From contig CALUXG010000022.1 of NCBI GenBank assembly GCA_944324685.1, positions 1 through 59,472 of the forward strand: a stretch of 59,472 nucleotides of DNA, in the 5' to 3' direction. Shown one piece after another: positions 1-59,472 of this stretch. Position 1 is the first letter of the stretch. Every line of letters starts with the position of its first letter. Origin of the DNA: an uncultured Elusimicrobiales bacterium. GTDB taxonomy: Bacteria > Elusimicrobiota > Elusimicrobia > Elusimicrobiales > Elusimicrobiaceae. Under the pieces are notes generated by a model. It saw only the letters and a program-made list of their open reading frames with translations. It did no database searches and had not been told where the DNA came from. The position numbers were made by a program, and so were the translations under genes.

Positions 1-12
1 TTAGGAGACCTC

Positions 13-714
13 ATGAGCTGCGAAAAATGCACCCCCGAAGTAAAAGAAATGTGCTGCGTCTGCAAAGGCGCCAAGCATGATCCGGCCCCGATCCCCGAAG
101 AAGGGAAATGGGTTAAAGCCAAACAAATTACCGATATCAGCGGTCTGACCCACGGTGTGGGTTGGTGTGCGCCCCAGCAGGGCGCCTGCAAACTGACGCT
201 CAACGTCAAAAACGGCGTGATCAAAGAAGCGTTGGTGGAAACCTTGGGCTGCTCCGGCATGACGCATTCCGCCGCCATGGCCGCGGAAATTCTGCCGGGC
301 AAAACCATTTTGGAAGCGTTGAACTCCGACTTGGTGTGCGACGCCATTAATACCGCCATGCGCGAATTGTTCCTGCAAATCGTTTACGGCCGCACGCAGA
401 GCGCGTTTTCCGATGACGGCTTGCCCATCGGCGCCGGTATGGAAGATTTAGGCAAAGGCCATCGCAGCCAGATCGGCACGATGTACGGCACAGAGGCCAA
501 AGGGCCCCGCTATTTGGAAATGGCCGAGGGATATGTATTGGAAATCGGCTTGGACAAGAACAATGAAATCATCGGTTATAAATTCGTCAACCTCGGGAAA
601 ATGATGGACGCCATCAAACAGGGTACTGACGCTAAAAAAGCCTTTGAAGACAATGTAAAAACCTACGGCCGCTTTGACGAAGCCGTCAAGAAAATTGACC
701 CCCGCAAAGAGTAA
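13..714 (+). CDS. NifU-like iron-sulfur scaffold-type protein
   Basis: A 233-residue cytosolic protein resembling the NifU/IscU N-terminal scaffold fold. Residues 78-100 carry the LGCSGMTHSAAMAAEILPGK stretch, typical of the family's conserved Gly-Cys segment followed by a Gly-Lys-Thr turn. It is cysteine rich: C3, C6, C14, C15 and C17 form an N-terminal cluster, and C52, C59, C80 and C109 lie in the fold. These could bind metal or an Fe-S cluster. An AGGAG ribosome site precedes the ATG by a few bases. The GGGtGRT gene follows after 21 nt, so the two are co-transcribed. Family membership is well supported. A role in Fe-S or metal handling is inferred, and the client is unknown. Confidence 0.75.
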   Translation: MSCEKCTPEVKEMCCVCKGAKHDPAPIPEEGKWVKAKQITDISGLTHGVGWCAPQQGACKLTLNVKNGVIKEALVETLGCSGMTHSAAMAAEILPGKTILEALNSDLVCDAINTAMRELFLQIVYGRTQSAFSDDGLPIGAGMEDLGKGHRSQIGTMYGTEAKGPRYLEMAEGYVLEIGLDKNNEIIGYKFVNLGKMMDAIKQGTDAKKAFEDNVKTYGRFDEAVKKIDPRKE

Positions 715-735
715 GCCCTGCAGGAGAAAAAATTT

Positions 736-1731
736 ATGATTACGTTTGAAGGATACGAGAGAAGAATTGACAAAATCAACGCCGCTTTGAAAGAAGCCGG
801 CATTAAAGATTTGGAAGAAGCGCGCCAAATTTGCTTGGACAAAGGCATTGACGTGGAAAAAATCGTCAAAGGCATTCAGCCTATTGCTTTTGACAATGCC
901 GTTTGGGCTTATACCGTTGGTGCGGCGCTGGCCTTGAAAGCCGGCGTTAAAACCGCCGCCGAAGCCGCCGAAAAAATCGGTGTGGGTCTGCAGAGTTTTT
1001 GTATCCCGGGTTCCGTGGCCGATCAGCGCGCCGTGGGGCTTGGACATGGCAACTTGGGCGCCATGCTTTTGCGTGAAGAAACCAAATGCTTCTGCTTCTT
1101 GGCCGGACATGAAAGTTTTGCCGCCGCGGAAGGCGCCATCGGCATTGCCCGCACCGCCAATAAAGTGCGCAAAACGCCGCTTCGCGTCATTTTGAACGGT
1201 TTGGGCAAAGACGCGGCCTACATCATTTCCCGCATTAACGGTTTTACTTCCGTGGAAACGGAATATGACTACAAAACCGGTGCGCTGAAAATCGTCAGTG
1301 AAAAAGCGTTTTCCGACGGAGATCGCGCCAAAGTGAAATGCTATGGCGCCGATGACGTCAATGAGGGCGTGGCCATTATGCGCCATGAAGGCGTGGATGT
1401 GTCCATCACAGGCAACTCTACCAACCCGACCCGCTTCCAGCATCCGGTGGCCGGCACGTATAAAAAATGGGCCATTGAAAACGGTAAAAAATACTTTTCC
1501 GTGGCTTCCGGCGGCGGTACGGGCCGCACGCTGCATCCGGACAATATGGCCGCCGGTCCCGCTTCGTACGGAATGACCGACACCATGGGCCGCATGCACA
1601 GCGATGCTCAGTTTGCCGGTTCCTCTTCCGTGCCGGCGCACGTGGAGATGATGGGGTTGATTGGTATGGGCAATAACCCGATGGTGGGCGCGACGGTAGC
1701 CGTGGCGGTGGCCGTCTCCGAAGCCAAGTAA
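736..1731 (+). CDS. GGGtGRT family protein
   Basis: A 331-residue soluble protein with the family's signature GGGTGRT at residues 259-265. Glycine-rich and histidine-containing stretches lie around residues 101-131. The family is conserved in anaerobes, has no established reaction, and commonly sits next to a NifU-like gene, as here. No signal peptide or membrane segment is visible. A good GGAG ribosome site lies before the ATG. The pair probably works as a two-component module linked to Fe-S or redox metabolism. This is inferred from the cysteine-rich partner, not from a visible catalytic motif. Confidence 0.85.
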   Translation: MITFEGYERRIDKINAALKEAGIKDLEEARQICLDKGIDVEKIVKGIQPIAFDNAVWAYTVGAALALKAGVKTAAEAAEKIGVGLQSFCIPGSVADQRAVGLGHGNLGAMLLREETKCFCFLAGHESFAAAEGAIGIARTANKVRKTPLRVILNGLGKDAAYIISRINGFTSVETEYDYKTGALKIVSEKAFSDGDRAKVKCYGADDVNEGVAIMRHEGVDVSITGNSTNPTRFQHPVAGTYKKWAIENGKKYFSVASGGGTGRTLHPDNMAAGPASYGMTDTMGRMHSDAQFAGSSSVPAHVEMMGLIGMGNNPMVGATVAVAVAVSEAK

Positions 1732-1756
1732 TAACGGCTTCTTCGGTTGCTTGTAT

Positions 1757-1915
1757 TTACGCGCGGCGGATAAAACGCAAGGTTTTATCCGCCGTTGCTT
1801 TTAGGATAAACAATTTTCCAGATTTAACCCCTTGCGCCGTCTTTTGCCGCTTACATAGCTGGTGCTATGCGGCGCGGCAACTGTCCGGCGAAATCATCTT
1901 AAATTTGAAAAATCA
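1757..1915 (+). repeat. Two-hairpin structured element, copy A
   Basis: It opens with TTACGCGCG and a perfect 12-bp stem, GGCGGATAAAAC at 1765-1776 paired with 1782-1793 around loop GCAAG. After about 50 nt comes a second, two-part hairpin. Its outer stem is TTGCCGC (1844-1850) with GCGGCAA (1874-1880), and its inner stem is CATAGC (1854-1859) with GCTATG (1864-1869) around TGGT. Copy B keeps both hairpins with different stem sequences, so base pairing has been conserved. The first hairpin may also end transcription of the GGGtGRT operon, although its T-run is weak. Confidence 0.7.
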
Positions 1916-1971
1916 TATAATTAGCGCTTTTGGTGCGACGGTTTGCACACGGCCTTTTCAGTTATTCGTTT

Positions 1972-2132
1972 TTACGCGCGAAGCGCAAGACGCAAAGTCT
2001 TGTGCTTCGTTGCATAGTGGGCCAACAATTTCGTAAATTTGGTCTATTTTGCACCGACTCGCGGCTTATGTAGCTGCCGCTACACCGCGCCGCGACTTAA
2101 CGGCGCAAACTAAACGCAAATTTCCAAAATCA
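1972..2132 (+). repeat. Two-hairpin structured element, copy B
   Basis: Same architecture as copy A, about 215 bases downstream. TTACGCGCG is followed by a 13-bp stem (1979-1991 with 1997-2009, one G-T pair, loop GCAAA), then CGTTGC as in copy A. The second hairpin has outer stem TCGCGGC (2059-2065) with GCCGCGA (2089-2095) and inner stem TGTAGC (2069-2074) with GCTACA (2079-2084) around TGCC. Flanks shared with copy A include AACAATTT between the hairpins and AAAATCA at the end. Stem bases differ in compensating pairs. Confidence 0.7.
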
Positions 2133-2279
2133 GGACTGCTGACGCCATATTTTCAGTTACGCGGCATGGTCTGTAGCGGCTGTCTTAAATTCTACGAACA
2201 GACTTTTCAGTCTGTAACTTTATACACCTCCTTCTTTTGCTGATAAAGAGGCCATTTATTGATTGGAAAGGCCTTTTCC

Positions 2280-2379
2280 TTGTTTTATTTTTTTTTTTTG
2301 ATACCCTATACATAGAAAAAAATCAAAAGCCGTTAAGACGTGTTTTTGAACGATTAAACGCTATTTAATGGAGGTAAAA
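2280..2379 (+). promoter_or_regulatory. Pilin upstream cassette 1
   Basis: A TTGTTT hexamer (2280-2285), then exactly 12 T (2288-2299), GATACCC, TATACAT (2307-2313), and a leader containing GTGTTTTTGAAC and ATTAAACGC. The same order and spacing precede the pilin genes at 5827 and 30268. The distance from the end of the T tract to the start codon is about 80 nt in all three. TATACAT is the likely -10 element. The 21-nt gap to the upstream hexamer is longer than usual for a sigma-70 promoter. Confidence 0.65.
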
Positions 2380-2883
2380 GTGAGAAAAGGATTTACGCTG
2401 ATAGAATTGTTGGTGGTTGTGTTAATTATCGGTATTTTGGCGGCGATTGCGCTGCCACAGTATGAGCGAACTGTCAACCGTGTGCGCGTGGCGGAATTGC
2501 AAAATTTAGCCAAGCCTTTGACAACCGCCCAAGAGGCTTATTTTCTGGAAACGGGGGAATATTCCCGAGATTTTGAATATTTGGCGGTTTCCGCCCCGGG
2601 AAACGGCAAATTGTCTTATCGGGAGGGGAGACAGGTTTTAGTTTATCCTAAAGGAAATCGGGTGGAAATAAACGGTACCAACGGACAAGTTTATGCTTAT
2701 AATCCGGATTTGGAATTGCAGATTACTATGGCGGCAGACTATGACGGTTGGGGCTGCGGCGCCGGCACGAATAATAAAGACATGCAGGCCGTGTGCAAAA
2801 ACGCAACGGGTTTAAGTACGGGAAAAAACACAAATTGTTCTTTTGGTCCGTGTATTTTTTATTCTTTGATGGTAAAGAAATAA
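2380..2883 (+). CDS. Type IV pilin-like protein 1
   Basis: A 167-residue pilin or pseudopilin. The N-terminus has the class III signal: short basic leader, Gly4, then Phe-Thr-Leu-Ile-Glu with Glu at mature position 5. A hydrophobic helix through Ala-Leu-Pro-Gln-Tyr-Glu follows. Prepilin peptidase should cut after Gly4 and methylate the new Phe. The globular part is short, with cysteines near the C-terminus that could form disulfide loops. GTG at 2380 is preferred to the in-frame ATG at 2368, because GGAGG at 2370-2374 is correctly placed for GTG and the product then aligns with pilin 2. It could serve in pili, secretion or DNA uptake; no assembly genes lie nearby. Confidence 0.85.
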   Translation: MRKGFTLIELLVVVLIIGILAAIALPQYERTVNRVRVAELQNLAKPLTTAQEAYFLETGEYSRDFEYLAVSAPGNGKLSYREGRQVLVYPKGNRVEINGTNGQVYAYNPDLELQITMAADYDGWGCGAGTNNKDMQAVCKNATGLSTGKNTNCSFGPCIFYSLMVKK

Positions 2884-2891
2884 AAATAATC

Positions 2892-3518
2892 TTACAGGCC
2901 GCGCAGAACGGCCGCCAGAGCCAGCCAGATTATCCACGAGACGGGCAGCCACAAAATTTCCGCCGTTTTCAATCGCGCGGGAGGAAGTTGTTTCGGCAAA
3001 GCGTTGACGCGTTTCTGCAGGGCGCACGGAGCATATAAAAACAGCGCGCCGCCCGCCATGCGCCAAAACAGCGGCAAGGCAGGTATGCATGCCGCCGTCA
3101 ACCCCGTCCAACACAGGGTTCCCCATACGGCGCAGGGGAGGGTCGGCTTTTTGTGCATATATAGACAGGTGCGGTTTAATATGGCGTTAAATTGGTAAAA
3201 CGTAAATACGGTAAAAACGGCCCGCCAAAAAGGTCCTCCTCCCAGCGTTTTGCCGGATGAGTTTTTGTAACCGGCGCAGACGGCTTGCCATTGTTTATAA
3301 GACCAGAAAAATAAGAAAAGCCCTCCGCTCAGCAGATTTAACAACAGCAGTTTGTTAGTGGAAATAAAATAATACCGCACCGCCAGTCCCTGCTTTTGCA
3401 GGCGGATTTTCATTTCTTCCCGTTTGGCCTCGGAAGCATAATCCCACCGTTTTATGCCCAGCGCATAGACCGCGTACAGGATGGCCGTCCCCAGCAAAAT
3501 ATTCATCAGCTTTTCCAT
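2892..3518 (-). CDS. Polytopic membrane protein, unknown function
   Basis: A 208-residue protein not assigned to a family. Hydrophobic segments lie near the start, at about residues 55-75, near 125-150 and at the C-terminus, giving roughly four membrane passes. The loop after the first segment is basic. I start it at ATG 3518 because a perfect TATAAT on the minus strand (3525-3530) ends 6 nt before it, which suggests a leaderless message. A TTG at 3548 would add ten residues but lies upstream of that -10 element. It is convergent with pilin 1, and the stops are 8 nt apart. Confidence 0.6.
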   Translation of the reverse strand: MEKLMNILLGTAILYAVYALGIKRWDYASEAKREEMKIRLQKQGLAVRYYFISTNKLLLLNLLSGGLFLFFWSYKQWQAVCAGYKNSSGKTLGGGPFWRAVFTVFTFYQFNAILNRTCLYMHKKPTLPCAVWGTLCWTGLTAACIPALPLFWRMAGGALFLYAPCALQKRVNALPKQLPPARLKTAEILWLPVSWIIWLALAAVLRGL

Positions 3519-3588
3519 ATAAGTATTATAAATATTTTCTGTTTTCAAAGAAACCTTTTTCCGGTTTTTTCCGTACGCGCGCGAAAAA

Positions 3589-3602
3589 TGCTAAAATATA
3601 AT
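3589..3602 (+). promoter_or_regulatory. typA promoter (-10 region)
   Basis: TGCTAAAAT at 3589-3597 overlaps TATAAT at 3597-3602. No convincing -35 is seen. The leader of about 100 nt contains an ACCTCA/TGAGGT hairpin near 3646-3665. Confidence 0.5.
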
Positions 3603-3706
3603 ATCTGCAAAGATTAAGATGCGGCGGGGCTTCCCGCACAATGAACACCTCATATTCTGTGAGGTTGTTTTTTGCGGAAATTTGAATACGGAAGAAGAAA
3701 CAGTGT

Positions 3707-5554
3707 ATGAGTAATGTTCGCAGTGATGTACGCAACGTGGCTATCATCGCGCACGTGGACCACGGTAAAACTACCGTTGTGGACGCGCTTTTGAAATTGG
3801 CGGGGGAATTTAACGTAAAAGAGGATCAAGCCCAGCAAACCGTGCTGGACTCCAACCCTTTGGAACGCGAGCGCGGAATTACCATTTTATCCAAGTGTAC
3901 ATCCGTGAAATACAAGGGCCATACCATCAATATCGTAGACACCCCGGGACATGCGGACTTCGGCAGCGAAGTGGAACGCGTGCTGCGCATGGTGGACGGG
4001 GCTATACTCATGGTAGACGCTGTGGAAGGGCCTATGCCTCAAACGCGTTTTGTGTTGCGCAAAGCGTTGGCATTAGGCTTGCGGCCCATAGTGGTCATCA
4101 ATAAAATGGACCGTGAACATATACGCCCCAGCGAAGTGGTGGACGACGTGTTTAATCTGTTTATGGAGCTGGGCGCCACCGATGAACAGTTGGATTTCCC
4201 TATTTTGTACGCTTCCGGCCGAGAAGGCTGGGCCAGCGTAAAAATGGAGGAAAAAGGAAAGGATATTTCTCCTCTGTTAGATACCATTATTTCACATGTG
4301 CCCGCGCCGCTGGCTATGCCTGATGACCCGCTGCAAATGCAGGTAACCATGCTTGATTACAACAATTTTTTGGGACATGTGGGCATCGGCCGTATTCTGG
4401 CGGGCAAAATTACGCGCGGTCAAAATGTCGTACTTATTCATCATGACGGCAGGCAGACGCCTTCCAAAGCTGTTAAGATTGAAATGTTTGAGGGGTTGGG
4501 CAAAAGAGAAGTGGAGCAAGCCATGGCGGGGGATATTGTGTCCGTTTCCGGTTTGGAAGGGGTGGACGTGGGTGATACCGTGTGCCAGCCGGATTTCCCC
4601 ATGCCGCTGCCTCCGTTGGCTATTGACGAGCCGACCATGTCCATGGACTTTATGGTCAACGACAGCCCTTTCTCCGGTCAAGAGGGTAAATTTGTTACCA
4701 GCCGCCATTTGAAAAACCGCTTGGAAAAAGAAGCCCAGACCAATGTGGGCCTTAAAGTCGTGCCGCTGGAAGGAGAAGGAAAATTCAAAGTGTACGGCCG
4801 CGGAGAGCTGCACTTAACCGTGTTGATTGAAAATATGCGGCGGGAAGGATTTGAACTGGCGGTGTCCTCTCCCGAAGTCATTTATAAAGAAGAAAATGGC
4901 CAGATTTTAGAACCCATGGAATATTTGGTGCTGGACATAAAGTCCGAGTATCAGGGTGCCGTGTTCACGCTGGTGGGGCAACGTGCGGCCCGTCTGGAAA
5001 ATATGGTGGCCGAAGGGCAGGACCGGCTGCGCTTGGAATATTTGATTCCTTCGCGTGCGCTGATTGGTTTTAAAAATGATTTCTTAACCGGCACGCGCGG
5101 GACGGGAATTATGCATCACAGTTTCCATGGATATTTTCCCAAAGTGAATCTGCCTCCGCTTCGCCATAACGGCGTGTTGGTGGCCAAAGAGGACGGCGTA
5201 ACAACGGCTTATGCATTATTTGCTTTGGAAAATGGCGGTGAATTGTTTTTGGGACCCGGGGAAAAGGTGTATGCCGGAGAAATTGTGGGGGAAAACTCCC
5301 GCGATAATGATTTGGTCGTTAACCCCTGCAAAGCGAAACATTTAAGCAATATGCGCAGTTCCTCCAGCGATGAATCCTATACGCTGACACCGCCGCGCCG
5401 CATGACGCTGGAGCAGGCGGTGGAATATATCGCGCCGGACGAATTGGTGGAGATTACACCTAAATCTTTGCGCTTGCGCAAGAAAATTTTGGTACATCAT
5501 TTGCGCAAGAGAGCGGCAATTGCGGAAGAAAAAATGTTAGAGGGGGAAATATAA
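3707..5554 (+). CDS. typA: Ribosome-associated GTPase TypA/BipA
   Basis: 615 residues, the usual length. This translational GTPase binds 70S ribosomes and supports 50S assembly and stress growth. The G domain shows AHVDHGKT at 15-22, RERGIT near 54-59, DTPGH at 78-82 and NKMD at 132-135. These are followed by the beta-barrel domain II, the EF-G-like domains and the TypA-specific C-terminal domain. It is complete with no odd residues. It stands alone, followed by a strong terminator at 5662-5693. Confidence 0.96.
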
Positions 5555-5661
5555 ACGAATGCCTGTTGCCATGCATAAGGAAAAAATAAAACTCCTGTGT
5601 GTTTGTTCCTCGTGAAGTGTAAATACTCCTTGTGTTTGTAATAACGGTCGGTTGTCGTTCT

Positions 5662-5693
5662 AAAAAAATCCCCTTTCGGAAGGGGATTTTTTT
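5662..5693 (+). terminator. Terminator after typA
   Basis: AAAAAAATCCCC, loop TTTCGGAA, then GGGGATTTTTTT. It could act on both strands. Confidence 0.85.
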
Positions 5694-5725
5694 AGGCCGT
5701 TTTTTGCTTGTTTTCTTGCTGAAGC

Positions 5726-5826
5726 TTGACTCGTTTTTTTTTTTTGATACCCCTATACATGGCGAAAAATCAAACGCCGCTGAGACGTGTTTTTGAACAA
5801 TTAAACGCTGTTATAGGAAGAAAAAA
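5726..5826 (+). promoter_or_regulatory. Pilin upstream cassette 2
   Basis: TTGACT (5726-5731), CG, 12 T (5734-5745), GATACCCC, TATACAT (5754-5760), then a leader with GAGACGTGTTTTTGAAC and ATTAAACGC. It matches the cassettes at 2280 and 30169 in order and spacing. The gap between TTGACT and TATACA is 22 nt. Confidence 0.65.
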
Positions 5827-6315
5827 ATGAGAAAAGGTTTTACTTTGATTGAATTGTTGGTAGTCGTACTTATTATTGGCATTTTGTCTGCCATTGCCTT
5901 GCCGCAATATGAGCGTGCGGTGGAAAAGGCGCGCGCTTCGGAAGCCATGCTGATGCTCCGCAGCATAGCGCAGGCCAATGAACGGTATCGTTTGGCCAAT
6001 GGCGTTTATACCAGCGATTATGCGGATTTGGACATAGAACTGCCCGGGGAAAAGGTGGAATATGCCAGTCTTATTCGTTTGCAGACAAAAGATTTTAATT
6101 ATGCCCCCAGCGGAACAGCAAGCGGCTCCGTTCAAACGCCTCAATTAGACAAATATATCGCTTTAGCGAACCGTCTGCCGGCCGGAACAAAATATTATTT
6201 ATACATTGAGCCGCAAGACAATACGATTTATTGTCAAGATTATAACTGGGGCAAAGAAAAATGGTGTCCTAAAATATCCACCGGAAAGAAAAAAGGCAGT
6301 TCTTATATTATGTAG
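5827..6315 (+). CDS. Type IV pilin-like protein 2
   Basis: 162 residues. It starts MRKGFTLIELL, with the same cleavage site and hydrophobic helix as pilin 1. The globular domain differs: an alpha-helical stretch with an Asn-Glu-Arg-Tyr and Gly-Val-Tyr-Thr pattern, then a strand region ending in two cysteines near residues 136 and 148 that may form a disulfide. The gene stands alone between its cassette and a terminator. It is a full-length minor or major pilin candidate; its role cannot be assigned without the rest of the pilus genes. Confidence 0.88.
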   Translation: MRKGFTLIELLVVVLIIGILSAIALPQYERAVEKARASEAMLMLRSIAQANERYRLANGVYTSDYADLDIELPGEKVEYASLIRLQTKDFNYAPSGTASGSVQTPQLDKYIALANRLPAGTKYYLYIEPQDNTIYCQDYNWGKEKWCPKISTGKKKGSSYIM

Positions 6316-6328
6316 TGTTTGTTTATCT

Positions 6329-6366
6329 AAAAAACCCCGCTCTTTATTTTAAGAGCGGGGTTTTTT
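6329..6366. terminator. Bidirectional terminator, pilin 2 / frr
   Basis: AAAAAACCCCGCTCTT, loop TATTTT, then AAGAGCGGGGTTTTTT. It lies between two convergent genes and has T-runs on both strands. Confidence 0.9.
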
Positions 6367-6380
6367 GTTTTCAGCAAATC

Positions 6381-6944
6381 TTATACTTTCATAATTTCGG
6401 CTTCTTTGTCGGCTACCAATTTGTCAATTTGCGCAATGTTGGCGTCGGTGGCCTTTTGCACGTCGGTTTCGTAGCGTTTGAGGTCGTCCTCTGTAACTTC
6501 ACCGGCCTTTTGGGCTTTTTTCACTTTTTCCAAAATGTCGCGGCGAGTATTGCGTACGGCCACCTTAAAATCTTCACTCATTTTGGCAATGTTTTTAGCC
6601 AGCGTTTTGCGCCGTTCTTCGGTCATGGAAGGAAGAGTAATGCGCACTACTTTGCCGTCATTGACGGGGCTGGCTCCCAAATCGGCTTTTTGCAAGGCTT
6701 TGTCAATATCATTTAAGGAAGAAATGTCCCACGGTTGTATTTCCAATGTTTTGGCGTCCAAGACATTAATCATGGCCATTTGTTTGAGCGGCGTGGGGGT
6801 GCCGTAATATTCCACACGGATGTTTTCCAACAATTGCGCGCTGGCACGGCCCGTGCGAATGGTGGCCAAATCTTGGCGCAGTTTTTCCACATGTCCGGCC
6901 ATTTCGTTTTTGCCTTTGTTGATAAATTCGTTTATTCCTTCCAT
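6381..6944 (-). CDS. frr: Ribosome recycling factor
   Basis: 187 residues, full length. With EF-G it splits post-termination ribosomes. The long three-helix bundle and the family segments are present: TIRTGRAS near 28-35, YYGTPTPL near 47-54, and TEERRKTLAK near 109-118. It is last in the order rpsB, tsf, pyrH, frr. The gap to pyrH contains its own extended -10 promoter, so it may be transcribed apart from pyrH as well. Confidence 0.97.
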   Translation of the reverse strand: MEGINEFINKGKNEMAGHVEKLRQDLATIRTGRASAQLLENIRVEYYGTPTPLKQMAMINVLDAKTLEIQPWDISSLNDIDKALQKADLGASPVNDGKVVRITLPSMTEERRKTLAKNIAKMSEDFKVAVRNTRRDILEKVKKAQKAGEVTEDDLKRYETDVQKATDANIAQIDKLVADKEAEIMKV

Positions 6945-6970
6945 ATTGTCCTCTGATAATAAGTTTTATT

Positions 6971-6983
6971 TATTATAGCAATT
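6971..6983 (-). promoter_or_regulatory. frr promoter (extended -10)
   Basis: On the minus strand it reads AATTGCTATAATA, with TATAAT at 6972-6977. It is one of the recurring TTTGCTAYAATA-type promoters. The leader is about 25 nt. Confidence 0.6.
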
Positions 6984-7005
6984 CTGTCGCCTGCTCGGCG
7001 CAAAA

Positions 7006-7725
7006 TCAATAAATGAGCGTACCGATGTCTTCTCCGCATACGGCACGTTTGATGTTGCCTTTTTTATGCAAGTTGAAGACTTGTACGGATACTTGATTTT
7101 CCATGCAGATGGCCAAAGCGGCCGTATCCATAAACTGCAGATGTTTAGCGATGGCTTCTTTGAAAGAAATCTTTTTAATGCGTTTGGCGTGCGGATTTTT
7201 TTTTGGATCGCTGTCGTATACCCCATCTACTTGCGTGGCTTTTAAGAGTACGTCGGCGTTAATTTCGGATGCACGCAAAGCCGCGGCGCTGTCGGTGGTA
7301 AAATAAGGATTACCCGTCCCTCCGGCGAAAATGACGACCCGTCCTTTTTCCAAATGGCGCAAAGCGCGTCTGCGTACGAAAGGTTCCGCCATTTGGTAAA
7401 TATTGACGGAAGTCTGCACGCGCGTCGGCACGCCCAATTCTTCCAGCGCCGATTGCAGCGCTATGGCGTTAATGACGGTGGCCAGCATCCCCATACTGTC
7501 GGAATTGACGCGGTCAATGACGCCGCCTCCGTCCCGCAAGCCCCGCCAAATGTTTCCGCCGCCGATGACGATGGCCAGCTGACAGCCGGTTTTATGCACT
7601 TGGGCTATTTCCTGCGCTATGGCTTTCAGCGGCGCCGGATCGACGCCGCGGCAGCCGTCATTGCTTAATGCTTCGCCGGAAAGTTTAAGTAAAATTCTTC
7701 TTTTGCAGAGATTTTTTTTGACCAT
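7006..7725 (-). CDS. pyrH: UMP kinase
   Basis: 239 residues. It phosphorylates UMP to UDP in pyrimidine synthesis and forms a hexamer. The amino acid kinase fold shows KLSGEAL near 14-20, the Gly-rich IGGGNIWRG near 54-62, DSMGMLATVINA near 75-86, and the uridine and ATP site segments AGGTGNPYFTTDSAAALRA and DGVYDSDPKKNP. It is complete. An extended -10 promoter lies immediately upstream, after the tsf terminator, so it is not simply read from rpsB-tsf. Confidence 0.97.
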   Translation of the reverse strand: MVKKNLCKRRILLKLSGEALSNDGCRGVDPAPLKAIAQEIAQVHKTGCQLAIVIGGGNIWRGLRDGGGVIDRVNSDSMGMLATVINAIALQSALEELGVPTRVQTSVNIYQMAEPFVRRRALRHLEKGRVVIFAGGTGNPYFTTDSAAALRASEINADVLLKATQVDGVYDSDPKKNPHAKRIKKISFKEAIAKHLQFMDTAALAICMENQVSVQVFNLHKKGNIKRAVCGEDIGTLIY

Positions 7726-7747
7726 AAATTCCTCACGGGTTTTTTTT

Positions 7748-7758
7748 ATTCTAGCAAA
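7748..7758 (-). promoter_or_regulatory. pyrH promoter (extended -10)
   Basis: On the minus strand TTTGCTAGAAT, with the -10 at 7748-7753, about 22 nt before the pyrH start. Confidence 0.55.
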
Positions 7759-7819
7759 AATGGGGGAAAAGTTTTTCCTTGTCTGAGAAGCTTTTTTCTT
7801 CCCCGCGCCCGCAGGGCAG

Positions 7820-7847
7820 AAAAAAGCCCCTCATGAGAGGGGCTTTT
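7820..7847 (-). terminator. Terminator after tsf
   Basis: AAAAGCCCCTCTCATGAGG folds into a 9-10 bp stem with a T-run on the minus strand. It begins within a few bases of the tsf stop and separates rpsB-tsf from pyrH. Confidence 0.85.
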
Positions 7848-7852
7848 AGAGG

Positions 7853-8677
7853 TTAGAAGCGTACGAAGCGTACCACTTTCAGTTCGCCTCCCAGCGCTTT
7901 GGATTCTTCAGCCAGATAATCGGCAACGGTTTTTTTGTTGTCTTTAATGGTCGGCTGTTCCAACAGGCAGGTTTCTTTGGCAAACTTTTTGATTTTTCCG
8001 GGCAGCATTTTGGCGATCATTTCTTCAGGCTTTCCTTCATTTTTTGCCTGCGTGCGGTAAATATCCAGCTCGCGGTCAATGTCGGCCTGAGGAATATCCT
8101 TGGCGTCCACCCACATGGTTTGCATGCCTACGGTGTGCATGGCCAAGCCGCGGGCGATTTCCTGCACTTTATCCGCGTCTTTGCAGCCGGCGGCGGAAAG
8201 CTCTAAAAGAGAGGCTTTCTTATTATCGGAGTGTACGTAAGAGGCGATGACGTTGCCTTCGGCGGGCGTCCAGTTGTAAGCGCCTTTGAACGTGGTGTTC
8301 TCTCCGAATTTGGGGGCTTTTTCCACAATCAGATTTTTAATATGTTCGTCGGCGGTATAGTCGCTGATTTCGGGGTGTTTAAGCACATAGTCGGCAATGT
8401 CGTCGGCAAGGGCGATAAAATCCGGCGTTTTTGCCACGAAATCGGTTTCGCAGCCCAAATAGGCCATGGCGTAATGCGTGCCGTCCGTTTTTACGGATAC
8501 GCGGCCTTCTTTGGTGGCTCTGTCGGCGCGTTTAGCCAAGTCGGCCAAACCTTTTTTGCGCAAAGCGACAATAGCCTGTTCCATATCATTGTTGTTTTCT
8601 TCCAAGGCTTTTTTGCAAGCCATCAGGCCTGCGCCCGTTTTTTCTCTTAAAATCTTAATGTTTTCGGATAAAGACAT
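7853..8677 (-). CDS. tsf: Elongation factor Ts
   Basis: 274 residues from ATG 8677. EF-Ts exchanges GDP on EF-Tu. The N-terminal UBA-like domain includes LREKTGAGLMACKKALEE. Residues near 79-83 carry the TDFV motif that contacts EF-Tu (CETDFVAKTPDF). The core and C-terminal helices follow. The longer frame to 8728 is rejected, because GGAGAAA lies properly before 8677 and family proteins begin at this point. It is 57 nt downstream of rpsB and co-transcribed with it. Confidence 0.96.
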   Translation of the reverse strand: MSLSENIKILREKTGAGLMACKKALEENNNDMEQAIVALRKKGLADLAKRADRATKEGRVSVKTDGTHYAMAYLGCETDFVAKTPDFIALADDIADYVLKHPEISDYTADEHIKNLIVEKAPKFGENTTFKGAYNWTPAEGNVIASYVHSDNKKASLLELSAAGCKDADKVQEIARGLAMHTVGMQTMWVDAKDIPQADIDRELDIYRTQAKNEGKPEEMIAKMLPGKIKKFAKETCLLEQPTIKDNKKTVADYLAEESKALGGELKVVRFVRF

Positions 8678-8734
8678 GATTTTCTCCTGACAAGTCAAAT
8701 CGTCGGGCCGGTTAGGACCGGCCCGCAATGGAAT

Positions 8735-9820
8735 TTATTTTTCTTCCGCGGCGGCCGGTTCTTCGGCTTTGGCTTCTTCTTTTTCTTCAGCCTTTACGGA
8801 TTTTTTGGCCGTGGTTTTCTTAGCCGTGGTTTTTTTGGTTGCCGTTTTTTTGGCCGTGGTTTTTTTAGCTGTGGTTTTTTTGGCCGGTTTTTCTTCTTTT
8901 GCGGCAGCTTCTTCGGCTGGTGCTTTTTCTTCCTCTTTGATTTCTTCTTTTACCGTTTCCTCTGTTTGCTGTACGGGTTGTTCGCTGTCGGAGGCGGTTT
9001 GCTCGGCCGCTTGAGCTTCTTGTTCGGCTTTTTCGCCAGCCAGCATGGCGCTTTCAAAAGCTTGGGCCATGGTCGGGTTGGAGGGGGCTTTTTCTCCATC
9101 TTCCGTTACGGCCTGCGCCGGTTGCTTGGCCGCTTCGGCTTCGGCTTTTCCTTCCAAAACCGCATCGGCAATGGCGGCGCAAAAGAGCTTAATGGAGCGA
9201 GCTGCATCGTCGTTGCCCGGGACAGGTACGTCTATCAAGTCGGGGTCGCAGTTCGTATCGCATACGGCCACCACGGGAATGCCCAGTACATGAGATTCGC
9301 GCACGGCACCGGCGGTGTCCACCGGATCGATGACAAATACCACGTCCGGCAGCACTTTCATTTCGCGGATGCCGCCCAAAAGTTTTTGCAAGCGATTCAA
9401 TTCTTTGGACAAGCGGCTGGCTTCTTTTTTGGAAATGGCTTTGAATACGCCGGAAGCTTCCCATTTTTCCAATTCATTCATGCGTTCAATGGATTTCTTG
9501 ACGGTTTGGAAGTTGGTCAAAGTACCGCCCAACCATTTTTCGTGAATGCAGTATACGCCGGCGCGTGCAGCTTCGGTCGCAATGGCTTCTTGCGCTTGTT
9601 TTTTGGTGCCGACAAACAAAAATTTGGAGCCTTTTTTGGATTCTTCTTTAACGAATGCGCAGGCTTTTTTAAGTTCTTTGGCGGTTTTTTGCAGATCTAA
9701 GATATGTACCCCGTTGCGTTCGCCGAAGATATAGCGGCTCATTTTGGGGTTCCAGCGGGAGGTTTGATGTCCAAAATGCACACCCGCTTCCAACATGGAT
9801 TTCATGGATACGTTGCTCAT
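8735..9820 (-). CDS. rpsB: Ribosomal protein S2 with long charged tail
   Basis: 361 residues, against about 230-260 for most S2 proteins. Residues 1 to about 230 are a normal S2, with [13 protein letters not shown] near 16-28 and the conserved [15 protein letters not shown] region. From about 240 the chain is low complexity, rich in Ala, Glu and Lys. Residues 314-338 form five near-perfect KKTTA pentads encoded by a DNA repeat at 8807-8881. The final part is Glu/Ala/Lys rich. The tail resembles histone H1-like DNA- or RNA-binding tails. Whether it is present on ribosomes is unknown. Confidence 0.95.
8807..8881 (-). repeat. KKTTA-encoding tandem repeat in rpsB
   Basis: Five 15-nt units encoding Lys-Lys-Thr-Thr-Ala, the third varied to Lys-Lys-Thr-Ala-Thr. 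It is prone to slippage, so unit number may vary between strains. Confidence 0.75.
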
Positions 9821-9950
9821 TATACTCTCCTTGTGAGGCTAGGGCCAAAATTAGAGAAAGGGCTTCTCCGGCGGCCGTCGCCCGAGTTTATGAGGGGAAG
9901 GGCTTTGATTTGCAACCGTGTTGCGCCACGCCAATCATAAACCTACATAT

Positions 9951-9961
9951 ATTATAGCAAA
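9951..9961 (-). promoter_or_regulatory. rpsB promoter (extended -10)
   Basis: TTTGCTATAAT on the minus strand, with TATAAT at 9951-9956. It lies immediately after the terminator of the upstream gene. It leaves a GC-rich leader of about 120 nt before rpsB, long enough for S2 autoregulation, though no known leader fold was recognised. Confidence 0.65.
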
Positions 9962-9989
9962 AAAAGACGCGCCCTTGCAGAGCGCGTCT
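9959..9989 (-). terminator. Terminator of the secreted repeat gene
   Basis: Arms AGACGCGC (9965-9972) and GCGCGTCT (9982-9989), followed on the minus strand by seven T. Confidence 0.85.
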
Positions 9990-10007
9990 GTGAAAAGACA
10001 AACTTTC

Positions 10008-10571
10008 TTAGAAACGGCCGTTGACCAAAATCATGGCAGGGAACCAACCGTTGCGGGCGATGTTGGCCAATCCGATTTGCAAACCATAAATTTCTTCCGT
10101 ATAGTTTACAAAGCCGAACTGCAAGCCGTTGACGGATTTGGCGTAGTTGACAAAACCCAATTGTACGCCGGTAAACGTATCAGATACGTTTCCAAAACCC
10201 CATTGCACGCCGGTAAAGCCTTGTCTGTTGAAATTGACCAAGCCGGTCTGCAAACCGGTAAACTGATCAGACATGGACAACAGGGCAGCTTGCCAACCTT
10301 TGAACTCCGGCGTAACGGCCAAAATCCACGCCCATTGAATACCGACGAAGTCATTTTTGGCGTTGGCATAGAGCAAATCCAACTGTACGCCCGACACGTG
10401 TTCGGCCGTGGAGCCAATACCTAAATCCAAACCGACGATTTCGTCTAGGTTATTGTTGGGAACGGCTACCGCAATGCGATCCCAAAGGGACAATTTTACA
10501 TTGGAGTTCCCGTAAGCCATGGCAGGCAGCGCCGCTACGGCTAAGAGAAGAGTAAGGACTAGTTTTTTCAT
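10008..10571 (-). CDS. Exported GLQxGFVN-repeat surface protein
   Basis: 187 residues. A signal peptide (Lys-Lys, hydrophobic core, Ala-Met-Ala near 17-19) predicts export. The mature part is built of repeats of about 14-20 residues with the pattern Gly-hydrophobic-Gln-x-Gly-hydrophobic-hydrophobic-Asn, such as GVQLGFVNYA and GLQFGFVNYT. This matches the LA_2272/VC2662-type surface repeat proteins, predicted beta structures of unknown function. It is monocistronic, with its own promoter region and terminator. An outer membrane or periplasmic location is inferred. Confidence 0.7.
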   Translation of the reverse strand: MKKLVLTLLLAVAALPAMAYGNSNVKLSLWDRIAVAVPNNNLDEIVGLDLGIGSTAEHVSGVQLDLLYANAKNDFVGIQWAWILAVTPEFKGWQAALLSMSDQFTGLQTGLVNFNRQGFTGVQWGFGNVSDTFTGVQLGFVNYAKSVNGLQFGFVNYTEEIYGLQIGLANIARNGWFPAMILVNGRF

Positions 10572-10721
10572 TTCGCTTTCTCCTTAATGGAATAGTGCTT
10601 ACTCTTTTATTGTAACTTTTTTCCGTACGCAGGGTAAAATTTTAATAAGGTTACATGCGCATCTGGCGTGCTGTCCGTAAAAAATGCTTCCAAAATAGTA
10701 AAATATATATAAAGGAGAATT

Positions 10722-12230
10722 ATGAAAATATACGCCGTTTCTTTTAATCCGCGTGCGGCTGACATGACCGCCAACGCGGAGAATATAGCACGTTTGCTGC
10801 AAACCGCTTCCGCGCAGGCGGATATGCTTCTTCTGCCGGAAGCCGCTCTGTGCGGCTGTCCGTTGTATGATTTGTTTGATGACAAACGTTTGGCAAAACA
10901 AAATACGGAAGCTTTGAAGACGATAGCCAAACACACCAAAGACATTGCCTGTGTGGCTGGATACGTGGATGTGGTAAACAAAGAGCCTGTCAGCGCCGCT
11001 GCTTTTATATATAAAGGAAAGATTACCAAAATTTTTGACGATGAGACTGTGGAATATAAAGGCCGGACGTTCAGAATATGTTTGGGGGATTTAAGCCAAT
11101 ATTCCTCCGTTTCCGACACGGATTTGGTGTTGAATATCTGCGCTTTGCCGTATCGCCAAGGGCAAACGCCTCAGCGTCTGGAAACGTTAAAAAAAGCCGC
11201 TAAAAAATTTGGCGCGCCGCTGCTTTCGCTGAATTTGCTGGGGGGAGGAGACGGTTTGGTTTTTGACGGATTGTTTACCTCTTTGAACCGCAAAGGAGAG
11301 ATTACTTTCATTACTCATCCGTTTCAGGAGCAGAGCGTGCTGTGGGACTTGGATGAAAAATCCGCCGCTGTTTCGTTTAAGTATGACGAAATGGGGGAGT
11401 TGTTGGAAGCGCTGACGTTTTCCATACGGGACCAAATTGTCAAATGCGGCATGGACAAAGCGGTGCTGGGCCTTTCTGGCGGGCTGGACAGTGCGGTGGT
11501 GGCCGTTTTGGCCGCACGGGCGTTGGGGGGAGAGAGCGTCTGGGCGGTGGGTATGCCTTTTCGTTATACCAGCCAATTAAGCAAAGATTTGGCGGAAGCT
11601 TTGGCCAAAAATCTGAAAATCAATCATGAAAGAATCTCCATCGCTGCGGCGTTTGACGCCGTCAAATCCGGCATACTGCATATTTCTTCCCATCCCAAAG
11701 ATTTGACGGAGCAGAATTTGCAGGCGCGCCTGCGGGCAAATATTTTAATGACTTTGTCTTCCGAATTGGGCGCCATGGTGCTTTCTTGCGGCAACAAAAG
11801 CGAAGCCGCCGTGGGATATTGCACTTTATACGGTGATACGTGCGGGGGCCTGATGCCTTTGGGAGACGTCTACAAAAGCGACCTGTACAAGTTGGCCCGT
11901 TATATCAACAGAGAAAAAGAAATTATTCCGCAGGGCATTATTGAGCGCGCTCCCACGGCGGAATTGGCCACCGGACAAACCGATCAGGATACCCTTCCGC
12001 CGTATCCCGTTCTGGACAAAATTATACGCGCATATTGGGAGGAACAGCTGCCGGCGGCGGAAATTATCAAAAAATATAAATTGTCAAAAACCGTGGTAAT
12101 GGACGTATTGGCCCGCATAGACGCTTCGGATTTCAAACGCCGCCAGTGTCCGCCCGCTACGCAAATAAGCCGCTTTGCGCTGGGGGAACGTTTGCGTCCG
12201 ATAGCTAAAAAAATTACGCCGCAGCTGTAA
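10722..12230 (+). CDS. nadE: NAD synthetase with degenerate glutaminase domain
   Basis: 502 residues, shorter than the usual 540-580 of glutamine-dependent enzymes. It makes NAD from deamido-NAD and ATP. The C-terminal synthetase half is intact, with the P-loop SGGLDS at 252-257. The N-terminal nitrilase-type half keeps Glu40 and Cys120. It lacks the segment that normally carries the catalytic Lys and the Pro-Asn-Tyr-Gly-Val-Phe motif: residues 99-113 bridge directly to the Cys strand. Cys-Glu-Asp is Cys-Leu-Gly-Asp here, and Gly-Gly-Gln-Asp-Glu is Gly-Gly-Gly-Asp-Gly. It probably uses free ammonia. AAGGAG precedes the ATG. Confidence 0.9.
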   Translation: MKIYAVSFNPRAADMTANAENIARLLQTASAQADMLLLPEAALCGCPLYDLFDDKRLAKQNTEALKTIAKHTKDIACVAGYVDVVNKEPVSAAAFIYKGKITKIFDDETVEYKGRTFRICLGDLSQYSSVSDTDLVLNICALPYRQGQTPQRLETLKKAAKKFGAPLLSLNLLGGGDGLVFDGLFTSLNRKGEITFITHPFQEQSVLWDLDEKSAAVSFKYDEMGELLEALTFSIRDQIVKCGMDKAVLGLSGGLDSAVVAVLAARALGGESVWAVGMPFRYTSQLSKDLAEALAKNLKINHERISIAAAFDAVKSGILHISSHPKDLTEQNLQARLRANILMTLSSELGAMVLSCGNKSEAAVGYCTLYGDTCGGLMPLGDVYKSDLYKLARYINREKEIIPQGIIERAPTAELATGQTDQDTLPPYPVLDKIIRAYWEEQLPAAEIIKKYKLSKTVVMDVLARIDASDFKRRQCPPATQISRFALGERLRPIAKKITPQL

Positions 12231-12242
12231 AGCTTGTTTTGA

Positions 12243-12286
12243 CCGTGCGGGGGAAATGCCCCGCACGGCAGGTTTGTTTTTGGGCA
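12243..12286 (+). terminator. Hairpin after nadE
   Basis: A 10-bp stem, CCGTGCGGGG with CCCCGCACGG (12243-12252 and 12259-12268), followed by a broken T-run. Probably a terminator. Confidence 0.6.
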
Positions 12287-12324
12287 GAACAGAGCCGGAC
12301 GTACAGAAAACGCTGTTTATCAAT

Positions 12325-12334
12325 TTGCTACAAT
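12325..12334 (+). promoter_or_regulatory. yceD promoter (extended -10)
   Basis: TTGCTACAAT, with TACAAT at 12329-12334, ending 7 nt before the ATG at 12342. This predicts a leaderless transcript. Confidence 0.6.
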
Positions 12335-12341
12335 AAAACAT

Positions 12342-12833
12342 ATGGAAAATGATTTTTATCAAAATTATGAAGTGCCTGAAGATCTTCGCTTTCGCACGCA
12401 GGATATTTTGCGCAACGGAGGTCTGAGGTGTTCTGCCAAGCTGGCGCCTAAATACTTTGAAAATATTTTTACGCCGCCCAATAAAATCACGGAAGTGCGC
12501 ATAGAACTGGAGTTTTGGCCTGCCGGCAAGGAAATCATGGCCCGCGGCCGGGTGTGGGGCAAACGGCGGGTGCGCTGCGATCGGTGCTTGAAAGAAACCG
12601 TACAGGATTTTGATGAAAATTTTTTGGAGAGTTATAGCGTTCAAAGCGAAATAATTGATATAATGTTACTTGTGCGGCAAACGCTTGCGTTGACCGAGGA
12701 TATTCAGTTTTTGTGTGCGCCGGATTGCAAGGGCCTCTGCTCTCAGTGCGGTAAAAACTTAAACGAAGGCCCGTGTTCATGCCGTCCGCCCATGCTTTCG
12801 CCGTTTGCGGCGTTAAAAGGAAAATTTAAGTAA
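12342..12833 (+). CDS. yceD: DUF177/YceD family protein
   Basis: 163 residues of the DUF177 family, known to sit before rpmF and linked to 23S rRNA and ribosome assembly. Zinc-type cysteines CDRC near 84-87 and the C-terminal CxxxCxxC pattern (CAPDCKGLCSQCG) are conserved family marks. No ribosome site is seen; the -10 element lies just before the ATG. It starts the unit yceD, rpmF, plsX, fabG, acpP, rnc. Confidence 0.9.
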   Translation: MENDFYQNYEVPEDLRFRTQDILRNGGLRCSAKLAPKYFENIFTPPNKITEVRIELEFWPAGKEIMARGRVWGKRRVRCDRCLKETVQDFDENFLESYSVQSEIIDIMLLVRQTLALTEDIQFLCAPDCKGLCSQCGKNLNEGPCSCRPPMLSPFAALKGKFK

Positions 12834-12870
12834 ATTCATTTGACGTTTCAAATGTATAGGAGTAAATACA

Positions 12871-13074
12871 ATGCCTAATCCGAAGAAAAAACATACCCGT
12901 TCCAGAAGAGATATGAGACGGTCCCATAATTCCGTCATTGAAGTGGCGCAGTTGGTGGAATGTCCCAATTGCAAGGCTATGCGCCTGCCCCACAACGTAT
13001 GTCCCTCTTGCGGGTTCTATAAAGACCGTGTGGTCGTCGCTCCGAAAGCGGCCAAAAAAGAAGAAGCCAAATAA
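12871..13074 (+). CDS. rpmF: Ribosomal protein L32
   Basis: 67 residues, normal size. The basic N-terminus PNPKKKHTRSRRDMRRSH and the zinc ribbon CPNC...CPSC (about 31-34 and 45-48) identify L32 of the zinc-binding type. A TAGGAG ribosome site precedes the ATG. It is followed after 7 nt by plsX, the widespread pairing that links ribosome and phospholipid synthesis. Confidence 0.97.
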   Translation: MPNPKKKHTRSRRDMRRSHNSVIEVAQLVECPNCKAMRLPHNVCPSCGFYKDRVVVAPKAAKKEEAK

Positions 13075-13081
13075 TCTTCCT

Positions 13082-14137
13082 ATGATAAAAATAGCCCTAG
13101 ACGCTTTAGGCGGGGATTTCGGAGCCGGCCCAAATGTGCGCGGCGCCGTGGAGGCGGCCAAGCGCTTGGAAGCGGAGATTATTCTGGTCGGAGACCAGAC
13201 CGTTATCGGCCGCGAGTTGTCCGCCATGGGCTATAAGGCTTTGCCGAAAAATATTTCCGTGGTCAACGCCCCCGACGTCATAGACATGGGGGCGGATCCC
13301 GCACGGGAAGTGCGTTCTAAAAAAACGGCCAGTATTGTCGTTTGTGCTGAGTTGGTGCATAAAGGCGCGGCGGACGCTTTTGTTTCCGCCGGACACAGCG
13401 GAGCCGCTATGGTGGCCGCCTTACTGCGCATGGGACGCATAAAAGGCGTATTGCGGCCGGCCATCGCCACCCCAATGCCTACCTATGAGGGCGTGAGCCT
13501 GCTTTTGGACGGCGGCGCCAATGCCGATTGCAAGCCGCTGCATTTGTTGCAGTTTGCGGTGATGGGTTCCGCCTATATGGAGCAAGTATTTGATCTGAAA
13601 GAGCCGTCCGTGGGCATTTTGTCCATAGGCGAAGAGGAGACCAAAGGCAATCATCTGGTGAAATCTACCGTGCCGTATATGCGCGACATTGGCGTCAATT
13701 TCAAAGGCACCGTGGAAGGACGTGATATAAATACAGGAGAGACGGACGTTATCGTCTGCGACGGTTTTGTGGGAAATATTGTGCTGAAAATGGCGGAAGG
13801 ATTGGCCAAAACCCTTTTGAATATGATTAAACGCGAGATTAAAAAGCGTCCGCTGGCTATGGCCGGTGCGATGCTTTCCAAGGGCGCGTTTAAGGCCGTC
13901 AAAGACCATACCAATCCGGACAATTACGGAGGCGCTCCTCTGCTGGGCGTTAATGGCGTGGCCATCATTTCCCATGGCAAATCCAACGAACTAGCTATTT
14001 TTAACGCTTTGAAAACGGCTAAAAAATTGGTACAAAAAGATTTTATCGGTGGCGTTGCGCAAAAAATAGCCGCGCTGAAAGATACGTTCGCCCGCATTGA
14101 AGAGGAATGTGCCAAAGAAGGGGTAAACCATGAATGA
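13082..14137 (+). CDS. plsX: Phosphate acyltransferase PlsX
   Basis: 351 residues from ATG 13082. It converts acyl-ACP to acyl-phosphate for the PlsY route to lysophosphatidate. It begins with IALDALGGDFGAGPNV, the conserved N-terminal segment. Other family marks are SAGHSGAAM near 102-110 and the Asn-Tyr-Gly-Gly-Ala-Pro-Leu-Leu-Gly segment near 281-289. The frame is open further upstream, but that part overlaps rpmF. It overlaps fabG by 8 nt. Confidence 0.96.
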   Translation: MIKIALDALGGDFGAGPNVRGAVEAAKRLEAEIILVGDQTVIGRELSAMGYKALPKNISVVNAPDVIDMGADPAREVRSKKTASIVVCAELVHKGAADAFVSAGHSGAAMVAALLRMGRIKGVLRPAIATPMPTYEGVSLLLDGGANADCKPLHLLQFAVMGSAYMEQVFDLKEPSVGILSIGEEETKGNHLVKSTVPYMRDIGVNFKGTVEGRDINTGETDVIVCDGFVGNIVLKMAEGLAKTLLNMIKREIKKRPLAMAGAMLSKGAFKAVKDHTNPDNYGGAPLLGVNGVAIISHGKSNELAIFNALKTAKKLVQKDFIGGVAQKIAALKDTFARIEEECAKEGVNHE

Positions 14138-14873
14138 GTTTCAGGGACAAAAAGTGGCTGTTACGGGCGCGACGCGCGGCATAGGTCTGGCCATAGCCGA
14201 GGCTTTTGCCCAAGCCGGAGCGGATGTGGCCGTTTGCGGTACGAATGAAGAATTGTTGCAAAAAACGCAGCAGCATTTGTCTTCTTTCGGCGGCAAAGTC
14301 TTCGCGCTGAAAACGGATATTTCCAAAGCGGCGGATTGTGATGCATTTATTTCAGCCGTCGTGAAAGAGCTGGGCGGCTTGGATGTTTTGGTAAACAATG
14401 CCGGCATTACCAAAGACGGGCTGGCGGTGCGCATGCGGCCCGAAGACTGGAATGCAGTTATTGACGTGAATTTAACGGGAACGTTTTTTATGTCCAAAGC
14501 GGCGCTGAAAGTCATGTTTAAGCAGCGCGGCGGCAATATTGTCAATATTTCTTCCGTTATCGGAGAAATGGGCAATGCCGGCCAAGCCAATTATGCGGCC
14601 AGCAAAGCGGGTATTATCGGCCTGACCAAATCGCTGGCGAAAGAATTTGGCTCGCGCGGCGTACGTGTCAATGCGGTGGCGCCCGGTTTTGTCCGTACCG
14701 CCATGACCGACGCCATGAGCGAAGAAATGAAAGAAAAGGCTTTTGAAGCCATCCCGCTCAAACGTTTTGCAGAACCGCAGGACATCGCCAAAGCAGTGAT
14801 GTTTTTGGCCAGCCGGAACGCGGCTTATATTACGGGCCACGTGCTGGCCGTGAACGGCGGACTTTATATTTAA
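14130..14873 (+). CDS. fabG: 3-oxoacyl-ACP reductase FabG
   Basis: 247 residues, a short-chain dehydrogenase. It reduces 3-oxoacyl-ACP with NADPH in fatty acid elongation. TGATRGIG near 11-18 binds the cofactor, and NNAG near 87-90 is conserved. The catalytic Ser-Tyr-Lys set is in NISSVIGE and NYAASKAG. Its place between plsX and acpP supports FabG over other reductases. fabH and fabD, often present in this cluster, are absent from the window. Confidence 0.93.
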   Translation: MNEFQGQKVAVTGATRGIGLAIAEAFAQAGADVAVCGTNEELLQKTQQHLSSFGGKVFALKTDISKAADCDAFISAVVKELGGLDVLVNNAGITKDGLAVRMRPEDWNAVIDVNLTGTFFMSKAALKVMFKQRGGNIVNISSVIGEMGNAGQANYAASKAGIIGLTKSLAKEFGSRGVRVNAVAPGFVRTAMTDAMSEEMKEKAFEAIPLKRFAEPQDIAKAVMFLASRNAAYITGHVLAVNGGLYI

Positions 14874-14894
14874 AAAGTAAATTCGGAGGACAAC

Positions 14895-15140
14895 ATGTCT
14901 GTAGAAAACGTGCAAGAAAGAGTAAAAAATATCATCGTGGAACAATTGGGCGTGGAAGCCGATCAGGTAAAACCCGAAGCCCAATTCGTCAATGACTTGG
15001 GTGCAGACTCTTTGGACACCGTGGAGCTGATTATGGCTCTTGAAGAAGAATTTGACATTGAAATTCCCGATGATGTGGCCGAAAAAATCAAAAGCGTCGG
15101 CGAAGCCGTAAAATATATTGAAGCCAACGCTAAAAAATAA
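14895..15140 (+). CDS. acpP: Acyl carrier protein
   Basis: 81 residues, acidic, a four-helix carrier. The phosphopantetheine serine lies in [10 protein letters not shown] near residues 36-45. GGAGG precedes the ATG. It is the product carrier for FabG and the acyl donor for PlsX, which are encoded immediately upstream. Confidence 0.97.
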
Positions 15141-15148
15141 CCTAACGT

Positions 15149-15826
15149 GTGTCAGAATTAGAAAACATCATTGGTTATTGTTTTAAGAACGAAGCGATTT
15201 TGCGGGAAGCACTCACTCATAAATCTTTTGCGGGGGAGCACCGGTCTGTCCGCCATAACGAAAGGCTGGAGTTCCTAGGCGACAGTATTCTGGGCGCTTT
15301 TGTGGCCGATTATATTTACCGCCGATGTCCGCACAGCGAGGAGGGGGTGCTTTCCAAAATCAAGTCCAACTTGGTGTCCAGACATAATTTGTACCTGTGG
15401 GCCAAAAAGCTGGATTTAGGGCGTTTTTTGCGCTTGGGCCATGGAGAATTGGCCGCCGGCGGGCGCCAGCGCGACAGCATATTGTCCAATGCTATGGAGG
15501 CGGTCATTGGCGCCGTGTACTTGGACGGAGGATATGAGGCCGTGCAGAAAGTGGCGCTGCCGTGGGTGGTTACGCAGCCGCTGGAGCAGGACGGCGGCGA
15601 TTATAAGAGCCAGCTGCAGGAGTTTATCCAAAAACGCGGCCGCAATACGCCTCAGTATGAAGTCGTACAAACCGTAGGGCCTGAACATAATAAGATTTTC
15701 ACCGTGGAAGTATTGCTTGACGGAAAACGTTTGGCTCTTGGAAAGGGTCATAATAAAAAACAGGCCGAACAAGACGCCGCTCATAACGCGTATGTTCATC
15801 TGAACCAAAAACTAAGCGGCAAATAA
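15149..15826 (+). CDS. rnc: Ribonuclease III
   Basis: 225 residues. It cleaves double-stranded RNA, including rRNA precursors. The catalytic signature NERLEFLGDSILG lies near residues 37-49 and the second acidic site in NAMEAVIGAVYLD. A dsRNA-binding domain occupies the C-terminal 70 residues, with GKGHNKKQAEQDAA. It starts with GTG 8 nt after acpP and has no clear ribosome site, so translation may be coupled. Confidence 0.96.
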   Translation: MSELENIIGYCFKNEAILREALTHKSFAGEHRSVRHNERLEFLGDSILGAFVADYIYRRCPHSEEGVLSKIKSNLVSRHNLYLWAKKLDLGRFLRLGHGELAAGGRQRDSILSNAMEAVIGAVYLDGGYEAVQKVALPWVVTQPLEQDGGDYKSQLQEFIQKRGRNTPQYEVVQTVGPEHNKIFTVEVLLDGKRLALGKGHNKKQAEQDAAHNAYVHLNQKLSGK

Positions 15827-15842
15827 AAACGGAGGCCATACC

Positions 15843-17135
15843 GTGCCGTTTAAAAAAGAAAAATCCAAAATATCTGTAAATACTCCCCCTAAAGTGAGGG
15901 AGGCTTTTCAGAAAGCCAAAAGCAAACCTCTTGTGGCGGTGGGGATATTGGCGTTAATTCCTTTGCTGGCCATGCTGGTATTTACCATAAAAGGCAGCGC
16001 TTCGTTTACCCGCTCGCGCAAAGCTGTCAATGTGGACGTGGTGGTTTCTTCACAGACGCCGCAGGAAATTGCCGAAGAGGCGACGGCCGCTTTGCAAAAA
16101 GGTGATACGGAAACATTTTTTGATATTTTGGATACCAAAGTAAAAGATCCCAATATCGTCAACCGCCATGGGGATACGCTGCTGTTGGCCGCCTCCACGA
16201 TGGGAAACGTGGAAGCGGTGCAGCGGCTGCTGTCTTTAGGCGCGGATGTAAACCGGCGTAATGCTTATACGCGCGACAGCGCCGTTTTGCGCAGCGTGTA
16301 CGGAGGACATGACGAAATCACCCAGCTGCTTGTATATGCCGATGCGGACTTGAATTTACCGAACAATTACCGTCAGACGCCCATGGGGCTGGCCGTGGAA
16401 AAACAAAACGGTTACTTGATTGATTTATTTTTAACCAACGGCGTGCGCGCCGGCTTGGATGGAGATACTTTGCTGCGTTCCAGCGCGCAGAAAAATTATA
16501 TAGGCGTATTGGCTATGTTAAAAGGAGGCGTTGATCCCAATGTGAAAAATGCCCCGGGCAATACGCCTTTAATCATTTCCGCTTCGTTGGGCGATACGCA
16601 AAGCGTTCGGACGCTTTTGGCTTACCGTGCGGACGTAAACGCCGCCAATAATGACGGAAACACCGCTATGATTTATGCGGCGCGCTATAATCATCCTGAA
16701 ACGGTGCTGGCTTTGCTGGCTCCGCTTACCATGCAATACCGCGCCGATGTAAATAAACAAAATAAAAAGGGAGAAACGGCTTTATATTGGGCGGTTTTGA
16801 AAGGTTATACGCCTGTAGTGAAAATTTTACTGGCCAACGATGCCGACAAAAACCTGAAAACCACAGATGGGCAGACCCCGCTGGACGTGGCTAAAAAGTA
16901 TGGCCGTACGGAAATAGTGTCTTTGTTGGAAATGAACGCCAATCAAGTCAAGGATGGATTTAACCAAACCCAAGAAGGCCAGATGGCCCAGCAGGCCGCT
17001 GCCGATGCGCGTCAAGCGGAAGCGGACAAGGCCAGCAACCAATCCGTGCAAGCCACACAGGCCGCTCAGACGGCACAGACTGCACAGACTGCTGCCGGCC
17101 AATCTCCTTCCTCCTCCGCTTCGGCGAACAACTGA
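15843..17135 (+). CDS. Membrane-anchored ankyrin-repeat protein
   Basis: 430 residues. A basic N-terminus is followed by one membrane helix at about 29-49, so the bulk is likely periplasmic. From about 90 to 370 there are seven to eight ankyrin repeats with typical Gly-x-Thr-Pro-Leu and Gly-Ala-Asp-Val-Asn turns. The C-terminal 60 residues are Ala/Gln rich with ATQAAQTAQTAQTA-like repeats. Start GTG 15843 is set by GGAGG at 15831-15835. It follows rnc closely and ends at a strong terminator. It probably serves as a protein-binding scaffold; partners are unknown. Confidence 0.85.
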   Translation: MPFKKEKSKISVNTPPKVREAFQKAKSKPLVAVGILALIPLLAMLVFTIKGSASFTRSRKAVNVDVVVSSQTPQEIAEEATAALQKGDTETFFDILDTKVKDPNIVNRHGDTLLLAASTMGNVEAVQRLLSLGADVNRRNAYTRDSAVLRSVYGGHDEITQLLVYADADLNLPNNYRQTPMGLAVEKQNGYLIDLFLTNGVRAGLDGDTLLRSSAQKNYIGVLAMLKGGVDPNVKNAPGNTPLIISASLGDTQSVRTLLAYRADVNAANNDGNTAMIYAARYNHPETVLALLAPLTMQYRADVNKQNKKGETALYWAVLKGYTPVVKILLANDADKNLKTTDGQTPLDVAKKYGRTEIVSLLEMNANQVKDGFNQTQEGQMAQQAAADARQAEADKASNQSVQATQAAQTAQTAQTAAGQSPSSSASANN

Positions 17136-17151
17136 TATGGTTTTGTCATGG

Positions 17152-17185
17152 ACGCCTCCGAATATTGGATTCGGAGGCGTTTTTT
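17152..17185 (+). terminator. Terminator after the ankyrin gene
   Basis: GCCTCCGAAT, loop, ATTCGGAGGC, then six T. The next 240 bases to 17425 show nothing else except the promoter near 17390. Confidence 0.88.
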
Positions 17186-17389
17186 ATTAACCCAATTTTC
17201 TCATATGCAAGCATTTGCCGAGTTTTTTGAAACAATGCTTCTGCTGCAAGAGCGGATTTCTTCGTCAAAATAAAAAATGCCGGCTCCTGTTTTGTTTGAA
17301 AAAAATTATTTGCGGCAGTGCCGGCCATGAAAAGTTTTGGCTGACGAGAGAAATATGCTCACGTTTCGTTCTTCGCAGCGGCTTTAAGT

Positions 17390-17399
17390 TTGCTAAAAT
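17390..17399 (+). promoter_or_regulatory. Promoter of the LTA-synthase-like gene
   Basis: TTGCTAAAAT, with the -10 at 17394-17399. It belongs to the recurring extended -10 set. A GGAGG ribosome site follows before ATG 17426. Confidence 0.5.
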
Positions 17400-17425
17400 A
17401 TTAATAACAATGTTTTGGAGGCCGT

Positions 17426-19447
17426 ATGAAAAAATTAGTTATTCCCCGATGGATTCAATCCTATTTTCTTTTTATGCTGGGCAATTGGGCCGTATTTGGC
17501 TTGCTGCGCGCGATTTTTCTGTATGTATACCGCGGTGCGTTGACTTCCGCACATTATCACGAACTCTGGACAACTTTTTATGTCGGAGCTAAATTTGATA
17601 TGCGCTTGGCGGGGGCGTTGGCTATTCCGCTGGGGTTATATCTGAGCGTATATGCTTTTTGGCATAAAGCTTCCCGCATCAAGAAGCTGATGTGCTGGGT
17701 CTGCGCTTTGCTGGAAGTGGCCGTTATGGCGGTATATTTCGCCGATTTCGGCCACTACGCTTATATTTCCATGCGCATTAATTCTTCCGTATTTACTTAT
17801 TCGGAAAATGCCTTGATTTCCGCCCAGATGCTCTGGGAAACGTATCCGATTATCTGGATTGCATTGGGGCTGTTGGTGTGGGGAATGGTCGGATATTTCT
17901 TTACCAAAAAACTTTTGACGTATGCGTTTGCCCGCGATGACAAGTATCGTTGGAAAGGAAATTTGGGATGGTTTTTTGGCGGTTTGCTGCTGACGGGGGC
18001 CTTGATGTTTGGCCAAATCAGCCAATATCCGCTGCGCTGGAGCAACGCTTATCATTCCACCAACAACTTCATCTGCAACCTGACCCTAAATCCCGTGGTG
18101 AATTTATACGATACGTATCGCTTTGCCCGCAGTAAGGATTATGATGAAGAATTGGTGCGCAAATATTATCCGCTCATATCCAAGTATTTGCAGGTAGACG
18201 AACCAAATGAGGACACGCTGAATTTTTTGCGTACGGTGTCCGGCTCTGCAGAACCTAAAAATTATAATGTCATCGTCATTTTCATGGAATCTTTGGCGTG
18301 GAATAAAACGTCGTTTACAAATCCGGACTTGGATCCCACGCCTTTTATCAGAAAACTGGCAGAAAAATCCATTTTATTTAATCATTTCTTTACACCCACT
18401 TCCGCCACGGCGCGCGCCGTGTTTGCCACGTTGACGGGTACGCCGGACGTAACGTCTCTGGAAACCAGCTCGCGCAATCCGCTTATTGTAGACCAGCATA
18501 TCGCAGCCAATGCCTTAAAGGATTATGAAAAATATTATTTCATCGGCGGCAGTTCCAGCTGGGGCAATATACGCGGCGTCATTGAGCACAATCTGGCCGA
18601 CGTGCATATGTATGAAGAGGGTCATTTTGAGCATGAACACCGCAATGACGTGTGGGGAATATCGGATCTGGATTTGTTCCGCGAAGTGAACCGTATTTTG
18701 GAGGCGGACCAAAAGAAAACCGGCAAACCGTTCTTTGCCGTGGTGCAGACGGCCGGTTATCACCGCCCTTATACTATTCCGGATGATAATGCCGGTTTCG
18801 TACCTGATACTTCCCTTACGGAAGAACAAGCTAAAAAACGCAGTTTCGTCAGTGTGGCGGAATTTAATTCCCTGAAACTGTCGGACCATTTTTTGGCAGA
18901 GTTTTTCCGCTTGGCGGAAAAATCCGATTACTATAAAAATACGCTGTTCGTGATTTTCGGCGACCACGGTTTATCAGCGCCGGAGTCGGAAAATATGCCG
19001 CGCGGCTATGTGGAACATAATTTGATTAATCATCAGGTGCCGCTGATTTTGGCTGGACCGGTGATTGCGGAGCCGAAAGTTATAGAAAGCACCTCCAGCC
19101 AAGTGGACATTATCCCCACGATTATGGGCTTTTTGGGCCGCCCGTATTTTACGCGCACCATTGGACGGGACGCCTTAAAATCCGGCCATGAAGAGGGGGC
19201 GTTTATCTATTCGTGGGCGCAGACGCCGCACCCCATGGGTTTTGTGCAAGGGGATTATTATTATCATATTTTGGGTACGGACGGGCAGGACGGACTGTAT
19301 CGGTATGCCGACGAAGATTTTAACCGCAATTTGGCTCAGGAGGAGCCGCAGCGTTATGAATATATGAAAAATATGACGCGCGGATTGTTTGAAACATCTA
19401 AATATTTATTGTATCATAATCCCAAGAACAACGAAGGGGATGAATGA
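17426..19447 (+). CDS. LTA synthase/sulfatase-fold phosphotransferase
   Basis: 673 residues. Five membrane helices fill about 1-200, followed by an extracytoplasmic alkaline phosphatase/sulfatase-type domain. Metal and active-site marks are MESLAW with Glu288, the Thr/Ser-rich segment FFTPTSATARAVFATLTG at 321-338 (likely Thr nucleophile), and FGDHGLS in the C-terminal third. It is of the LtaS/OpgB/EptA-like superfamily. In a Gram-negative cell it more likely transfers phosphoglycerol or phosphoethanolamine to a glycan or lipid than makes lipoteichoic acid. The exact substrate is unknown. Confidence 0.85.
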   Translation: MKKLVIPRWIQSYFLFMLGNWAVFGLLRAIFLYVYRGALTSAHYHELWTTFYVGAKFDMRLAGALAIPLGLYLSVYAFWHKASRIKKLMCWVCALLEVAVMAVYFADFGHYAYISMRINSSVFTYSENALISAQMLWETYPIIWIALGLLVWGMVGYFFTKKLLTYAFARDDKYRWKGNLGWFFGGLLLTGALMFGQISQYPLRWSNAYHSTNNFICNLTLNPVVNLYDTYRFARSKDYDEELVRKYYPLISKYLQVDEPNEDTLNFLRTVSGSAEPKNYNVIVIFMESLAWNKTSFTNPDLDPTPFIRKLAEKSILFNHFFTPTSATARAVFATLTGTPDVTSLETSSRNPLIVDQHIAANALKDYEKYYFIGGSSSWGNIRGVIEHNLADVHMYEEGHFEHEHRNDVWGISDLDLFREVNRILEADQKKTGKPFFAVVQTAGYHRPYTIPDDNAGFVPDTSLTEEQAKKRSFVSVAEFNSLKLSDHFLAEFFRLAEKSDYYKNTLFVIFGDHGLSAPESENMPRGYVEHNLINHQVPLILAGPVIAEPKVIESTSSQVDIIPTIMGFLGRPYFTRTIGRDALKSGHEEGAFIYSWAQTPHPMGFVQGDYYYHILGTDGQDGLYRYADEDFNRNLAQEEPQRYEYMKNMTRGLFETSKYLLYHNPKNNEGDE

Positions 19448-19568
19448 TACAATTTATTTTGCTGACGTTTTAGTTCTGTATTTGGCGGCGGTTTTATGAG
19501 GTTTCTGAAAAAACCGTCTCCGGATCAGCGGCCGTACCAATAACCATAATTACAAATAGGAGAAATAA

Positions 19569-20135
19569 ATGAGCGGAATCACGATAGCTGTTGTTATACT
19601 CATAGCGGTGGGGGCGTATTTTATGGTAACGTACAATGCGTTTGTTACGCTTCGCAACCGTATTAAAGAAGCGTGGAGCGACATTGAAGTGCAGATGAAA
19701 CGCCGTTATGATTTAATCCCGAATTTGGTGGAAACGGTCAAAGGATATGCCAAACATGAAAGCACAACGCTGGAAAAAGTGATTCAGGCCCGTAATATGG
19801 CCATGGCGCCGCACCAAAACATAAAAGACGCGGCCCAGTCTGAAAACCTGCTGACGGGGGCGCTGAAAAGCATTTTTGCTTTAAGCGAAAATTATCCTGA
19901 TTTGAAAGCCAATCAGAACTTTTTGGAATTGCAGCGTGAATTGCGCGATACGGAAGACAAACTGCAGGCGGCGCGCCGTTTCTACAATGGCAATGTGCTG
20001 GCCTATAACACCAAAACGGAGCTTTTCCCCAGCAATGCGGTGGCGGGCATTTTTAAGTTTGAAAAAGAAGAATTTTTTGAACTGGATGAAGAAGAAGCCG
20101 AAACCGCCAAGAAGTCCGTTTCCGTTAAATTTTAG
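19569..20135 (+). CDS. lemA: LemA family protein
   Basis: 188 residues. It has an N-terminal membrane helix (5-25) and then the long helical LemA domain, with the family marks YNAFVTLRNRIKEAWSDIEVQMKRRYDLIPNLVE and a C-terminal YNTKTELFPSNAVAG. It has an AGGAG ribosome site. Two M48 peptidase genes follow, the first 8 nt away and started from an AGGAG that overlaps the lemA stop. LemA with HtpX-type peptidases is a recurrent pairing in bacteria, suggesting membrane protein quality control. The biochemical role of LemA is not established. Confidence 0.92.
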   Translation: MSGITIAVVILIAVGAYFMVTYNAFVTLRNRIKEAWSDIEVQMKRRYDLIPNLVETVKGYAKHESTTLEKVIQARNMAMAPHQNIKDAAQSENLLTGALKSIFALSENYPDLKANQNFLELQRELRDTEDKLQAARRFYNGNVLAYNTKTELFPSNAVAGIFKFEKEEFFELDEEEAETAKKSVSVKF

Positions 20136-20143
20136 GAGCGTGT

Positions 20144-21205
20144 GTGCTTACCACATATGATTTTATAGAGCAGAACAAGCGGCGTACATGGCTGCTTGTT
20201 CTGCTTTTTCCCATCACTTTCGCCCTGTTGGCGTATGTGTGCTTGTTGGGGTGTTCGTATATGGTCAATTCTCCCGCCGATTCTTCGTCCTCTTACCAAA
20301 GGCAAAACGTCTACAGTACGGCGGATAGTCTGCAGACTTACGGCGGTGCGGAAGCTTCGCAGAGTGACGGCAGTGCACACCCTTATATTTCCTATGCCAA
20401 TCGTTTGGCGCTGATGATATTGCCATGGATGTGGCTGGGGGCCGTATTGTGGATAATTGTGGCCTATTATTCAGGCGATCATATGCTGTTAAACGGAGCC
20501 GGAGCCATAGAAGTACACAAAGAAGAGCAGCCCGAAATATACCGTTTAGTGGAAAATCTCTGTATTGGCGCCGGCCTGCCCACACCCAAAATATATATTA
20601 TAAATGACAGTTCTCTAAATGCTTTTGCCACGGGGCGCGACCCGCAGCATGCATCGGTGGCTCTGACGAAAGGCATTGTCATGAAGTTAAATCGCGCGGA
20701 GTTGGAAGGGGTGATTGCTCATGAATTGTCTCACATTAAAAACCGAGACATTCGCTTAATGCTGATTACGGTGGCGGGCATTTCATTTTTCACTTTTTTG
20801 TCGGAATTGTGCTTTCGTGCGGCGCTAAGCGTAGGCAGCAGCCGCGGCAAGGACAAAGGCGCCGCCATAGTGCTGTTTTTTGCGTTGGGCGTATTTTTTG
20901 CCATATATGGTTTTTTCATTGCGCCGCTGATCCGGCTGGCCATTTCCCGCACCCGCGAATATCAAGCCGACGCTTCCGCGGCGCTGCTCACGCGCAATCC
21001 GGCCGCACTGGCCAATGCTTTGCAGAAAATATCGGACGATCCTCACGTGGAAACTTTGGAAGAACACGCCAGTATGGCGGCCATGTGCATAGAAAATCCG
21101 CTTAAAAAACGCGGTATCTTTGCCGTCATTGCTGGTTTGTTTTCCACGCATCCTCCCATAGAAAAACGTATCGCCGCATTACGCATGATGGACGGAACTT
21201 TATGA
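20144..21205 (+). CDS. M48 (HtpX-like) membrane metallopeptidase 1
   Basis: 353 residues. Membrane helices lie at about 15-40, 88-108 and a pair near 205-260. The zinc site is HELSH at 193-197, with a downstream acidic ligand expected in the EYQADASAAL segment. A poorly conserved Ser-rich loop at 42-80 lies between the first two helices. GTG start with AGGAG spaced 5 nt. The last 57 nt before the stop region are identical to the next gene. Family and topology match HtpX-type proteases of the inner membrane. Substrates are unknown. Confidence 0.9.
   Translation: MLTTYDFIEQNKRRTWLLVLLFPITFALLAYVCLLGCSYMVNSPADSSSSYQRQNVYSTADSLQTYGGAEASQSDGSAHPYISYANRLALMILPWMWLGAVLWIIVAYYSGDHMLLNGAGAIEVHKEEQPEIYRLVENLCIGAGLPTPKIYIINDSSLNAFATGRDPQHASVALTKGIVMKLNRAELEGVIAHELSHIKNRDIRLMLITVAGISFFTFLSELCFRAALSVGSSRGKDKGAAIVLFFALGVFFAIYGFFIAPLIRLAISRTREYQADASAALLTRNPAALANALQKISDDPHVETLEEHASMAAMCIENPLKKRGIFAVIAGLFSTHPPIEKRIAALRMMDGTL
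21140..21196 (+). repeat. 57-bp direct repeat, copy 1
   Basis: Identical to 22201-22257. It encodes the C-terminus of M48 peptidase 1, in genes that are otherwise clearly diverged. Confidence 0.9.
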
Positions 21206-22266
21206 GAAATCCCTATGATATGCGCACTCGCAACCGCAGGCGCATATTTTTCTTGTTTGCCGTATTTTGCGCTTTGATTATGCTGGCGGTGTACTGGGTG
21301 GCCTATGGGTATGCGTTGCATTATTACGCCTATGAGGATTTGAACGGGGAAAAAAGTTATATCTCGCGCGTAACGAGCGCCGCTTTCGAGTATGTCGCTT
21401 CCGCGGCGGTGTCCGGTTCATCCTCCGTGTCTTTTGAGGCGCCGGATATGGAAGCTCTGCAAAAAGCCTCCCGCGCTTTTGCGTGGCGGGCGGTGGCTTT
21501 GGTGTTTCTTTTTGCCTTGCTCTGGCTGAAGCTGTCGGACAAAGTTTCCACTTCTATGGCCTTAAATGCCGCCCATGCCATACGTTTGAATGACGCCCAG
21601 CACAGAGAATTATACCGCTTGGCGGGGACGGCCTGCATAGCGGCGGGCATAAAACCGGTCAAATTGTATGTGGTGGCGGACAAAGGCTTAAATGCCTTTT
21701 CCGTCGGTTCTTCCGATTCTACGGCGGGTATTGTGCTGACGCAGGGACTCTTGGACGGACTGTCCCGTCAGGAGTTGGAAGCGGTACTGGCGCATGAAAC
21801 GGCCCATTTGCGCAACGGAGACGTCAAGCTGATGATGGCGGGTTTGTCCAGCGCCTTGCTGTTTAGCTTTCTTTCGGAAGTTTTGTTTTTGATGGCGTTT
21901 AATCCCAAGCGCGGAGGCGTTTTGGGTACGGTTGTGGGAGTGCTGCTGGGAGCTGTATGTGCGGTCATGGGATGGGTGGCGCTGCCGCTGATGCGTTTGG
22001 CTCTTTCCCGAACGGCGGAATCAAACGCCGACGCCGAAGCCGTACTTTTGTGCCGCAATCCGCAGGCCTTAATACGTGCGCTAGAAAAGATTTCCAAAAA
22101 CAGTTATGTCAGCGTACTGGCCAATCATCCCACCATGGTCGCCATGTGTATAGCCGCACCGCGGGAAAAAAACAGTTTAGTTTTGTCTTTGACGGGATTT
22201 TTTTCCACGCATCCTCCCATAGAAAAACGTATCGCCGCATTACGCATGATGGACGGAGGACATTGA
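21202..22266 (+). CDS. M48 (HtpX-like) membrane metallopeptidase 2
   Basis: 354 residues, a tandem paralogue of the preceding gene and overlapping it by 4 nt (ATGA). Zinc site HETAH at 198-202, acidic ligand region SNADAEAVLL. The N-terminal half is much diverged from paralogue 1, while the C-terminus (STHPPIEKRIAALRMMDG) is identical at DNA level. The pair may form hetero-oligomers or have split substrates. It ends at a strong terminator shared with the convergent LemA-like gene. Confidence 0.9.
   Translation: MRNPYDMRTRNRRRIFFLFAVFCALIMLAVYWVAYGYALHYYAYEDLNGEKSYISRVTSAAFEYVASAAVSGSSSVSFEAPDMEALQKASRAFAWRAVALVFLFALLWLKLSDKVSTSMALNAAHAIRLNDAQHRELYRLAGTACIAAGIKPVKLYVVADKGLNAFSVGSSDSTAGIVLTQGLLDGLSRQELEAVLAHETAHLRNGDVKLMMAGLSSALLFSFLSEVLFLMAFNPKRGGVLGTVVGVLLGAVCAVMGWVALPLMRLALSRTAESNADAEAVLLCRNPQALIRALEKISKNSYVSVLANHPTMVAMCIAAPREKNSLVLSLTGFFSTHPPIEKRIAALRMMDGGH
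22201..22257 (+). repeat. 57-bp direct repeat, copy 2
   Basis: Identical to 21140-21196, encoding the C-terminus of M48 peptidase 2. It suggests recent gene conversion between the tandem paralogues. Confidence 0.9.
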
Positions 22267-22275
22267 TTTTTCCAT

Positions 22276-22307
22276 AAAAAACGCCCGCCGGTAAGCGGGC
22301 GTTTTTT
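22276..22307. terminator. Bidirectional terminator
   Basis: AAAAAACGCCCGC, loop, GCGGGCGTTTTTT, between the convergent M48 peptidase 2 and LemA-like genes. Confidence 0.9.
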
Positions 22308-22315
22308 ATATAAGT

Positions 22316-22855
22316 TTAGTCTAAAATTTTATCCAGACTGGCGGTGAAATCAAAATATTCGTATTTTTCAAAATCCAACAGTTTTGCCAATACGCTTAAC
22401 GGGAACAAACCCGTTAATGTATTAAAATCCCGCACGGCACTGTTATAACGTTTTTTGCAACGCTGTATTTTGCTTTCACAGGCCAATACACTGCGCTGCA
22501 GTTTAAGAAAGTATTCGTCTTTTTCCAACTCTTTATGCATGGCCAATCCGGCAAAGAATTTTTGGAGGTTGCGGCTGACTTCGGCTTCACAGTCAATGTG
22601 TTTTTGCATGGTGTCGGCTTGAGCGCATTTTTCTTTCATCTGCCCCAGTGCGTAGGCAAAATCTTTTTTCAGCTCCGGCAACGCCGCCGCCGACCACGCC
22701 AGTGAAGGGAGAAGCTCCCGACGGCTGCGCAGACACACATACAGCCGCAGCTGCGCGCGCTGCACGGCTTTGCGCAAAGATACGAACTTGAAATATGCCG
22801 CCGCCATAACGGCTGCGGACGCGCACATAAAGCCAAACACGAACCACGCCACCAT
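22316..22855 (-). CDS. Diverged LemA-like protein
   Basis: 179 residues. An N-terminal membrane helix (about 3-24) is followed by a helical region. The second half keeps the LemA pattern: FLKLQRSVLACESKIQRCKKRYNSAVRDFNTLTGLFP, then FEKYEYFDF. The first half has lost the usual Asp-Leu-Ile-Pro-Asn-Leu motif, replaced by Arg-Glu-Leu-Leu-Pro-Ser-Leu, and is cysteine rich. GGAGG precedes the ATG. It is convergent with the lemA-M48-M48 genes, so it is regulated separately and may be a specialised partner. Confidence 0.7.
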   Translation of the reverse strand: MVAWFVFGFMCASAAVMAAAYFKFVSLRKAVQRAQLRLYVCLRSRRELLPSLAWSAAALPELKKDFAYALGQMKEKCAQADTMQKHIDCEAEVSRNLQKFFAGLAMHKELEKDEYFLKLQRSVLACESKIQRCKKRYNSAVRDFNTLTGLFPLSVLAKLLDFEKYEYFDFTASLDKILD

Positions 22856-22873
22856 ACATTCACCTCCCTTGCA

Positions 22874-22923
22874 TTGACTAAAGCTTGTTTTATTTTTACA
22901 ATGAAACTATACCGACAGTATAG
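22874..22923 (+). promoter_or_regulatory. Symporter promoter with operator-like palindrome
   Basis: TTGACT (22874-22879), 17 nt, TACAAT (22897-22902). CTATAC/GTATAG (22907-22912 and 22918-22923) lies across the likely start of transcription. The leader of about 140 nt contains further palindromes, GCTCC/GGAGC and GCCTGCATGCAGGC. The position suggests repression by an unidentified regulator. Confidence 0.65.
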
Positions 22924-23052
22924 CCGTTAATTTTCTTTTTATCAAGTCCGTTTTTGCGCTCCGCTGGAGCTGCGTTTGGCCGTAAACCGTTGCCTGCATG
23001 CAGGCGCGGCGCCGTGAGATGGTAAACTTCACTATAAGTGTACGGAGGAATG

Positions 23053-24684
23053 ATGTTGCTGACTATTGTGTCATTTGTCGGATTTACGGGGCTGGTACTG
23101 GGCCTGTCGTATTATCTGACGCGAAAAAACGATACTTCGTCTCAGGAAGGATATTTTCTTGCGGGACGGGGACTGACGGGGTGGATTATTGCCGCGTCCT
23201 TGTTGCTTACAAACCTTTCCACGGAGCAGATGGTGGGGCTGAACGGACAAGGATATATGTTTAATATGTCCGGCATAGGTTTTGAGCTGGGGGCGTCTTT
23301 GGCCTTGATTATCGTGGCTTTCTTTTTTCTGCCCCGTTATCTGAAAAAAGGATACGCCACCATTCCGGAGTTTATCGGAGAAAGGTATGACGGCGTTACC
23401 AAACAGTTTGTCAATTTATTGTTTTTGGCGGGATATGTGCTGATTTTGCTGCCGGTGGTGCTGTATTCGGGCGCCATAGGCATGGGCGGAATTTTTGACA
23501 TCATGGGTACGTTTAACGTCGATTATATGACGGCTATTGTCATTGTGGTGGTGGCTATCGGCGTGCTGGGCGTTGTGTACAGTTTGGCCGGCGGGCTGCG
23601 CATTATGGCGGTGGCCGATACATTAAACGGCATAGGGCTGATTATAGGCGGATTAATGATACCCATATTTGCTTTGATGTATGTGGGCGGAGGAGATATG
23701 CTCGGCGGGTTGAAAACCGTCATTGAAGCGCATCCCGAAAAGTTTAACGCCATCGGCGGTCCTAAAGATCCTGTGCCTTTTTTAACCATGTTTACGGGAA
23801 TGTTCTTGGTGAATTTGTTTTATTGGGGCTGCAATCAAACTATTATTCAGCGTGCGTTGGCGGCGAAGAACTTGAAAGAAGGACAAAAAGGCCTCTTGCT
23901 GGCGGCGGTATTTAAGCTTTTTGGCCCATTGTATTTGATTATTCCGGGGATTATTGCGTTTCATATTTTCCAAGACAATCCGCTGGAAATAGGGGATATG
24001 GCCTATCCTATGTTGGTCAATAAAGTGCTGCCTTTTTATTTGACGGGTTTCTTTGCCGCGGTGTTGTTCGGCGCCATATTGAGTTCGTTCAACGCCGCGT
24101 TAAATTCCACGTCCACTTTATTCATGCTCAATATTTACAAGCCTTATATTAAACCCGACGCCACGGACAAACAGGTGGTGTTTGCCGGCAAAGCGGTGGC
24201 CGTCATCTTGGCGGTGTTTTCCATGTGCGTGGCGCCGCTGATTGCCAAAGCACCGTCCGGTCTATTTAATTATCTGCAAATGGTCAACGGTTTTTACAAT
24301 GTGCCTATATTCACGTTGATTATTTTCGGCATGCTTAACCGCCGCGCGCCTGCGTGGTCGGCCAAAATAACTTTGGTGTGTTTCATCATCGCATACGGAC
24401 TGACGCAAATTCCGTTTGCGGGTAAAGAAGGCATACCGGTGTTGGGCTGGCTTTCGGGTTTGCATTATTTGCACGTGATGGCTATATTGTTTGTAGCGGC
24501 GGTGGCGTTTATGTGGCTTAGCGGAAAATTTTGGCCCACGCAAAACAATACTTATGACGACGCCAAAGATTTACATGTGGTGGACACTACGCCGTGGAAC
24601 AAGGGCGTGGTTATGAGCGTGGCCATTGTGCTGTGCGTATTTGCCTCCTATGTGATTTTTTCTAAATTTGGCATAGCCGCATAA
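23053..24684 (+). CDS. Sodium:solute symporter (SSS family)
   Basis: 543 residues with about 14 membrane helices in the SSS (SGLT/PutP) pattern. Family marks include the N-terminal GYFLAGRGLTGWIIAASLLLTN segment, NLSTEQMVGLNGQGY, and a later GAILSSFNAALNSTSTLF region. These line the sodium and substrate path. It is closest in style to the sugar-type SGLT branch, but the substrate cannot be read from sequence. Of the start candidates (GTG 23038, ATG 23050, ATG 23053), 23053 has the best distance from GGAGG at 23044-23048. It is monocistronic with its own terminator. Confidence 0.9.
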   Translation: MLLTIVSFVGFTGLVLGLSYYLTRKNDTSSQEGYFLAGRGLTGWIIAASLLLTNLSTEQMVGLNGQGYMFNMSGIGFELGASLALIIVAFFFLPRYLKKGYATIPEFIGERYDGVTKQFVNLLFLAGYVLILLPVVLYSGAIGMGGIFDIMGTFNVDYMTAIVIVVVAIGVLGVVYSLAGGLRIMAVADTLNGIGLIIGGLMIPIFALMYVGGGDMLGGLKTVIEAHPEKFNAIGGPKDPVPFLTMFTGMFLVNLFYWGCNQTIIQRALAAKNLKEGQKGLLLAAVFKLFGPLYLIIPGIIAFHIFQDNPLEIGDMAYPMLVNKVLPFYLTGFFAAVLFGAILSSFNAALNSTSTLFMLNIYKPYIKPDATDKQVVFAGKAVAVILAVFSMCVAPLIAKAPSGLFNYLQMVNGFYNVPIFTLIIFGMLNRRAPAWSAKITLVCFIIAYGLTQIPFAGKEGIPVLGWLSGLHYLHVMAILFVAAVAFMWLSGKFWPTQNNTYDDAKDLHVVDTTPWNKGVVMSVAIVLCVFASYVIFSKFGIAA

Positions 24685-24700
24685 AATATCCGAGCAAGCA

Positions 24701-24727
24701 AAAGGCGCTCCGGAAGGAGCGCCTTTT
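24701..24727 (+). terminator. Terminator after the symporter
   Basis: GGCGCTCC, loop GGAA, GGAGCGCC, followed by T5. Confidence 0.88.
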
Positions 24728-24752
24728 TATCTGCAACGACAGCAAAAATCTG

Positions 24753-24780
24753 TTGCGGAGGAGTGAAAACTTGTTATAAT
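24753..24780 (+). promoter_or_regulatory. Promoter of the RDD gene
   Basis: TTGCGG (24753-24758), 16 nt, perfect TATAAT (24775-24780). GGGAGA lies before ATG 24807. Confidence 0.7.
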
Positions 24781-24806
24781 ACAAATAGGTTTTTGTGGGA
24801 GAAATT

Positions 24807-25655
24807 ATGCAAGAACAGCGTATTCAAAATATTATGGAGGACACTCCGTCCGTTTCCACCGCTTCAGCCGCCGAGGAAGAAGCCAAGCCCGCCGGTATAG
24901 CGGAGCGTTTTATTGCTTTGCTGATAGACTGGAGCATTATCAGCATTCCGTATCAATTGCTGGCCGCATACTGTATAAACCGTATGCAGTATCCCACCTT
25001 GGAAATGATTTACGGCATTTTGGCCGGCGTTATCGTGCCGTTTATTTTGTATGAGACGCTGTTCAGCTGCGGCGGTCGGAGTACGCTGGGTAAAAAACTG
25101 GTGGGTATACGGGTGGAAAACGCGGAAACGGGCCTGCCTCTGGGATTTGTGCGGGCGTTTGTCCGTGCCGTGGGGTATTTTGTCAGCGCGTTGCTGCTGA
25201 TGTGCGGCTTTCTGTTGGCGTTTATTGATACCCGCCGCCGTGCATTGCATGATTATTTGGCAGGGTCCATTGTCATGCAAGCCCGCTATAAAAGCTGGGG
25301 GGAGAAAATGCTCCTTACGCTTACCGGCGTGGTTTTGATGTTTATTTTTGTCTTTTATTCCTATTCCCAACTTTTTGGCGCCGGTTCCATGGCGCAGCAG
25401 CGCTTGATTAACCGTGCCCAACAGCATGTGGACGATATAGCGTATTTGGAAGAAGTACACCGCATGCAGTTTGGATATTACACCAACGATTTGCTGCGTT
25501 TGTCCATATTGTCCGGTGATCCGGTGCAGTTTCAGCGTGATACGCAGGCGGTGCTGGATAATCGCAATTTTCGCATTGGCGTAAGCAAGGACGGTTTTAA
25601 AATCAGCGCACACGCCAAAGACGCCCGCAAAACGCTGGTATATTATTCGCGCTGA
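24807..25655 (+). CDS. RDD-family membrane protein with C-terminal domain
   Basis: 282 residues. After a charged N-terminal tail comes an RDD domain. It begins AGIAERFIALLIDW, has the second conserved patch GGRSTLGKKLVGIRV and the third FIDTRRRALHDYLAG. A fourth helix (about 168-188) is followed by an 85-residue outward domain of unknown family. That domain contains a helix with Leu-Glu-Glu-Val-His and a Gly-Tyr-Tyr-Thr-Asn-Asp turn reminiscent of the globular part of the pilins in this window. ATG 24807 is chosen over GTG 24795 by the ribosome site. RDD proteins are proposed transporters or sensors; function here is unknown. Confidence 0.8.
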   Translation: MQEQRIQNIMEDTPSVSTASAAEEEAKPAGIAERFIALLIDWSIISIPYQLLAAYCINRMQYPTLEMIYGILAGVIVPFILYETLFSCGGRSTLGKKLVGIRVENAETGLPLGFVRAFVRAVGYFVSALLLMCGFLLAFIDTRRRALHDYLAGSIVMQARYKSWGEKMLLTLTGVVLMFIFVFYSYSQLFGAGSMAQQRLINRAQQHVDDIAYLEEVHRMQFGYYTNDLLRLSILSGDPVQFQRDTQAVLDNRNFRIGVSKDGFKISAHAKDARKTLVYYSR

Positions 25656-25755
25656 CGCCGTATTTGTTTTTATATCCCTCCGCGTATATAGGCGGGGGGA
25701 TGTTTATTGAGAATTAAAACGGGAAATGGCCGTTTTTGCGCACTGTCGCAACATC

Positions 25756-25789
25756 AAAAAAGACCCCCCGATATAATCCATCGGGGGGT
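25756..25789 (-). terminator. Terminator of the minus-strand ncRNA
   Basis: Stem CCCCCCGAT/ATCGGGGGG (25764-25772 with 25780-25788), then six T on the minus strand only. Confidence 0.9.
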
Positions 25790-26145
25790 TCACTTCATCT
25801 CTTTCATTCACTTTTCCTTTTTAAGTCAGGTCAGGCGACTTATCCGTCCAAACCGTCTCCGGCAACCGCACGCTCCGCCACAGGCCGAACCAATACATCA
25901 ACCCACGCGAAACGCCACACGTCTTCACACTACCTTACCGCCAACGCCGCAACTGCACAACCCTCAACCAACACCGGCCATACACCGCAGCCGCTCACGG
26001 CACTGTCTTGCTTGTCCGCTCCGCCGCAACGGCTCACACATCCGCTCGTTGCCGCGGCCCTGCTTCCGGTCAGTCCGCTTTCCTACCCGCTTTCCTTCCT
26101 TCGCAGTTGCCACAGACGTCCACGCACCCAACCCGGGACTGTCTT
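25756..26145 (-). ncRNA. Candidate structured ncRNA, about 390 nt
   Basis: Bounded by a near-consensus promoter and a strong intrinsic terminator on the same strand. The RNA would be G and U rich and C poor, unlike its neighbours. Visible stems include GCAACG (26047-26052) with CGTTGC (26026-26031) and a GCCG/CGGC stem with a 4-nt loop. Near the 5' end a 10-nt word AGGAAAGCGG occurs twice (26087-26096 and 26075-26084). I looked for RNase P RNA, tmRNA, SRP RNA and 6S RNA signatures: the GAGGAAAGUCC and ACAGAA segments, an alanine tRNA-like end, the SRP apical loop and the 6S size. None is convincing. The RNA class is unknown. Confidence 0.65.
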
Positions 26146-26151
26146 ACTGAC

Positions 26152-26179
26152 AGTATAAGCGTATTTATAAATTTGTCAA
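26152..26179 (-). promoter_or_regulatory. Promoter of the minus-strand ncRNA
   Basis: Minus strand TTGACA (26174-26179), 16 nt, TATACT (26152-26157). CTGTC/GACAG, an inverted repeat, spans from just after the -10 to the first transcribed bases. Confidence 0.85.
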
Positions 26180-26306
26180 GGGGTGATTTTTAATTTTTTT
26201 GGAGAATGTATTTTTGTAATATTTTTCGTCTGAGATTCAAAATCTTTTATATCTTTACGAGCGGAAAACTGCACCGATGAGCATGAGAGAAGCCTTTTTA
26301 GCACTT

Positions 26307-26340
26307 AAAAACACCCTATGCTTTTGCATAGGGTGTTTTT
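26307..26340. terminator. Terminator downstream of glyS
   Basis: AACACCCTATGC, loop TTTT, GCATAGGGTGTT, with T-runs on both strands. Confidence 0.88.
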
Positions 26341-26349
26341 GAAGAGTTC

Positions 26350-28413
26350 TTAGAGTTTGGTGATGTCTGCGGTTCCTTGCGTCAGAATGGCGCGTACGCG
26401 CATCAGCAACGCCAGCCTGTTTTGACGTATGGATTTATCTTCCGCGTTTACCATGACATCCGTAAAAAACTGCTCCAGCGGCGCGGCGAAACCCGCAAAC
26501 GTCTGCAGCTGTGTGCGGAACTCCTGCCCCTGCGGGGAGGCGGCGTTTTTTTCGGCCTGTTTGACGGCGGAAAAAAGAGCTTTCTCGGCAGGTTCTGCCA
26601 GCAATACTTCCTGTACGGGAGTATGGACCGGTTCCGCTTTTTTTAAGATATTACAGACGCGTTTGGCGGCTTCGGCGGCGGCTTTAAGCGTTTCGCTGCC
26701 CCGTTCTTGATCCAGCAGACAGACCAAATTTTCCGTTTGTTCCAACGGTATTTCATACCAAGTATTGACAGCTTCTAGCGTGCCGGCTTGATGACCGTGC
26801 TGCTGCATGATCAACGCAAGGCGCTGAAAGAAGAATTTCTTTAATTCTTCTTCCGCCTTTGCCGCGTCATGTCCTGCGTAGAGGGACAATGATTTTTCCG
26901 TCAGTTCTTTTAACGATATGTCCAGCTTTTTTTCCAGCAGTATGCGCACCGCTGCGTAAGCGGCGCGCCGAAGCGCAAAAGGATCCTCACTGCCGGAGGG
27001 AATTTGTCCGATAAGGAAATTGCCGCTCAGCGTATCCATTTTTCCGGCCAGAGACACCAAAGCGCCGGTCAAAGTTTCGGGTAAATCAGAATTGGAAGAA
27101 AGAGGCCAGTAAAACTGCGCCATGGCTTTCCCTTCTTCTTCATGGCCTTCCAATTCGGCGTAGCGGCCGCCCATATATCCTTGCAGCTCCGGAAATTCGT
27201 ATACCACGCTGCTGGCCAAGTCCGCATATGCGTATCCGGCGGCATACGTTACGCTGTCTTTAATGGAGTCTGCTTGCAAGCGGTCGCACAGCCACATAGC
27301 CAAATCCCGCGTGCGGTCAGATTTTTCCAACATATTGCCCAACCCTTCCAAAAAAGTGCGTTCGGCCAATTTATTCTTAAACAAATCCAAGTTTTCCTTT
27401 TTGTCATTTTCATAAAAGAATACGGCGTCGGACAAACGGGCGGACATGACTTTTTTGAAGCCTTCGCGCACTTCGGTTTGATTGGCCGATACGCCGTCTC
27501 GCACGGCGATGAAATAAGGCTGAATGTCATTTCGGCCGTCCACGACGGGGAACATTTTCAGCTGCGTTTTGAAAACCGTAGTGATCAGTTCTTTGGGCAG
27601 CGTTAAAAATTTCAAATCAAAATCGCCTCCGACCGCTACGGGATGTTCGGTAAAATAGACGGTTTCCTCCACCAACTGCGGGTCCAAGTCCGCATGGTAA
27701 CCACGGGCTTTTGCTTCCGCCATGACGCTGCGTATGAGCGTTTCGCGTCGCTCCTGCGGCAGCACCAAAATGGGCTGCGGCTGGGATTTTAAGAGCTGTA
27801 CGTAATAATCCTTGTCGGCTTTTTCCACGCGTATGGGTTTGCGGCCGAAAGAGGTAATGGGATAGGTGTTCCGTCCGGATTTTACTCCGGCCACTTCAAA
27901 CGGAACTATTTTCGTGCCGTACAGAGCAATCAGACTGCGTATGGGGCGCCCCCATTTCAGGCCGCTTTCTTCCCACACCATATTTTTGGCAAATTCCATG
28001 CCTGTTATGATTTTGACAAATATTTCCGGCAGCAATTTGATTGTTTTTTCGCCTTTTATGTTTAAGTCGGCGAAAATAAAGGGGCCTTTGTCCGTTTCTT
28101 TGATAATTAAGTCTTGCGGTTTAACGGCGTTTTTTTGCGCAAAGCCTGCGCTTTGGGGGGTAAAATTTCCCTGAGCGTCTTTGAGCAATTTGGCCGGAGG
28201 GCCTTTGATTTCTTTTTGCACGTCCGCTGCTTTTTCCGCCGTACCTTCTATAATCAGGCACAGGCGCCGGTATGTGCCGAACGTCTCCACTTGTTCATAC
28301 GAAATGCGGTACTCGTCTAAAAACCGTTTAGCCAGTGTTTCCATTTGACTTAAAGCGGGTTTGACAAAACGCGAGGGCAGGTGTTCGCATCCAATTTCCA
28401 AAAACGCGTTCAT
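26350..28413 (-). CDS. glyS: Glycyl-tRNA synthetase beta subunit
   Basis: 687 residues, normal length. It forms the alpha2-beta2 bacterial enzyme with GlyQ and binds tRNA-Gly. It starts with the conserved NAFLEIGCEHLPSRF segment. The central part has the HD-like domain, and the C-terminal helical tRNA-binding domain is present. It overlaps glyQ by 4 nt, so translation is coupled. Confidence 0.96.
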   Translation of the reverse strand: MNAFLEIGCEHLPSRFVKPALSQMETLAKRFLDEYRISYEQVETFGTYRRLCLIIEGTAEKAADVQKEIKGPPAKLLKDAQGNFTPQSAGFAQKNAVKPQDLIIKETDKGPFIFADLNIKGEKTIKLLPEIFVKIITGMEFAKNMVWEESGLKWGRPIRSLIALYGTKIVPFEVAGVKSGRNTYPITSFGRKPIRVEKADKDYYVQLLKSQPQPILVLPQERRETLIRSVMAEAKARGYHADLDPQLVEETVYFTEHPVAVGGDFDLKFLTLPKELITTVFKTQLKMFPVVDGRNDIQPYFIAVRDGVSANQTEVREGFKKVMSARLSDAVFFYENDKKENLDLFKNKLAERTFLEGLGNMLEKSDRTRDLAMWLCDRLQADSIKDSVTYAAGYAYADLASSVVYEFPELQGYMGGRYAELEGHEEEGKAMAQFYWPLSSNSDLPETLTGALVSLAGKMDTLSGNFLIGQIPSGSEDPFALRRAAYAAVRILLEKKLDISLKELTEKSLSLYAGHDAAKAEEELKKFFFQRLALIMQQHGHQAGTLEAVNTWYEIPLEQTENLVCLLDQERGSETLKAAAEAAKRVCNILKKAEPVHTPVQEVLLAEPAEKALFSAVKQAEKNAASPQGQEFRTQLQTFAGFAAPLEQFFTDVMVNAEDKSIRQNRLALLMRVRAILTQGTADITKL

Positions 28414-29297
28414 TTTGCGGCCTCCTCTTTCTTTTCTTCTTTGGGTTGCGTGCTGTCCACATATACTTTGGCGCAGGCTTTGGCCAGATTGCGGATTTTG
28501 GTGATAATGTTTGTCCTATCCGATACGGATATGGCTCCGCGCGCTTCCAGCATGTTAAAGTAATGGGAGACGCGCATGGCGCATTCATAAGCCGGCAAAT
28601 ACAGGCCTTTTTTGCACAAAGCGTAACATTGCGCCTCATTTTCTTCAATGTCCCGCCGCAGACGCTGCGTGTTGGATTCTTCAAAATAATAATGGGAAAA
28701 TTGCCGTTCCGCCTCTTGATGTACGTCGCGATACGTAACGGCGTCATTCCAGCGTATGTCAAAAACATTGTCCACTTTTTGGCAATACATGGCGATACGT
28801 TCCAACCCGTATGTAATTTCTACGGTGATGGGGTTCAAGCTGTAGCCCGCCATATTTTGAAAGTAGGTAAATTGCGTAATTTCCATGCCGTCAAGCCATA
28901 TTTCCCAGCCGACGCCGGAGGCACCCAAGGTGGGGGACTGCCAATCGTCTTCAATAAAACGCACGTCGTGTTCTTTAGGGTCAAGGCCGATGGCTTTTAA
29001 GGAATTTAGGTAAATTTCCTGTATGTCGGCGGGGGCGGGTTTCATGATGACCTGATACTGGTAATATTTGCCCAAACGGTTTGGATTTTCGCCGTAACGT
29101 CCGTCGGCAGGCCGCCGGCAGGGTTCCACGTAAGCGCGGTTGACGGGCGTTTTTGTCAGCGCGCCCAGCACGGTGGCGGGATTGAAAGTCCCCGCTCCCT
29201 TTTCCATGTCATAAGGCTGCACCAAAATGCAGCCCTGTTTCTTCCAATATTCATTCAAAGAAGAAATAATATCCTGAAAATTTTTGCCGTATTTCAT
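28410..29297 (-). CDS. glyQ: Glycyl-tRNA synthetase alpha subunit
   Basis: 295 residues from ATG 29297. It is the catalytic class II subunit. Motifs are visible in QGCILVQPYDMEKGAGTFNP, EPCRRPADGRYGENPNR and GWEIWLDGMEITQFTYFQ. A longer frame to 29318 is rejected, since a TATAAT on the minus strand at 29305-29310 ends 7 nt before 29297 and the family starts here. No ribosome site is seen, so a leaderless message is likely. Confidence 0.96.
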   Translation of the reverse strand: MKYGKNFQDIISSLNEYWKKQGCILVQPYDMEKGAGTFNPATVLGALTKTPVNRAYVEPCRRPADGRYGENPNRLGKYYQYQVIMKPAPADIQEIYLNSLKAIGLDPKEHDVRFIEDDWQSPTLGASGVGWEIWLDGMEITQFTYFQNMAGYSLNPITVEITYGLERIAMYCQKVDNVFDIRWNDAVTYRDVHQEAERQFSHYYFEESNTQRLRRDIEENEAQCYALCKKGLYLPAYECAMRVSHYFNMLEARGAISVSDRTNIITKIRNLAKACAKVYVDSTQPKEEKKEEAAK

Positions 29298-29304
29298 ATA
29301 TATA

Positions 29305-29310
29305 ATTATA
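29305..29310 (-). promoter_or_regulatory. glyQ -10 element
   Basis: Perfect TATAAT on the minus strand, 7 nt before the glyQ ATG. It is back to back with the promoter of the HAD gene at 29339-29344. Confidence 0.6.
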
Positions 29311-29334
29311 CAAAACACGGTGCAGGCGGGCTAT

Positions 29335-29344
29335 TTGCTACAAT
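29335..29344 (+). promoter_or_regulatory. HAD gene promoter (extended -10)
   Basis: TTGCTACAAT, with TACAAT at 29339-29344, ending 6 nt before ATG 29351. Its surrounding bases match the yceD promoter almost exactly. Confidence 0.6.
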
Positions 29345-29350
29345 AAAAAC

Positions 29351-30007
29351 ATGATTACTACTGTGATTTTTGACATGGACGGTACGATTTTTTCCACCGA
29401 ACCGATTTATTTTAAGTGTTACCAAATGGCCGCAGAACCCATGGGCCTGAAATTTACGTTTGAGCTGTTTGAGAGCTGTATCGGAATGAGTGTGGATGAG
29501 TCGTCCAAATTGGTTAAAAGTTATTTTGGACGGGATGTAGACGTGAAATATTTATATGAGGAATGCTCCCGCAATGTAGAAGCTTATTTTGCTTCCCATA
29601 AAGTGCCTTTTAGACCTTGCGCTAAAGAAACGTTGGAGTATTTTCATCAACGCGGATTAAAACTGGGATTGGCCACTTCTAACATTACCCGTTGGGTGGA
29701 TATATTGTTGGAAAAAGAAGGATTAAAAAATTATTTTTCTTCCATCGTTACTTTCAATCATGTAGACAAACCCAAACCCCATCCGGAGGTCTACTTGCGC
29801 AGCGCCCAAAATTTAGGAGTGGATGTGGGCGAATGTCTGGCTATAGAAGATTCCGTGGCGGGGGCTATCGCGGCTATATCGGCGGGTATGCGTACGGTGG
29901 TGGTGCCGGATCTGAAGAAACCAAATTCTTTCGTACGGGAAAACGCCTTTCGGATTTATAAAAGTCTGTGCGAGATGGGAGCGGAGATGGAAGAAATTCT
30001 GGGGTAA
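29351..30007 (+). CDS. HAD-superfamily phosphatase
   Basis: 218 residues. Motif I is DMDGT at about 8-12, where the first Asp is the nucleophile. Motif II is TSN near 108-110. Motif III has the Lys of KPKPHPE near 141-147, and motif IV is IEDSVAGA near 162-169. An alpha-helical cap lies between motifs I and II. It is of the beta-phosphoglucomutase / phosphatase subgroup, and the substrate cannot be read. A -10 element directly before the ATG suggests a leaderless message. Confidence 0.88.
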   Translation: MITTVIFDMDGTIFSTEPIYFKCYQMAAEPMGLKFTFELFESCIGMSVDESSKLVKSYFGRDVDVKYLYEECSRNVEAYFASHKVPFRPCAKETLEYFHQRGLKLGLATSNITRWVDILLEKEGLKNYFSSIVTFNHVDKPKPHPEVYLRSAQNLGVDVGECLAIEDSVAGAIAAISAGMRTVVVPDLKKPNSFVRENAFRIYKSLCEMGAEMEEILG

Positions 30008-30168
30008 ACCACCGCTATGCGATGCGGCAATGTCCGTTGCGAGGCTGTTCGGAGGTTATTGCTGTTTTGCTCTTGCCATAGCCATTGTGTCTGTGTTATT
30101 ATCGGTTTTTCGTCTGTTTGTTGCCGGTGCTGTTAAGTCGTTTTTATTTGCCGAAAATTGTCTTGTTC

Positions 30169-30267
30169 TTGACTCGTTTTTTTTTTTTGATACCCTGTAT
30201 GTGGCGAAAATATAAACGTTTTTAAGATGTGTTTTTGTCGAATTAAACGCAGATGTAAGGAGAAAAA
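30169..30267 (+). promoter_or_regulatory. Pilin upstream cassette 3 (altered)
   Basis: TTGACT (30169-30174), CG, 12 T (30177-30188), GATACCC, then TGTATGT (30196-30202) where cassettes 1 and 2 have TATACAT. GTGTTTTTG and AATTAAACGC follow as in the others. AAGGAG is present before the ATA. The weakened -10 and the start codon change occur together. Confidence 0.6.
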
Positions 30268-30765
30268 ATAAAAAAAGGGTTTACGCTGATTGAGCTGTTA
30301 GTTGTTGTACTTATTATCGGCATTTTAGCCGCCATTGCTTTGCCTCAATATGAACGGGCGGTCAAACGCAGCCATTATACACAGCTGATGCTGCTTGCCC
30401 GCACTATGAGAGACGCACAAGAAATGTATTATCTGGCAAATGGCGAGTATGCTCAAAATTGGGAAGAAATCGGCACGGACTTTATGCCGGCGGGCGGAAC
30501 GGTAAGCGCTGATAAAAAAAGGCTTTCTTATCCGGATGGAATGAATTGCTTTATTAACCAATCGGACTCTGCTTTGGTGGACAGTGTAAAAAGTGGTGTG
30601 GGGCATGCAATGGCTTTTCAAAAGGGAAACCGTTCCGATATAGACAGACACAGCTGGTGCGGCCGGCGTTATGATGATCCCGTTTTTTCCGAAGAAGCGC
30701 AAGCTTTATGTAAAAGTTTGACCGGAAAAACAAGAATGGAACAAGGGGTCTATTATTTCAATTAA
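30268..30765 (+). CDS. Type IV pilin-like protein 3, ATA start codon
   Basis: 165 codons that align with pilins 1 and 2 from the first residue, but the initiator position is ATA. After it come Lys-Lys-Gly-Phe-Thr-Leu-Ile-Glu, the usual hydrophobic helix and Leu-Pro-Gln-Tyr-Glu. An in-frame TAA lies four codons upstream, so no other start restores the leader. The TTG at 30340 would remove the cleavage site and most of the helix. AAGGAG is well placed for the ATA. The rest of the frame is intact to its C-terminal Cys and Tyr-Tyr-Phe-Asn end. It is either weakly initiated at ATA or silenced by one base change. Confidence 0.7.
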   Translation: MKKGFTLIELLVVVLIIGILAAIALPQYERAVKRSHYTQLMLLARTMRDAQEMYYLANGEYAQNWEEIGTDFMPAGGTVSADKKRLSYPDGMNCFINQSDSALVDSVKSGVGHAMAFQKGNRSDIDRHSWCGRRYDDPVFSEEAQALCKSLTGKTRMEQGVYYFN

Positions 30766-30785
30766 AAAGCTTGCTTCCTCTTTCA

Positions 30786-30811
30786 AAAACCCCGCCGGTT
30801 GGCGGTTGAAA
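30786..30811 (-). terminator. Terminator after recO
   Basis: CCGCC, loop, GGCGG, flanked by AA/TT pairs. A T-run is present on the minus strand. Confidence 0.65.
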
Positions 30812-30817
30812 AAAGCA

Positions 30818-31531
30818 TTAATGCGCTTGCACGGGAATCAAAGTTGTTTCGGGCCGCTCTTCTTTTTGGGCCGATGTTTTGGCGGGTAAATCTTCCGCGG
30901 GCAGCGTAAACGGTTTTAAGGTATGCAGCGGAACATTCAGATATCGGCTTAAAAAGCGGCGGCAGACTTCGCTGCATTTGCTTAATGAGAGCAAATCTTC
31001 CGCGTCCGTAAACGTCAAATTGGAAAATTTATCCTCATGCATGCGCTTCCAAAACTGCGGCGTAATTTGCAAAACGGGATGATCCAGTCCAAAGCCTGCC
31101 GCCTCCATAATACGCAGAGTAAAAGCGGGGACAAAAGCCGCGTTTGCTTCCCCGTATTCCAATTCCGTCAATGCTTGTAAAAGCAAATGGTATTTGGTCT
31201 CGTTGGGCTGATTTAGCGGTGTCAGGCGCATCATGAGTTCGCAAAAATGAAAAGCCAGTGTTTGCTTCTTTAGATTTTGACGTATGTGGGGGAAAACATG
31301 GCTGATTTTTCCTCCCGTTACCGTGCCCAGCGTGTTTTTATTTCGGGCATATATGCGGTATTGCGCACACGAGAAAGGTTCGCTTAAGGCTTTTAATTTT
31401 CCTTTGGCGCGGTTTACCCCGGGCAGGCGCAAATTAATTCTCCCGTGCCGTAAGGTGTAAAGAGAAATCAGACGGTCCGCTTCTCGGAAATCTTGGCGAA
31501 AAAGTACAATGCCGGCGTCGGTAAATATCAT
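30818..31531 (-). CDS. recO: DNA repair protein RecO
   Basis: 237 residues from ATG 31531. RecO anneals single strands and helps load RecA with RecR. The N-terminal OB fold starts IFTDAGIVLFRQDFREADRLISLYT, with GRINLRLPGVNRAKGKL. The C-terminal helical part is present, but no zinc cysteines are seen. The C-terminal tail of about 25 residues is Pro/Glu/Thr rich. The longer frame to 31618 is rejected, as a -10 element sits 6 nt before 31531. Confidence 0.9.
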   Translation of the reverse strand: MIFTDAGIVLFRQDFREADRLISLYTLRHGRINLRLPGVNRAKGKLKALSEPFSCAQYRIYARNKNTLGTVTGGKISHVFPHIRQNLKKQTLAFHFCELMMRLTPLNQPNETKYHLLLQALTELEYGEANAAFVPAFTLRIMEAAGFGLDHPVLQITPQFWKRMHEDKFSNLTFTDAEDLLSLSKCSEVCRRFLSRYLNVPLHTLKPFTLPAEDLPAKTSAQKEERPETTLIPVQAH

Positions 31532-31537
31532 ATATTT

Positions 31538-31549
31538 ACTGTAGCAAAT
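31538..31549 (-). promoter_or_regulatory. recO promoter (extended -10)
   Basis: Minus strand ATTTGCTACAGT, with TACAGT at 31538-31543, ending 6 nt before the ATG. Predicted leaderless. Confidence 0.55.
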
Positions 31550-31649
31550 TTTTGCTATCTGCGTGCCGGAAAAAACGCTTGCATTTGGAAAATGCTTGGC
31601 AGAGCTTCGGCGTAACACCGTATCGGGCGTTATAAATCAGGAAAATGCA

Positions 31650-31789
31650 TGTACAAGTTCGTTCCGATAAGTTATAATATATAAGTCCTTAAAATGGCGC
31701 TCGTTTTGCGCCCAAGGAGAATTTAACTTAATACAGGAGTGTACGGGCCTGAGACGGACGTTAAGCCTCCGCCCGTATAAAAAAGACGC
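31650..31789 (+). promoter_or_regulatory. rpmH promoter and leader
   Basis: TATAAT at 31673-31678, with a weak TGTACA 17 nt upstream. The leader of about 105 nt holds AAGGAG (31715-31720), AGGAG (31735-31739) and a long-range stem GTACGGGC / GCCCGTAT (31741-31748 and 31771-31778). A 13-codon frame from GTG 31739 to TAA ends Lys-Pro-Pro-Pro-Val and could be a leader peptide. No ribosome site lies directly before rpmH. Confidence 0.5.
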
Positions 31790-31927
31790 ATGTTACCTAC
31801 ATACAGACCTAATAAAGCTAAAAGAGCTAAACATATCGGATTCCGCGCCCGCATGGCCACCGCCGGCGGCCGCAAAGTCCTTAGCGCCAGAAGAGCCAAA
31901 GGCCGCCACGAATTGATTCGGGCCTAA
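31790..31927 (+). CDS. rpmH: Ribosomal protein L34
   Basis: A 45-residue gene with sequence [14 protein letters not shown], then a Gly-Phe-Arg-Ala-Arg-Met segment, Thr-Ala-Gly-Gly-Arg and Arg-Arg-Ala-Lys-Gly-Arg. This is the standard L34 pattern. It is followed at once by rnpA, the near-universal partner. The start lacks a close ribosome site; see the leader entry. Confidence 0.96.
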
Positions 31928-31928
31928 T

Positions 31929-32327
31929 ATGTATTCCCATGGCTTGCCGCGCAGCCGCCGCCTGCATCTGAAAAACGATTTTAAGAATATCATACAGAGC
32001 GGGCGGAGAATAGCAGGCTTAGGCTTGGTGCTGTGGTGGAAGCCGGCCCCTATGGGACACGAAGACAAACGCATGGGGCTTGTCGTATCCAGAAAGCTGG
32101 GAAATGCGGTGCAGAGAAACCGCATCAAGAGGCTTCTTCGTGAAGCTTTCAGACTGAATCGGGAAAGATTGCAAGGCGGGGTGGATTATATTTTTTCTCC
32201 CCGCGACAGCGAGAGCTTGGCCAGCGCCGACGCGGCGGAGAATGCCGTTTTGAGTCTGTGCCGCCAAGCCGGCTTAGTGTTAGAACCGTCGTCCGCGGAC
32301 CAAAAGTCCGCGCAAACGTATGAATAA
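31929..32327 (+). CDS. rnpA: RNase P protein component
   Basis: 132 residues. It binds the RNase P RNA and the 5' leader of pre-tRNA. The RNR motif lies in [18 protein letters not shown] near 58-75, with basic and aromatic residues before it. It overlaps yidD by 8 nt. The gene for the RNA partner was not recognised in this window. Confidence 0.95.
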
Positions 32328-32556
32328 GATTTCGCTGACAGGCAGAAAGATTCTGCTGATGTCTTTGAGTGTTTTTATGCTGTTGGTACGGCCATTGTTG
32401 GGGCCGCGCGGCGTATGCCGTTTTACGCCCACCTGCAGCCAATATACCAAAGAAGCAATAAGCAAATACGGGGTGTTTAAGGGGGGATGGTTGTCCGTAT
32501 GCAGGATAGGCAAGTGCCATCCTTTTCACGCGGGCGGCTATGACCCCGTGCCTTAA
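32320..32556 (+). CDS. yidD: Membrane protein insertion efficiency factor YidD
   Basis: 78 residues. A small membrane-associated protein that assists YidC. Family marks are [20 protein letters not shown] (near 28-47) and the C-terminal [14 protein letters not shown]. It lies between rnpA and yidC as in most bacteria. Confidence 0.95.
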
Positions 32557-32630
32557 GCGCCCGTTTTCCCGTGTCATGAAAGCCCGCTGAAAAAGTCCGC
32601 CGTTTCAAACGGCCGTATTCAGAGGATTTT

Positions 32631-34211
32631 ATGAACCGAAACTTTTTACTCGCGGCCTTGTTGTTTTTGCTTGTGTTGACGGGATATAATCAATTTGTCG
32701 TTATTCCGCGCATGCAAAAGCAGCAGGCTGCCCAGCAGTTGCAAGTCCAAGATGACGCCGCCGCGTCTGCCGAACAAGACGCCGCGGTTGTGAAAACTAC
32801 CGCTTCTTCCTTGCCGGAAGAATGGATTTCTTTTCAGGCTCCTGCGGCGCAAGTTACTTTTTCTTCCAAAGGCGCCGGCATTAAAACCTATTTGTTTCAT
32901 GACATTATGGGGGATTTGGATTTGACTCCATATAAGGGAGCCGGTTATTTTGCCACGCTTCCGCAGCTGGATTTTGCGGAAACGCGCCGCACAAAAGATT
33001 CCATTACCTTTGCGGCGTATCCGTCGGCGGGGGTGGAAATAACCAAGACGTACCGCTTTAATGAAAACGGCATCAATCATCTCTCATTGACTTTTAGCAA
33101 TAAAAACGCACATGAGATAAATTTGCCGGCTTTTGACTTTAATTTTGGTCCGGGTTTGGCCACCACAAAAAGCGAATTGGCCGACAACGAACGCGAAAGC
33201 AAAGCCGTCTATTTGACACAGGAAGCCGGCAAAAAAAATCCGACTTTGGTCAAATTTACCGATAATGAAGATTCTCCGGCTTCCGGACAGGATTGGCTGT
33301 GGGCCGGCGTGCAGAACCGCTATTTCTTAAGCGTGCTAATTCCGCAAAATTGGACCGCTGGCGTTTTGTCTACAAATAAACAAGCCGTTACCACGCGCAA
33401 ACGGATGTGGGGGTTGTTCGGAGAAGGAGAAGTAAAAGGTCCCGAACTGCAGATTCAAGTCCCCGCCCGCACGTTGCCGGCGGAACAAACGGTAACTTTG
33501 GAATCTGATTTTTATTTTGGTCCCAAAGATTATCAGGCTTTTGAAAAAATGCCGTATCATCTGAGCCGCAGCATTGAATTTGGCTTTTTTGGCGCGCTGG
33601 GACGTTTGGCGCGCAATGTGCTGGAATTGTTTTACAGTTGGACGGGCAACTATGGCGCGGCCATTATTATGCTGACGGTGTTGCTGCAATTGATACTGTT
33701 CAAATTCACCTTAATGTCGCTTAAATCCAGCGCGCAGATGCGCAAGGTGCAGCCGGAAATGAAACGCCTGCAAGATAAGTATAAAGGCAATCCGGAAGCG
33801 TTGAACCGTGAAATGCTGGCATTGTATCAAAAACATAAAATTAATCCGCTTTCGGGATGTTTGCCGCTTTTGATTCAGCTGCCCATTTTCTTGGCCCTGT
33901 TTAATGCCTTGCGCACCTCTTGGTCTTTGCATGGAGCGAAATTTATTTGGTGGATTACGGATCTGTCTTCTAAAGATCCATATTATATTCTGCCCATTTT
34001 AATGGGCGCCGTGATGTTTTTTCAGCAGCGTTCGGCCATGCCCGCTGGCATGGATCCCACGCAGGCCGCTATGTTCAAATATATGCCGCTGATTTTCACG
34101 CTGCTGTTTATGAACTTTCCGTCCGGTCTTGTATTGTACTGGCTGACCAACAGCCTGATTACATTTGGTATTCAGAGCTTGGCCAACAAAAAAATCGCCA
34201 ACGCGAAATAA
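32631..34211 (+). CDS. yidC: Membrane protein insertase YidC
   Basis: 526 residues, the Gram-negative form. An N-terminal helix (about 4-22) is followed by a periplasmic P1 domain of roughly 300 residues. The conserved insertase core of five helices starts near 335, with the hydrophilic groove Arg and the PEMKRLQDKYKGNPEALN cytoplasmic hairpin. It inserts inner membrane proteins alone or with SecYEG. The next gene is khpB, the usual partner. Confidence 0.96.
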   Translation: MNRNFLLAALLFLLVLTGYNQFVVIPRMQKQQAAQQLQVQDDAAASAEQDAAVVKTTASSLPEEWISFQAPAAQVTFSSKGAGIKTYLFHDIMGDLDLTPYKGAGYFATLPQLDFAETRRTKDSITFAAYPSAGVEITKTYRFNENGINHLSLTFSNKNAHEINLPAFDFNFGPGLATTKSELADNERESKAVYLTQEAGKKNPTLVKFTDNEDSPASGQDWLWAGVQNRYFLSVLIPQNWTAGVLSTNKQAVTTRKRMWGLFGEGEVKGPELQIQVPARTLPAEQTVTLESDFYFGPKDYQAFEKMPYHLSRSIEFGFFGALGRLARNVLELFYSWTGNYGAAIIMLTVLLQLILFKFTLMSLKSSAQMRKVQPEMKRLQDKYKGNPEALNREMLALYQKHKINPLSGCLPLLIQLPIFLALFNALRTSWSLHGAKFIWWITDLSSKDPYYILPILMGAVMFFQQRSAMPAGMDPTQAAMFKYMPLIFTLLFMNFPSGLVLYWLTNSLITFGIQSLANKKIANAK

Positions 34212-34226
34212 TCTAAGGAGTTTGTT

Positions 34227-35543
34227 ATGCCGCACAAAGTAAAAATTGAAGCAAAAGAAGTTTCCGAAGCTATAGAAAAAGGGCTGAAAAGAATGGGTTT
34301 GCGCCGTGATCAGGTGGAAGTAACGGTGCTGGAAAGTCCGCGTAAAGGTTTTTTGGGAATCGGTTCTCGCCCCGCCGTTGTGGAATTGCGCCAAAAACGC
34401 TGGGTGTCCGACAATTTGGACGCGCAAATTTATATGGACGTTCCTAAGAAAAAACGGACTTCCTCCGGCCGCGGACGCGGGGGGCGTTCTTCCCGCATGC
34501 GTAAGACGGAAGATTCCTCCATACGAGAAATCAAACGCGGAGGACGCCGCGCTTACGGCGTACGCCGTTCCTCTTCCGCCGAAAAAACACCCAAAACCAA
34601 CGAAACGCAGCTCTTGCCCAATGAAAGCATTCAAAATGCCGTTATTCCGGACCACTTGCAAGAGCCTTTGCGGCAAGCTCAGGACTTTTTGGCCAAAGTA
34701 TTGGCCCAAATGGGCGTAAAAGTGGAAAATTTGCACGCGTGGTGGGATGAAAAACAACAGCGCATTTTGTTGACTTTTGACTGCGACCATCCGGCCATTG
34801 TCATTGGCAAAGAAGGCAAAACGCTGGAATCTTTGCAATACTTGACCACGCTAAGCGTCAGCCGTCATTTTGACAAACCCATTTCCGTGATTGCCGATAC
34901 GCAGAATTATTGGCGCAAAGCCGAAGATAAAATCAATGCGGATTTGGAATACGGCATTAATCAAATCAAAAACGGCTACAGTGTTTACCGTTTCCGTCCG
35001 ATGAGCGCACAGCTTCGCCGTTACATACACCGCGCGGCGGAAAATAATCCTTTTGTCATTACGGTTTCTGAAGGAGAAGGAGAATGGCGTAAAGTGACTT
35101 TGCGGCCTCGTCCGGCTGATCAGCCCGTGCAGGAGAAACCGGAAAATGTTTCTGTTGCACAACCGGCGCAAGAACCCGCTCTCTGCGCACAGGAGGAAGA
35201 ACAAGCCGCGCCGCAAACGCAGCAACAACCGGCTGCTGCCGTCTCTGCCGAAGAATCCGTGCAGACGCTTGAACAGCCGGCAGAACAAGCCACGCCGCGG
35301 GCTTTTGCTGCTGAGGCGGAAACTTCTCTGCCTGCTGCCGACCAGCCCGCAGAACAAATAAATGAGGAGGAAAATTCTTCCGCTCAGCTGGTCGTGGCGG
35401 AGGAACATGTGGTACAAATCACCTCTGAAATACAGACTGTTTCTTTGCCGCCGCGGCAGACTTCCGCCGAGCCAAAGCAATCAAACGGTCCGTTGTTTGA
35501 CTCGCTGCCCTCGGAGGAAAACAGTCAAGCCGAACAAAAATAG
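34227..35543 (+). CDS. khpB: KhpB/Jag RNA-binding protein with long acidic tail
   Basis: 438 residues. The N-terminal Jag_N domain (1 to about 50) has SPRKGFLGIGSRPA. A basic linker of about 80 residues is rich in Arg, Gly and Ser. The KH domain follows with VIGKEGKTLESLQYLTTL, then an R3H domain with NNPFVITVSEGEGEWR. Beyond residue 295 a tail of about 140 residues is rich in Gln, Glu, Ala and Pro, which most Jag proteins lack. It is an RNA-binding regulator of division and envelope genes in other bacteria. It sits after yidC, with its own terminator. Confidence 0.9.
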   Translation: MPHKVKIEAKEVSEAIEKGLKRMGLRRDQVEVTVLESPRKGFLGIGSRPAVVELRQKRWVSDNLDAQIYMDVPKKKRTSSGRGRGGRSSRMRKTEDSSIREIKRGGRRAYGVRRSSSAEKTPKTNETQLLPNESIQNAVIPDHLQEPLRQAQDFLAKVLAQMGVKVENLHAWWDEKQQRILLTFDCDHPAIVIGKEGKTLESLQYLTTLSVSRHFDKPISVIADTQNYWRKAEDKINADLEYGINQIKNGYSVYRFRPMSAQLRRYIHRAAENNPFVITVSEGEGEWRKVTLRPRPADQPVQEKPENVSVAQPAQEPALCAQEEEQAAPQTQQQPAAAVSAEESVQTLEQPAEQATPRAFAAEAETSLPAADQPAEQINEEENSSAQLVVAEEHVVQITSEIQTVSLPPRQTSAEPKQSNGPLFDSLPSEENSQAEQK

Positions 35544-35556
35544 TTTTTCACAACAG

Positions 35557-35578
35557 TCCCCGCCATTTATGGCGGGGA
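35557..35578 (+). terminator. Terminator after khpB
   Basis: TCCCCGCC, loop ATTTAT, GGCGGGGA, then a broken T-run. Confidence 0.75.
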
Positions 35579-35601
35579 TTATTGTTTTTGAATGCAAACA
35601 A

Positions 35602-35612
35602 TTTGCTACAAT
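35602..35612 (+). promoter_or_regulatory. Promoter of the secreted hydrolase
   Basis: TTTGCTACAAT, with TACAAT at 35607-35612, before GGGGGG and ATG 35635. Confidence 0.55.
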
Positions 35613-35634
35613 ACAGCGACAAGGGGGGCTTAGC

Positions 35635-36630
35635 ATGAAAAGATTTTGGCAATATTGGGCCGTTTTTATATGGCTGGCATGGCTGCCTTGCGCAGTGTCT
35701 GCCCAAAGCCGCACGGGGGAAATTTATACCGATACCCTATGGATACAATATGTCGGCCCGAATGAAGAAAAAGGTTTTTCGTTTGGCTATTTCTTGGCCG
35801 TCCCGCGCGGTTTGGAGAGAGGGAAAAAATATTTTTTGCTGGCCCAAACGGCTCCGAATTTATCCTATCTGAACGGCGGTCGGGCCGATCAAACGGCCGG
35901 CGCATTGCGTTTTTTGCAAGCCTATCCCCTGTTGTTTTCTTTGCAAACGCCGGTTATTATGCCCGTATTTACGCATATGCCGTCTGCGCCGAATTTGCGC
36001 ACCGGAGCATTGGACCGTGACGTTATGCAGATACGGGAGGGGATCTTAAAAAGGCCGGATTTGCAATTTTTGGCCATGCTCAAAGACGCCCGTAAACGTT
36101 TGAAAAAAGAAAATATACGCACGCATAAAAAGATTTGGCTGCATGGGTTTGGCGCTTCGGGCGACTTTTGCGCGCGTTTTATATTCTTGCATCCCAAACA
36201 GGTGCAGGCCGCCGTCTGCGGCGGTACGGACGGCGTTGTACCCGTACCAGTGAAACAATGGCGCGGCCAACGGTGGGTTTATCCTTTGGGCGTGGGCGAT
36301 ATCCAAGAGATTACGGGCAGAAAATTTGACGCAGGAAACTGGAAACGTACGCCTCAGTTCTATTATGCCGTAGGACGGGATGACAGCCTGACGTGGGCAG
36401 GTGCGGCTTTTATGGGCAGAGAGGAAGCGAAAGACGTTTTGGAAATATTGGGGCCGTCCGTATCGGCGCGTTGGAACGCCGTGAGCCGTTTGCTTAAACA
36501 AAGCGGTGCGGCGGTGCAAACCCATTTTTATTCCCGTCGCGCTTTTGAGCCGGCATGGAAAGACGCGGCGTCTTTTTTTAAGGCGCATAGCGCAGACGGT
36601 TTTCATCCGACGCTGCCCAAAGAAATGTAG
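35635..36630 (+). CDS. Secreted alpha/beta-hydrolase-like protein
   Basis: 331 residues from ATG 35635. It has a clear signal peptide: KRFW, hydrophobic stretch, then Ala-Val-Ser-Ala-Gln near 20-24. The middle shows a strand followed by HGFGASGDFCARF, a nucleophile-elbow-like Gly-x-Ser-Gly. Later Asp and His candidates are present. This suggests a periplasmic esterase or related hydrolase, but no close family is recognised. The longer frame from 35362 runs back inside khpB and is rejected. Confidence 0.65.
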   Translation: MKRFWQYWAVFIWLAWLPCAVSAQSRTGEIYTDTLWIQYVGPNEEKGFSFGYFLAVPRGLERGKKYFLLAQTAPNLSYLNGGRADQTAGALRFLQAYPLLFSLQTPVIMPVFTHMPSAPNLRTGALDRDVMQIREGILKRPDLQFLAMLKDARKRLKKENIRTHKKIWLHGFGASGDFCARFIFLHPKQVQAAVCGGTDGVVPVPVKQWRGQRWVYPLGVGDIQEITGRKFDAGNWKRTPQFYYAVGRDDSLTWAGAAFMGREEAKDVLEILGPSVSARWNAVSRLLKQSGAAVQTHFYSRRAFEPAWKDAASFFKAHSADGFHPTLPKEM

Positions 36631-36689
36631 ACGCCGGATTTATACGTCGCGCGCGTACGGCGTAAATTCCCCAAAAAGCGCGTAAAAAT

Positions 36690-36697
36690 TATAAAAT
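36690..36697 (+). promoter_or_regulatory. mnmE -10 element
   Basis: Overlapping TATAAA and TAAAAT, ending 8 nt before ATG 36706, with no ribosome site. Predicted leaderless. Confidence 0.45.
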
Positions 36698-36705
36698 ATA
36701 CCTAT

Positions 36706-38067
36706 ATGAACAGCACGATATGCGCCGCGGCCACGGCGGCGGGGCGGAGTGCGGTGGCGCTTATTCGTTTAAGCGGACCGGACAGCTTGCCTATTCTGTG
36801 TAAAATTACGCATAAAGAGCCGGAGGTGTTTGTGCCGCGCCGGCAGGTATTTTGCCGTTTATACGACGACAATAAAATATTGGATGAAGCGTTGGTAACG
36901 TATTTTGCCGCGCCGCACAGTTTTACCGGGGAAGATGTGGTGGAGTTTGCCGTCCATGGTTCGCCTTATATTCGCGGGCGTTTGTTGGAGCGGCTGTGCC
37001 AGCTTGGAGCCAAGGCCGCCGCACGGGGAGAATTTTCCTACCGCGCCTTTTTAAGCGGGAAAATGGATCTTTTGGAAGCGCAGGGACTATGTGATTTGAT
37101 TTCCGCGGGAAACAAAGCCGCCCATGATTTGGCCATGTCTTCGGCGGACGGGCGACTGAGCGAAAAATTAAACGCGGTCAAAACCGCTTTGTCTGAAATA
37201 TTGGCCGAGATGGAAGCGCGGCTGGACGATGTGGATGAAGAAATGCCGCCGCTGCAAGTATCTTCTTCGCAGCGGGAGTTATTGGCGCAGGCGCAGGCTT
37301 TGGCGCGGCTGGCGGATACGTTTTCGGTAGGGCGTTTAATTAAAGAAGGGTTGAAAGCCGCCATCGTCGGTGCGCCTAATTGCGGCAAATCCAGTTTGCT
37401 CAATGCTTTGGTAGGTTTTGACCGTGCCATCGTGTCGGAGCAGAGCGGCACAACACGTGATACCGTGGAGGAAGCTTTAGATATAGACGGCCAAAAAATT
37501 ATTTTGACCGATACCGCCGGCATACGCGAACACGCGCTGGATCCGGCGGAGCGGGAAGGAATGAAACGCAGTCTGCGCGCCATAGAAAAGGCGGATATAG
37601 TGTTGTTCGTGGCGGATTTGACGCGTGAGCTTACCGTGCAGGAAGAAGCTCTGTGGAATGACGTACAAAAACAAAATAAACCCGTTATTTTGGTGTTGAA
37701 TAAAACCGACGAAACTGCACGGGGCCGCTGTCCGCTGGAGGGCAAAGCGCAATATACGGTGTATGTGTCGTGTAAAACCGGTTCGGGGCTTGAGGAACTT
37801 AAAAAACAAATTTTGCATTTCATATCCGTTCCAATGTCGGCGCAGGAGGACGGGATTATGATTTCCAATTTGCGCCAGTATGAAGCCGTCTTAAATGCCC
37901 AGACCGAAACGGAATCGGCGGCGGCGCGTCTTGCAAGCGGGGCGGGATTGGAGCTGTGTGCGGAACATTTGCGCGGTGCGCTGGGCGCATTAAAAGATTT
38001 GGCGGGAGAAACAACGCCGGACGATATTTTAGGTATTATTTTTTCTAAATTTTGCATGGGAAAATAA
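36706..38067 (+). CDS. mnmE: tRNA modification GTPase MnmE
   Basis: 453 residues. With MnmG it makes the cmnm5 group at wobble U34 using methylene-tetrahydrofolate. It has an N-terminal folate-binding domain and a helical domain. The inserted G domain contains GAPNCGKSS near 220-228 and DTAGIRE. The C-terminal FCMGK keeps the catalytic Cys of the usual C-(I/L/M)-G-K end. mnmG starts on the next base. Confidence 0.97.
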   Translation: MNSTICAAATAAGRSAVALIRLSGPDSLPILCKITHKEPEVFVPRRQVFCRLYDDNKILDEALVTYFAAPHSFTGEDVVEFAVHGSPYIRGRLLERLCQLGAKAAARGEFSYRAFLSGKMDLLEAQGLCDLISAGNKAAHDLAMSSADGRLSEKLNAVKTALSEILAEMEARLDDVDEEMPPLQVSSSQRELLAQAQALARLADTFSVGRLIKEGLKAAIVGAPNCGKSSLLNALVGFDRAIVSEQSGTTRDTVEEALDIDGQKIILTDTAGIREHALDPAEREGMKRSLRAIEKADIVLFVADLTRELTVQEEALWNDVQKQNKPVILVLNKTDETARGRCPLEGKAQYTVYVSCKTGSGLEELKKQILHFISVPMSAQEDGIMISNLRQYEAVLNAQTETESAAARLASGAGLELCAEHLRGALGALKDLAGETTPDDILGIIFSKFCMGK

Positions 38068-39852
38068 ATGTACGAGTATCCTCAAATTTATGACGTCATT
38101 GTAATAGGCGGCGGGCATGCGGGTTGCGAAGCGGCTTTGGCTTCGGCCAAAACGGGCGCCAAGACTTTGCTGTTGACGCAAAGCTTGGATACCATAGCTC
38201 AAATGTCTTGCAATCCATCCATAGGCGGTATAGCCAAAGGCCAAATCGTGCGGGAAATAGACGCGCTGGGCGGCGCTATGGGCATGGTAACGGACAGCGC
38301 CGCCGTTCATTACCATATGCTGAACACCGGCAAAGGTCCCGCCGTACATTCGCCGCGCGTGCAGTGCGACAAAAAAACCTATCAGTTTAATTTTAAGCAT
38401 ACGCTGGAATTGCAGGACGGTTTGGAAATCATGCAAGATGAAGCGGTGCAAATATGCGCGGGAGACGGCGCGGTCCGCGGGGTGCTGACGCTTCGTAAAA
38501 CTTTCTACCGCGCCAAAACCGTAGTACTGACGGCAGGAACTTTTTTAGCCGGCACCATACATATCGGAGAAGAAGTTTTCCCCGGGGGCCGCTACAACGA
38601 TATGCCCAGCAACGAGCTTTCCAAATCCCTAAAGGCGTTGGGGCTGCACCTGATCCGCTTCAAAACCGGTACGCCCATGCGCGTAAACGCGCGCGGAATT
38701 GATTTTTCTAAATTCCGTTTGCAGCCGTCAGACAATCCGTTTCAGCCTATTTCCCACTTTACCGATTACTCCGTCCAAATCCGCCGTCGCTTTTTAAGCT
38801 GTTACATTACACGCACCACGGAAGAAACAGACAAAATTTTGCGCGAAAATTTGCAGCGTTCTGCCATGTACAGCGGGAAAATACATGCGCTGGGACCGCG
38901 TTATTGCCCGTCCGTGGAGGATAAGACTAAAAAATTTCCCGATGTGAAGAGCCATCCCCTGTTTTTGGAACCGGAAGGGGCCAATACGGAAGAATATTAT
39001 ATTCAGGGTTTTTCCACCAGCATGCCGGAAGAAGTGCAGCGTGCACTGTTAAAATCCGTACCCGGGTTGGAGCATGCGTCTATTACGCGTCCGGGCTATG
39101 CCATAGAATACGATTTTTCCGATCCGAAAGATTTGTATCCTTCGTTGGAAAGTAAAATGATTTCCGGTTTGTTTTGCGCCGGACAGGTAAATGGTACGAC
39201 GGGTTATGAAGAAGCGGCCGGACAAGGCTTTGTAGCCGGTGTAAACGCTGCCCGCAAAACGCAGGGAAAAGAGCCTTTTGTTTTGCGCCGCGACGAGGCC
39301 TATATCGGCGTACTGATTGACGATTTGGTAACCAAAGGCGTAAATGAACCTTACCGCATGTTCACTTCCCGCGCCGAGTACCGCATTTTACTTCGCAACG
39401 ATAATGCGGATTTGCGCTTGTGTCCGCACGGGTTTGCTTTGGGGACATTGGACGCTAAATATAAAGCGGCTTTTGAAAAATACCGCCAAGAAGTGGAAAA
39501 ATATAAGAGGGACGCCTCTTATGTCATAGACGAAACAGATTTATATCCATGGACGGCCGAAAAAGTGCGTTTTCACGTGGATGTATACCAAAAATATGCC
39601 GGTTATTATGAGCGCAATAAAAAGGACGCCGAAAAACTGGCCCAAGCGGAAAACGTGGTTATTCCAGAGGGGTTTGATCCCTCTTCCGTGAAGGGACTGC
39701 TGATAGAAAGCAGCCAAAAATTAAAGACCGTCCGTCCCAGAACTTTAGGACAGGCTTCTCGCATTCCGGGGGTTACGCCGGCCGATATTCAGCTTTTGGC
39801 CATACATATAGAACGTTATCGGAGGCTCCGCCATGCGCGCGCTGATAAATAA
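38068..39852 (+). CDS. mnmG: tRNA modification enzyme MnmG (GidA)
   Basis: 594 residues. The FAD-binding site is VIGGGHAGCEAALA near 11-24. SCNPSIGGIAKGQIVREIDALGG and the substrate region EVFPGGRYNDMPS are conserved. The C-terminal domain binds MnmE. It overlaps rsmG by 20 nt. At 594 residues it is somewhat shorter than the common 620-630, with a trimmed C-terminus. Confidence 0.96.
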   Translation: MYEYPQIYDVIVIGGGHAGCEAALASAKTGAKTLLLTQSLDTIAQMSCNPSIGGIAKGQIVREIDALGGAMGMVTDSAAVHYHMLNTGKGPAVHSPRVQCDKKTYQFNFKHTLELQDGLEIMQDEAVQICAGDGAVRGVLTLRKTFYRAKTVVLTAGTFLAGTIHIGEEVFPGGRYNDMPSNELSKSLKALGLHLIRFKTGTPMRVNARGIDFSKFRLQPSDNPFQPISHFTDYSVQIRRRFLSCYITRTTEETDKILRENLQRSAMYSGKIHALGPRYCPSVEDKTKKFPDVKSHPLFLEPEGANTEEYYIQGFSTSMPEEVQRALLKSVPGLEHASITRPGYAIEYDFSDPKDLYPSLESKMISGLFCAGQVNGTTGYEEAAGQGFVAGVNAARKTQGKEPFVLRRDEAYIGVLIDDLVTKGVNEPYRMFTSRAEYRILLRNDNADLRLCPHGFALGTLDAKYKAAFEKYRQEVEKYKRDASYVIDETDLYPWTAEKVRFHVDVYQKYAGYYERNKKDAEKLAQAENVVIPEGFDPSSVKGLLIESSQKLKTVRPRTLGQASRIPGVTPADIQLLAIHIERYRRLRHARADK

Positions 39853-40489
39853 CTTTGCCGCTTCTTTAGGTTTGACATTGACGGCGCAGCAGACGGACTC
39901 TCTGCTGTTATATGCGGATTTGGTGTGGGAGAAGAAAGCTTTTTTGAATTTAACCAGTGTATCTGCCAAAGAAGAAATAATATCCCGCCATATTTGCGAC
40001 GGGGTAGCGGGTGCGGCGTATCTTGCCGCCCGCATGGCGGCGGGAAAGAAAAGTTTTTCTTTGGCGGATATGGGGGCGGGCGCGGGTTATATTGGGCTTA
40101 CGTGTGCGGTATGCCTGCCGCAGGCGTCCGTCGTATTGGTGGAAAGTTTACAGAGACGTTGTTCTTTTTTGAATTGGACCGTGTTAAAAATCGGCTTAAA
40201 AAATGTTACTGTATTAAATAACCGGCTTGGACAGCAGCCGGTGGGGGTGTTTGACGTTGTGACGGAGAGGGCTATGGGACGTCTAAACGACATATTGCCA
40301 TTGGTGTCTGCCGCACTGAAAGAGGGAGGCGTTTTTGCCGCCTATCAAAGTACGCCTGACGAGGCGCGCGCAGAAACGCTGCAGCGTTTGAGTTTGCGGC
40401 AGGAAACTCCGTACGCCTATACGCTGCCAAAAGAGACGAAACAAAGATTTTTGGCCGTTTTTTCCTCGGAGATGAAATCCGCATTATAA
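39833..40489 (+). CDS. rsmG: 16S rRNA m7G527 methyltransferase RsmG
   Basis: 218 residues. It methylates G527 of 16S rRNA. The SAM-binding motif is ADMGAGAGYIGLTCAV near 82-97. LTSVSAKEEIISRHICDG near the N-terminus and TERAMGRL are family marks. It completes the mnmE-mnmG-rsmG cluster. GGAGG lies before the ATG, inside mnmG. Confidence 0.95.
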   Translation: MRALINNFAASLGLTLTAQQTDSLLLYADLVWEKKAFLNLTSVSAKEEIISRHICDGVAGAAYLAARMAAGKKSFSLADMGAGAGYIGLTCAVCLPQASVVLVESLQRRCSFLNWTVLKIGLKNVTVLNNRLGQQPVGVFDVVTERAMGRLNDILPLVSAALKEGGVFAAYQSTPDEARAETLQRLSLRQETPYAYTLPKETKQRFLAVFSSEMKSAL

Positions 40490-40492
40490 ATT

Positions 40493-41773
40493 ATGGATAT
40501 TGTCAAACAGATTACGGTTTTACTGTGGGTGTTGGGGGGCATATTGATTGCGCCCCCGATCATGCGTTATTTTGATATAGATCCCAAAGACGCATACCGT
40601 AAAATTTTGATGGTCGGCCCCGCCAAGCAAATCCAATCTGATGCGCCGCAGGCCGTCCAGAAAAAAGAAATAGACCCTCATGTTTTTGAAGAACTTTTTC
40701 AGCAGCATCAGCCGGAAACTCCGGCCGAACGCGCCAAAGCGGAGGCAGAGTTCAAAGAACTTATTTCCGGACTGGAACGCGTGGGACACATTGCGCCTCC
40801 CGCCGAAGCGCGGATTGTGGGTGTGCCGGCCCAGCAGCGTGTGAAACCCGATGCGCAGAAAAAAGTGCGCTGGCTGCCGCCTCCGCCCGGATTTTTAACG
40901 GGAGAAACCTTTAACTATTTGATTTACCGAGAAAAAGAACCCGTGGGCGAACAATTGAAAAGCGTGTTGGACAGCATTCACGGCAATTTAATGCTGGACT
41001 TGACGCCGTTTACGTTGATCAGCAAGCCCAATAAAATTTTGGTTATGCTGTTTGGAGATAAAGAAAGCTATATGGGCTTTACCAAACGGCCGCCGTGGTC
41101 CGGCGCGGCTTCCGATTTGAAAGCCGACACCATGTATGTGCTGGAAGGACTGAATTTTTATCCTTTGACCGTACATGAATTGACGCATTTGTATTTTGAC
41201 GGTTATTTTCTGCCGGCCATTTCTCCGTTATGGCTTTCAGAGGGTATGGCCGTATACATGCAGATTTACGCCACCCAGCAAAAACCCAGTTGGGTGGACG
41301 GCAGCTTGCGCAATATTTTGGCGGGACGGTATATCCCTCTGGAAGATATGGTACAAATGGATGATCTGTCCTCTCTTTCCACGCAACAGGCTGAAATATG
41401 GTATACGCAGGCTTACAGTTTGGTGGATTATTTGCTTAATGAGCGCACGCGTGATGAATTTTATCGGTTTTGCAATGAACTGAAATCCGGTACGCCGCTG
41501 CATCAGGCTCTTTACCGCGCTTACGGCATGCCTTTTACGAAAGTGTCCGTATTGCAAAACGTTTGGCTGCATGACTTGGCCAAACATCGCATAGAACACC
41601 AAAAGCGCGGGGGGAAAGTGCCTGTTTCCGTTATTTCTTCCACACAAACCATTTCCGTGCCGACAAAAACGCAGGCAAAGTCTCAACAGAAGCTCAATGC
41701 TTCCCCCGTGCAAAAAACGGTCATTCCCAAATTGCAAATGGTGGAAACCAATGCCTTTAAGGGAGGATTTTAA
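40493..41773 (+). CDS. Membrane-anchored gluzincin (peptidase MA-like)
   Basis: 426 residues. An N-terminal membrane helix (about 7-25) is followed by a Pro/Glu-rich linker and then a zinc peptidase domain. HELTH at 228-232 gives two His ligands and the catalytic Glu. WLSEGMAVYM supplies Glu250 as the third ligand, the gluzincin arrangement. The C-terminal 60 residues are Thr/Gln/Lys rich. It lies between rsmG and rsmH and overlaps rsmH by one base. It is likely periplasmic; a role in envelope or wall metabolism is suggested only by context. Confidence 0.8.
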   Translation: MDIVKQITVLLWVLGGILIAPPIMRYFDIDPKDAYRKILMVGPAKQIQSDAPQAVQKKEIDPHVFEELFQQHQPETPAERAKAEAEFKELISGLERVGHIAPPAEARIVGVPAQQRVKPDAQKKVRWLPPPPGFLTGETFNYLIYREKEPVGEQLKSVLDSIHGNLMLDLTPFTLISKPNKILVMLFGDKESYMGFTKRPPWSGAASDLKADTMYVLEGLNFYPLTVHELTHLYFDGYFLPAISPLWLSEGMAVYMQIYATQQKPSWVDGSLRNILAGRYIPLEDMVQMDDLSSLSTQQAEIWYTQAYSLVDYLLNERTRDEFYRFCNELKSGTPLHQALYRAYGMPFTKVSVLQNVWLHDLAKHRIEHQKRGGKVPVSVISSTQTISVPTKTQAKSQQKLNASPVQKTVIPKLQMVETNAFKGGF

Positions 41774-42651
41774 TGCAGCAGTGGACCCATATTCCCGTAT
41801 TGGCAGGGCCGGTGGCGGATTTTTTGCTGATTCGTTCGGACGGCGTATATGTGGATGGAACGCTGGGGTTGGGCGGTCATACGAAGTTTTTGCTTTCCCG
41901 ACTGGGACCTCAGGCCCGTATTTTTGGTTTTGACAAAGACGAAGAAGCGTTGGAAATGGCTCGCCGCAACGTCAATGACGCGCGTTTGACCGCAGTCCAT
42001 GCCTCATATGTACAGGCTCCGCAAGTATTGCGTTCCTATGGAATAGATGGCGCGGACGGAGCGTTGTTTGATTTGGGGCTGAGTTCTTATCAGCTGGACA
42101 ATCCCGCGCGTGGTTTTAGTCTGCTGAGGGACGGACCGCTGGACATGCGCTTTGATTTGTCTGCGTCATTGACTGCGGAGGAAATAGTCAATACGTGGCC
42201 TTTGGCTCAATTGGAACGGATTTTGCAGGATTATGGAGAGGAAAGAAATGCACACGCCATAGCCATGGCTCTGATGGCCGCCAGAAGAAACGGCAAAATT
42301 GAAACTACCTTTCAACTTAAAAAAATCGTGGAAAACACGGTGCGCGGCCGCGGAAAGATCCATCCTGCCACGCAAACTTTTCAGGCGTTGCGCATTGCCG
42401 TTAACGATGAGTTGGCCTGTGTGCAGGAAGTGTTGCGCGTTTTGCCGGATTTAATCAAATCCGGCGGACGGGCGGGGATTATTACATTTCATTCTTTGGA
42501 GGACCGCTTGGTAAAAAACGCGTTCAAACATTTGTCTTCGTCTGGCGCATGGCGTTTAGTCAATAAACATGTGGTGGCGGCCGGATATGAAGAAGCACGC
42601 CAAAATCCGCGCAGCCGCAGCGCCAAATTGCGGGTAATTGAGCGATTATGA
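41773..42651 (+). CDS. rsmH: 16S rRNA m4C1402 methyltransferase RsmH
   Basis: 292 residues. It methylates N4 of C1402. HIPVLAGPVADFL and the SAM site DGTLGLGGH near 28-36 are typical, as are FDLGLSSYQLD and FHSLEDRLVK. It opens the division and wall cluster; no mraZ precedes it. It overlaps ftsL by 4 nt. Confidence 0.96.
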   Translation: MQQWTHIPVLAGPVADFLLIRSDGVYVDGTLGLGGHTKFLLSRLGPQARIFGFDKDEEALEMARRNVNDARLTAVHASYVQAPQVLRSYGIDGADGALFDLGLSSYQLDNPARGFSLLRDGPLDMRFDLSASLTAEEIVNTWPLAQLERILQDYGEERNAHAIAMALMAARRNGKIETTFQLKKIVENTVRGRGKIHPATQTFQALRIAVNDELACVQEVLRVLPDLIKSGGRAGIITFHSLEDRLVKNAFKHLSSSGAWRLVNKHVVAAGYEEARQNPRSRSAKLRVIERL

Positions 42652-42902
42652 AAATATTTGCCCTTGTTTTTGCCTTTAGCGTATTTGCTTTTGGCGTGGC
42701 CATGATGAGGATAGAAGTTACCCGTTCCGGCCGCGCCATAGGACAGCTTCATAATGAAGTGGAAGTAAAACGCGCAAGAAATCAATATCTGGAGCTGGAA
42801 GTTTTGCGCCTGCAAAGCCCTCAGGTTTTACAGACTGTTGCGCAGCAGCAGCTGGGGCTTCGGCGGACGCTGCCCCAAAATGTCGTTGTATTGGAAGATT
42901 AA
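42648..42902 (+). CDS. ftsL: FtsL-like division protein
   Basis: 84 residues. One N-terminal membrane helix (about 3-20) and then a coiled coil rich in Glu, Leu and Gln. Sequence identity to known FtsL is weak, as usual for this protein. Size, topology and place between rsmH and ftsI make the call. In other bacteria it joins FtsB and FtsQ to activate septal synthesis. Confidence 0.8.
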   Translation: MKIFALVFAFSVFAFGVAMMRIEVTRSGRAIGQLHNEVEVKRARNQYLELEVLRLQSPQVLQTVAQQQLGLRRTLPQNVVVLED

Positions 42903-44615
42903 ATGCTGAAACAGAACGGTCCGTTTGCCTATAATGCCAAGGTCCGCATGAAATGGTGCGGGCTGGCTTGCCTTATGGCTCCGCTGTTGATTACCTTGCA
43001 GCTGTTTTATATGCAGACTTTCCGTTATGACGAATATTCTGATAAAGCCGAACGCGCCATTTACAATTATTTGGACGAAGACCGTTTGCGCGGGGATATT
43101 TTTGATGTAAATGGAAAATTTTTGGCGCAATCGGTGCGCACACATTCCTGCGGCGTCAGCAAACGTTATGTCAAAGACAAAAATAAAACACTGCAATTTT
43201 TGTCCGATACGCTGTCCATACCCAAGAAACAAATAGAAAACCAATGGAATAGGCACCGCAATTTTTTCTTTGTGGCGAAAAAAATTAAACCTGACGCCTA
43301 TATAAAACTTTTGCCTTCTTTGCGCACCTCTGTCGGGCAGGGCTTGGATTTGACTCCGGAATACGAACGCGTGCATCCATACGGAGACAGCGCCATAGAC
43401 ATTTTGGGTGCCGCCAATTCCAAGAATTTGGGATTGTCGGGCATAGAACAGATGTTTAATACGGAAATGAGCCAGAAAATAAGTAAACGCCGCGCCAAAC
43501 GCGCCCGCCGCGGAGAAGTCATTTACGACCGCAGCTTGAAAGAACAGCGTTCGGTGGGCAGTTTGTATTTGACCATTGACATTTTAGCCCAGTATTATGC
43601 GGAGCAAGCTTTGGAAAAAGCCGTCAAGGATTATGAGCCGGAACGCGGGTTGATTTTGGTACAGCAGCCGCAAACGGGCCGTATTTTGGCGGCGGCTTCT
43701 TATCCGAGGAAAGACGGACAGGCGCTGGCGTTTCAGTTTACATATGAACCCGGCTCCACTTTTAAGACCATCGCCATAGCTTCGGCGCTGGATGCGGGGA
43801 CGGTGTCCATCAACGATTCCATAGACATGAGCGGACGCAAATGGGAAATAGCCCGCGGCGTGATCGTGCGGGACAAACAGCATGAAAAAGACGCATTGAC
43901 CATTCCCGAAATTATGGCCGTTTCTTCCAATATTGGCGCCGGAAAAATAGCCCTAGAGTTGGGAGCCAAAAACTTGTTTTATTATATGAAAGCGTTTGGC
44001 TTTGGAACAAAAACCGATATCAATTTTAACGGGGAATCCAAAGGATATATTTTGCCTTATAATAAGTGGACGGTGGTGGATACGGCCACCAAAGGCTACG
44101 GATACGGTATTGCCTTGACGCCCATCCAGCTGATAGGCGCCTATTCGGCCGTAGCCAACGGCGGTTGGCTGATGCAGCCCCATTTGGTGGACCGCATTGA
44201 ATATGCCGACGGCAGAACGGATAAAAAAGCCGAAGTGCAGAAAATTCGCCGCGTTATTAAACAGGAAACTTCCGATACAATGAAAAAAGTATTGGAATAT
44301 GTCGTGCAGGAAGGGTCCGGCAAGCGCGCCCGCATAAAAGGTTACAGCGTAGCAGGCAAAACCGGTACGGCGGAGAAATTAAGCAAAGAAGGCGGCTATG
44401 CTACGCGTCATCACGTGGTGTCTTTTTGCGGTTTTACGCCAATAGAAAACCCTCAGTTTACCATTTTGGTTATTTTAGACAATCCCGCCAAGTATACGTT
44501 TGGCGGTACGGCGGCGGCGCCGGTATTCAAAGAAGTGGCGGAAGCTTTGCTGACGATGCAGGGAGTTCCGCCGGACAGACCGGAAGAATTGCAGCCGCCG
44601 GCTAAAAATAAATAA
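42903..44615 (+). CDS. ftsI: Penicillin-binding protein, FtsI/PBP3 class
   Basis: 570 residues. An N-terminal membrane helix (about 22-40) is followed by a dimerisation domain and a transpeptidase domain. The latter has STFK at 285-288 with the nucleophile Ser, SSN at 341-343 and KTGT at 486-489. It cross-links septal peptidoglycan. No PASTA domain is seen. It follows ftsL immediately. In most clusters murE comes next, but here murF follows. Confidence 0.94.
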   Translation: MLKQNGPFAYNAKVRMKWCGLACLMAPLLITLQLFYMQTFRYDEYSDKAERAIYNYLDEDRLRGDIFDVNGKFLAQSVRTHSCGVSKRYVKDKNKTLQFLSDTLSIPKKQIENQWNRHRNFFFVAKKIKPDAYIKLLPSLRTSVGQGLDLTPEYERVHPYGDSAIDILGAANSKNLGLSGIEQMFNTEMSQKISKRRAKRARRGEVIYDRSLKEQRSVGSLYLTIDILAQYYAEQALEKAVKDYEPERGLILVQQPQTGRILAAASYPRKDGQALAFQFTYEPGSTFKTIAIASALDAGTVSINDSIDMSGRKWEIARGVIVRDKQHEKDALTIPEIMAVSSNIGAGKIALELGAKNLFYYMKAFGFGTKTDINFNGESKGYILPYNKWTVVDTATKGYGYGIALTPIQLIGAYSAVANGGWLMQPHLVDRIEYADGRTDKKAEVQKIRRVIKQETSDTMKKVLEYVVQEGSGKRARIKGYSVAGKTGTAEKLSKEGGYATRHHVVSFCGFTPIENPQFTILVILDNPAKYTFGGTAAAPVFKEVAEALLTMQGVPPDRPEELQPPAKNK

Positions 44616-44638
44616 GATTTACCATGATAGGAGAAAAT

Positions 44639-45982
44639 ATGAAATTAGGCCTTACTTTATCTAAACTCGCTTCCATCACAAAAGGGACTTTGCGCACTCA
44701 AAATCCGCAAGCCTCTTTTGACTCTTTTGTAACAGACAGCCGCGTATTGGGACGTGCAGACGCTTTTTGGGCTTTGAAAGGACATAATCATGACGGTCAT
44801 GATTTTATTACCGATGCCGTACGCAAGGGCGCGGCCGTTATTATAGGGGAACGAGGCCGCGTCCCCATTTTGCCGTCGGATGTGTCCACGGTGGAAGTGG
44901 AAGATTCATTACAGGCTTTGCAGGCGCTTGCCAAATACCATCGCTTAAACAGTACGCTGAAAATCGCCGCCATTACAGGATCCAACGGCAAAAGCACTAC
45001 CAAGCAGATGCTGAAGTCCATTTGCGAGCAGGCCGGAGAAACCGTAGCCAATATGGGCAATTTTAATAATCAGTTCGGCGTACCGTTTTCTCTGCTGGAA
45101 ATCAAGCCCAAGCACAAATACGGTGTATTTGAGCTGGGAGCGTCTCACGTGGGGGATATAGCCGAGACGGCCAGTTTGGCCGTGCCGGACGTAGGAGTTA
45201 TTACCAATATTTCGGCTGCCCATTTGGAATTTTTTAAGGATTTGGAAACGGTGTACCGCACCAAAACGGAAATGGTGTCTTCTCTGGCGGCGGGAGGAAC
45301 GTTGGTCTATAATATAGATGATGAAATGTTGCAGCGTTTGGAAGCGTATAAAGGCAAGGCCATCAGTTTTGGTTTTTCTCAACATGCGGATTTGCGTATT
45401 TTGGAGACGGAGAATTTCTCGTTTACCTACAAAAATGAGGCCTATGTGGTGGATATGCCGCTGCTTCGGCATGATAAGCTTAATGCAGCCGCGGCCTGTG
45501 CGGCGGCGATTGCCATGGGTATTTTTATGGATGAAATTAAAAAAGGTTTACTTTCCTATACTCCCATGCCCATGCGAATGGAAAGACTCCGTAGAGGAGA
45601 AACCGAATTCATTTTGGATTGTTACAATGCCAATCCCGCCAGTATGCAAAACGCGTTGGAAATTTTAGGCAAGCAACCCTCTTCTTTGCGCATTGCCGTT
45701 TTGGGGGATATGAAAGAGTTGGGAGAAAGCGCCAAAAATTATCACCGTCTGGTGGCGCGTTGGCTGCTGGATAACAAGGTGGATTACGCCTTTTTGGCCG
45801 GTCCCGAAATGAAATATGCGGCCGATACGCTCAAAAATGATACTTCCGTTACCGTGTTTTACGGCATGACGCCTCAGGCATGGACGCATGAATTAAAAAC
45901 TTTGCTGCAAAAGCGCGGCGGGACGTGTTTGCTTAAAGCTTCGCGCGGAATGCAATTTGAAAACTTGCTTAAGGAGATATAA
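44639..45982 (+). CDS. murF: UDP-MurNAc-tripeptide:D-Ala-D-Ala ligase MurF
   Basis: 447 residues from ATG 44639, set by GGAGA. The ATP site is TGSNGKSTTKQ near 114-124. ELGASHVGDI and NYNANP-like CYNANPASMQNAL are the MurF-type marks that separate it from MurE. It adds D-Ala-D-Ala in the cytoplasm. mraY follows 3 nt later. Confidence 0.93.
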   Translation: MKLGLTLSKLASITKGTLRTQNPQASFDSFVTDSRVLGRADAFWALKGHNHDGHDFITDAVRKGAAVIIGERGRVPILPSDVSTVEVEDSLQALQALAKYHRLNSTLKIAAITGSNGKSTTKQMLKSICEQAGETVANMGNFNNQFGVPFSLLEIKPKHKYGVFELGASHVGDIAETASLAVPDVGVITNISAAHLEFFKDLETVYRTKTEMVSSLAAGGTLVYNIDDEMLQRLEAYKGKAISFGFSQHADLRILETENFSFTYKNEAYVVDMPLLRHDKLNAAAACAAAIAMGIFMDEIKKGLLSYTPMPMRMERLRRGETEFILDCYNANPASMQNALEILGKQPSSLRIAVLGDMKELGESAKNYHRLVARWLLDNKVDYAFLAGPEMKYAADTLKNDTSVTVFYGMTPQAWTHELKTLLQKRGGTCLLKASRGMQFENLLKEI

Positions 45983-45985
45983 ATC

Positions 45986-47071
45986 ATGTTCTATTACCTC
46001 TCCCTGTTTAAGGACGACATTAGCTTTCTGAATATTTTTGGATATTTGACTTTTCGTACGGGGGCGGCTATTGTTACGGCGTTTTTGCTTTCGCTGTTGC
46101 TGGGGCCGGCGTTGGTGCGAAAGCTGCGTTCTTATAAAATACAGCAAATAGAACGCGAATACGGGCCGGCGTCACATTTGTCCAAAAACGGAACGCCGAC
46201 AATGGGCGGGCTGCTGATTTTGGTTACTTTGCTTTGCAGCGTGTTGTTATGGGCGCGGCTGGACAGCGCTTATATTGGACTTATGTTGTTTACAACGGTA
46301 TGTTTGGCTTTCGCCGGCATTATGGACGACTATACAAAATTAGTCAAAAAAAATCCGGAAGGAATGTCCTCCGCCGCCAAGCTCACCATACAAATTTTTA
46401 CCGCCGTAGTGGTGGTGGGATATTTGGCCTTAAACCCGCCAAACGGTCAATATGCCACGTCTTTAATTATTCCTTATATCAGCAAAGCATTTGTGGATTT
46501 GTCCGTATTTTATTTTGCTTTTTCCATGTTGGTTATTGTGGGAGCTTCCAACGCCACGAATTTAACCGATGGATTGGATGGCTTGGCCAGCGGATGTATG
46601 GTGTTTGCCGCCGTAACGTACGGCGTGCTGGCCTATGTGGCGGGGAACATAAATTTTGCCGAATACTTAAAAATCATTTATGTACCCGGCGCAGGGGAAG
46701 TGGCCGTTTTTATGGGGGCTTTGGTTGGAGCCTGTCTGGGATTTCTATGGTTTAACGCCTATCCCGCCAGCGTATTTATGGGGGATACCAGTTCGCTGTT
46801 TTTGGGCGGCGTATTGGGTACGGCGGCTCTGATTGTCAAGCAGGAACTGCTGCTGCCCATTGCAGGAGGCATTTTCCTGCTGGAAACGTTGTCCGTCATG
46901 CTGCAGATGGGGTATTTTAAGATGACGCATGGCAAACGGCTATTTAAAATGGCGCCCATTCACCATCATTTTGAACTCAGTGGCGTACCGGAACCGAAAG
47001 TAATTGTGCGGTTTTGGATTATGGGTGCCGTATTAATGCTTTTGTCTCTGGCGTCGTTAAAAATCAGGTAG
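45986..47071 (+). CDS. mraY: Phospho-MurNAc-pentapeptide translocase MraY
   Basis: 361 residues, about ten membrane helices. It makes lipid I. Conserved loops include GTPTMGG, DDYTKL, NLTDGLDGLA, FMGDTSSL and the HHHFEL segment. It is complete. The next gene is ftsW, without the usual murD between. Confidence 0.97.
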   Translation: MFYYLSLFKDDISFLNIFGYLTFRTGAAIVTAFLLSLLLGPALVRKLRSYKIQQIEREYGPASHLSKNGTPTMGGLLILVTLLCSVLLWARLDSAYIGLMLFTTVCLAFAGIMDDYTKLVKKNPEGMSSAAKLTIQIFTAVVVVGYLALNPPNGQYATSLIIPYISKAFVDLSVFYFAFSMLVIVGASNATNLTDGLDGLASGCMVFAAVTYGVLAYVAGNINFAEYLKIIYVPGAGEVAVFMGALVGACLGFLWFNAYPASVFMGDTSSLFLGGVLGTAALIVKQELLLPIAGGIFLLETLSVMLQMGYFKMTHGKRLFKMAPIHHHFELSGVPEPKVIVRFWIMGAVLMLLSLASLKIR

Positions 47072-47074
47072 AAC

Positions 47075-48295
47075 ATGGTCAAACTTTTTTCTAAAAACAA
47101 CAAACGAATATCTTATTCCCGCAGACCACCTGTTTCTCTGCGTGGTTCCGTGCAGCGTACGCGGCAGGAGCCGCAGTGGCAGCCGCTGAAGTTGGATAAA
47201 CGTTTGACTTTTGTGGTGTTTGTTTTAATTTGTTTCGGTTTGGTGTTTACGTATTCATCTTCCGCCTTTGATTCCAGCAGTTATTTTAAGCGCCAGTTGG
47301 TGTTTGACGTGTTAGGCGTAACAGCGGCTTTGTTTTTATCCCAAACCTATTTGTCTTTGCAGCGTATAGTCAAGCCTATTTGGCTGATGGGTTTTTCTTG
47401 GCTGCTTTTGATGATTGTTTTGTTTACCGAACCGATAGCCAACGTCCATCGCTGGATTAATCTGGGGTTTTTTAATTTGCAGCCTTCGGAATTGGCCAAA
47501 GTAACCTTGGTCATTTATGTGGCGGATTATTTAAGCCGTGTACAAGGCAAGTTGGCTAAAAATTGGAAGCTGCTGCTGAATCCCTTGGCTGTCAGCGGCA
47601 TTACGTTTATTCTGATGATGAAAGCGCCGGATCTGGGTACGCCCATGCTGATGGGGGCGGTGGTGGTGCTGATGCTTTTTGTGGCGGGGGCTACCATTAA
47701 GCAATTGTCGGTATTGTTTGCCCTATGTTTGCCGATTCTTTTGTATCAATTGATTTTTTACAGTTACCGGCTGGAACGCCTGCTTTCTTTTTTGAATCCG
47801 GAAAAACAAGCCGCAGGCGCTGGATACCAATTGATGCAGTCGTTTTTGGCGGTCGGCTCCGGCGGTTGGCTGGGAAAAGGACTGGGCAACAGCGAGCTGA
47901 AGCTGGAATATCTGCCCGCCGCACATACGGATTTCATTTTTTCCATTATGTGCGAAGAAATCGGTCTTTTGGGTATTTTGGTCATTTTGACGTTTTTTTG
48001 TTGTTTGCTTGCGCGCGGTATCGGCTTGGCGCGTGTGGCTAAAAACGGCTTTAACAGTCTGCTGATTTTCGGTTTGACCATGACCATATCCATACAAACT
48101 TTTTTTAACATGGCCATGGCCATAGGGCTTTTGCCGACCAAAGGCATCCCTCTTCCATTTTTTTCTTATGGAGGATCTTCGGTCATTATGACGCTGGTTA
48201 TGGTGGGGATTATTCTGAATTTAGCCGCCAGTGAAAACGCCCCTAAGGCACATCGGCCGGATGATTTTACCAATTACAAAAACAGGAACAGATAA
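47075..48295 (+). CDS. ftsW: Peptidoglycan glycosyltransferase FtsW
   Basis: 406 residues, SEDS family, ten membrane helices after a basic N-terminal tail of about 45 residues. Marks are HRWINLGFFNLQPSELAK and AHTDFIFS, with the catalytic Asp in this loop, and LPFFSYGGSS. It polymerises septal glycan strands with FtsI. murG starts on the next base. Confidence 0.95.
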   Translation: MVKLFSKNNKRISYSRRPPVSLRGSVQRTRQEPQWQPLKLDKRLTFVVFVLICFGLVFTYSSSAFDSSSYFKRQLVFDVLGVTAALFLSQTYLSLQRIVKPIWLMGFSWLLLMIVLFTEPIANVHRWINLGFFNLQPSELAKVTLVIYVADYLSRVQGKLAKNWKLLLNPLAVSGITFILMMKAPDLGTPMLMGAVVVLMLFVAGATIKQLSVLFALCLPILLYQLIFYSYRLERLLSFLNPEKQAAGAGYQLMQSFLAVGSGGWLGKGLGNSELKLEYLPAAHTDFIFSIMCEEIGLLGILVILTFFCCLLARGIGLARVAKNGFNSLLIFGLTMTISIQTFFNMAMAIGLLPTKGIPLPFFSYGGSSVIMTLVMVGIILNLAASENAPKAHRPDDFTNYKNRNR

Positions 48296-49390
48296 ATGAA
48301 CAAACGTTTTTTGATAGCAGCAGGAGGAACGGGAGGGCATTTTTACCCGGGTTTTTCACTGGGGCGTTTGCTTAACGGGCAAAATTGCAGTGTATTGTTT
48401 GTTGTGCGCAAAGGCGACGCCGCCATTGGTGTGCTGGAAGAAAATAAATTGAAATACAGGGAAATAGACATGATTTCTTTTCCCCGTTCGTTTAATCCGT
48501 GGCGGCATATTAAATTTACGGTTAAATTTTTTAAGGCGCTGCGACAAACAAAAAACATTATAAAAGACTTTCGGCCGGACGTGGCCGTAGGAACGGGGGG
48601 ATATATATCTTTTCCGCTGATTCTTACGGCGCATTATAGTGGGATTAAAACCGCCATACATGATTCCAATACAAAAATAGGACTGGCCAATAAATTGTGT
48701 GCGCGGTGGACGGATTTGTTTTTGTTGGGGCTGCCGGTAAATGACAAGCTCAAGCGCAGCGTATTGGTGGGAACGCCCATACGCCAAGAGTTTGCCGAAC
48801 CGGTAAACCGAAGCCAGACTTTGGAGGCTTTGGGGCTGAATCCTCATTTTAAGACGGTATTGCTGTTCGGAGGCAGCCAAGGAGCCAAAGCCTTGAACCA
48901 AGCCCTGATAGATGCCGTAAAACGACTGGTGGCGGAAGATGATGCCGTGCAGTTTATTCATATCAGCGGAGAACGTTGGTATGAACATATTGCCAATCGC
49001 TACGGCAAAACCAGCCGTGTGAAAATATTGCCGTATTCCAATGAGATTTATGACTTGATACATAGCAGCGATTTGGTGGTCTGCCGCAGCGGGGCGGGTA
49101 CGCTGGCAGAACTGATTTATTGTAAGAAACCCGCTTTGTTGGTTCCTCTTCCGACGGCGGCGGCAAATCATCAATTTTACAATGCCAAAGTGCTGCAAAG
49201 CGTAGGATGTGCGGCTTTGGTAGAGCAAGGACCTCAGCTGCAAAACGAATTGTATACGCTTTTGGACCGCATATTGCACGCGGCTAACAATTCCGTCCTG
49301 CAGACCATGCGGGAAAATTATGCCAAACTGGGAGTGCCGGATCCAATAAACGCAGCGGAAGAAATTGTGAAGCTGTTAAAAAAGCTGTAA
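48296..49390 (+). CDS. murG: MurG, lipid II-forming GlcNAc transferase
   Basis: 364 residues, GT-B fold. It adds GlcNAc to lipid I. It starts with the glycine loop AAGGTGGHFYPG near 8-19 and has GTGGYISFP and GGSQGAKALN. The acceptor and UDP-GlcNAc sites lie in CRSGAGTLAEL. It is the last gene of the cluster; murC and ddl do not follow. Confidence 0.96.
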   Translation: MNKRFLIAAGGTGGHFYPGFSLGRLLNGQNCSVLFVVRKGDAAIGVLEENKLKYREIDMISFPRSFNPWRHIKFTVKFFKALRQTKNIIKDFRPDVAVGTGGYISFPLILTAHYSGIKTAIHDSNTKIGLANKLCARWTDLFLLGLPVNDKLKRSVLVGTPIRQEFAEPVNRSQTLEALGLNPHFKTVLLFGGSQGAKALNQALIDAVKRLVAEDDAVQFIHISGERWYEHIANRYGKTSRVKILPYSNEIYDLIHSSDLVVCRSGAGTLAELIYCKKPALLVPLPTAAANHQFYNAKVLQSVGCAALVEQGPQLQNELYTLLDRILHAANNSVLQTMRENYAKLGVPDPINAAEEIVKLLKKL

Positions 49391-49890
49391 TCAGAGCTTG
49401 ACGCTATTTGAATGGTGCCAGTTGCAGCGTTTGGGTTAAAGATTTTCAGGCCGTTTCCCAAACACAAGTGTGTCGGACCCTCTTTTGACGCTTACATATA
49501 TTTTGCATGATGTCTGACAGCTTTTGGAAGACAGCTTATTTCTGAGGTTTCAATCATTACAGACTCCTCCGTCCAAACCCGCTTCATTTCCCGCGTCTTT
49601 TCTGACGGAACAAATCATACTCATGAATAAAGGTGCGGCCGATATCCTCCAGTATATGATTAACAACCAAGGGCAAAATGCCCGACTTGCAGATGCGGAC
49701 ATGAGGGAAAATGGCAGAAGCGGCACTAAGCTTCGGCAGTATCATAAATAAAACGGTCCGTACGGAAAACGTTTCTGCTCGTTGCTTTTAACATATACAT
49801 AATAAAATTAATTTTACTTTTGTTGGCACTAATTCTTTTCTTTTTTCTTCCGGCTTTTTACCATGCCTTTATGTCTCTGCATCTGAAATA
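49391..49890. other. Gene-poor gap between murG and the metal operon
   Basis: No convincing gene. A 75-codon frame (49524-49751) lacks a ribosome site and family resemblance. The word at 49481-49498 matches copy A of the two-hairpin element (1840-1857) at 17 of 18 bases, so a decayed third copy is possible. From 49780 the DNA is AT rich and merges into the arsR promoter. Confidence 0.5.
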
Positions 49891-49895
49891 AAAAG

Positions 49896-49948
49896 TTGAC
49901 AAAATTACAGATTGATAGTATACTATATATGAACAATTGTTCATATAT
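49896..49948 (+). promoter_or_regulatory. arsR/ATPase promoter and SmtB-type operator
   Basis: TTGACA (49896-49901), 17 nt, TATACT (49919-49924). A perfect 24-bp palindrome follows at 49925-49948 with core TGAACAATTGTTCA, the SmtB/ArsR operator type. It covers the transcription start, so bound repressor would block initiation. Confidence 0.92.
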
Positions 49949-49990
49949 TAAATATATTTTTTGTTATAAACCGCCTAAAAAGGAGCATTT

Positions 49991-50344
49991 ATGATGAAAG
50001 AAAATATTCCGGAATTTTTACATTTAACTTCCGCCCAAGCACGTGAATTGTCCAAACGTATGCCGCCGGAAGAAACCTTATATGAATTGGCCGATTTATA
50101 TAAAATGTTTGCCGATTCCACGCGCGTGCGGATTTTATCTGCGCTGCGGGTGCAGGAATTATGCGTGTTGGATTTGGCGGCGCTGCTGGGCATCAGCCAG
50201 TCTGCCTTGTCGCATCAGCTACGCATATTAAAACAAGCCAAGTTAATCAAATACCGCCGAGAAGGAAAAATCGTTTGTTATTCTTTGGCCGATGAACATG
50301 TGGAGTCTATATTTAAGCAAGGGCTGGACCACGTACGGGAATAA
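49991..50344 (+). CDS. ArsR/SmtB-family zinc-type repressor
   Basis: 117 residues, winged helix. The recognition region is ISQSALSHQLRILKQAKLI. ELCVLDLA at 56-63 keeps one Cys of the alpha3 site. The C-terminal helix has Asp101-x-His103 and His114-x2-Glu117, exactly the spacing of the SmtB/CzrA alpha5 zinc site. It probably represses its own operon and releases on zinc or a similar metal. AGGAG precedes the ATG; the ATPase follows 20 nt later. Confidence 0.9.
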   Translation: MMKENIPEFLHLTSAQARELSKRMPPEETLYELADLYKMFADSTRVRILSALRVQELCVLDLAALLGISQSALSHQLRILKQAKLIKYRREGKIVCYSLADEHVESIFKQGLDHVRE

Positions 50345-50364
50345 GAAAACAAAAAGGGGGAAAT

Positions 50365-52272
50365 ATGTCTTGCACACATCATGCTTGCGCCTGCCGTGCT
50401 TGTGCGGCGTCTCAGGCGAAAAATAAAACGGAAAATATGCCGAAAAGCTGGGTTATGGTTCTTTTCGGGGGGATATTGTTTGGGGCGGCGTTTGTCTGGC
50501 CGTCCCAAACGGGACGGCTGGCCTTGTTTGTTTTTTCTTATTTAATTTGTGGTACGGAAGTGCTTTTGCGTGCCGGAACAAATATATTGCGCGGTGAATG
50601 GATGGATGAAAATTTCTTAATGGCTTTGGCCACCGTAGGAGCGTTTGCCATTGGAGAATATCCGGAAGCGGCCGCCGTTATGCTTTTTTACCAAACGGGG
50701 GAATTCTTTTTACATTGGGCGCTGCACCGTTCAAGACGCAGTGTGCGTGCTTTGATGGAGCTTCAGCCGCAGACCGTATTGAAAAAGAATGCGGACGGCT
50801 GGGAAAAAGCAGATGCACAGACGCTGGAAAAAGGGGATATCTTTTTGGTCCGCCCCGGGGAACGGGTTGCTTTGGATGGAGTGGTGCTTGCAGGCTGCAG
50901 CAATGTGGATACGTCTGCATTGACGGGAGAATCTTTGCCGCGGCAAGCCGGCGCCGGCAGTGAATTGCTGGCGGGAGTTATTGCGTTGGACGGACAGTTG
51001 GAAATGCGCGCTTTGCGGCCGTATGCGTCTTCCGCCATAGCCAAAATCTTGGAACTGGTGGAAAACGCTTCCGCAAAGAAAACGCCGACAGAACGTTTTA
51101 TCACGCGTTTTGCGCGTTATTATACGCCGGCCGTGGTGGCGGCTGCCGTACTAACGGCTGTTTTGCCGCCTCTTGTATGGCCGGATGCCCAGTTCAAGAC
51201 GTGGATATACCGCGCTTTGATTTTTTTGGTTATTTCTTGTCCTTGTGCACTGGTTTTATCCGTTCCTTTGGGCTTTTTTGGCGGAATCGGCGCGGCGGCG
51301 CGGCGCGGTATTTTAATAAAGGGCAGCGGCAGCATGGAAGGACTGGCCAAAGGCCAAACGGCGGTATTTGATAAAACGGGTACTTTGACGCAAGGACATT
51401 TTAGTCTAAGCGGCTGTTATCCTGCAGAAGGGTTTGATAGGGAGAATGTATTGGAATTGGCCGCTTATGCCGAAAGCGCTTCGCGTCATCCTCTGGCCCT
51501 CGCTGTTGTGGAAGCATACGCAAAACCGATTGACCGTTCCAACGTGGAAAAGGTTTGCGAAGAGGCAGGACGAGGTGTTTCTGCGCGGGTAAACGGACGG
51601 GATGTTTTTGTGGGCAAGTTCGCTGTACAAACGGCTAAAACCCCTTTTCCCAGCGAAGCGGACGGCGCAACGGCCGTCTTGGTGGAAGTGGATGGAAAAT
51701 ACGCGGGATGTTTGACGCTGAAAGATCATTTGAAACCGGACGCGGTGCAGACCGTAGCCGAACTGAAGGCGTTGGGCTTTAAGCAAACGGTACTGCTCAG
51801 CGGGGACGCTGCGACGTCCGTCCGTCTTGCTGCCGAAGAAGCGGGGGTGGATGCGTATTATGCGTCTTTGTTGCCGGCCGATAAAGTAAAAAAAGTGGAG
51901 CAGCTGCTGGCACAGCACAGCACCGGAGGCACTTTGCTTTTTGCGGGAGACGGCATCAATGACGCCCCCGTATTGGCTCGTGCCGATGTGGGTATAGCCA
52001 TGGGAGCTTTGGGGTCGGACGCCGCTATAGAAGCGGCGGACGTGGTGCTGACCGATGACAAACCTTCTAAAATTCCTCAAGCCGTGGCATTGAGCCGCTT
52101 CACGGTGCAAATAGTGAAACAAAATATATGGTTTGCTTTATCGGTGAAGGCGGCCGTCATGCTGATGGGCATATTTGGCTGGGCGAATTTGTGGGAAGCG
52201 GTGTTTGCCGATGTAGGGGTGAGTGTATTGTGTGTGCTCAATTCCTTGCGGCCTTTGGCATTTAAGAAGTAA
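50365..52272 (+). CDS. Heavy-metal P1B-ATPase (Zn/Cd type)
   Basis: 635 residues. Instead of a full N-terminal metal-binding domain it has a short Cys/His tail (C3, H5, H6, C8, C10, C13). Phosphatase TGES is at 187-190, ion path CPC at 292-294, phosphorylation DKTGT at 336-340, and GDGINDAP in the P domain. ADVGVSVL in the last helix matches the Asp of ZntA-type pumps. Together with the SmtB-like repressor this points to efflux of Zn, Cd or Pb. Confidence 0.92.
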   Translation: MSCTHHACACRACAASQAKNKTENMPKSWVMVLFGGILFGAAFVWPSQTGRLALFVFSYLICGTEVLLRAGTNILRGEWMDENFLMALATVGAFAIGEYPEAAAVMLFYQTGEFFLHWALHRSRRSVRALMELQPQTVLKKNADGWEKADAQTLEKGDIFLVRPGERVALDGVVLAGCSNVDTSALTGESLPRQAGAGSELLAGVIALDGQLEMRALRPYASSAIAKILELVENASAKKTPTERFITRFARYYTPAVVAAAVLTAVLPPLVWPDAQFKTWIYRALIFLVISCPCALVLSVPLGFFGGIGAAARRGILIKGSGSMEGLAKGQTAVFDKTGTLTQGHFSLSGCYPAEGFDRENVLELAAYAESASRHPLALAVVEAYAKPIDRSNVEKVCEEAGRGVSARVNGRDVFVGKFAVQTAKTPFPSEADGATAVLVEVDGKYAGCLTLKDHLKPDAVQTVAELKALGFKQTVLLSGDAATSVRLAAEEAGVDAYYASLLPADKVKKVEQLLAQHSTGGTLLFAGDGINDAPVLARADVGIAMGALGSDAAIEAADVVLTDDKPSKIPQAVALSRFTVQIVKQNIWFALSVKAAVMLMGIFGWANLWEAVFADVGVSVLCVLNSLRPLAFKK

Positions 52273-52298
52273 ACTATCCCATGTTTGCCGCATGATGT

Positions 52299-52330
52299 AA
52301 AACTCCCCGCCGTTTCCGGCGGGGAGTTTT
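52299..52330. terminator. Bidirectional terminator, ATPase / mltG
   Basis: AAAACTCCCCGCCG, loop, CGGCGGGGAGTTTT, between convergent genes. Confidence 0.9.
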
Positions 52331-52339
52331 ATATAGAGG

Positions 52340-53314
52340 TCAGTTGTTTCCGCGGCGGTATTTATTTTTCTTTCTTAAATGTTCATTATACGTGCGGCTG
52401 AAATCATGTCGGCCCGTATTGTCGGCCACAAAATACAAAGCGTCAAAATCTTTTTGAGGATTCAAAACGGCTTTGACGGAGGCATAGCTGGGATTGGCTA
52501 TAGGTCCGGGCGGCAGTCCGTTGTAACGATAGGTGTTGTAGGGTGATTTGTTGCGCAAATCTCTGTAGGTAAGGCCTTTTTTCCAGTAACGGTTTTCTCT
52601 GAAGTTAAACCCCAGTGCATATTGCACGGTGGGATCGGCTTCCAGCCTTTTGCCTATTTTTAGGCGATTCAAATAAACCGCGGCTATTTTAGGCCTTTCA
52701 TCGTGGAAAATGGCTTCCCGTTCTACAATGGAAGCCAGCGTCAGAACTTCTTTTTCAGACAGCTGTGTGGGATATTGCGCAAACAACGGCTTAATGGTTT
52801 TATTGTATTGCGCCAACATGGCGTCCACTACGGCCCATGCGGGCGTATGTTCGGAAAAATGATACGTGGAGGGGAAAAGATATCCTTCCAAATTTCTTTT
52901 GCGTACAATATCCAAAAATGCCTGCGGGTCCGTAATATCGTTGGCGGCCAACACTTCGGCGATTTCTTCACTGCGCCAACCTTCCAGCGTGGTGATTTTG
53001 CTCAGGTGCAGACAGCGGCCGCTTTTAATGCAGTTTAAGACGGATTCCGAAGCCATATTTTTGTGCAAATCGTATTTGCCGGCCTGTAAATCTTTGACGG
53101 AAGAAGAAAGTTTTAATATGATTTTGAACCAAGTGGTACTTTTAATCACTCCCGCTTCTTTTAAGTTTTCGGCCACCTCGGAAGCCGTTTGTCCCGCCTG
53201 AATGGCAAAGACTACTTTTTCGCCCGTGCTGAAGTAATGCAGCTTGATAAACAGCGCAAATGCCGCCAAAAGAAAAAAAAGAATACCGCAAGGAATGAGA
53301 AGTCTTTTTTTCAT
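52340..53314 (-). CDS. mltG: Endolytic murein transglycosylase MltG
   Basis: 324 residues from ATG 53314, one base after the tyrS stop. An N-terminal membrane helix (about 4-25) is followed by a LysM-like part and the YceG catalytic domain. ASIVEREAIFHDERPKIAAV carries the catalytic Glu, and NTYRYNGLPPGPIANPS is conserved. It cuts nascent glycan strands in the periplasm. A longer frame to 53434 runs into tyrS and is rejected. Confidence 0.94.
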   Translation of the reverse strand: MKKRLLIPCGILFFLLAAFALFIKLHYFSTGEKVVFAIQAGQTASEVAENLKEAGVIKSTTWFKIILKLSSSVKDLQAGKYDLHKNMASESVLNCIKSGRCLHLSKITTLEGWRSEEIAEVLAANDITDPQAFLDIVRKRNLEGYLFPSTYHFSEHTPAWAVVDAMLAQYNKTIKPLFAQYPTQLSEKEVLTLASIVEREAIFHDERPKIAAVYLNRLKIGKRLEADPTVQYALGFNFRENRYWKKGLTYRDLRNKSPYNTYRYNGLPPGPIANPSYASVKAVLNPQKDFDALYFVADNTGRHDFSRTYNEHLRKKNKYRRGNN

Positions 53315-53315
53315 T

Positions 53316-54476
53316 TTATCGGGATAACTTAAAAAAGGCGCGTTTGCCCACTTGCAGCACGTCGCCGTTTTCAAAAGATAACGGCGCATCTTGCGTAAGT
53401 TTGCGGCCGTTAAGCCGTACCGCTCCTTGTTCAATCAGCGCACGGGCTTTGTTTTTGCTGGCGGCGGCTTTGGCCTCAAACAAGACGGCCGACAAAAGGG
53501 TCCCTTCCGACGGTCTTAAAAGAGGCATTTCGTCCGGATTCTCTTTTTTGGAAAAGACCTTTTCAAAGTTGGCTTTTGCCGCTTCCGCCGCTTCCGTCCC
53601 ATGAAAACGCTGAGTCAGCAGAGAGGCCAGTTTCTTTTTGGCTTCCATGGGGTGCATTTGTTTAATTTCATCCAAATTTTCCGAAGTCAGCAACTCATAA
53701 TAATTCATCATCATTTCGTCGGATATGGACATCAGTTTGCCGAACATGTCGTTGGGTTGGTCGTTCAATCCCACATAATTGCCATAGGATTTGGACATTT
53801 TTTTCACGCCGTCAATGCCGACCAACAACGGTACGGTAATGGCGATTTGGGGTTCCTGTCCGTTTTGTTTTTGCAGCTGACGGCCGATCAATAAATTAAA
53901 AATTTGGTCCGTGCCGCCTAACTCCACATCGGCTTTTAAGGCGACGGAATCCTGTCCTTGGAACAAGCTGTATAAAATTTCCAGCATACTGATGGGATTG
54001 CCTTCCTGCATGCGTTTTTTGAAATCTTCGCGTTCCAAGACCTGTGCCACCGTTACTTTGGATAAAGTATGCAACAAATCCTTTCCGGAAATAAAAGGTT
54101 CCAGCCATTGGCTGTTAAAACGTATTTGCGTTTGTTCGGGAATTAATATTTTAAATGCCTGTTCTGTATAGGTTTTGGCGTTTTCCAAAATTTTCTCTCT
54201 TGGCAGAATGGGGCGCGTAGAATCTCTCCCCGACGGATCACCGATGGCGGCCGTGAAATCACCGATTACCAATACGGCGCTGTGGCCTAAATCCTGAAAA
54301 CGGCGCAGCAGAGACAGCACCACGCTGTGACCCAAATGCAAATCCGCGCTGGTAGGATCGCAGCCCAATTTGACGACGAGCTTTTTGCCGCTTTCCAATT
54401 TTTTTTGCAGTCCTTCTATATTCACAATGTCCACACAGCCGCGGGTTAAAAAAGAAATTTGCTCTTGAATATTCAT
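53316..54476 (-). CDS. tyrS: Tyrosyl-tRNA synthetase
   Basis: 386 residues, class I. The HIGH site is HLGHS near 47-51 and the second signature is KKMSKSYGN. A C-terminal S4 RNA-binding domain (about 325-386) is present. It is nearer the TyrZ-type subgroup by its Asp-Pro-Thr-Ser-Ala-Asp-Leu-His start. A 9-bp hairpin lies in its leader. Confidence 0.95.
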   Translation of the reverse strand: MNIQEQISFLTRGCVDIVNIEGLQKKLESGKKLVVKLGCDPTSADLHLGHSVVLSLLRRFQDLGHSAVLVIGDFTAAIGDPSGRDSTRPILPREKILENAKTYTEQAFKILIPEQTQIRFNSQWLEPFISGKDLLHTLSKVTVAQVLEREDFKKRMQEGNPISMLEILYSLFQGQDSVALKADVELGGTDQIFNLLIGRQLQKQNGQEPQIAITVPLLVGIDGVKKMSKSYGNYVGLNDQPNDMFGKLMSISDEMMMNYYELLTSENLDEIKQMHPMEAKKKLASLLTQRFHGTEAAEAAKANFEKVFSKKENPDEMPLLRPSEGTLLSAVLFEAKAAASKNKARALIEQGAVRLNGRKLTQDAPLSFENGDVLQVGKRAFFKLSR

Positions 54477-54505
54477 GGTATCCTCATTCAGCTATAGCCC
54501 AAAAT

Positions 54506-54529
54506 ATCCGTACGGGAACGCGTACGGAT
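54506..54529 (-). promoter_or_regulatory. Hairpin in tyrS leader
   Basis: ATCCGTACG and CGTACGGAT with a 6-nt loop, about 30 nt before tyrS. No T-box elements are seen. Its role is unknown. Confidence 0.45.
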
Positions 54530-54607
54530 AAGGGAAACTTACTATATTTTATCATATTGCGCGGCAGGACGTGGAAAAACGCCATAAACGAAGGAGAAAA
54601 ACGCGTT

Positions 54608-55819
54608 TTATTTTACAGCGGAGGGCATTGCGTCCTGCTTAAACGCCGCAGCAATAAACCATTTGGATGCGGAGAAACCGTTCCATGGCTGGCTGAAGGT
54701 ATTGAAAGGATAGTAAACAAAAGGCGGATTTTTTTCCGGATAAAAGCGGAAAAGACGATAGCGGCCGTCTGGCAAAATCATAAGAGACAGTTCCGCCTGC
54801 TGCGCTGTCGGCATAGGATTTAAGAGTTCTGCCTCCCGCTGATAAGAATTGGGTTTAATTTTATGGAAGAACACAATCCCTTTGTCTTGGCGATACAGTA
54901 TTTGCGTAATTTTTCCGCCGTTTCTGCGTATCAGCCATTGATCATTACCGTTTATTGAATGTAATATCGTTTCCAATACTCCTTGCTGGCCCTGCAGATT
55001 TTGCACAAAAAATTTGTTGTCTTTTGTCAGGTTAAGCATCCACTGTCCGTCTTTGGAAACAAACTGGAAACAGTCTTTCCCGCAGGCACGGGGGAGTGGA
55101 TTCCAAGCGACTTGTTCCGTCAAGGAAACGGTATTGGGTGCGGGAAGGCTGGGGACTTTTGGTTCCGGCTGCTGAACAGCGGCGGCGGGTGGCAGTCTAT
55201 GCGCGGATTGTCCGGTTTGCGGTTTGTCGGCCCACAGCTTTTGCAATACGGGAAGCGATGTTTCCGTGGATTTTTCTTGCGTCTGCTCTTGTTTCACAGC
55301 TTCTTGCTTTATTCTCTCTTGTACAGCGGGAAGATGGGCCAAAGAATGGGGGGATTGTTTGGCTATAATCGCCAGTACCATCAGCAGCAGAGCCGGCACG
55401 ACCAACGTCAATATGGATATCATGATGTTGCGCCCCATATAAGAAAGGGGGCGGGGCTGGGGATTTGGATTTTTCAAAGGGGGAATAAACAGAAGCGCCG
55501 CTTGGCCCGCTATCACAATCAGGTTCACAAACGGAACCACTGCCAGCAGGGTTAGAAAGCTCCAATAGGGAGCCAATCCTATATGGCGCAGGCGCCGCGC
55601 CGCCGCACAGATATAACAGGCAGCGCCCAGCAGAAAAAATAAAACCATTACCGCTTTCGGCAATTCGGCATGGATGCCGAAAAGACCCAGCAAACTGAAA
55701 AAGACTATGCCGCAAATGCTGATTCCGGCGGGCATCAGATAGCAAAATACGGTAAATCCCAGCATTTCCTTGCGGCCGGCTTCTCCGTTCCAAGAGAACA
55801 AGCGTTTCAGATAATCCAT
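54608..55819 (-). CDS. DUF805-type membrane protein with extracytoplasmic domain
   Basis: 403 residues. The N-terminal 115 residues are a DUF805 unit: FSWNGEAGRKEM, three to four helices, and RRLRHIGLAPYW. A further membrane helix (about 130-150) is followed by a Gln/Pro/Glu-rich linker to about 230 and then a beta-rich domain to the end. That domain has two Cys near its start (CGKDC) and no recognised family. The DUF805 function is not established. TATAAT on the minus strand at 55852-55857 is its likely promoter. Confidence 0.75.
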   Translation of the reverse strand: MDYLKRLFSWNGEAGRKEMLGFTVFCYLMPAGISICGIVFFSLLGLFGIHAELPKAVMVLFFLLGAACYICAAARRLRHIGLAPYWSFLTLLAVVPFVNLIVIAGQAALLFIPPLKNPNPQPRPLSYMGRNIMISILTLVVPALLLMVLAIIAKQSPHSLAHLPAVQERIKQEAVKQEQTQEKSTETSLPVLQKLWADKPQTGQSAHRLPPAAAVQQPEPKVPSLPAPNTVSLTEQVAWNPLPRACGKDCFQFVSKDGQWMLNLTKDNKFFVQNLQGQQGVLETILHSINGNDQWLIRRNGGKITQILYRQDKGIVFFHKIKPNSYQREAELLNPMPTAQQAELSLMILPDGRYRLFRFYPEKNPPFVYYPFNTFSQPWNGFSASKWFIAAAFKQDAMPSAVK

Positions 55820-55851
55820 AATTTCTCTTCAGAAGTAAGACCTTTCGAAAT

Positions 55852-55857
55852 ATTATA
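55852..55857 (-). promoter_or_regulatory. -10 of the DUF805 gene
   Basis: Perfect TATAAT on the minus strand, 32 nt before the ATG. Confidence 0.55.
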
Positions 55858-55874
55858 CCATAAAAGCCGGAGGT

Positions 55875-57830
55875 TTAATAAAAATCGTAAGGGTCGGCTA
55901 TCAGCTTGCATTCGGTGTTTTTGGAGGGTTTGAAAGTATCCAGCGCAGCGATTAACGATATATAATTTTCGGCGGAGGTTTTCAAAAGAACGTACTGCTT
56001 TTTATAAAGGTCCGTTTTTTTGCCGGTGGCTATGGGACCGAGCGTTTGCAGGCAGTACGGCGCCGCCGCGCTCATTATGCGGGCGGTTTCGGCGTTGAGC
56101 AAGGTTTTGTCTTTGCTTTTTAACAGAACTTTGGAGATTTTTACAAAAGGCGGATAGGAGAAACTTTCCCGCGCCAGCAATTCTTCCCGTGCGGCGGTTT
56201 CATAAGAGGCATTCAGGGCTTCAAAGGGATAAAGGTCCGGCGCGCTGGTTTGTATGATTAAGCGGGCATTGGGGCGTCCTGCCAGCCGGTCCTGCAGTTT
56301 GAAAAGCATTTGCCCGAATTTTTCGGATGCGCGGAAATCGGGGCTGTCCAATTCCAAGTCTGCGTCGGCCACGGCCGCCAATGTGATTCGTCTGCAAAGC
56401 GCCGTGTCCAAGGCTTGACGCGTACCTACGACGATATCCGCTTCTTGCACTTCCAATGCCTGACGTACGGCGTAACCTTGGCCGTCTTTGTTTTTTAGGG
56501 TATCCGAATCCAGCCGCCATACCCGCGCCTGCGGAAAAAGTTTGTTTAGCTCCGCCACGATTTTTTGCGTTCCGCCGCCGCGCGACTTGAAAATTTTATT
56601 CTGACATTGCGGGCAGGTTTGTTCCATATTTTCTTTATGTCCGCATTTTTTGCAAAGCAGAAATTCTTCGCCTGTTTCTTTTTTTTCTCTGGTTAAGATG
56701 GCCCCGCATTTTTTGCACTTGGCGTATGCTCCGCAGTTTAGGCAATAATAGGCATGGCTGTATCCGCGCCGGTTTAAGATAATTAAAGAGGCGTGTTTAT
56801 GTTGCAGGTTTTCTTGCAATTGATGAAGCAAAAAATCAGAAAGGAAAGGAGATTTTTCTCCTTTTTTTTGTGTGATTTTGTAGGGAATTGCGCTGGCGGA
56901 GGCTTGCAGGCTTATTTTTTCGCTTTTGCCCGTTTCGGCAGCGTGCAAGCTTTCCAAAGACGGCGTATCCGAAGCGGTTATAAATAAAGCTTCGTGCTGC
57001 TGACATCGCTGCCTCAGCAGATCGCGCAGGTGGAAATAAGGTTTGTTTTCCTCTTGTTTGTAATTGTCGTTTTCTTCTTCCAACATGACAGCCAAGCGTA
57101 AATTTTTGAACGGCAGCAAGGCTCCCGACCGTACGGATATTACCAGACACGGTTGTCCGGCCGATATGCGGGAAAAAATTCTTTTCTTTTGACTGAGCGG
57201 CATTTTGCTGTGCCAACAAGCGGTATATTCCGCTCCGAAAAGAGTTTGCAGTTCCATAGCAAGATTTTGTGCGGCTAATACGTCAGGCAGCGTGATTAAA
57301 GCTTGTCCGCATGTTTGCAATGTTTTGGCAGCTAGGCGCAGGGCAATTTGCGTTTGTGCTTTTTCATCTGATCCGCAAAGAAGTATAGCGTGGAATCCCG
57401 CGCAAAGCCGTTTGGATAATGATTCAAAAACAGTCGTTTGGGCGGGAGAAAGCGAAATGTCGGGAGCGGAAAAAGGGCTTTGCGGCAAAGGACAGGGGTT
57501 GTTTAGTTTGAAATGCGCCTGCGGCGGAACGAGTGCGAATAAAATTTGTCCTATAGGGCCACCCCACGTGCGTTTCATAAAATGCGCCAGCGTAAATAAA
57601 TCCGAGCCGAAAAGAGGCTTTTCGTCCAATACGCAGCGGATTTCTTTTATCAAGGTTTGCTTGGCAAAAGAAGACTTCTCCGACACACCCACCACTAACC
57701 CCGTAGTCAGCATGCGTCCAAAGGGGGCCGTTACGCGCATGCCGGCGCATACGCGCGGCGCCAAGTCCTCCGGCACGGCATAATCAAAAGTACGGTCCAG
57801 TGGTACGTTAAAAGCGACTTGGCAAAACAT
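55875..57830 (-). CDS. priA: Primosomal protein N' (PriA) with lost ATPase motifs
   Basis: 651 residues. It restarts replication forks. The N-terminal DNA-binding part and eight zinc cysteines (CLNC, CKKC, CKKC, CPQC pattern) are kept, as is GTQ-like GTRQALD and PDFRASEK. The helicase motifs are broken. Walker A reads LLCGSDEKAQT, so its Lys is Gln159 and two Gly are lost. The DEEH Walker B box is LEEE at 250-253. GRAGR is replaced. Probably a structural loader without helicase activity, as reported for some other bacterial PriA. Confidence 0.92.
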   Translation of the reverse strand: MFCQVAFNVPLDRTFDYAVPEDLAPRVCAGMRVTAPFGRMLTTGLVVGVSEKSSFAKQTLIKEIRCVLDEKPLFGSDLFTLAHFMKRTWGGPIGQILFALVPPQAHFKLNNPCPLPQSPFSAPDISLSPAQTTVFESLSKRLCAGFHAILLCGSDEKAQTQIALRLAAKTLQTCGQALITLPDVLAAQNLAMELQTLFGAEYTACWHSKMPLSQKKRIFSRISAGQPCLVISVRSGALLPFKNLRLAVMLEEENDNYKQEENKPYFHLRDLLRQRCQQHEALFITASDTPSLESLHAAETGKSEKISLQASASAIPYKITQKKGEKSPFLSDFLLHQLQENLQHKHASLIILNRRGYSHAYYCLNCGAYAKCKKCGAILTREKKETGEEFLLCKKCGHKENMEQTCPQCQNKIFKSRGGGTQKIVAELNKLFPQARVWRLDSDTLKNKDGQGYAVRQALEVQEADIVVGTRQALDTALCRRITLAAVADADLELDSPDFRASEKFGQMLFKLQDRLAGRPNARLIIQTSAPDLYPFEALNASYETAAREELLARESFSYPPFVKISKVLLKSKDKTLLNAETARIMSAAAPYCLQTLGPIATGKKTDLYKKQYVLLKTSAENYISLIAALDTFKPSKNTECKLIADPYDFY

Positions 57831-57832
57831 AT

Positions 57833-58768
57833 TTAAGCGTGGGGGCGTTTAAGACCCATTTCGGCCATAACCATCTGCAGATCGGCCCAAGCGTCTTTCT
57901 TCCAATTCGGATTGCGCAGTAAAGCGGCGGGATGATAGGTAGCCAAAATTTTGACGGGTGTTTGCAGCTGCACCGTATCCAAATGCAAAAGATGAAATTT
58001 GCCGCGCAACGCGCCTAAAGATTTGGTATCGCTGATTAACGCTTTGGCCGCCACGCCGCCCAAGGCCACGATATACTTGGGCGATATGACAGCTATTTGC
58101 CGTTCAATGTATTTGCGGCAGACGGCTATTTCTCCTGCGTTTGGCGCACGGTCATTGCCGCGCGCTTCCGGATTGGCGGGGTTGACCATAGGGTGGCATT
58201 TGGCGATATTTCCAATAAAAACCTGTTCTCTTTTCAGCCCCATGGCGGCAATCATTTTGTCCAACAGCTGGCCAGCGCGTCCTACAAAAGGGCGGCCGCT
58301 GTGGTCTTCGTCAAAGCCCGGCCCCTCGCCGATAAACATTAATTGCGCGGCGGGATTTCCTTCCCCGGGGACGGCATGCAAACGCGTTTGCCCCAACGGG
58401 CAGCGTTGACAGGCGCCAATTTCAGCAGCTATTTCATCCAAGGCCGCTTGTTTTTCCTGAACGGTGGTATAAGAAACAGGAGCCTGCGGCATCGGTTTTT
58501 CCGTCTCTTCAGCGGGTTCGTTACCAGTAATTTGCGGCGGGCGTGGATTCTGTGGCATTGGCTTTTCCGTCTCTTCAGCGGGAGGTATATTCTTTCGGGC
58601 GGCTCTGGCAAATTCTATGGTTAAATGATCTTGTTTCGTCTCGGAAGCGTTTGCGTCCGTACAGGCACGCTCCCGCCGTGCAGAGCCAACCGGCGTCAGT
58701 TCATCTTCTTCTCTGCTTTGCAGAAAAGCCTTAAATTGTGCCGCCAATTCCCGCACGCCGTCTTTCAT
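57833..58768 (-). CDS. udg: Uracil-DNA glycosylase, family 4
   Basis: 311 residues. It removes uracil from DNA. Residues 1 to about 100 are a low-complexity extension with EEDELTP and two copies of PAEETEKPMPQ (63-73 and 85-95). The enzyme follows: GEGPGFDED at 147-155, HPAALL with His278, and cysteines C120, C123, C191 and C217 in the family 4Fe-4S pattern. It overlaps nothing and lies 2 nt before priA. Confidence 0.93.
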   Translation of the reverse strand: MKDGVRELAAQFKAFLQSREEDELTPVGSARRERACTDANASETKQDHLTIEFARAARKNIPPAEETEKPMPQNPRPPQITGNEPAEETEKPMPQAPVSYTTVQEKQAALDEIAAEIGACQRCPLGQTRLHAVPGEGNPAAQLMFIGEGPGFDEDHSGRPFVGRAGQLLDKMIAAMGLKREQVFIGNIAKCHPMVNPANPEARGNDRAPNAGEIAVCRKYIERQIAVISPKYIVALGGVAAKALISDTKSLGALRGKFHLLHLDTVQLQTPVKILATYHPAALLRNPNWKKDAWADLQMVMAEMGLKRPHA

Positions 58769-58770
58769 GG

Positions 58771-59067
58771 TTACAGTCTCATCGGTTCTTTGGCTTTGCG
58801 TTCCGCTTCTTTACGGGCTTCTTCTTGGGCGCGAAGTTCCGCTTCTAAATTCTGGCGGCTGATTTCCAAGACGGCGTCTTTGCTCATGCGGCCCGATAAA
58901 ATATCATCCAGCGCCACTTTGATAATGGCGGCGTTCGGTTGGTTTTTGTATTCTGCTTTCTTTTTCAATTCTTTGGCCCAAACGGAGGCGAGCACCACTA
59001 CATCGTAGCGGTCTCCGTCAAAGTTCATAAGTTCGGACTCAAAGGTCGTTTCTTTTGTGTTCGGCAT
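58771..59067 (-). CDS. rpoZ: RNA polymerase omega-like subunit
   Basis: 98 residues. Residues 18-65 match omega: RYDVVVLASVWAKELKKK, then Asn-Ala-Ala-Ile-Ile-Lys-Val-Ala-Leu-Asp-Asp-Ile. The C-terminus is a charged Glu/Arg/Lys helix. Its place right after gmk is the usual site of rpoZ. Sequence identity is modest, so the call rests partly on context. Confidence 0.8.
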   Translation of the reverse strand: MPNTKETTFESELMNFDGDRYDVVVLASVWAKELKKKAEYKNQPNAAIIKVALDDILSGRMSKDAVLEISRQNLEAELRAQEEARKEAERKAKEPMRL

Positions 59068-59077
59068 TTTCGGCTCC

Positions 59078-59472
59078 CTAGATAACTTTGGATAGTTTCA
59101 AATCTTTTATGCAGCGTTCCGTTTTAATTTGTTCGGCGCGGATAACGGCTGCAGTGTCCGCCACGGCGTTTTTCAGTTCGTCATTCAGCACAACATAGTG
59201 ATAATGCTTGATTTCCTTTAACTCTTTTTTGGCCGTTTTTAAGCGCAGTTCAATATTTTGCGTATGGTCTTTGCGCGCGGCAATGCGCTCTTTGAGCGTG
59301 TGCAAAGAAGGCGGTACAATAAAAATTTTAACGGCTTGCGGATATTTGGCCGACACGGTAGCCGCACCTTGTACATCTATAACCAGTATGGGGCAGCGGC
59401 CCCTTTTCAATACGGCGTCCACTGATTTTTTGGGTATGCCGTAATAATGGGCGTGTACCTTGGCCCATTCCA
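59078..59472 (-). CDS. gmk: Guanylate kinase, 5' end outside window
   Basis: About 131 C-terminal residues; the N-terminus with the P-loop lies beyond the window edge. Visible marks are EWAKVHAHYYGIPKKSVD and LVIDVQGA, the GMP-binding region. It phosphorylates GMP to GDP. rpoZ follows 10 nt after the stop. Confidence 0.95.
   Translation of the reverse strand, partial: EWAKVHAHYYGIPKKSVDAVLKRGRCPILVIDVQGAATVSAKYPQAVKIFIVPPSLHTLKERIAARKDHTQNIELRLKTAKKELKEIKHYHYVVLNDELKNAVADTAAVIRAEQIKTERCIKDLKLSKVI

Follow-up and report, generated by a model that had tools for sequence, protein, structure and literature searches.

The 5' part of SgrS encodes a small functional protein, SgrT, which has some 40 residues. 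Like SgrS/SgrT, the locus described here is a separate RNA gene that has a small ORF and ends in an intrinsic terminator; here, however, the ORF has about five codons, its sequence is unconserved and it is fused to the terminator. With tmRNA (RF00023) the locus shares a folded RNA, paired ends and a short reading frame offered to the ribosome, but this frame starts at a Shine-Dalgarno site and an AUG, outside the closed domain, and the tmRNA model gives no match. Leader-peptide attenuators of the tnaC, erm or pyrBI type also place a small ORF beside an intrinsic terminator; in contrast to these, most of the genomes have no co-directional downstream gene at our locus, and it is the length of the ORF, not its codon content, that is conserved. 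OLE, ROOL and GOLLD are likewise long, folded and lineage-restricted RNAs, but the present RNA has no match in Rfam, and we know of none of the three that ends in a micro-ORF.

In the window (the whole stretch of 59,472 nucleotides that was analysed, from an uncultured Elusimicrobiales bacterium), we found a structured RNA that is real, genus-wide and, to our knowledge, undescribed; a literature search for a comparable layout, with partial coverage of the literature, returned none. The features of the gene are as follows:

25756 to 26145, minus strand: RNA gene, predicted transcript (from its fold and homologues in 56 of 66 genomes of the genus)
26180 to 26184, minus strand: ACCCC block abutting the -35 hexamer on its upstream side, present in most homologues
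26152 to 26179, minus strand: promoter, -35 TTGACA (26179-26174), 16-nt spacer and -10 TATACT (26157-26152), found by scan and conserved in 54 homologues
26127 to 26135, minus strand: 5' strand of the closing helix P1, CGGGTTGGG, partner 25835-25827
25827 to 25835, minus strand: 3' strand of P1, CCTGACCTG, from 5'/3' end pairing by duplex-energy permutation
25872 to 25912, minus strand: conserved hairpin with invariant loop core GGTTGAT...TTCGGCC and covarying stem, from covariation and an exact-motif search
25815 to 25819, minus strand: Shine-Dalgarno site AAGGA, an SD-like motif preceding the AUG in every homologue
25790 to 25807, minus strand: micro-ORF ATG AAA GAG ATG AAG TGA (MKEMK), from homologue comparison
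25756 to 25789, minus strand: intrinsic terminator, stem 25789-25763 (11 pairs) followed by CTTTTTT, from a terminator scan

The first-pass annotation had placed about 390 nt between a near-consensus promoter, TTGACA-16-TATACT, and an intrinsic terminator on the same strand, and both were confirmed, the latter with the 11 pairs and CTTTTTT found by the scan. The promoter scores 11/12 and is the top promoter-like site within the 2 kb scanned. CTTGA, a spacer of the 16-nt type and a TATACT-like -10 element are conserved in the 54 genus homologues with an available 5' end, most of which also carry CCCC directly ahead of the promoter. Such conservation rules out a chance occurrence. The transcript start is predicted about 7 nt downstream of the -10 element, and the distance from this element to the terminator varies from about 230 to 535 nt across homologues. 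The RNA had been described as rich in G and U; it is G-rich (40% G) but not notably U-rich (21% U, 18% C), and the 10-nt word said to be duplicated in it, AGGAAAGCGG, is present as reported. That the region codes for no credible protein holds in that the RNA strand has no ORF longer than 55 aa inside the transcript, but the micro-ORF at 25807-25790 had been overlooked.

The whole window gave no match to Rfam at gathering scores, and the RNA region gave nothing credible at relaxed thresholds (E up to 10), so that comparison with the Rfam covariance models named no known class. Weak relaxed-threshold matches near 26300 were rejected as they coincide with the glyS terminator. Covariance models also agreed with the earlier failure to find signatures of RNase P RNA, tmRNA, SRP RNA and 6S RNA. 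RNase P RNA (RF00010) has no match in the region, and the RNase P RNA of this genome lies on contig C13; for tmRNA there was no ARAGORN call in the window, and the true tmRNA is on contig C48. Neither the region nor six genomes matched 6S RNA (RF00013), and each of the two SRP RNA models (RF00169, RF01854) was run on six genomes without a match. A CsrB-type sponge for CsrA was rejected as well because GGA is not enriched, its counts resembling those of mononucleotide shuffles.

Across the genus genomes tested, SRP RNA (with the small or large Rfam model or the core pattern) and 6S RNA were not found, while RNase P RNA and tmRNA were found easily. The pattern for the GGAA-capped helix 8 core of SRP RNA gave nothing in eight genomes with 3 mismatches allowed. 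These searches covered differing subsets of G000, G008, G016, G020, G023, G025, G028, G030, G068, G086 and G087; strongly diverged or replaced versions of both RNAs are possible in this genus.

The proposal that the RNA is structured was borne out by its fold and by two helices that covary in relatives. The fold is more stable than all of 100 dinucleotide shuffles (z = -4.9). Helix P1 joins the 5' end of the RNA to the segment immediately upstream of the Shine-Dalgarno site. Its cognate duplexes average -26.0 kcal/mol, as compared with -20.3 kcal/mol when partners are permuted among genomes, permutations in which relatedness remains (0/5000). For the hairpin stem (25912-25872), 90% of cells are paired and both sides have changed in 36 cells. 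Its covariation was 0.270, against 0.130 in shuffled controls that also leave relatedness in (0/500), and the optimum was at slide 0. This sliding control, together with the variety of the sequences, makes a chance origin of the covariation unlikely. Thus, the collection of homologues and the covariation check that the first-pass annotation had suggested turned out positive for both helices. The loop, UUGAU...UUC, is invariant among homologues.

The RNA gene is present in 56 of the 66 genomes of one genus of uncultured Elusimicrobiales. The 56 copies were verified by reading the matches, and include one extra locus found by BLAST (L012, G026). A covariance model of the 3' part matches in 57 of the 66 genomes; among the high-quality genomes 34 of 36 have the RNA, a bare-terminator match in G063 being discarded. 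Three genomes of the genus have homologues that match at full length with 77-78% identity, and further ones have partial matches. The motif GTTGATGTA-N(1-5)-GTTCGGCC is found exactly, and once per genome, in 20 of the 66 genomes; its reversed control gave 0. In the genome and viral collections this 17-base motif matched a few Elusimicrobiales loci; its matches in unrelated phyla and unnamed viral contigs were taken as due to chance. A phage collection gave no match to the RNA, and a covariance-model search of 341 genomes of the phylum returned only weak matches outside the genus (E 2e-5 or worse), two of which, in G123 and G333, proved on reading to be bare terminators. Within the reach of these searches the RNA thus appears restricted to a single genus, in keeping with the lineage specificity suggested earlier.

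The RNA had been considered noncoding, and this was not borne out. In every homologue an SD-like motif is followed by an AUG, a few codons and a stop, directly before the terminator and fused to it. The Shine-Dalgarno motif is always present, with a variable sequence (AAGGAAG, GTGAGGAG, AAGGAGT). Counting the AUG, 54 of the 56 micro-ORFs are precisely five codons long; the two exceptions have four and eight, so that gains and losses are of whole codons only. The 36 distinct five-codon ORFs all begin with AUG and all end in a stop, which is TGA, TAA or TAG (43, 7 and 6, respectively, of the 56 copies), while their inner 12 bases vary widely, with an entropy of 0.9-1.9 bits. The terminator stem starts immediately past the stop codon, the last two bases of which it can take in in most homologues, and begins at +17 from the A of the AUG in 43 of 52 copies. 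A comparable micro-ORF is rare elsewhere in the fetched DNA: about 5 of some 985 other terminator-like sites (about 0.5%) have one, copies of both RNAs (see below) having been excluded by eye. Furthermore, neither RNase P RNA nor tmRNA ends in a micro-ORF in the copies that we read from other species of the genus; this tail is therefore no general habit of RNAs there.

Because the AUG, the Shine-Dalgarno site and the length are kept while the stops switch and the inner bases vary, selection appears to preserve translation, frame and length and not a peptide. The anatomy of the gene and selection for translation, taken together, are very probably as set out here, as judged from sequence comparison. 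On comparative evidence only, the RNA would then be a dual-function small RNA, in the sense of having a small ORF under selection for translation. A conventional trans-acting or protein-binding small RNA, in which the tail has no translational function, seems very improbable to us: the conserved loop GGUUGAU...UUCGGCC does resemble a binding site, but an invariant AUG, a kept frame and three-way switching of the stop in 56 copies and in a second RNA would be hard to explain.

If the peptide itself mattered, the RNA could be a messenger for a (formyl-)pentapeptide that has a function, such as that of a signal, and its structured 5' region would be subject to regulation. The peptides are hydrophilic and similar within clades (METSR, MKEST, MTQTK), and MKEST occurs in both RNA families, in different species. 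Hydrophobic residues are rare in the peptides, a rarity that is mostly explained by base composition. Against a functional peptide, this RNA encodes 35 different peptides across the genus, and most genomes encode two such RNAs with differing peptides. Moreover, purifying selection on the sequence did not show in the peptide conservation test, the nearest single-base neighbours including 3 synonymous and 5 non-synonymous changes for this RNA and 3 and 8 for the second, with few informative pairs and small numbers. We therefore regard a functional pentapeptide as quite unlikely.

The gene has an orthologous location in most genomes, between glyS and lipA, after glyS and facing a small convergent lipoprotein-like gene and lipA (the latter named by eye from sequence). 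This arrangement bears on the idea that the RNA is a ribosome-mediated attenuator, in which translation of the micro-ORF would block the terminator and let transcription enter the downstream gene. A tiny ORF beside a terminator is the known layout of leader-peptide attenuators, and ribosomes translating up to a stop codon repress terminators located a few bases past it (PMC4824070). However, most genomes, including that of the window, have a convergent gene downstream, as do 24 of 55 loci of the second RNA, and codon identity is not conserved. The RNA was accordingly not assigned to the leader-peptide attenuators, and we consider attenuation improbable. By synteny, sister genera have pilin-like or other genes behind glyS, and the RNA is absent there; in many genomes of the sister genus (glyS loci L259-L274) it is a pilin-like gene that occupies, after glyS, the place that the RNA has in this genus.

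Weak matches of the covariance model led to a second RNA that occurs across the genus. It measures about 270-380 nt between promoter and AUG, has its own promoter and lies downstream of a helix-turn-helix gene that 63 of the 66 genomes contain. In the species of the window it is located as follows:

G000:C30:106800-108600 (locus L316): second RNA, peptide MKDCS, micro-ORF at about base 1170

Its cognate closing helices average -27.6, as compared with -20.3 for permuted partners, relatedness again remaining in the permutations. Its tail is built alike in 55 of 58 loci, with an ORF of five or six codons whose stop is fused to the terminator stem. Two loci tested against Rfam gave no match, and we saw no evident sequence relation between the first and the second RNA. 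Counted from the A of the AUG, the usual start of the stem is +17/+18 or +20 in both RNAs. That two RNAs in the same bacteria share this tail suggests a link between RNA and translation that has not been described.

Possibly, the micro-ORF merely docks a ribosome on which the structured domain acts, any melting of the hairpin being incidental. The Shine-Dalgarno site and the AUG are kept while the codons vary, and the tail is common to two RNA domains without evident similarity, as would be expected from docking. Docking alone, however, needs no stop codon, no fixed number of sense codons and no fusion to the terminator, and we consider it rather unlikely as the sole use of the tail. On present evidence, the pentapeptide and attenuation are weaker rivals than docking.

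The reading we favor, which we put forward tentatively as a serious candidate, is that this structured RNA, like the second one in the genus, is transcribed independently and has a translated micro-ORF as its tail, through which translation would set the fate of the RNA. In both RNAs the usual start of the stem is close to the position that the leading edge of a ribosome has during initiation. RNA polymerase would terminate normally, since a ribosome could not get there soon enough. Once the RNA is finished, a ribosome initiating at the AUG would reach with its front to the foot of the terminator hairpin (about +17), and four elongation steps would push it about 12 nt into the hairpin. The hairpin that guards the 3' end of the RNA would in this way be opened before the ribosome is released, and translation could thereby control the RNA's lifetime or active conformation, so that the RNA would be a reporter or an effector of ribosome activity. 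Terminators placed in a coding region's first 100 bp remain active (PMC4824070), suggesting that the micro-ORF tail can still terminate, with translation opening the hairpin later. That melting of the hairpin by translation is the use of the tail is conceivable, and we propose it with some reserve. With similar caution, the tail may represent a general device for ending RNAs, in which, on at least two structured RNAs, a micro-ORF of fixed length, independent of the peptide, docks an initiating ribosome at the terminator hairpin, and translation switches stability or shape; such a device would be a ribosome-driven timer or sensor of a kind not previously described.

The two genus-wide RNA genes are an addition to what is recorded for a poorly known phylum. 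They also display what appears to be strong selection for the translation of a five-codon frame, whatever its content, at a place where ribosome and terminator are bound to meet. Should the favored reading be true, this would be a new principle that couples the fate of an RNA to translation. It would also mean that ORFs far below the limits of gene finders can be working parts of 'noncoding' RNAs.

In two species, G027 (L232) and G003 (L242), the RNA is much shortened, to about 230 nt, and retains the promoter, the hairpin and the micro-ORF; these short versions should be useful to delimit the minimal RNA. The glyS terminator (26305-26345 in the window) is a near-perfect palindrome flanked by A- and T-runs and is likely bidirectional. 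Unlike it, the terminator of the RNA often retains G-U pairs in homologues.
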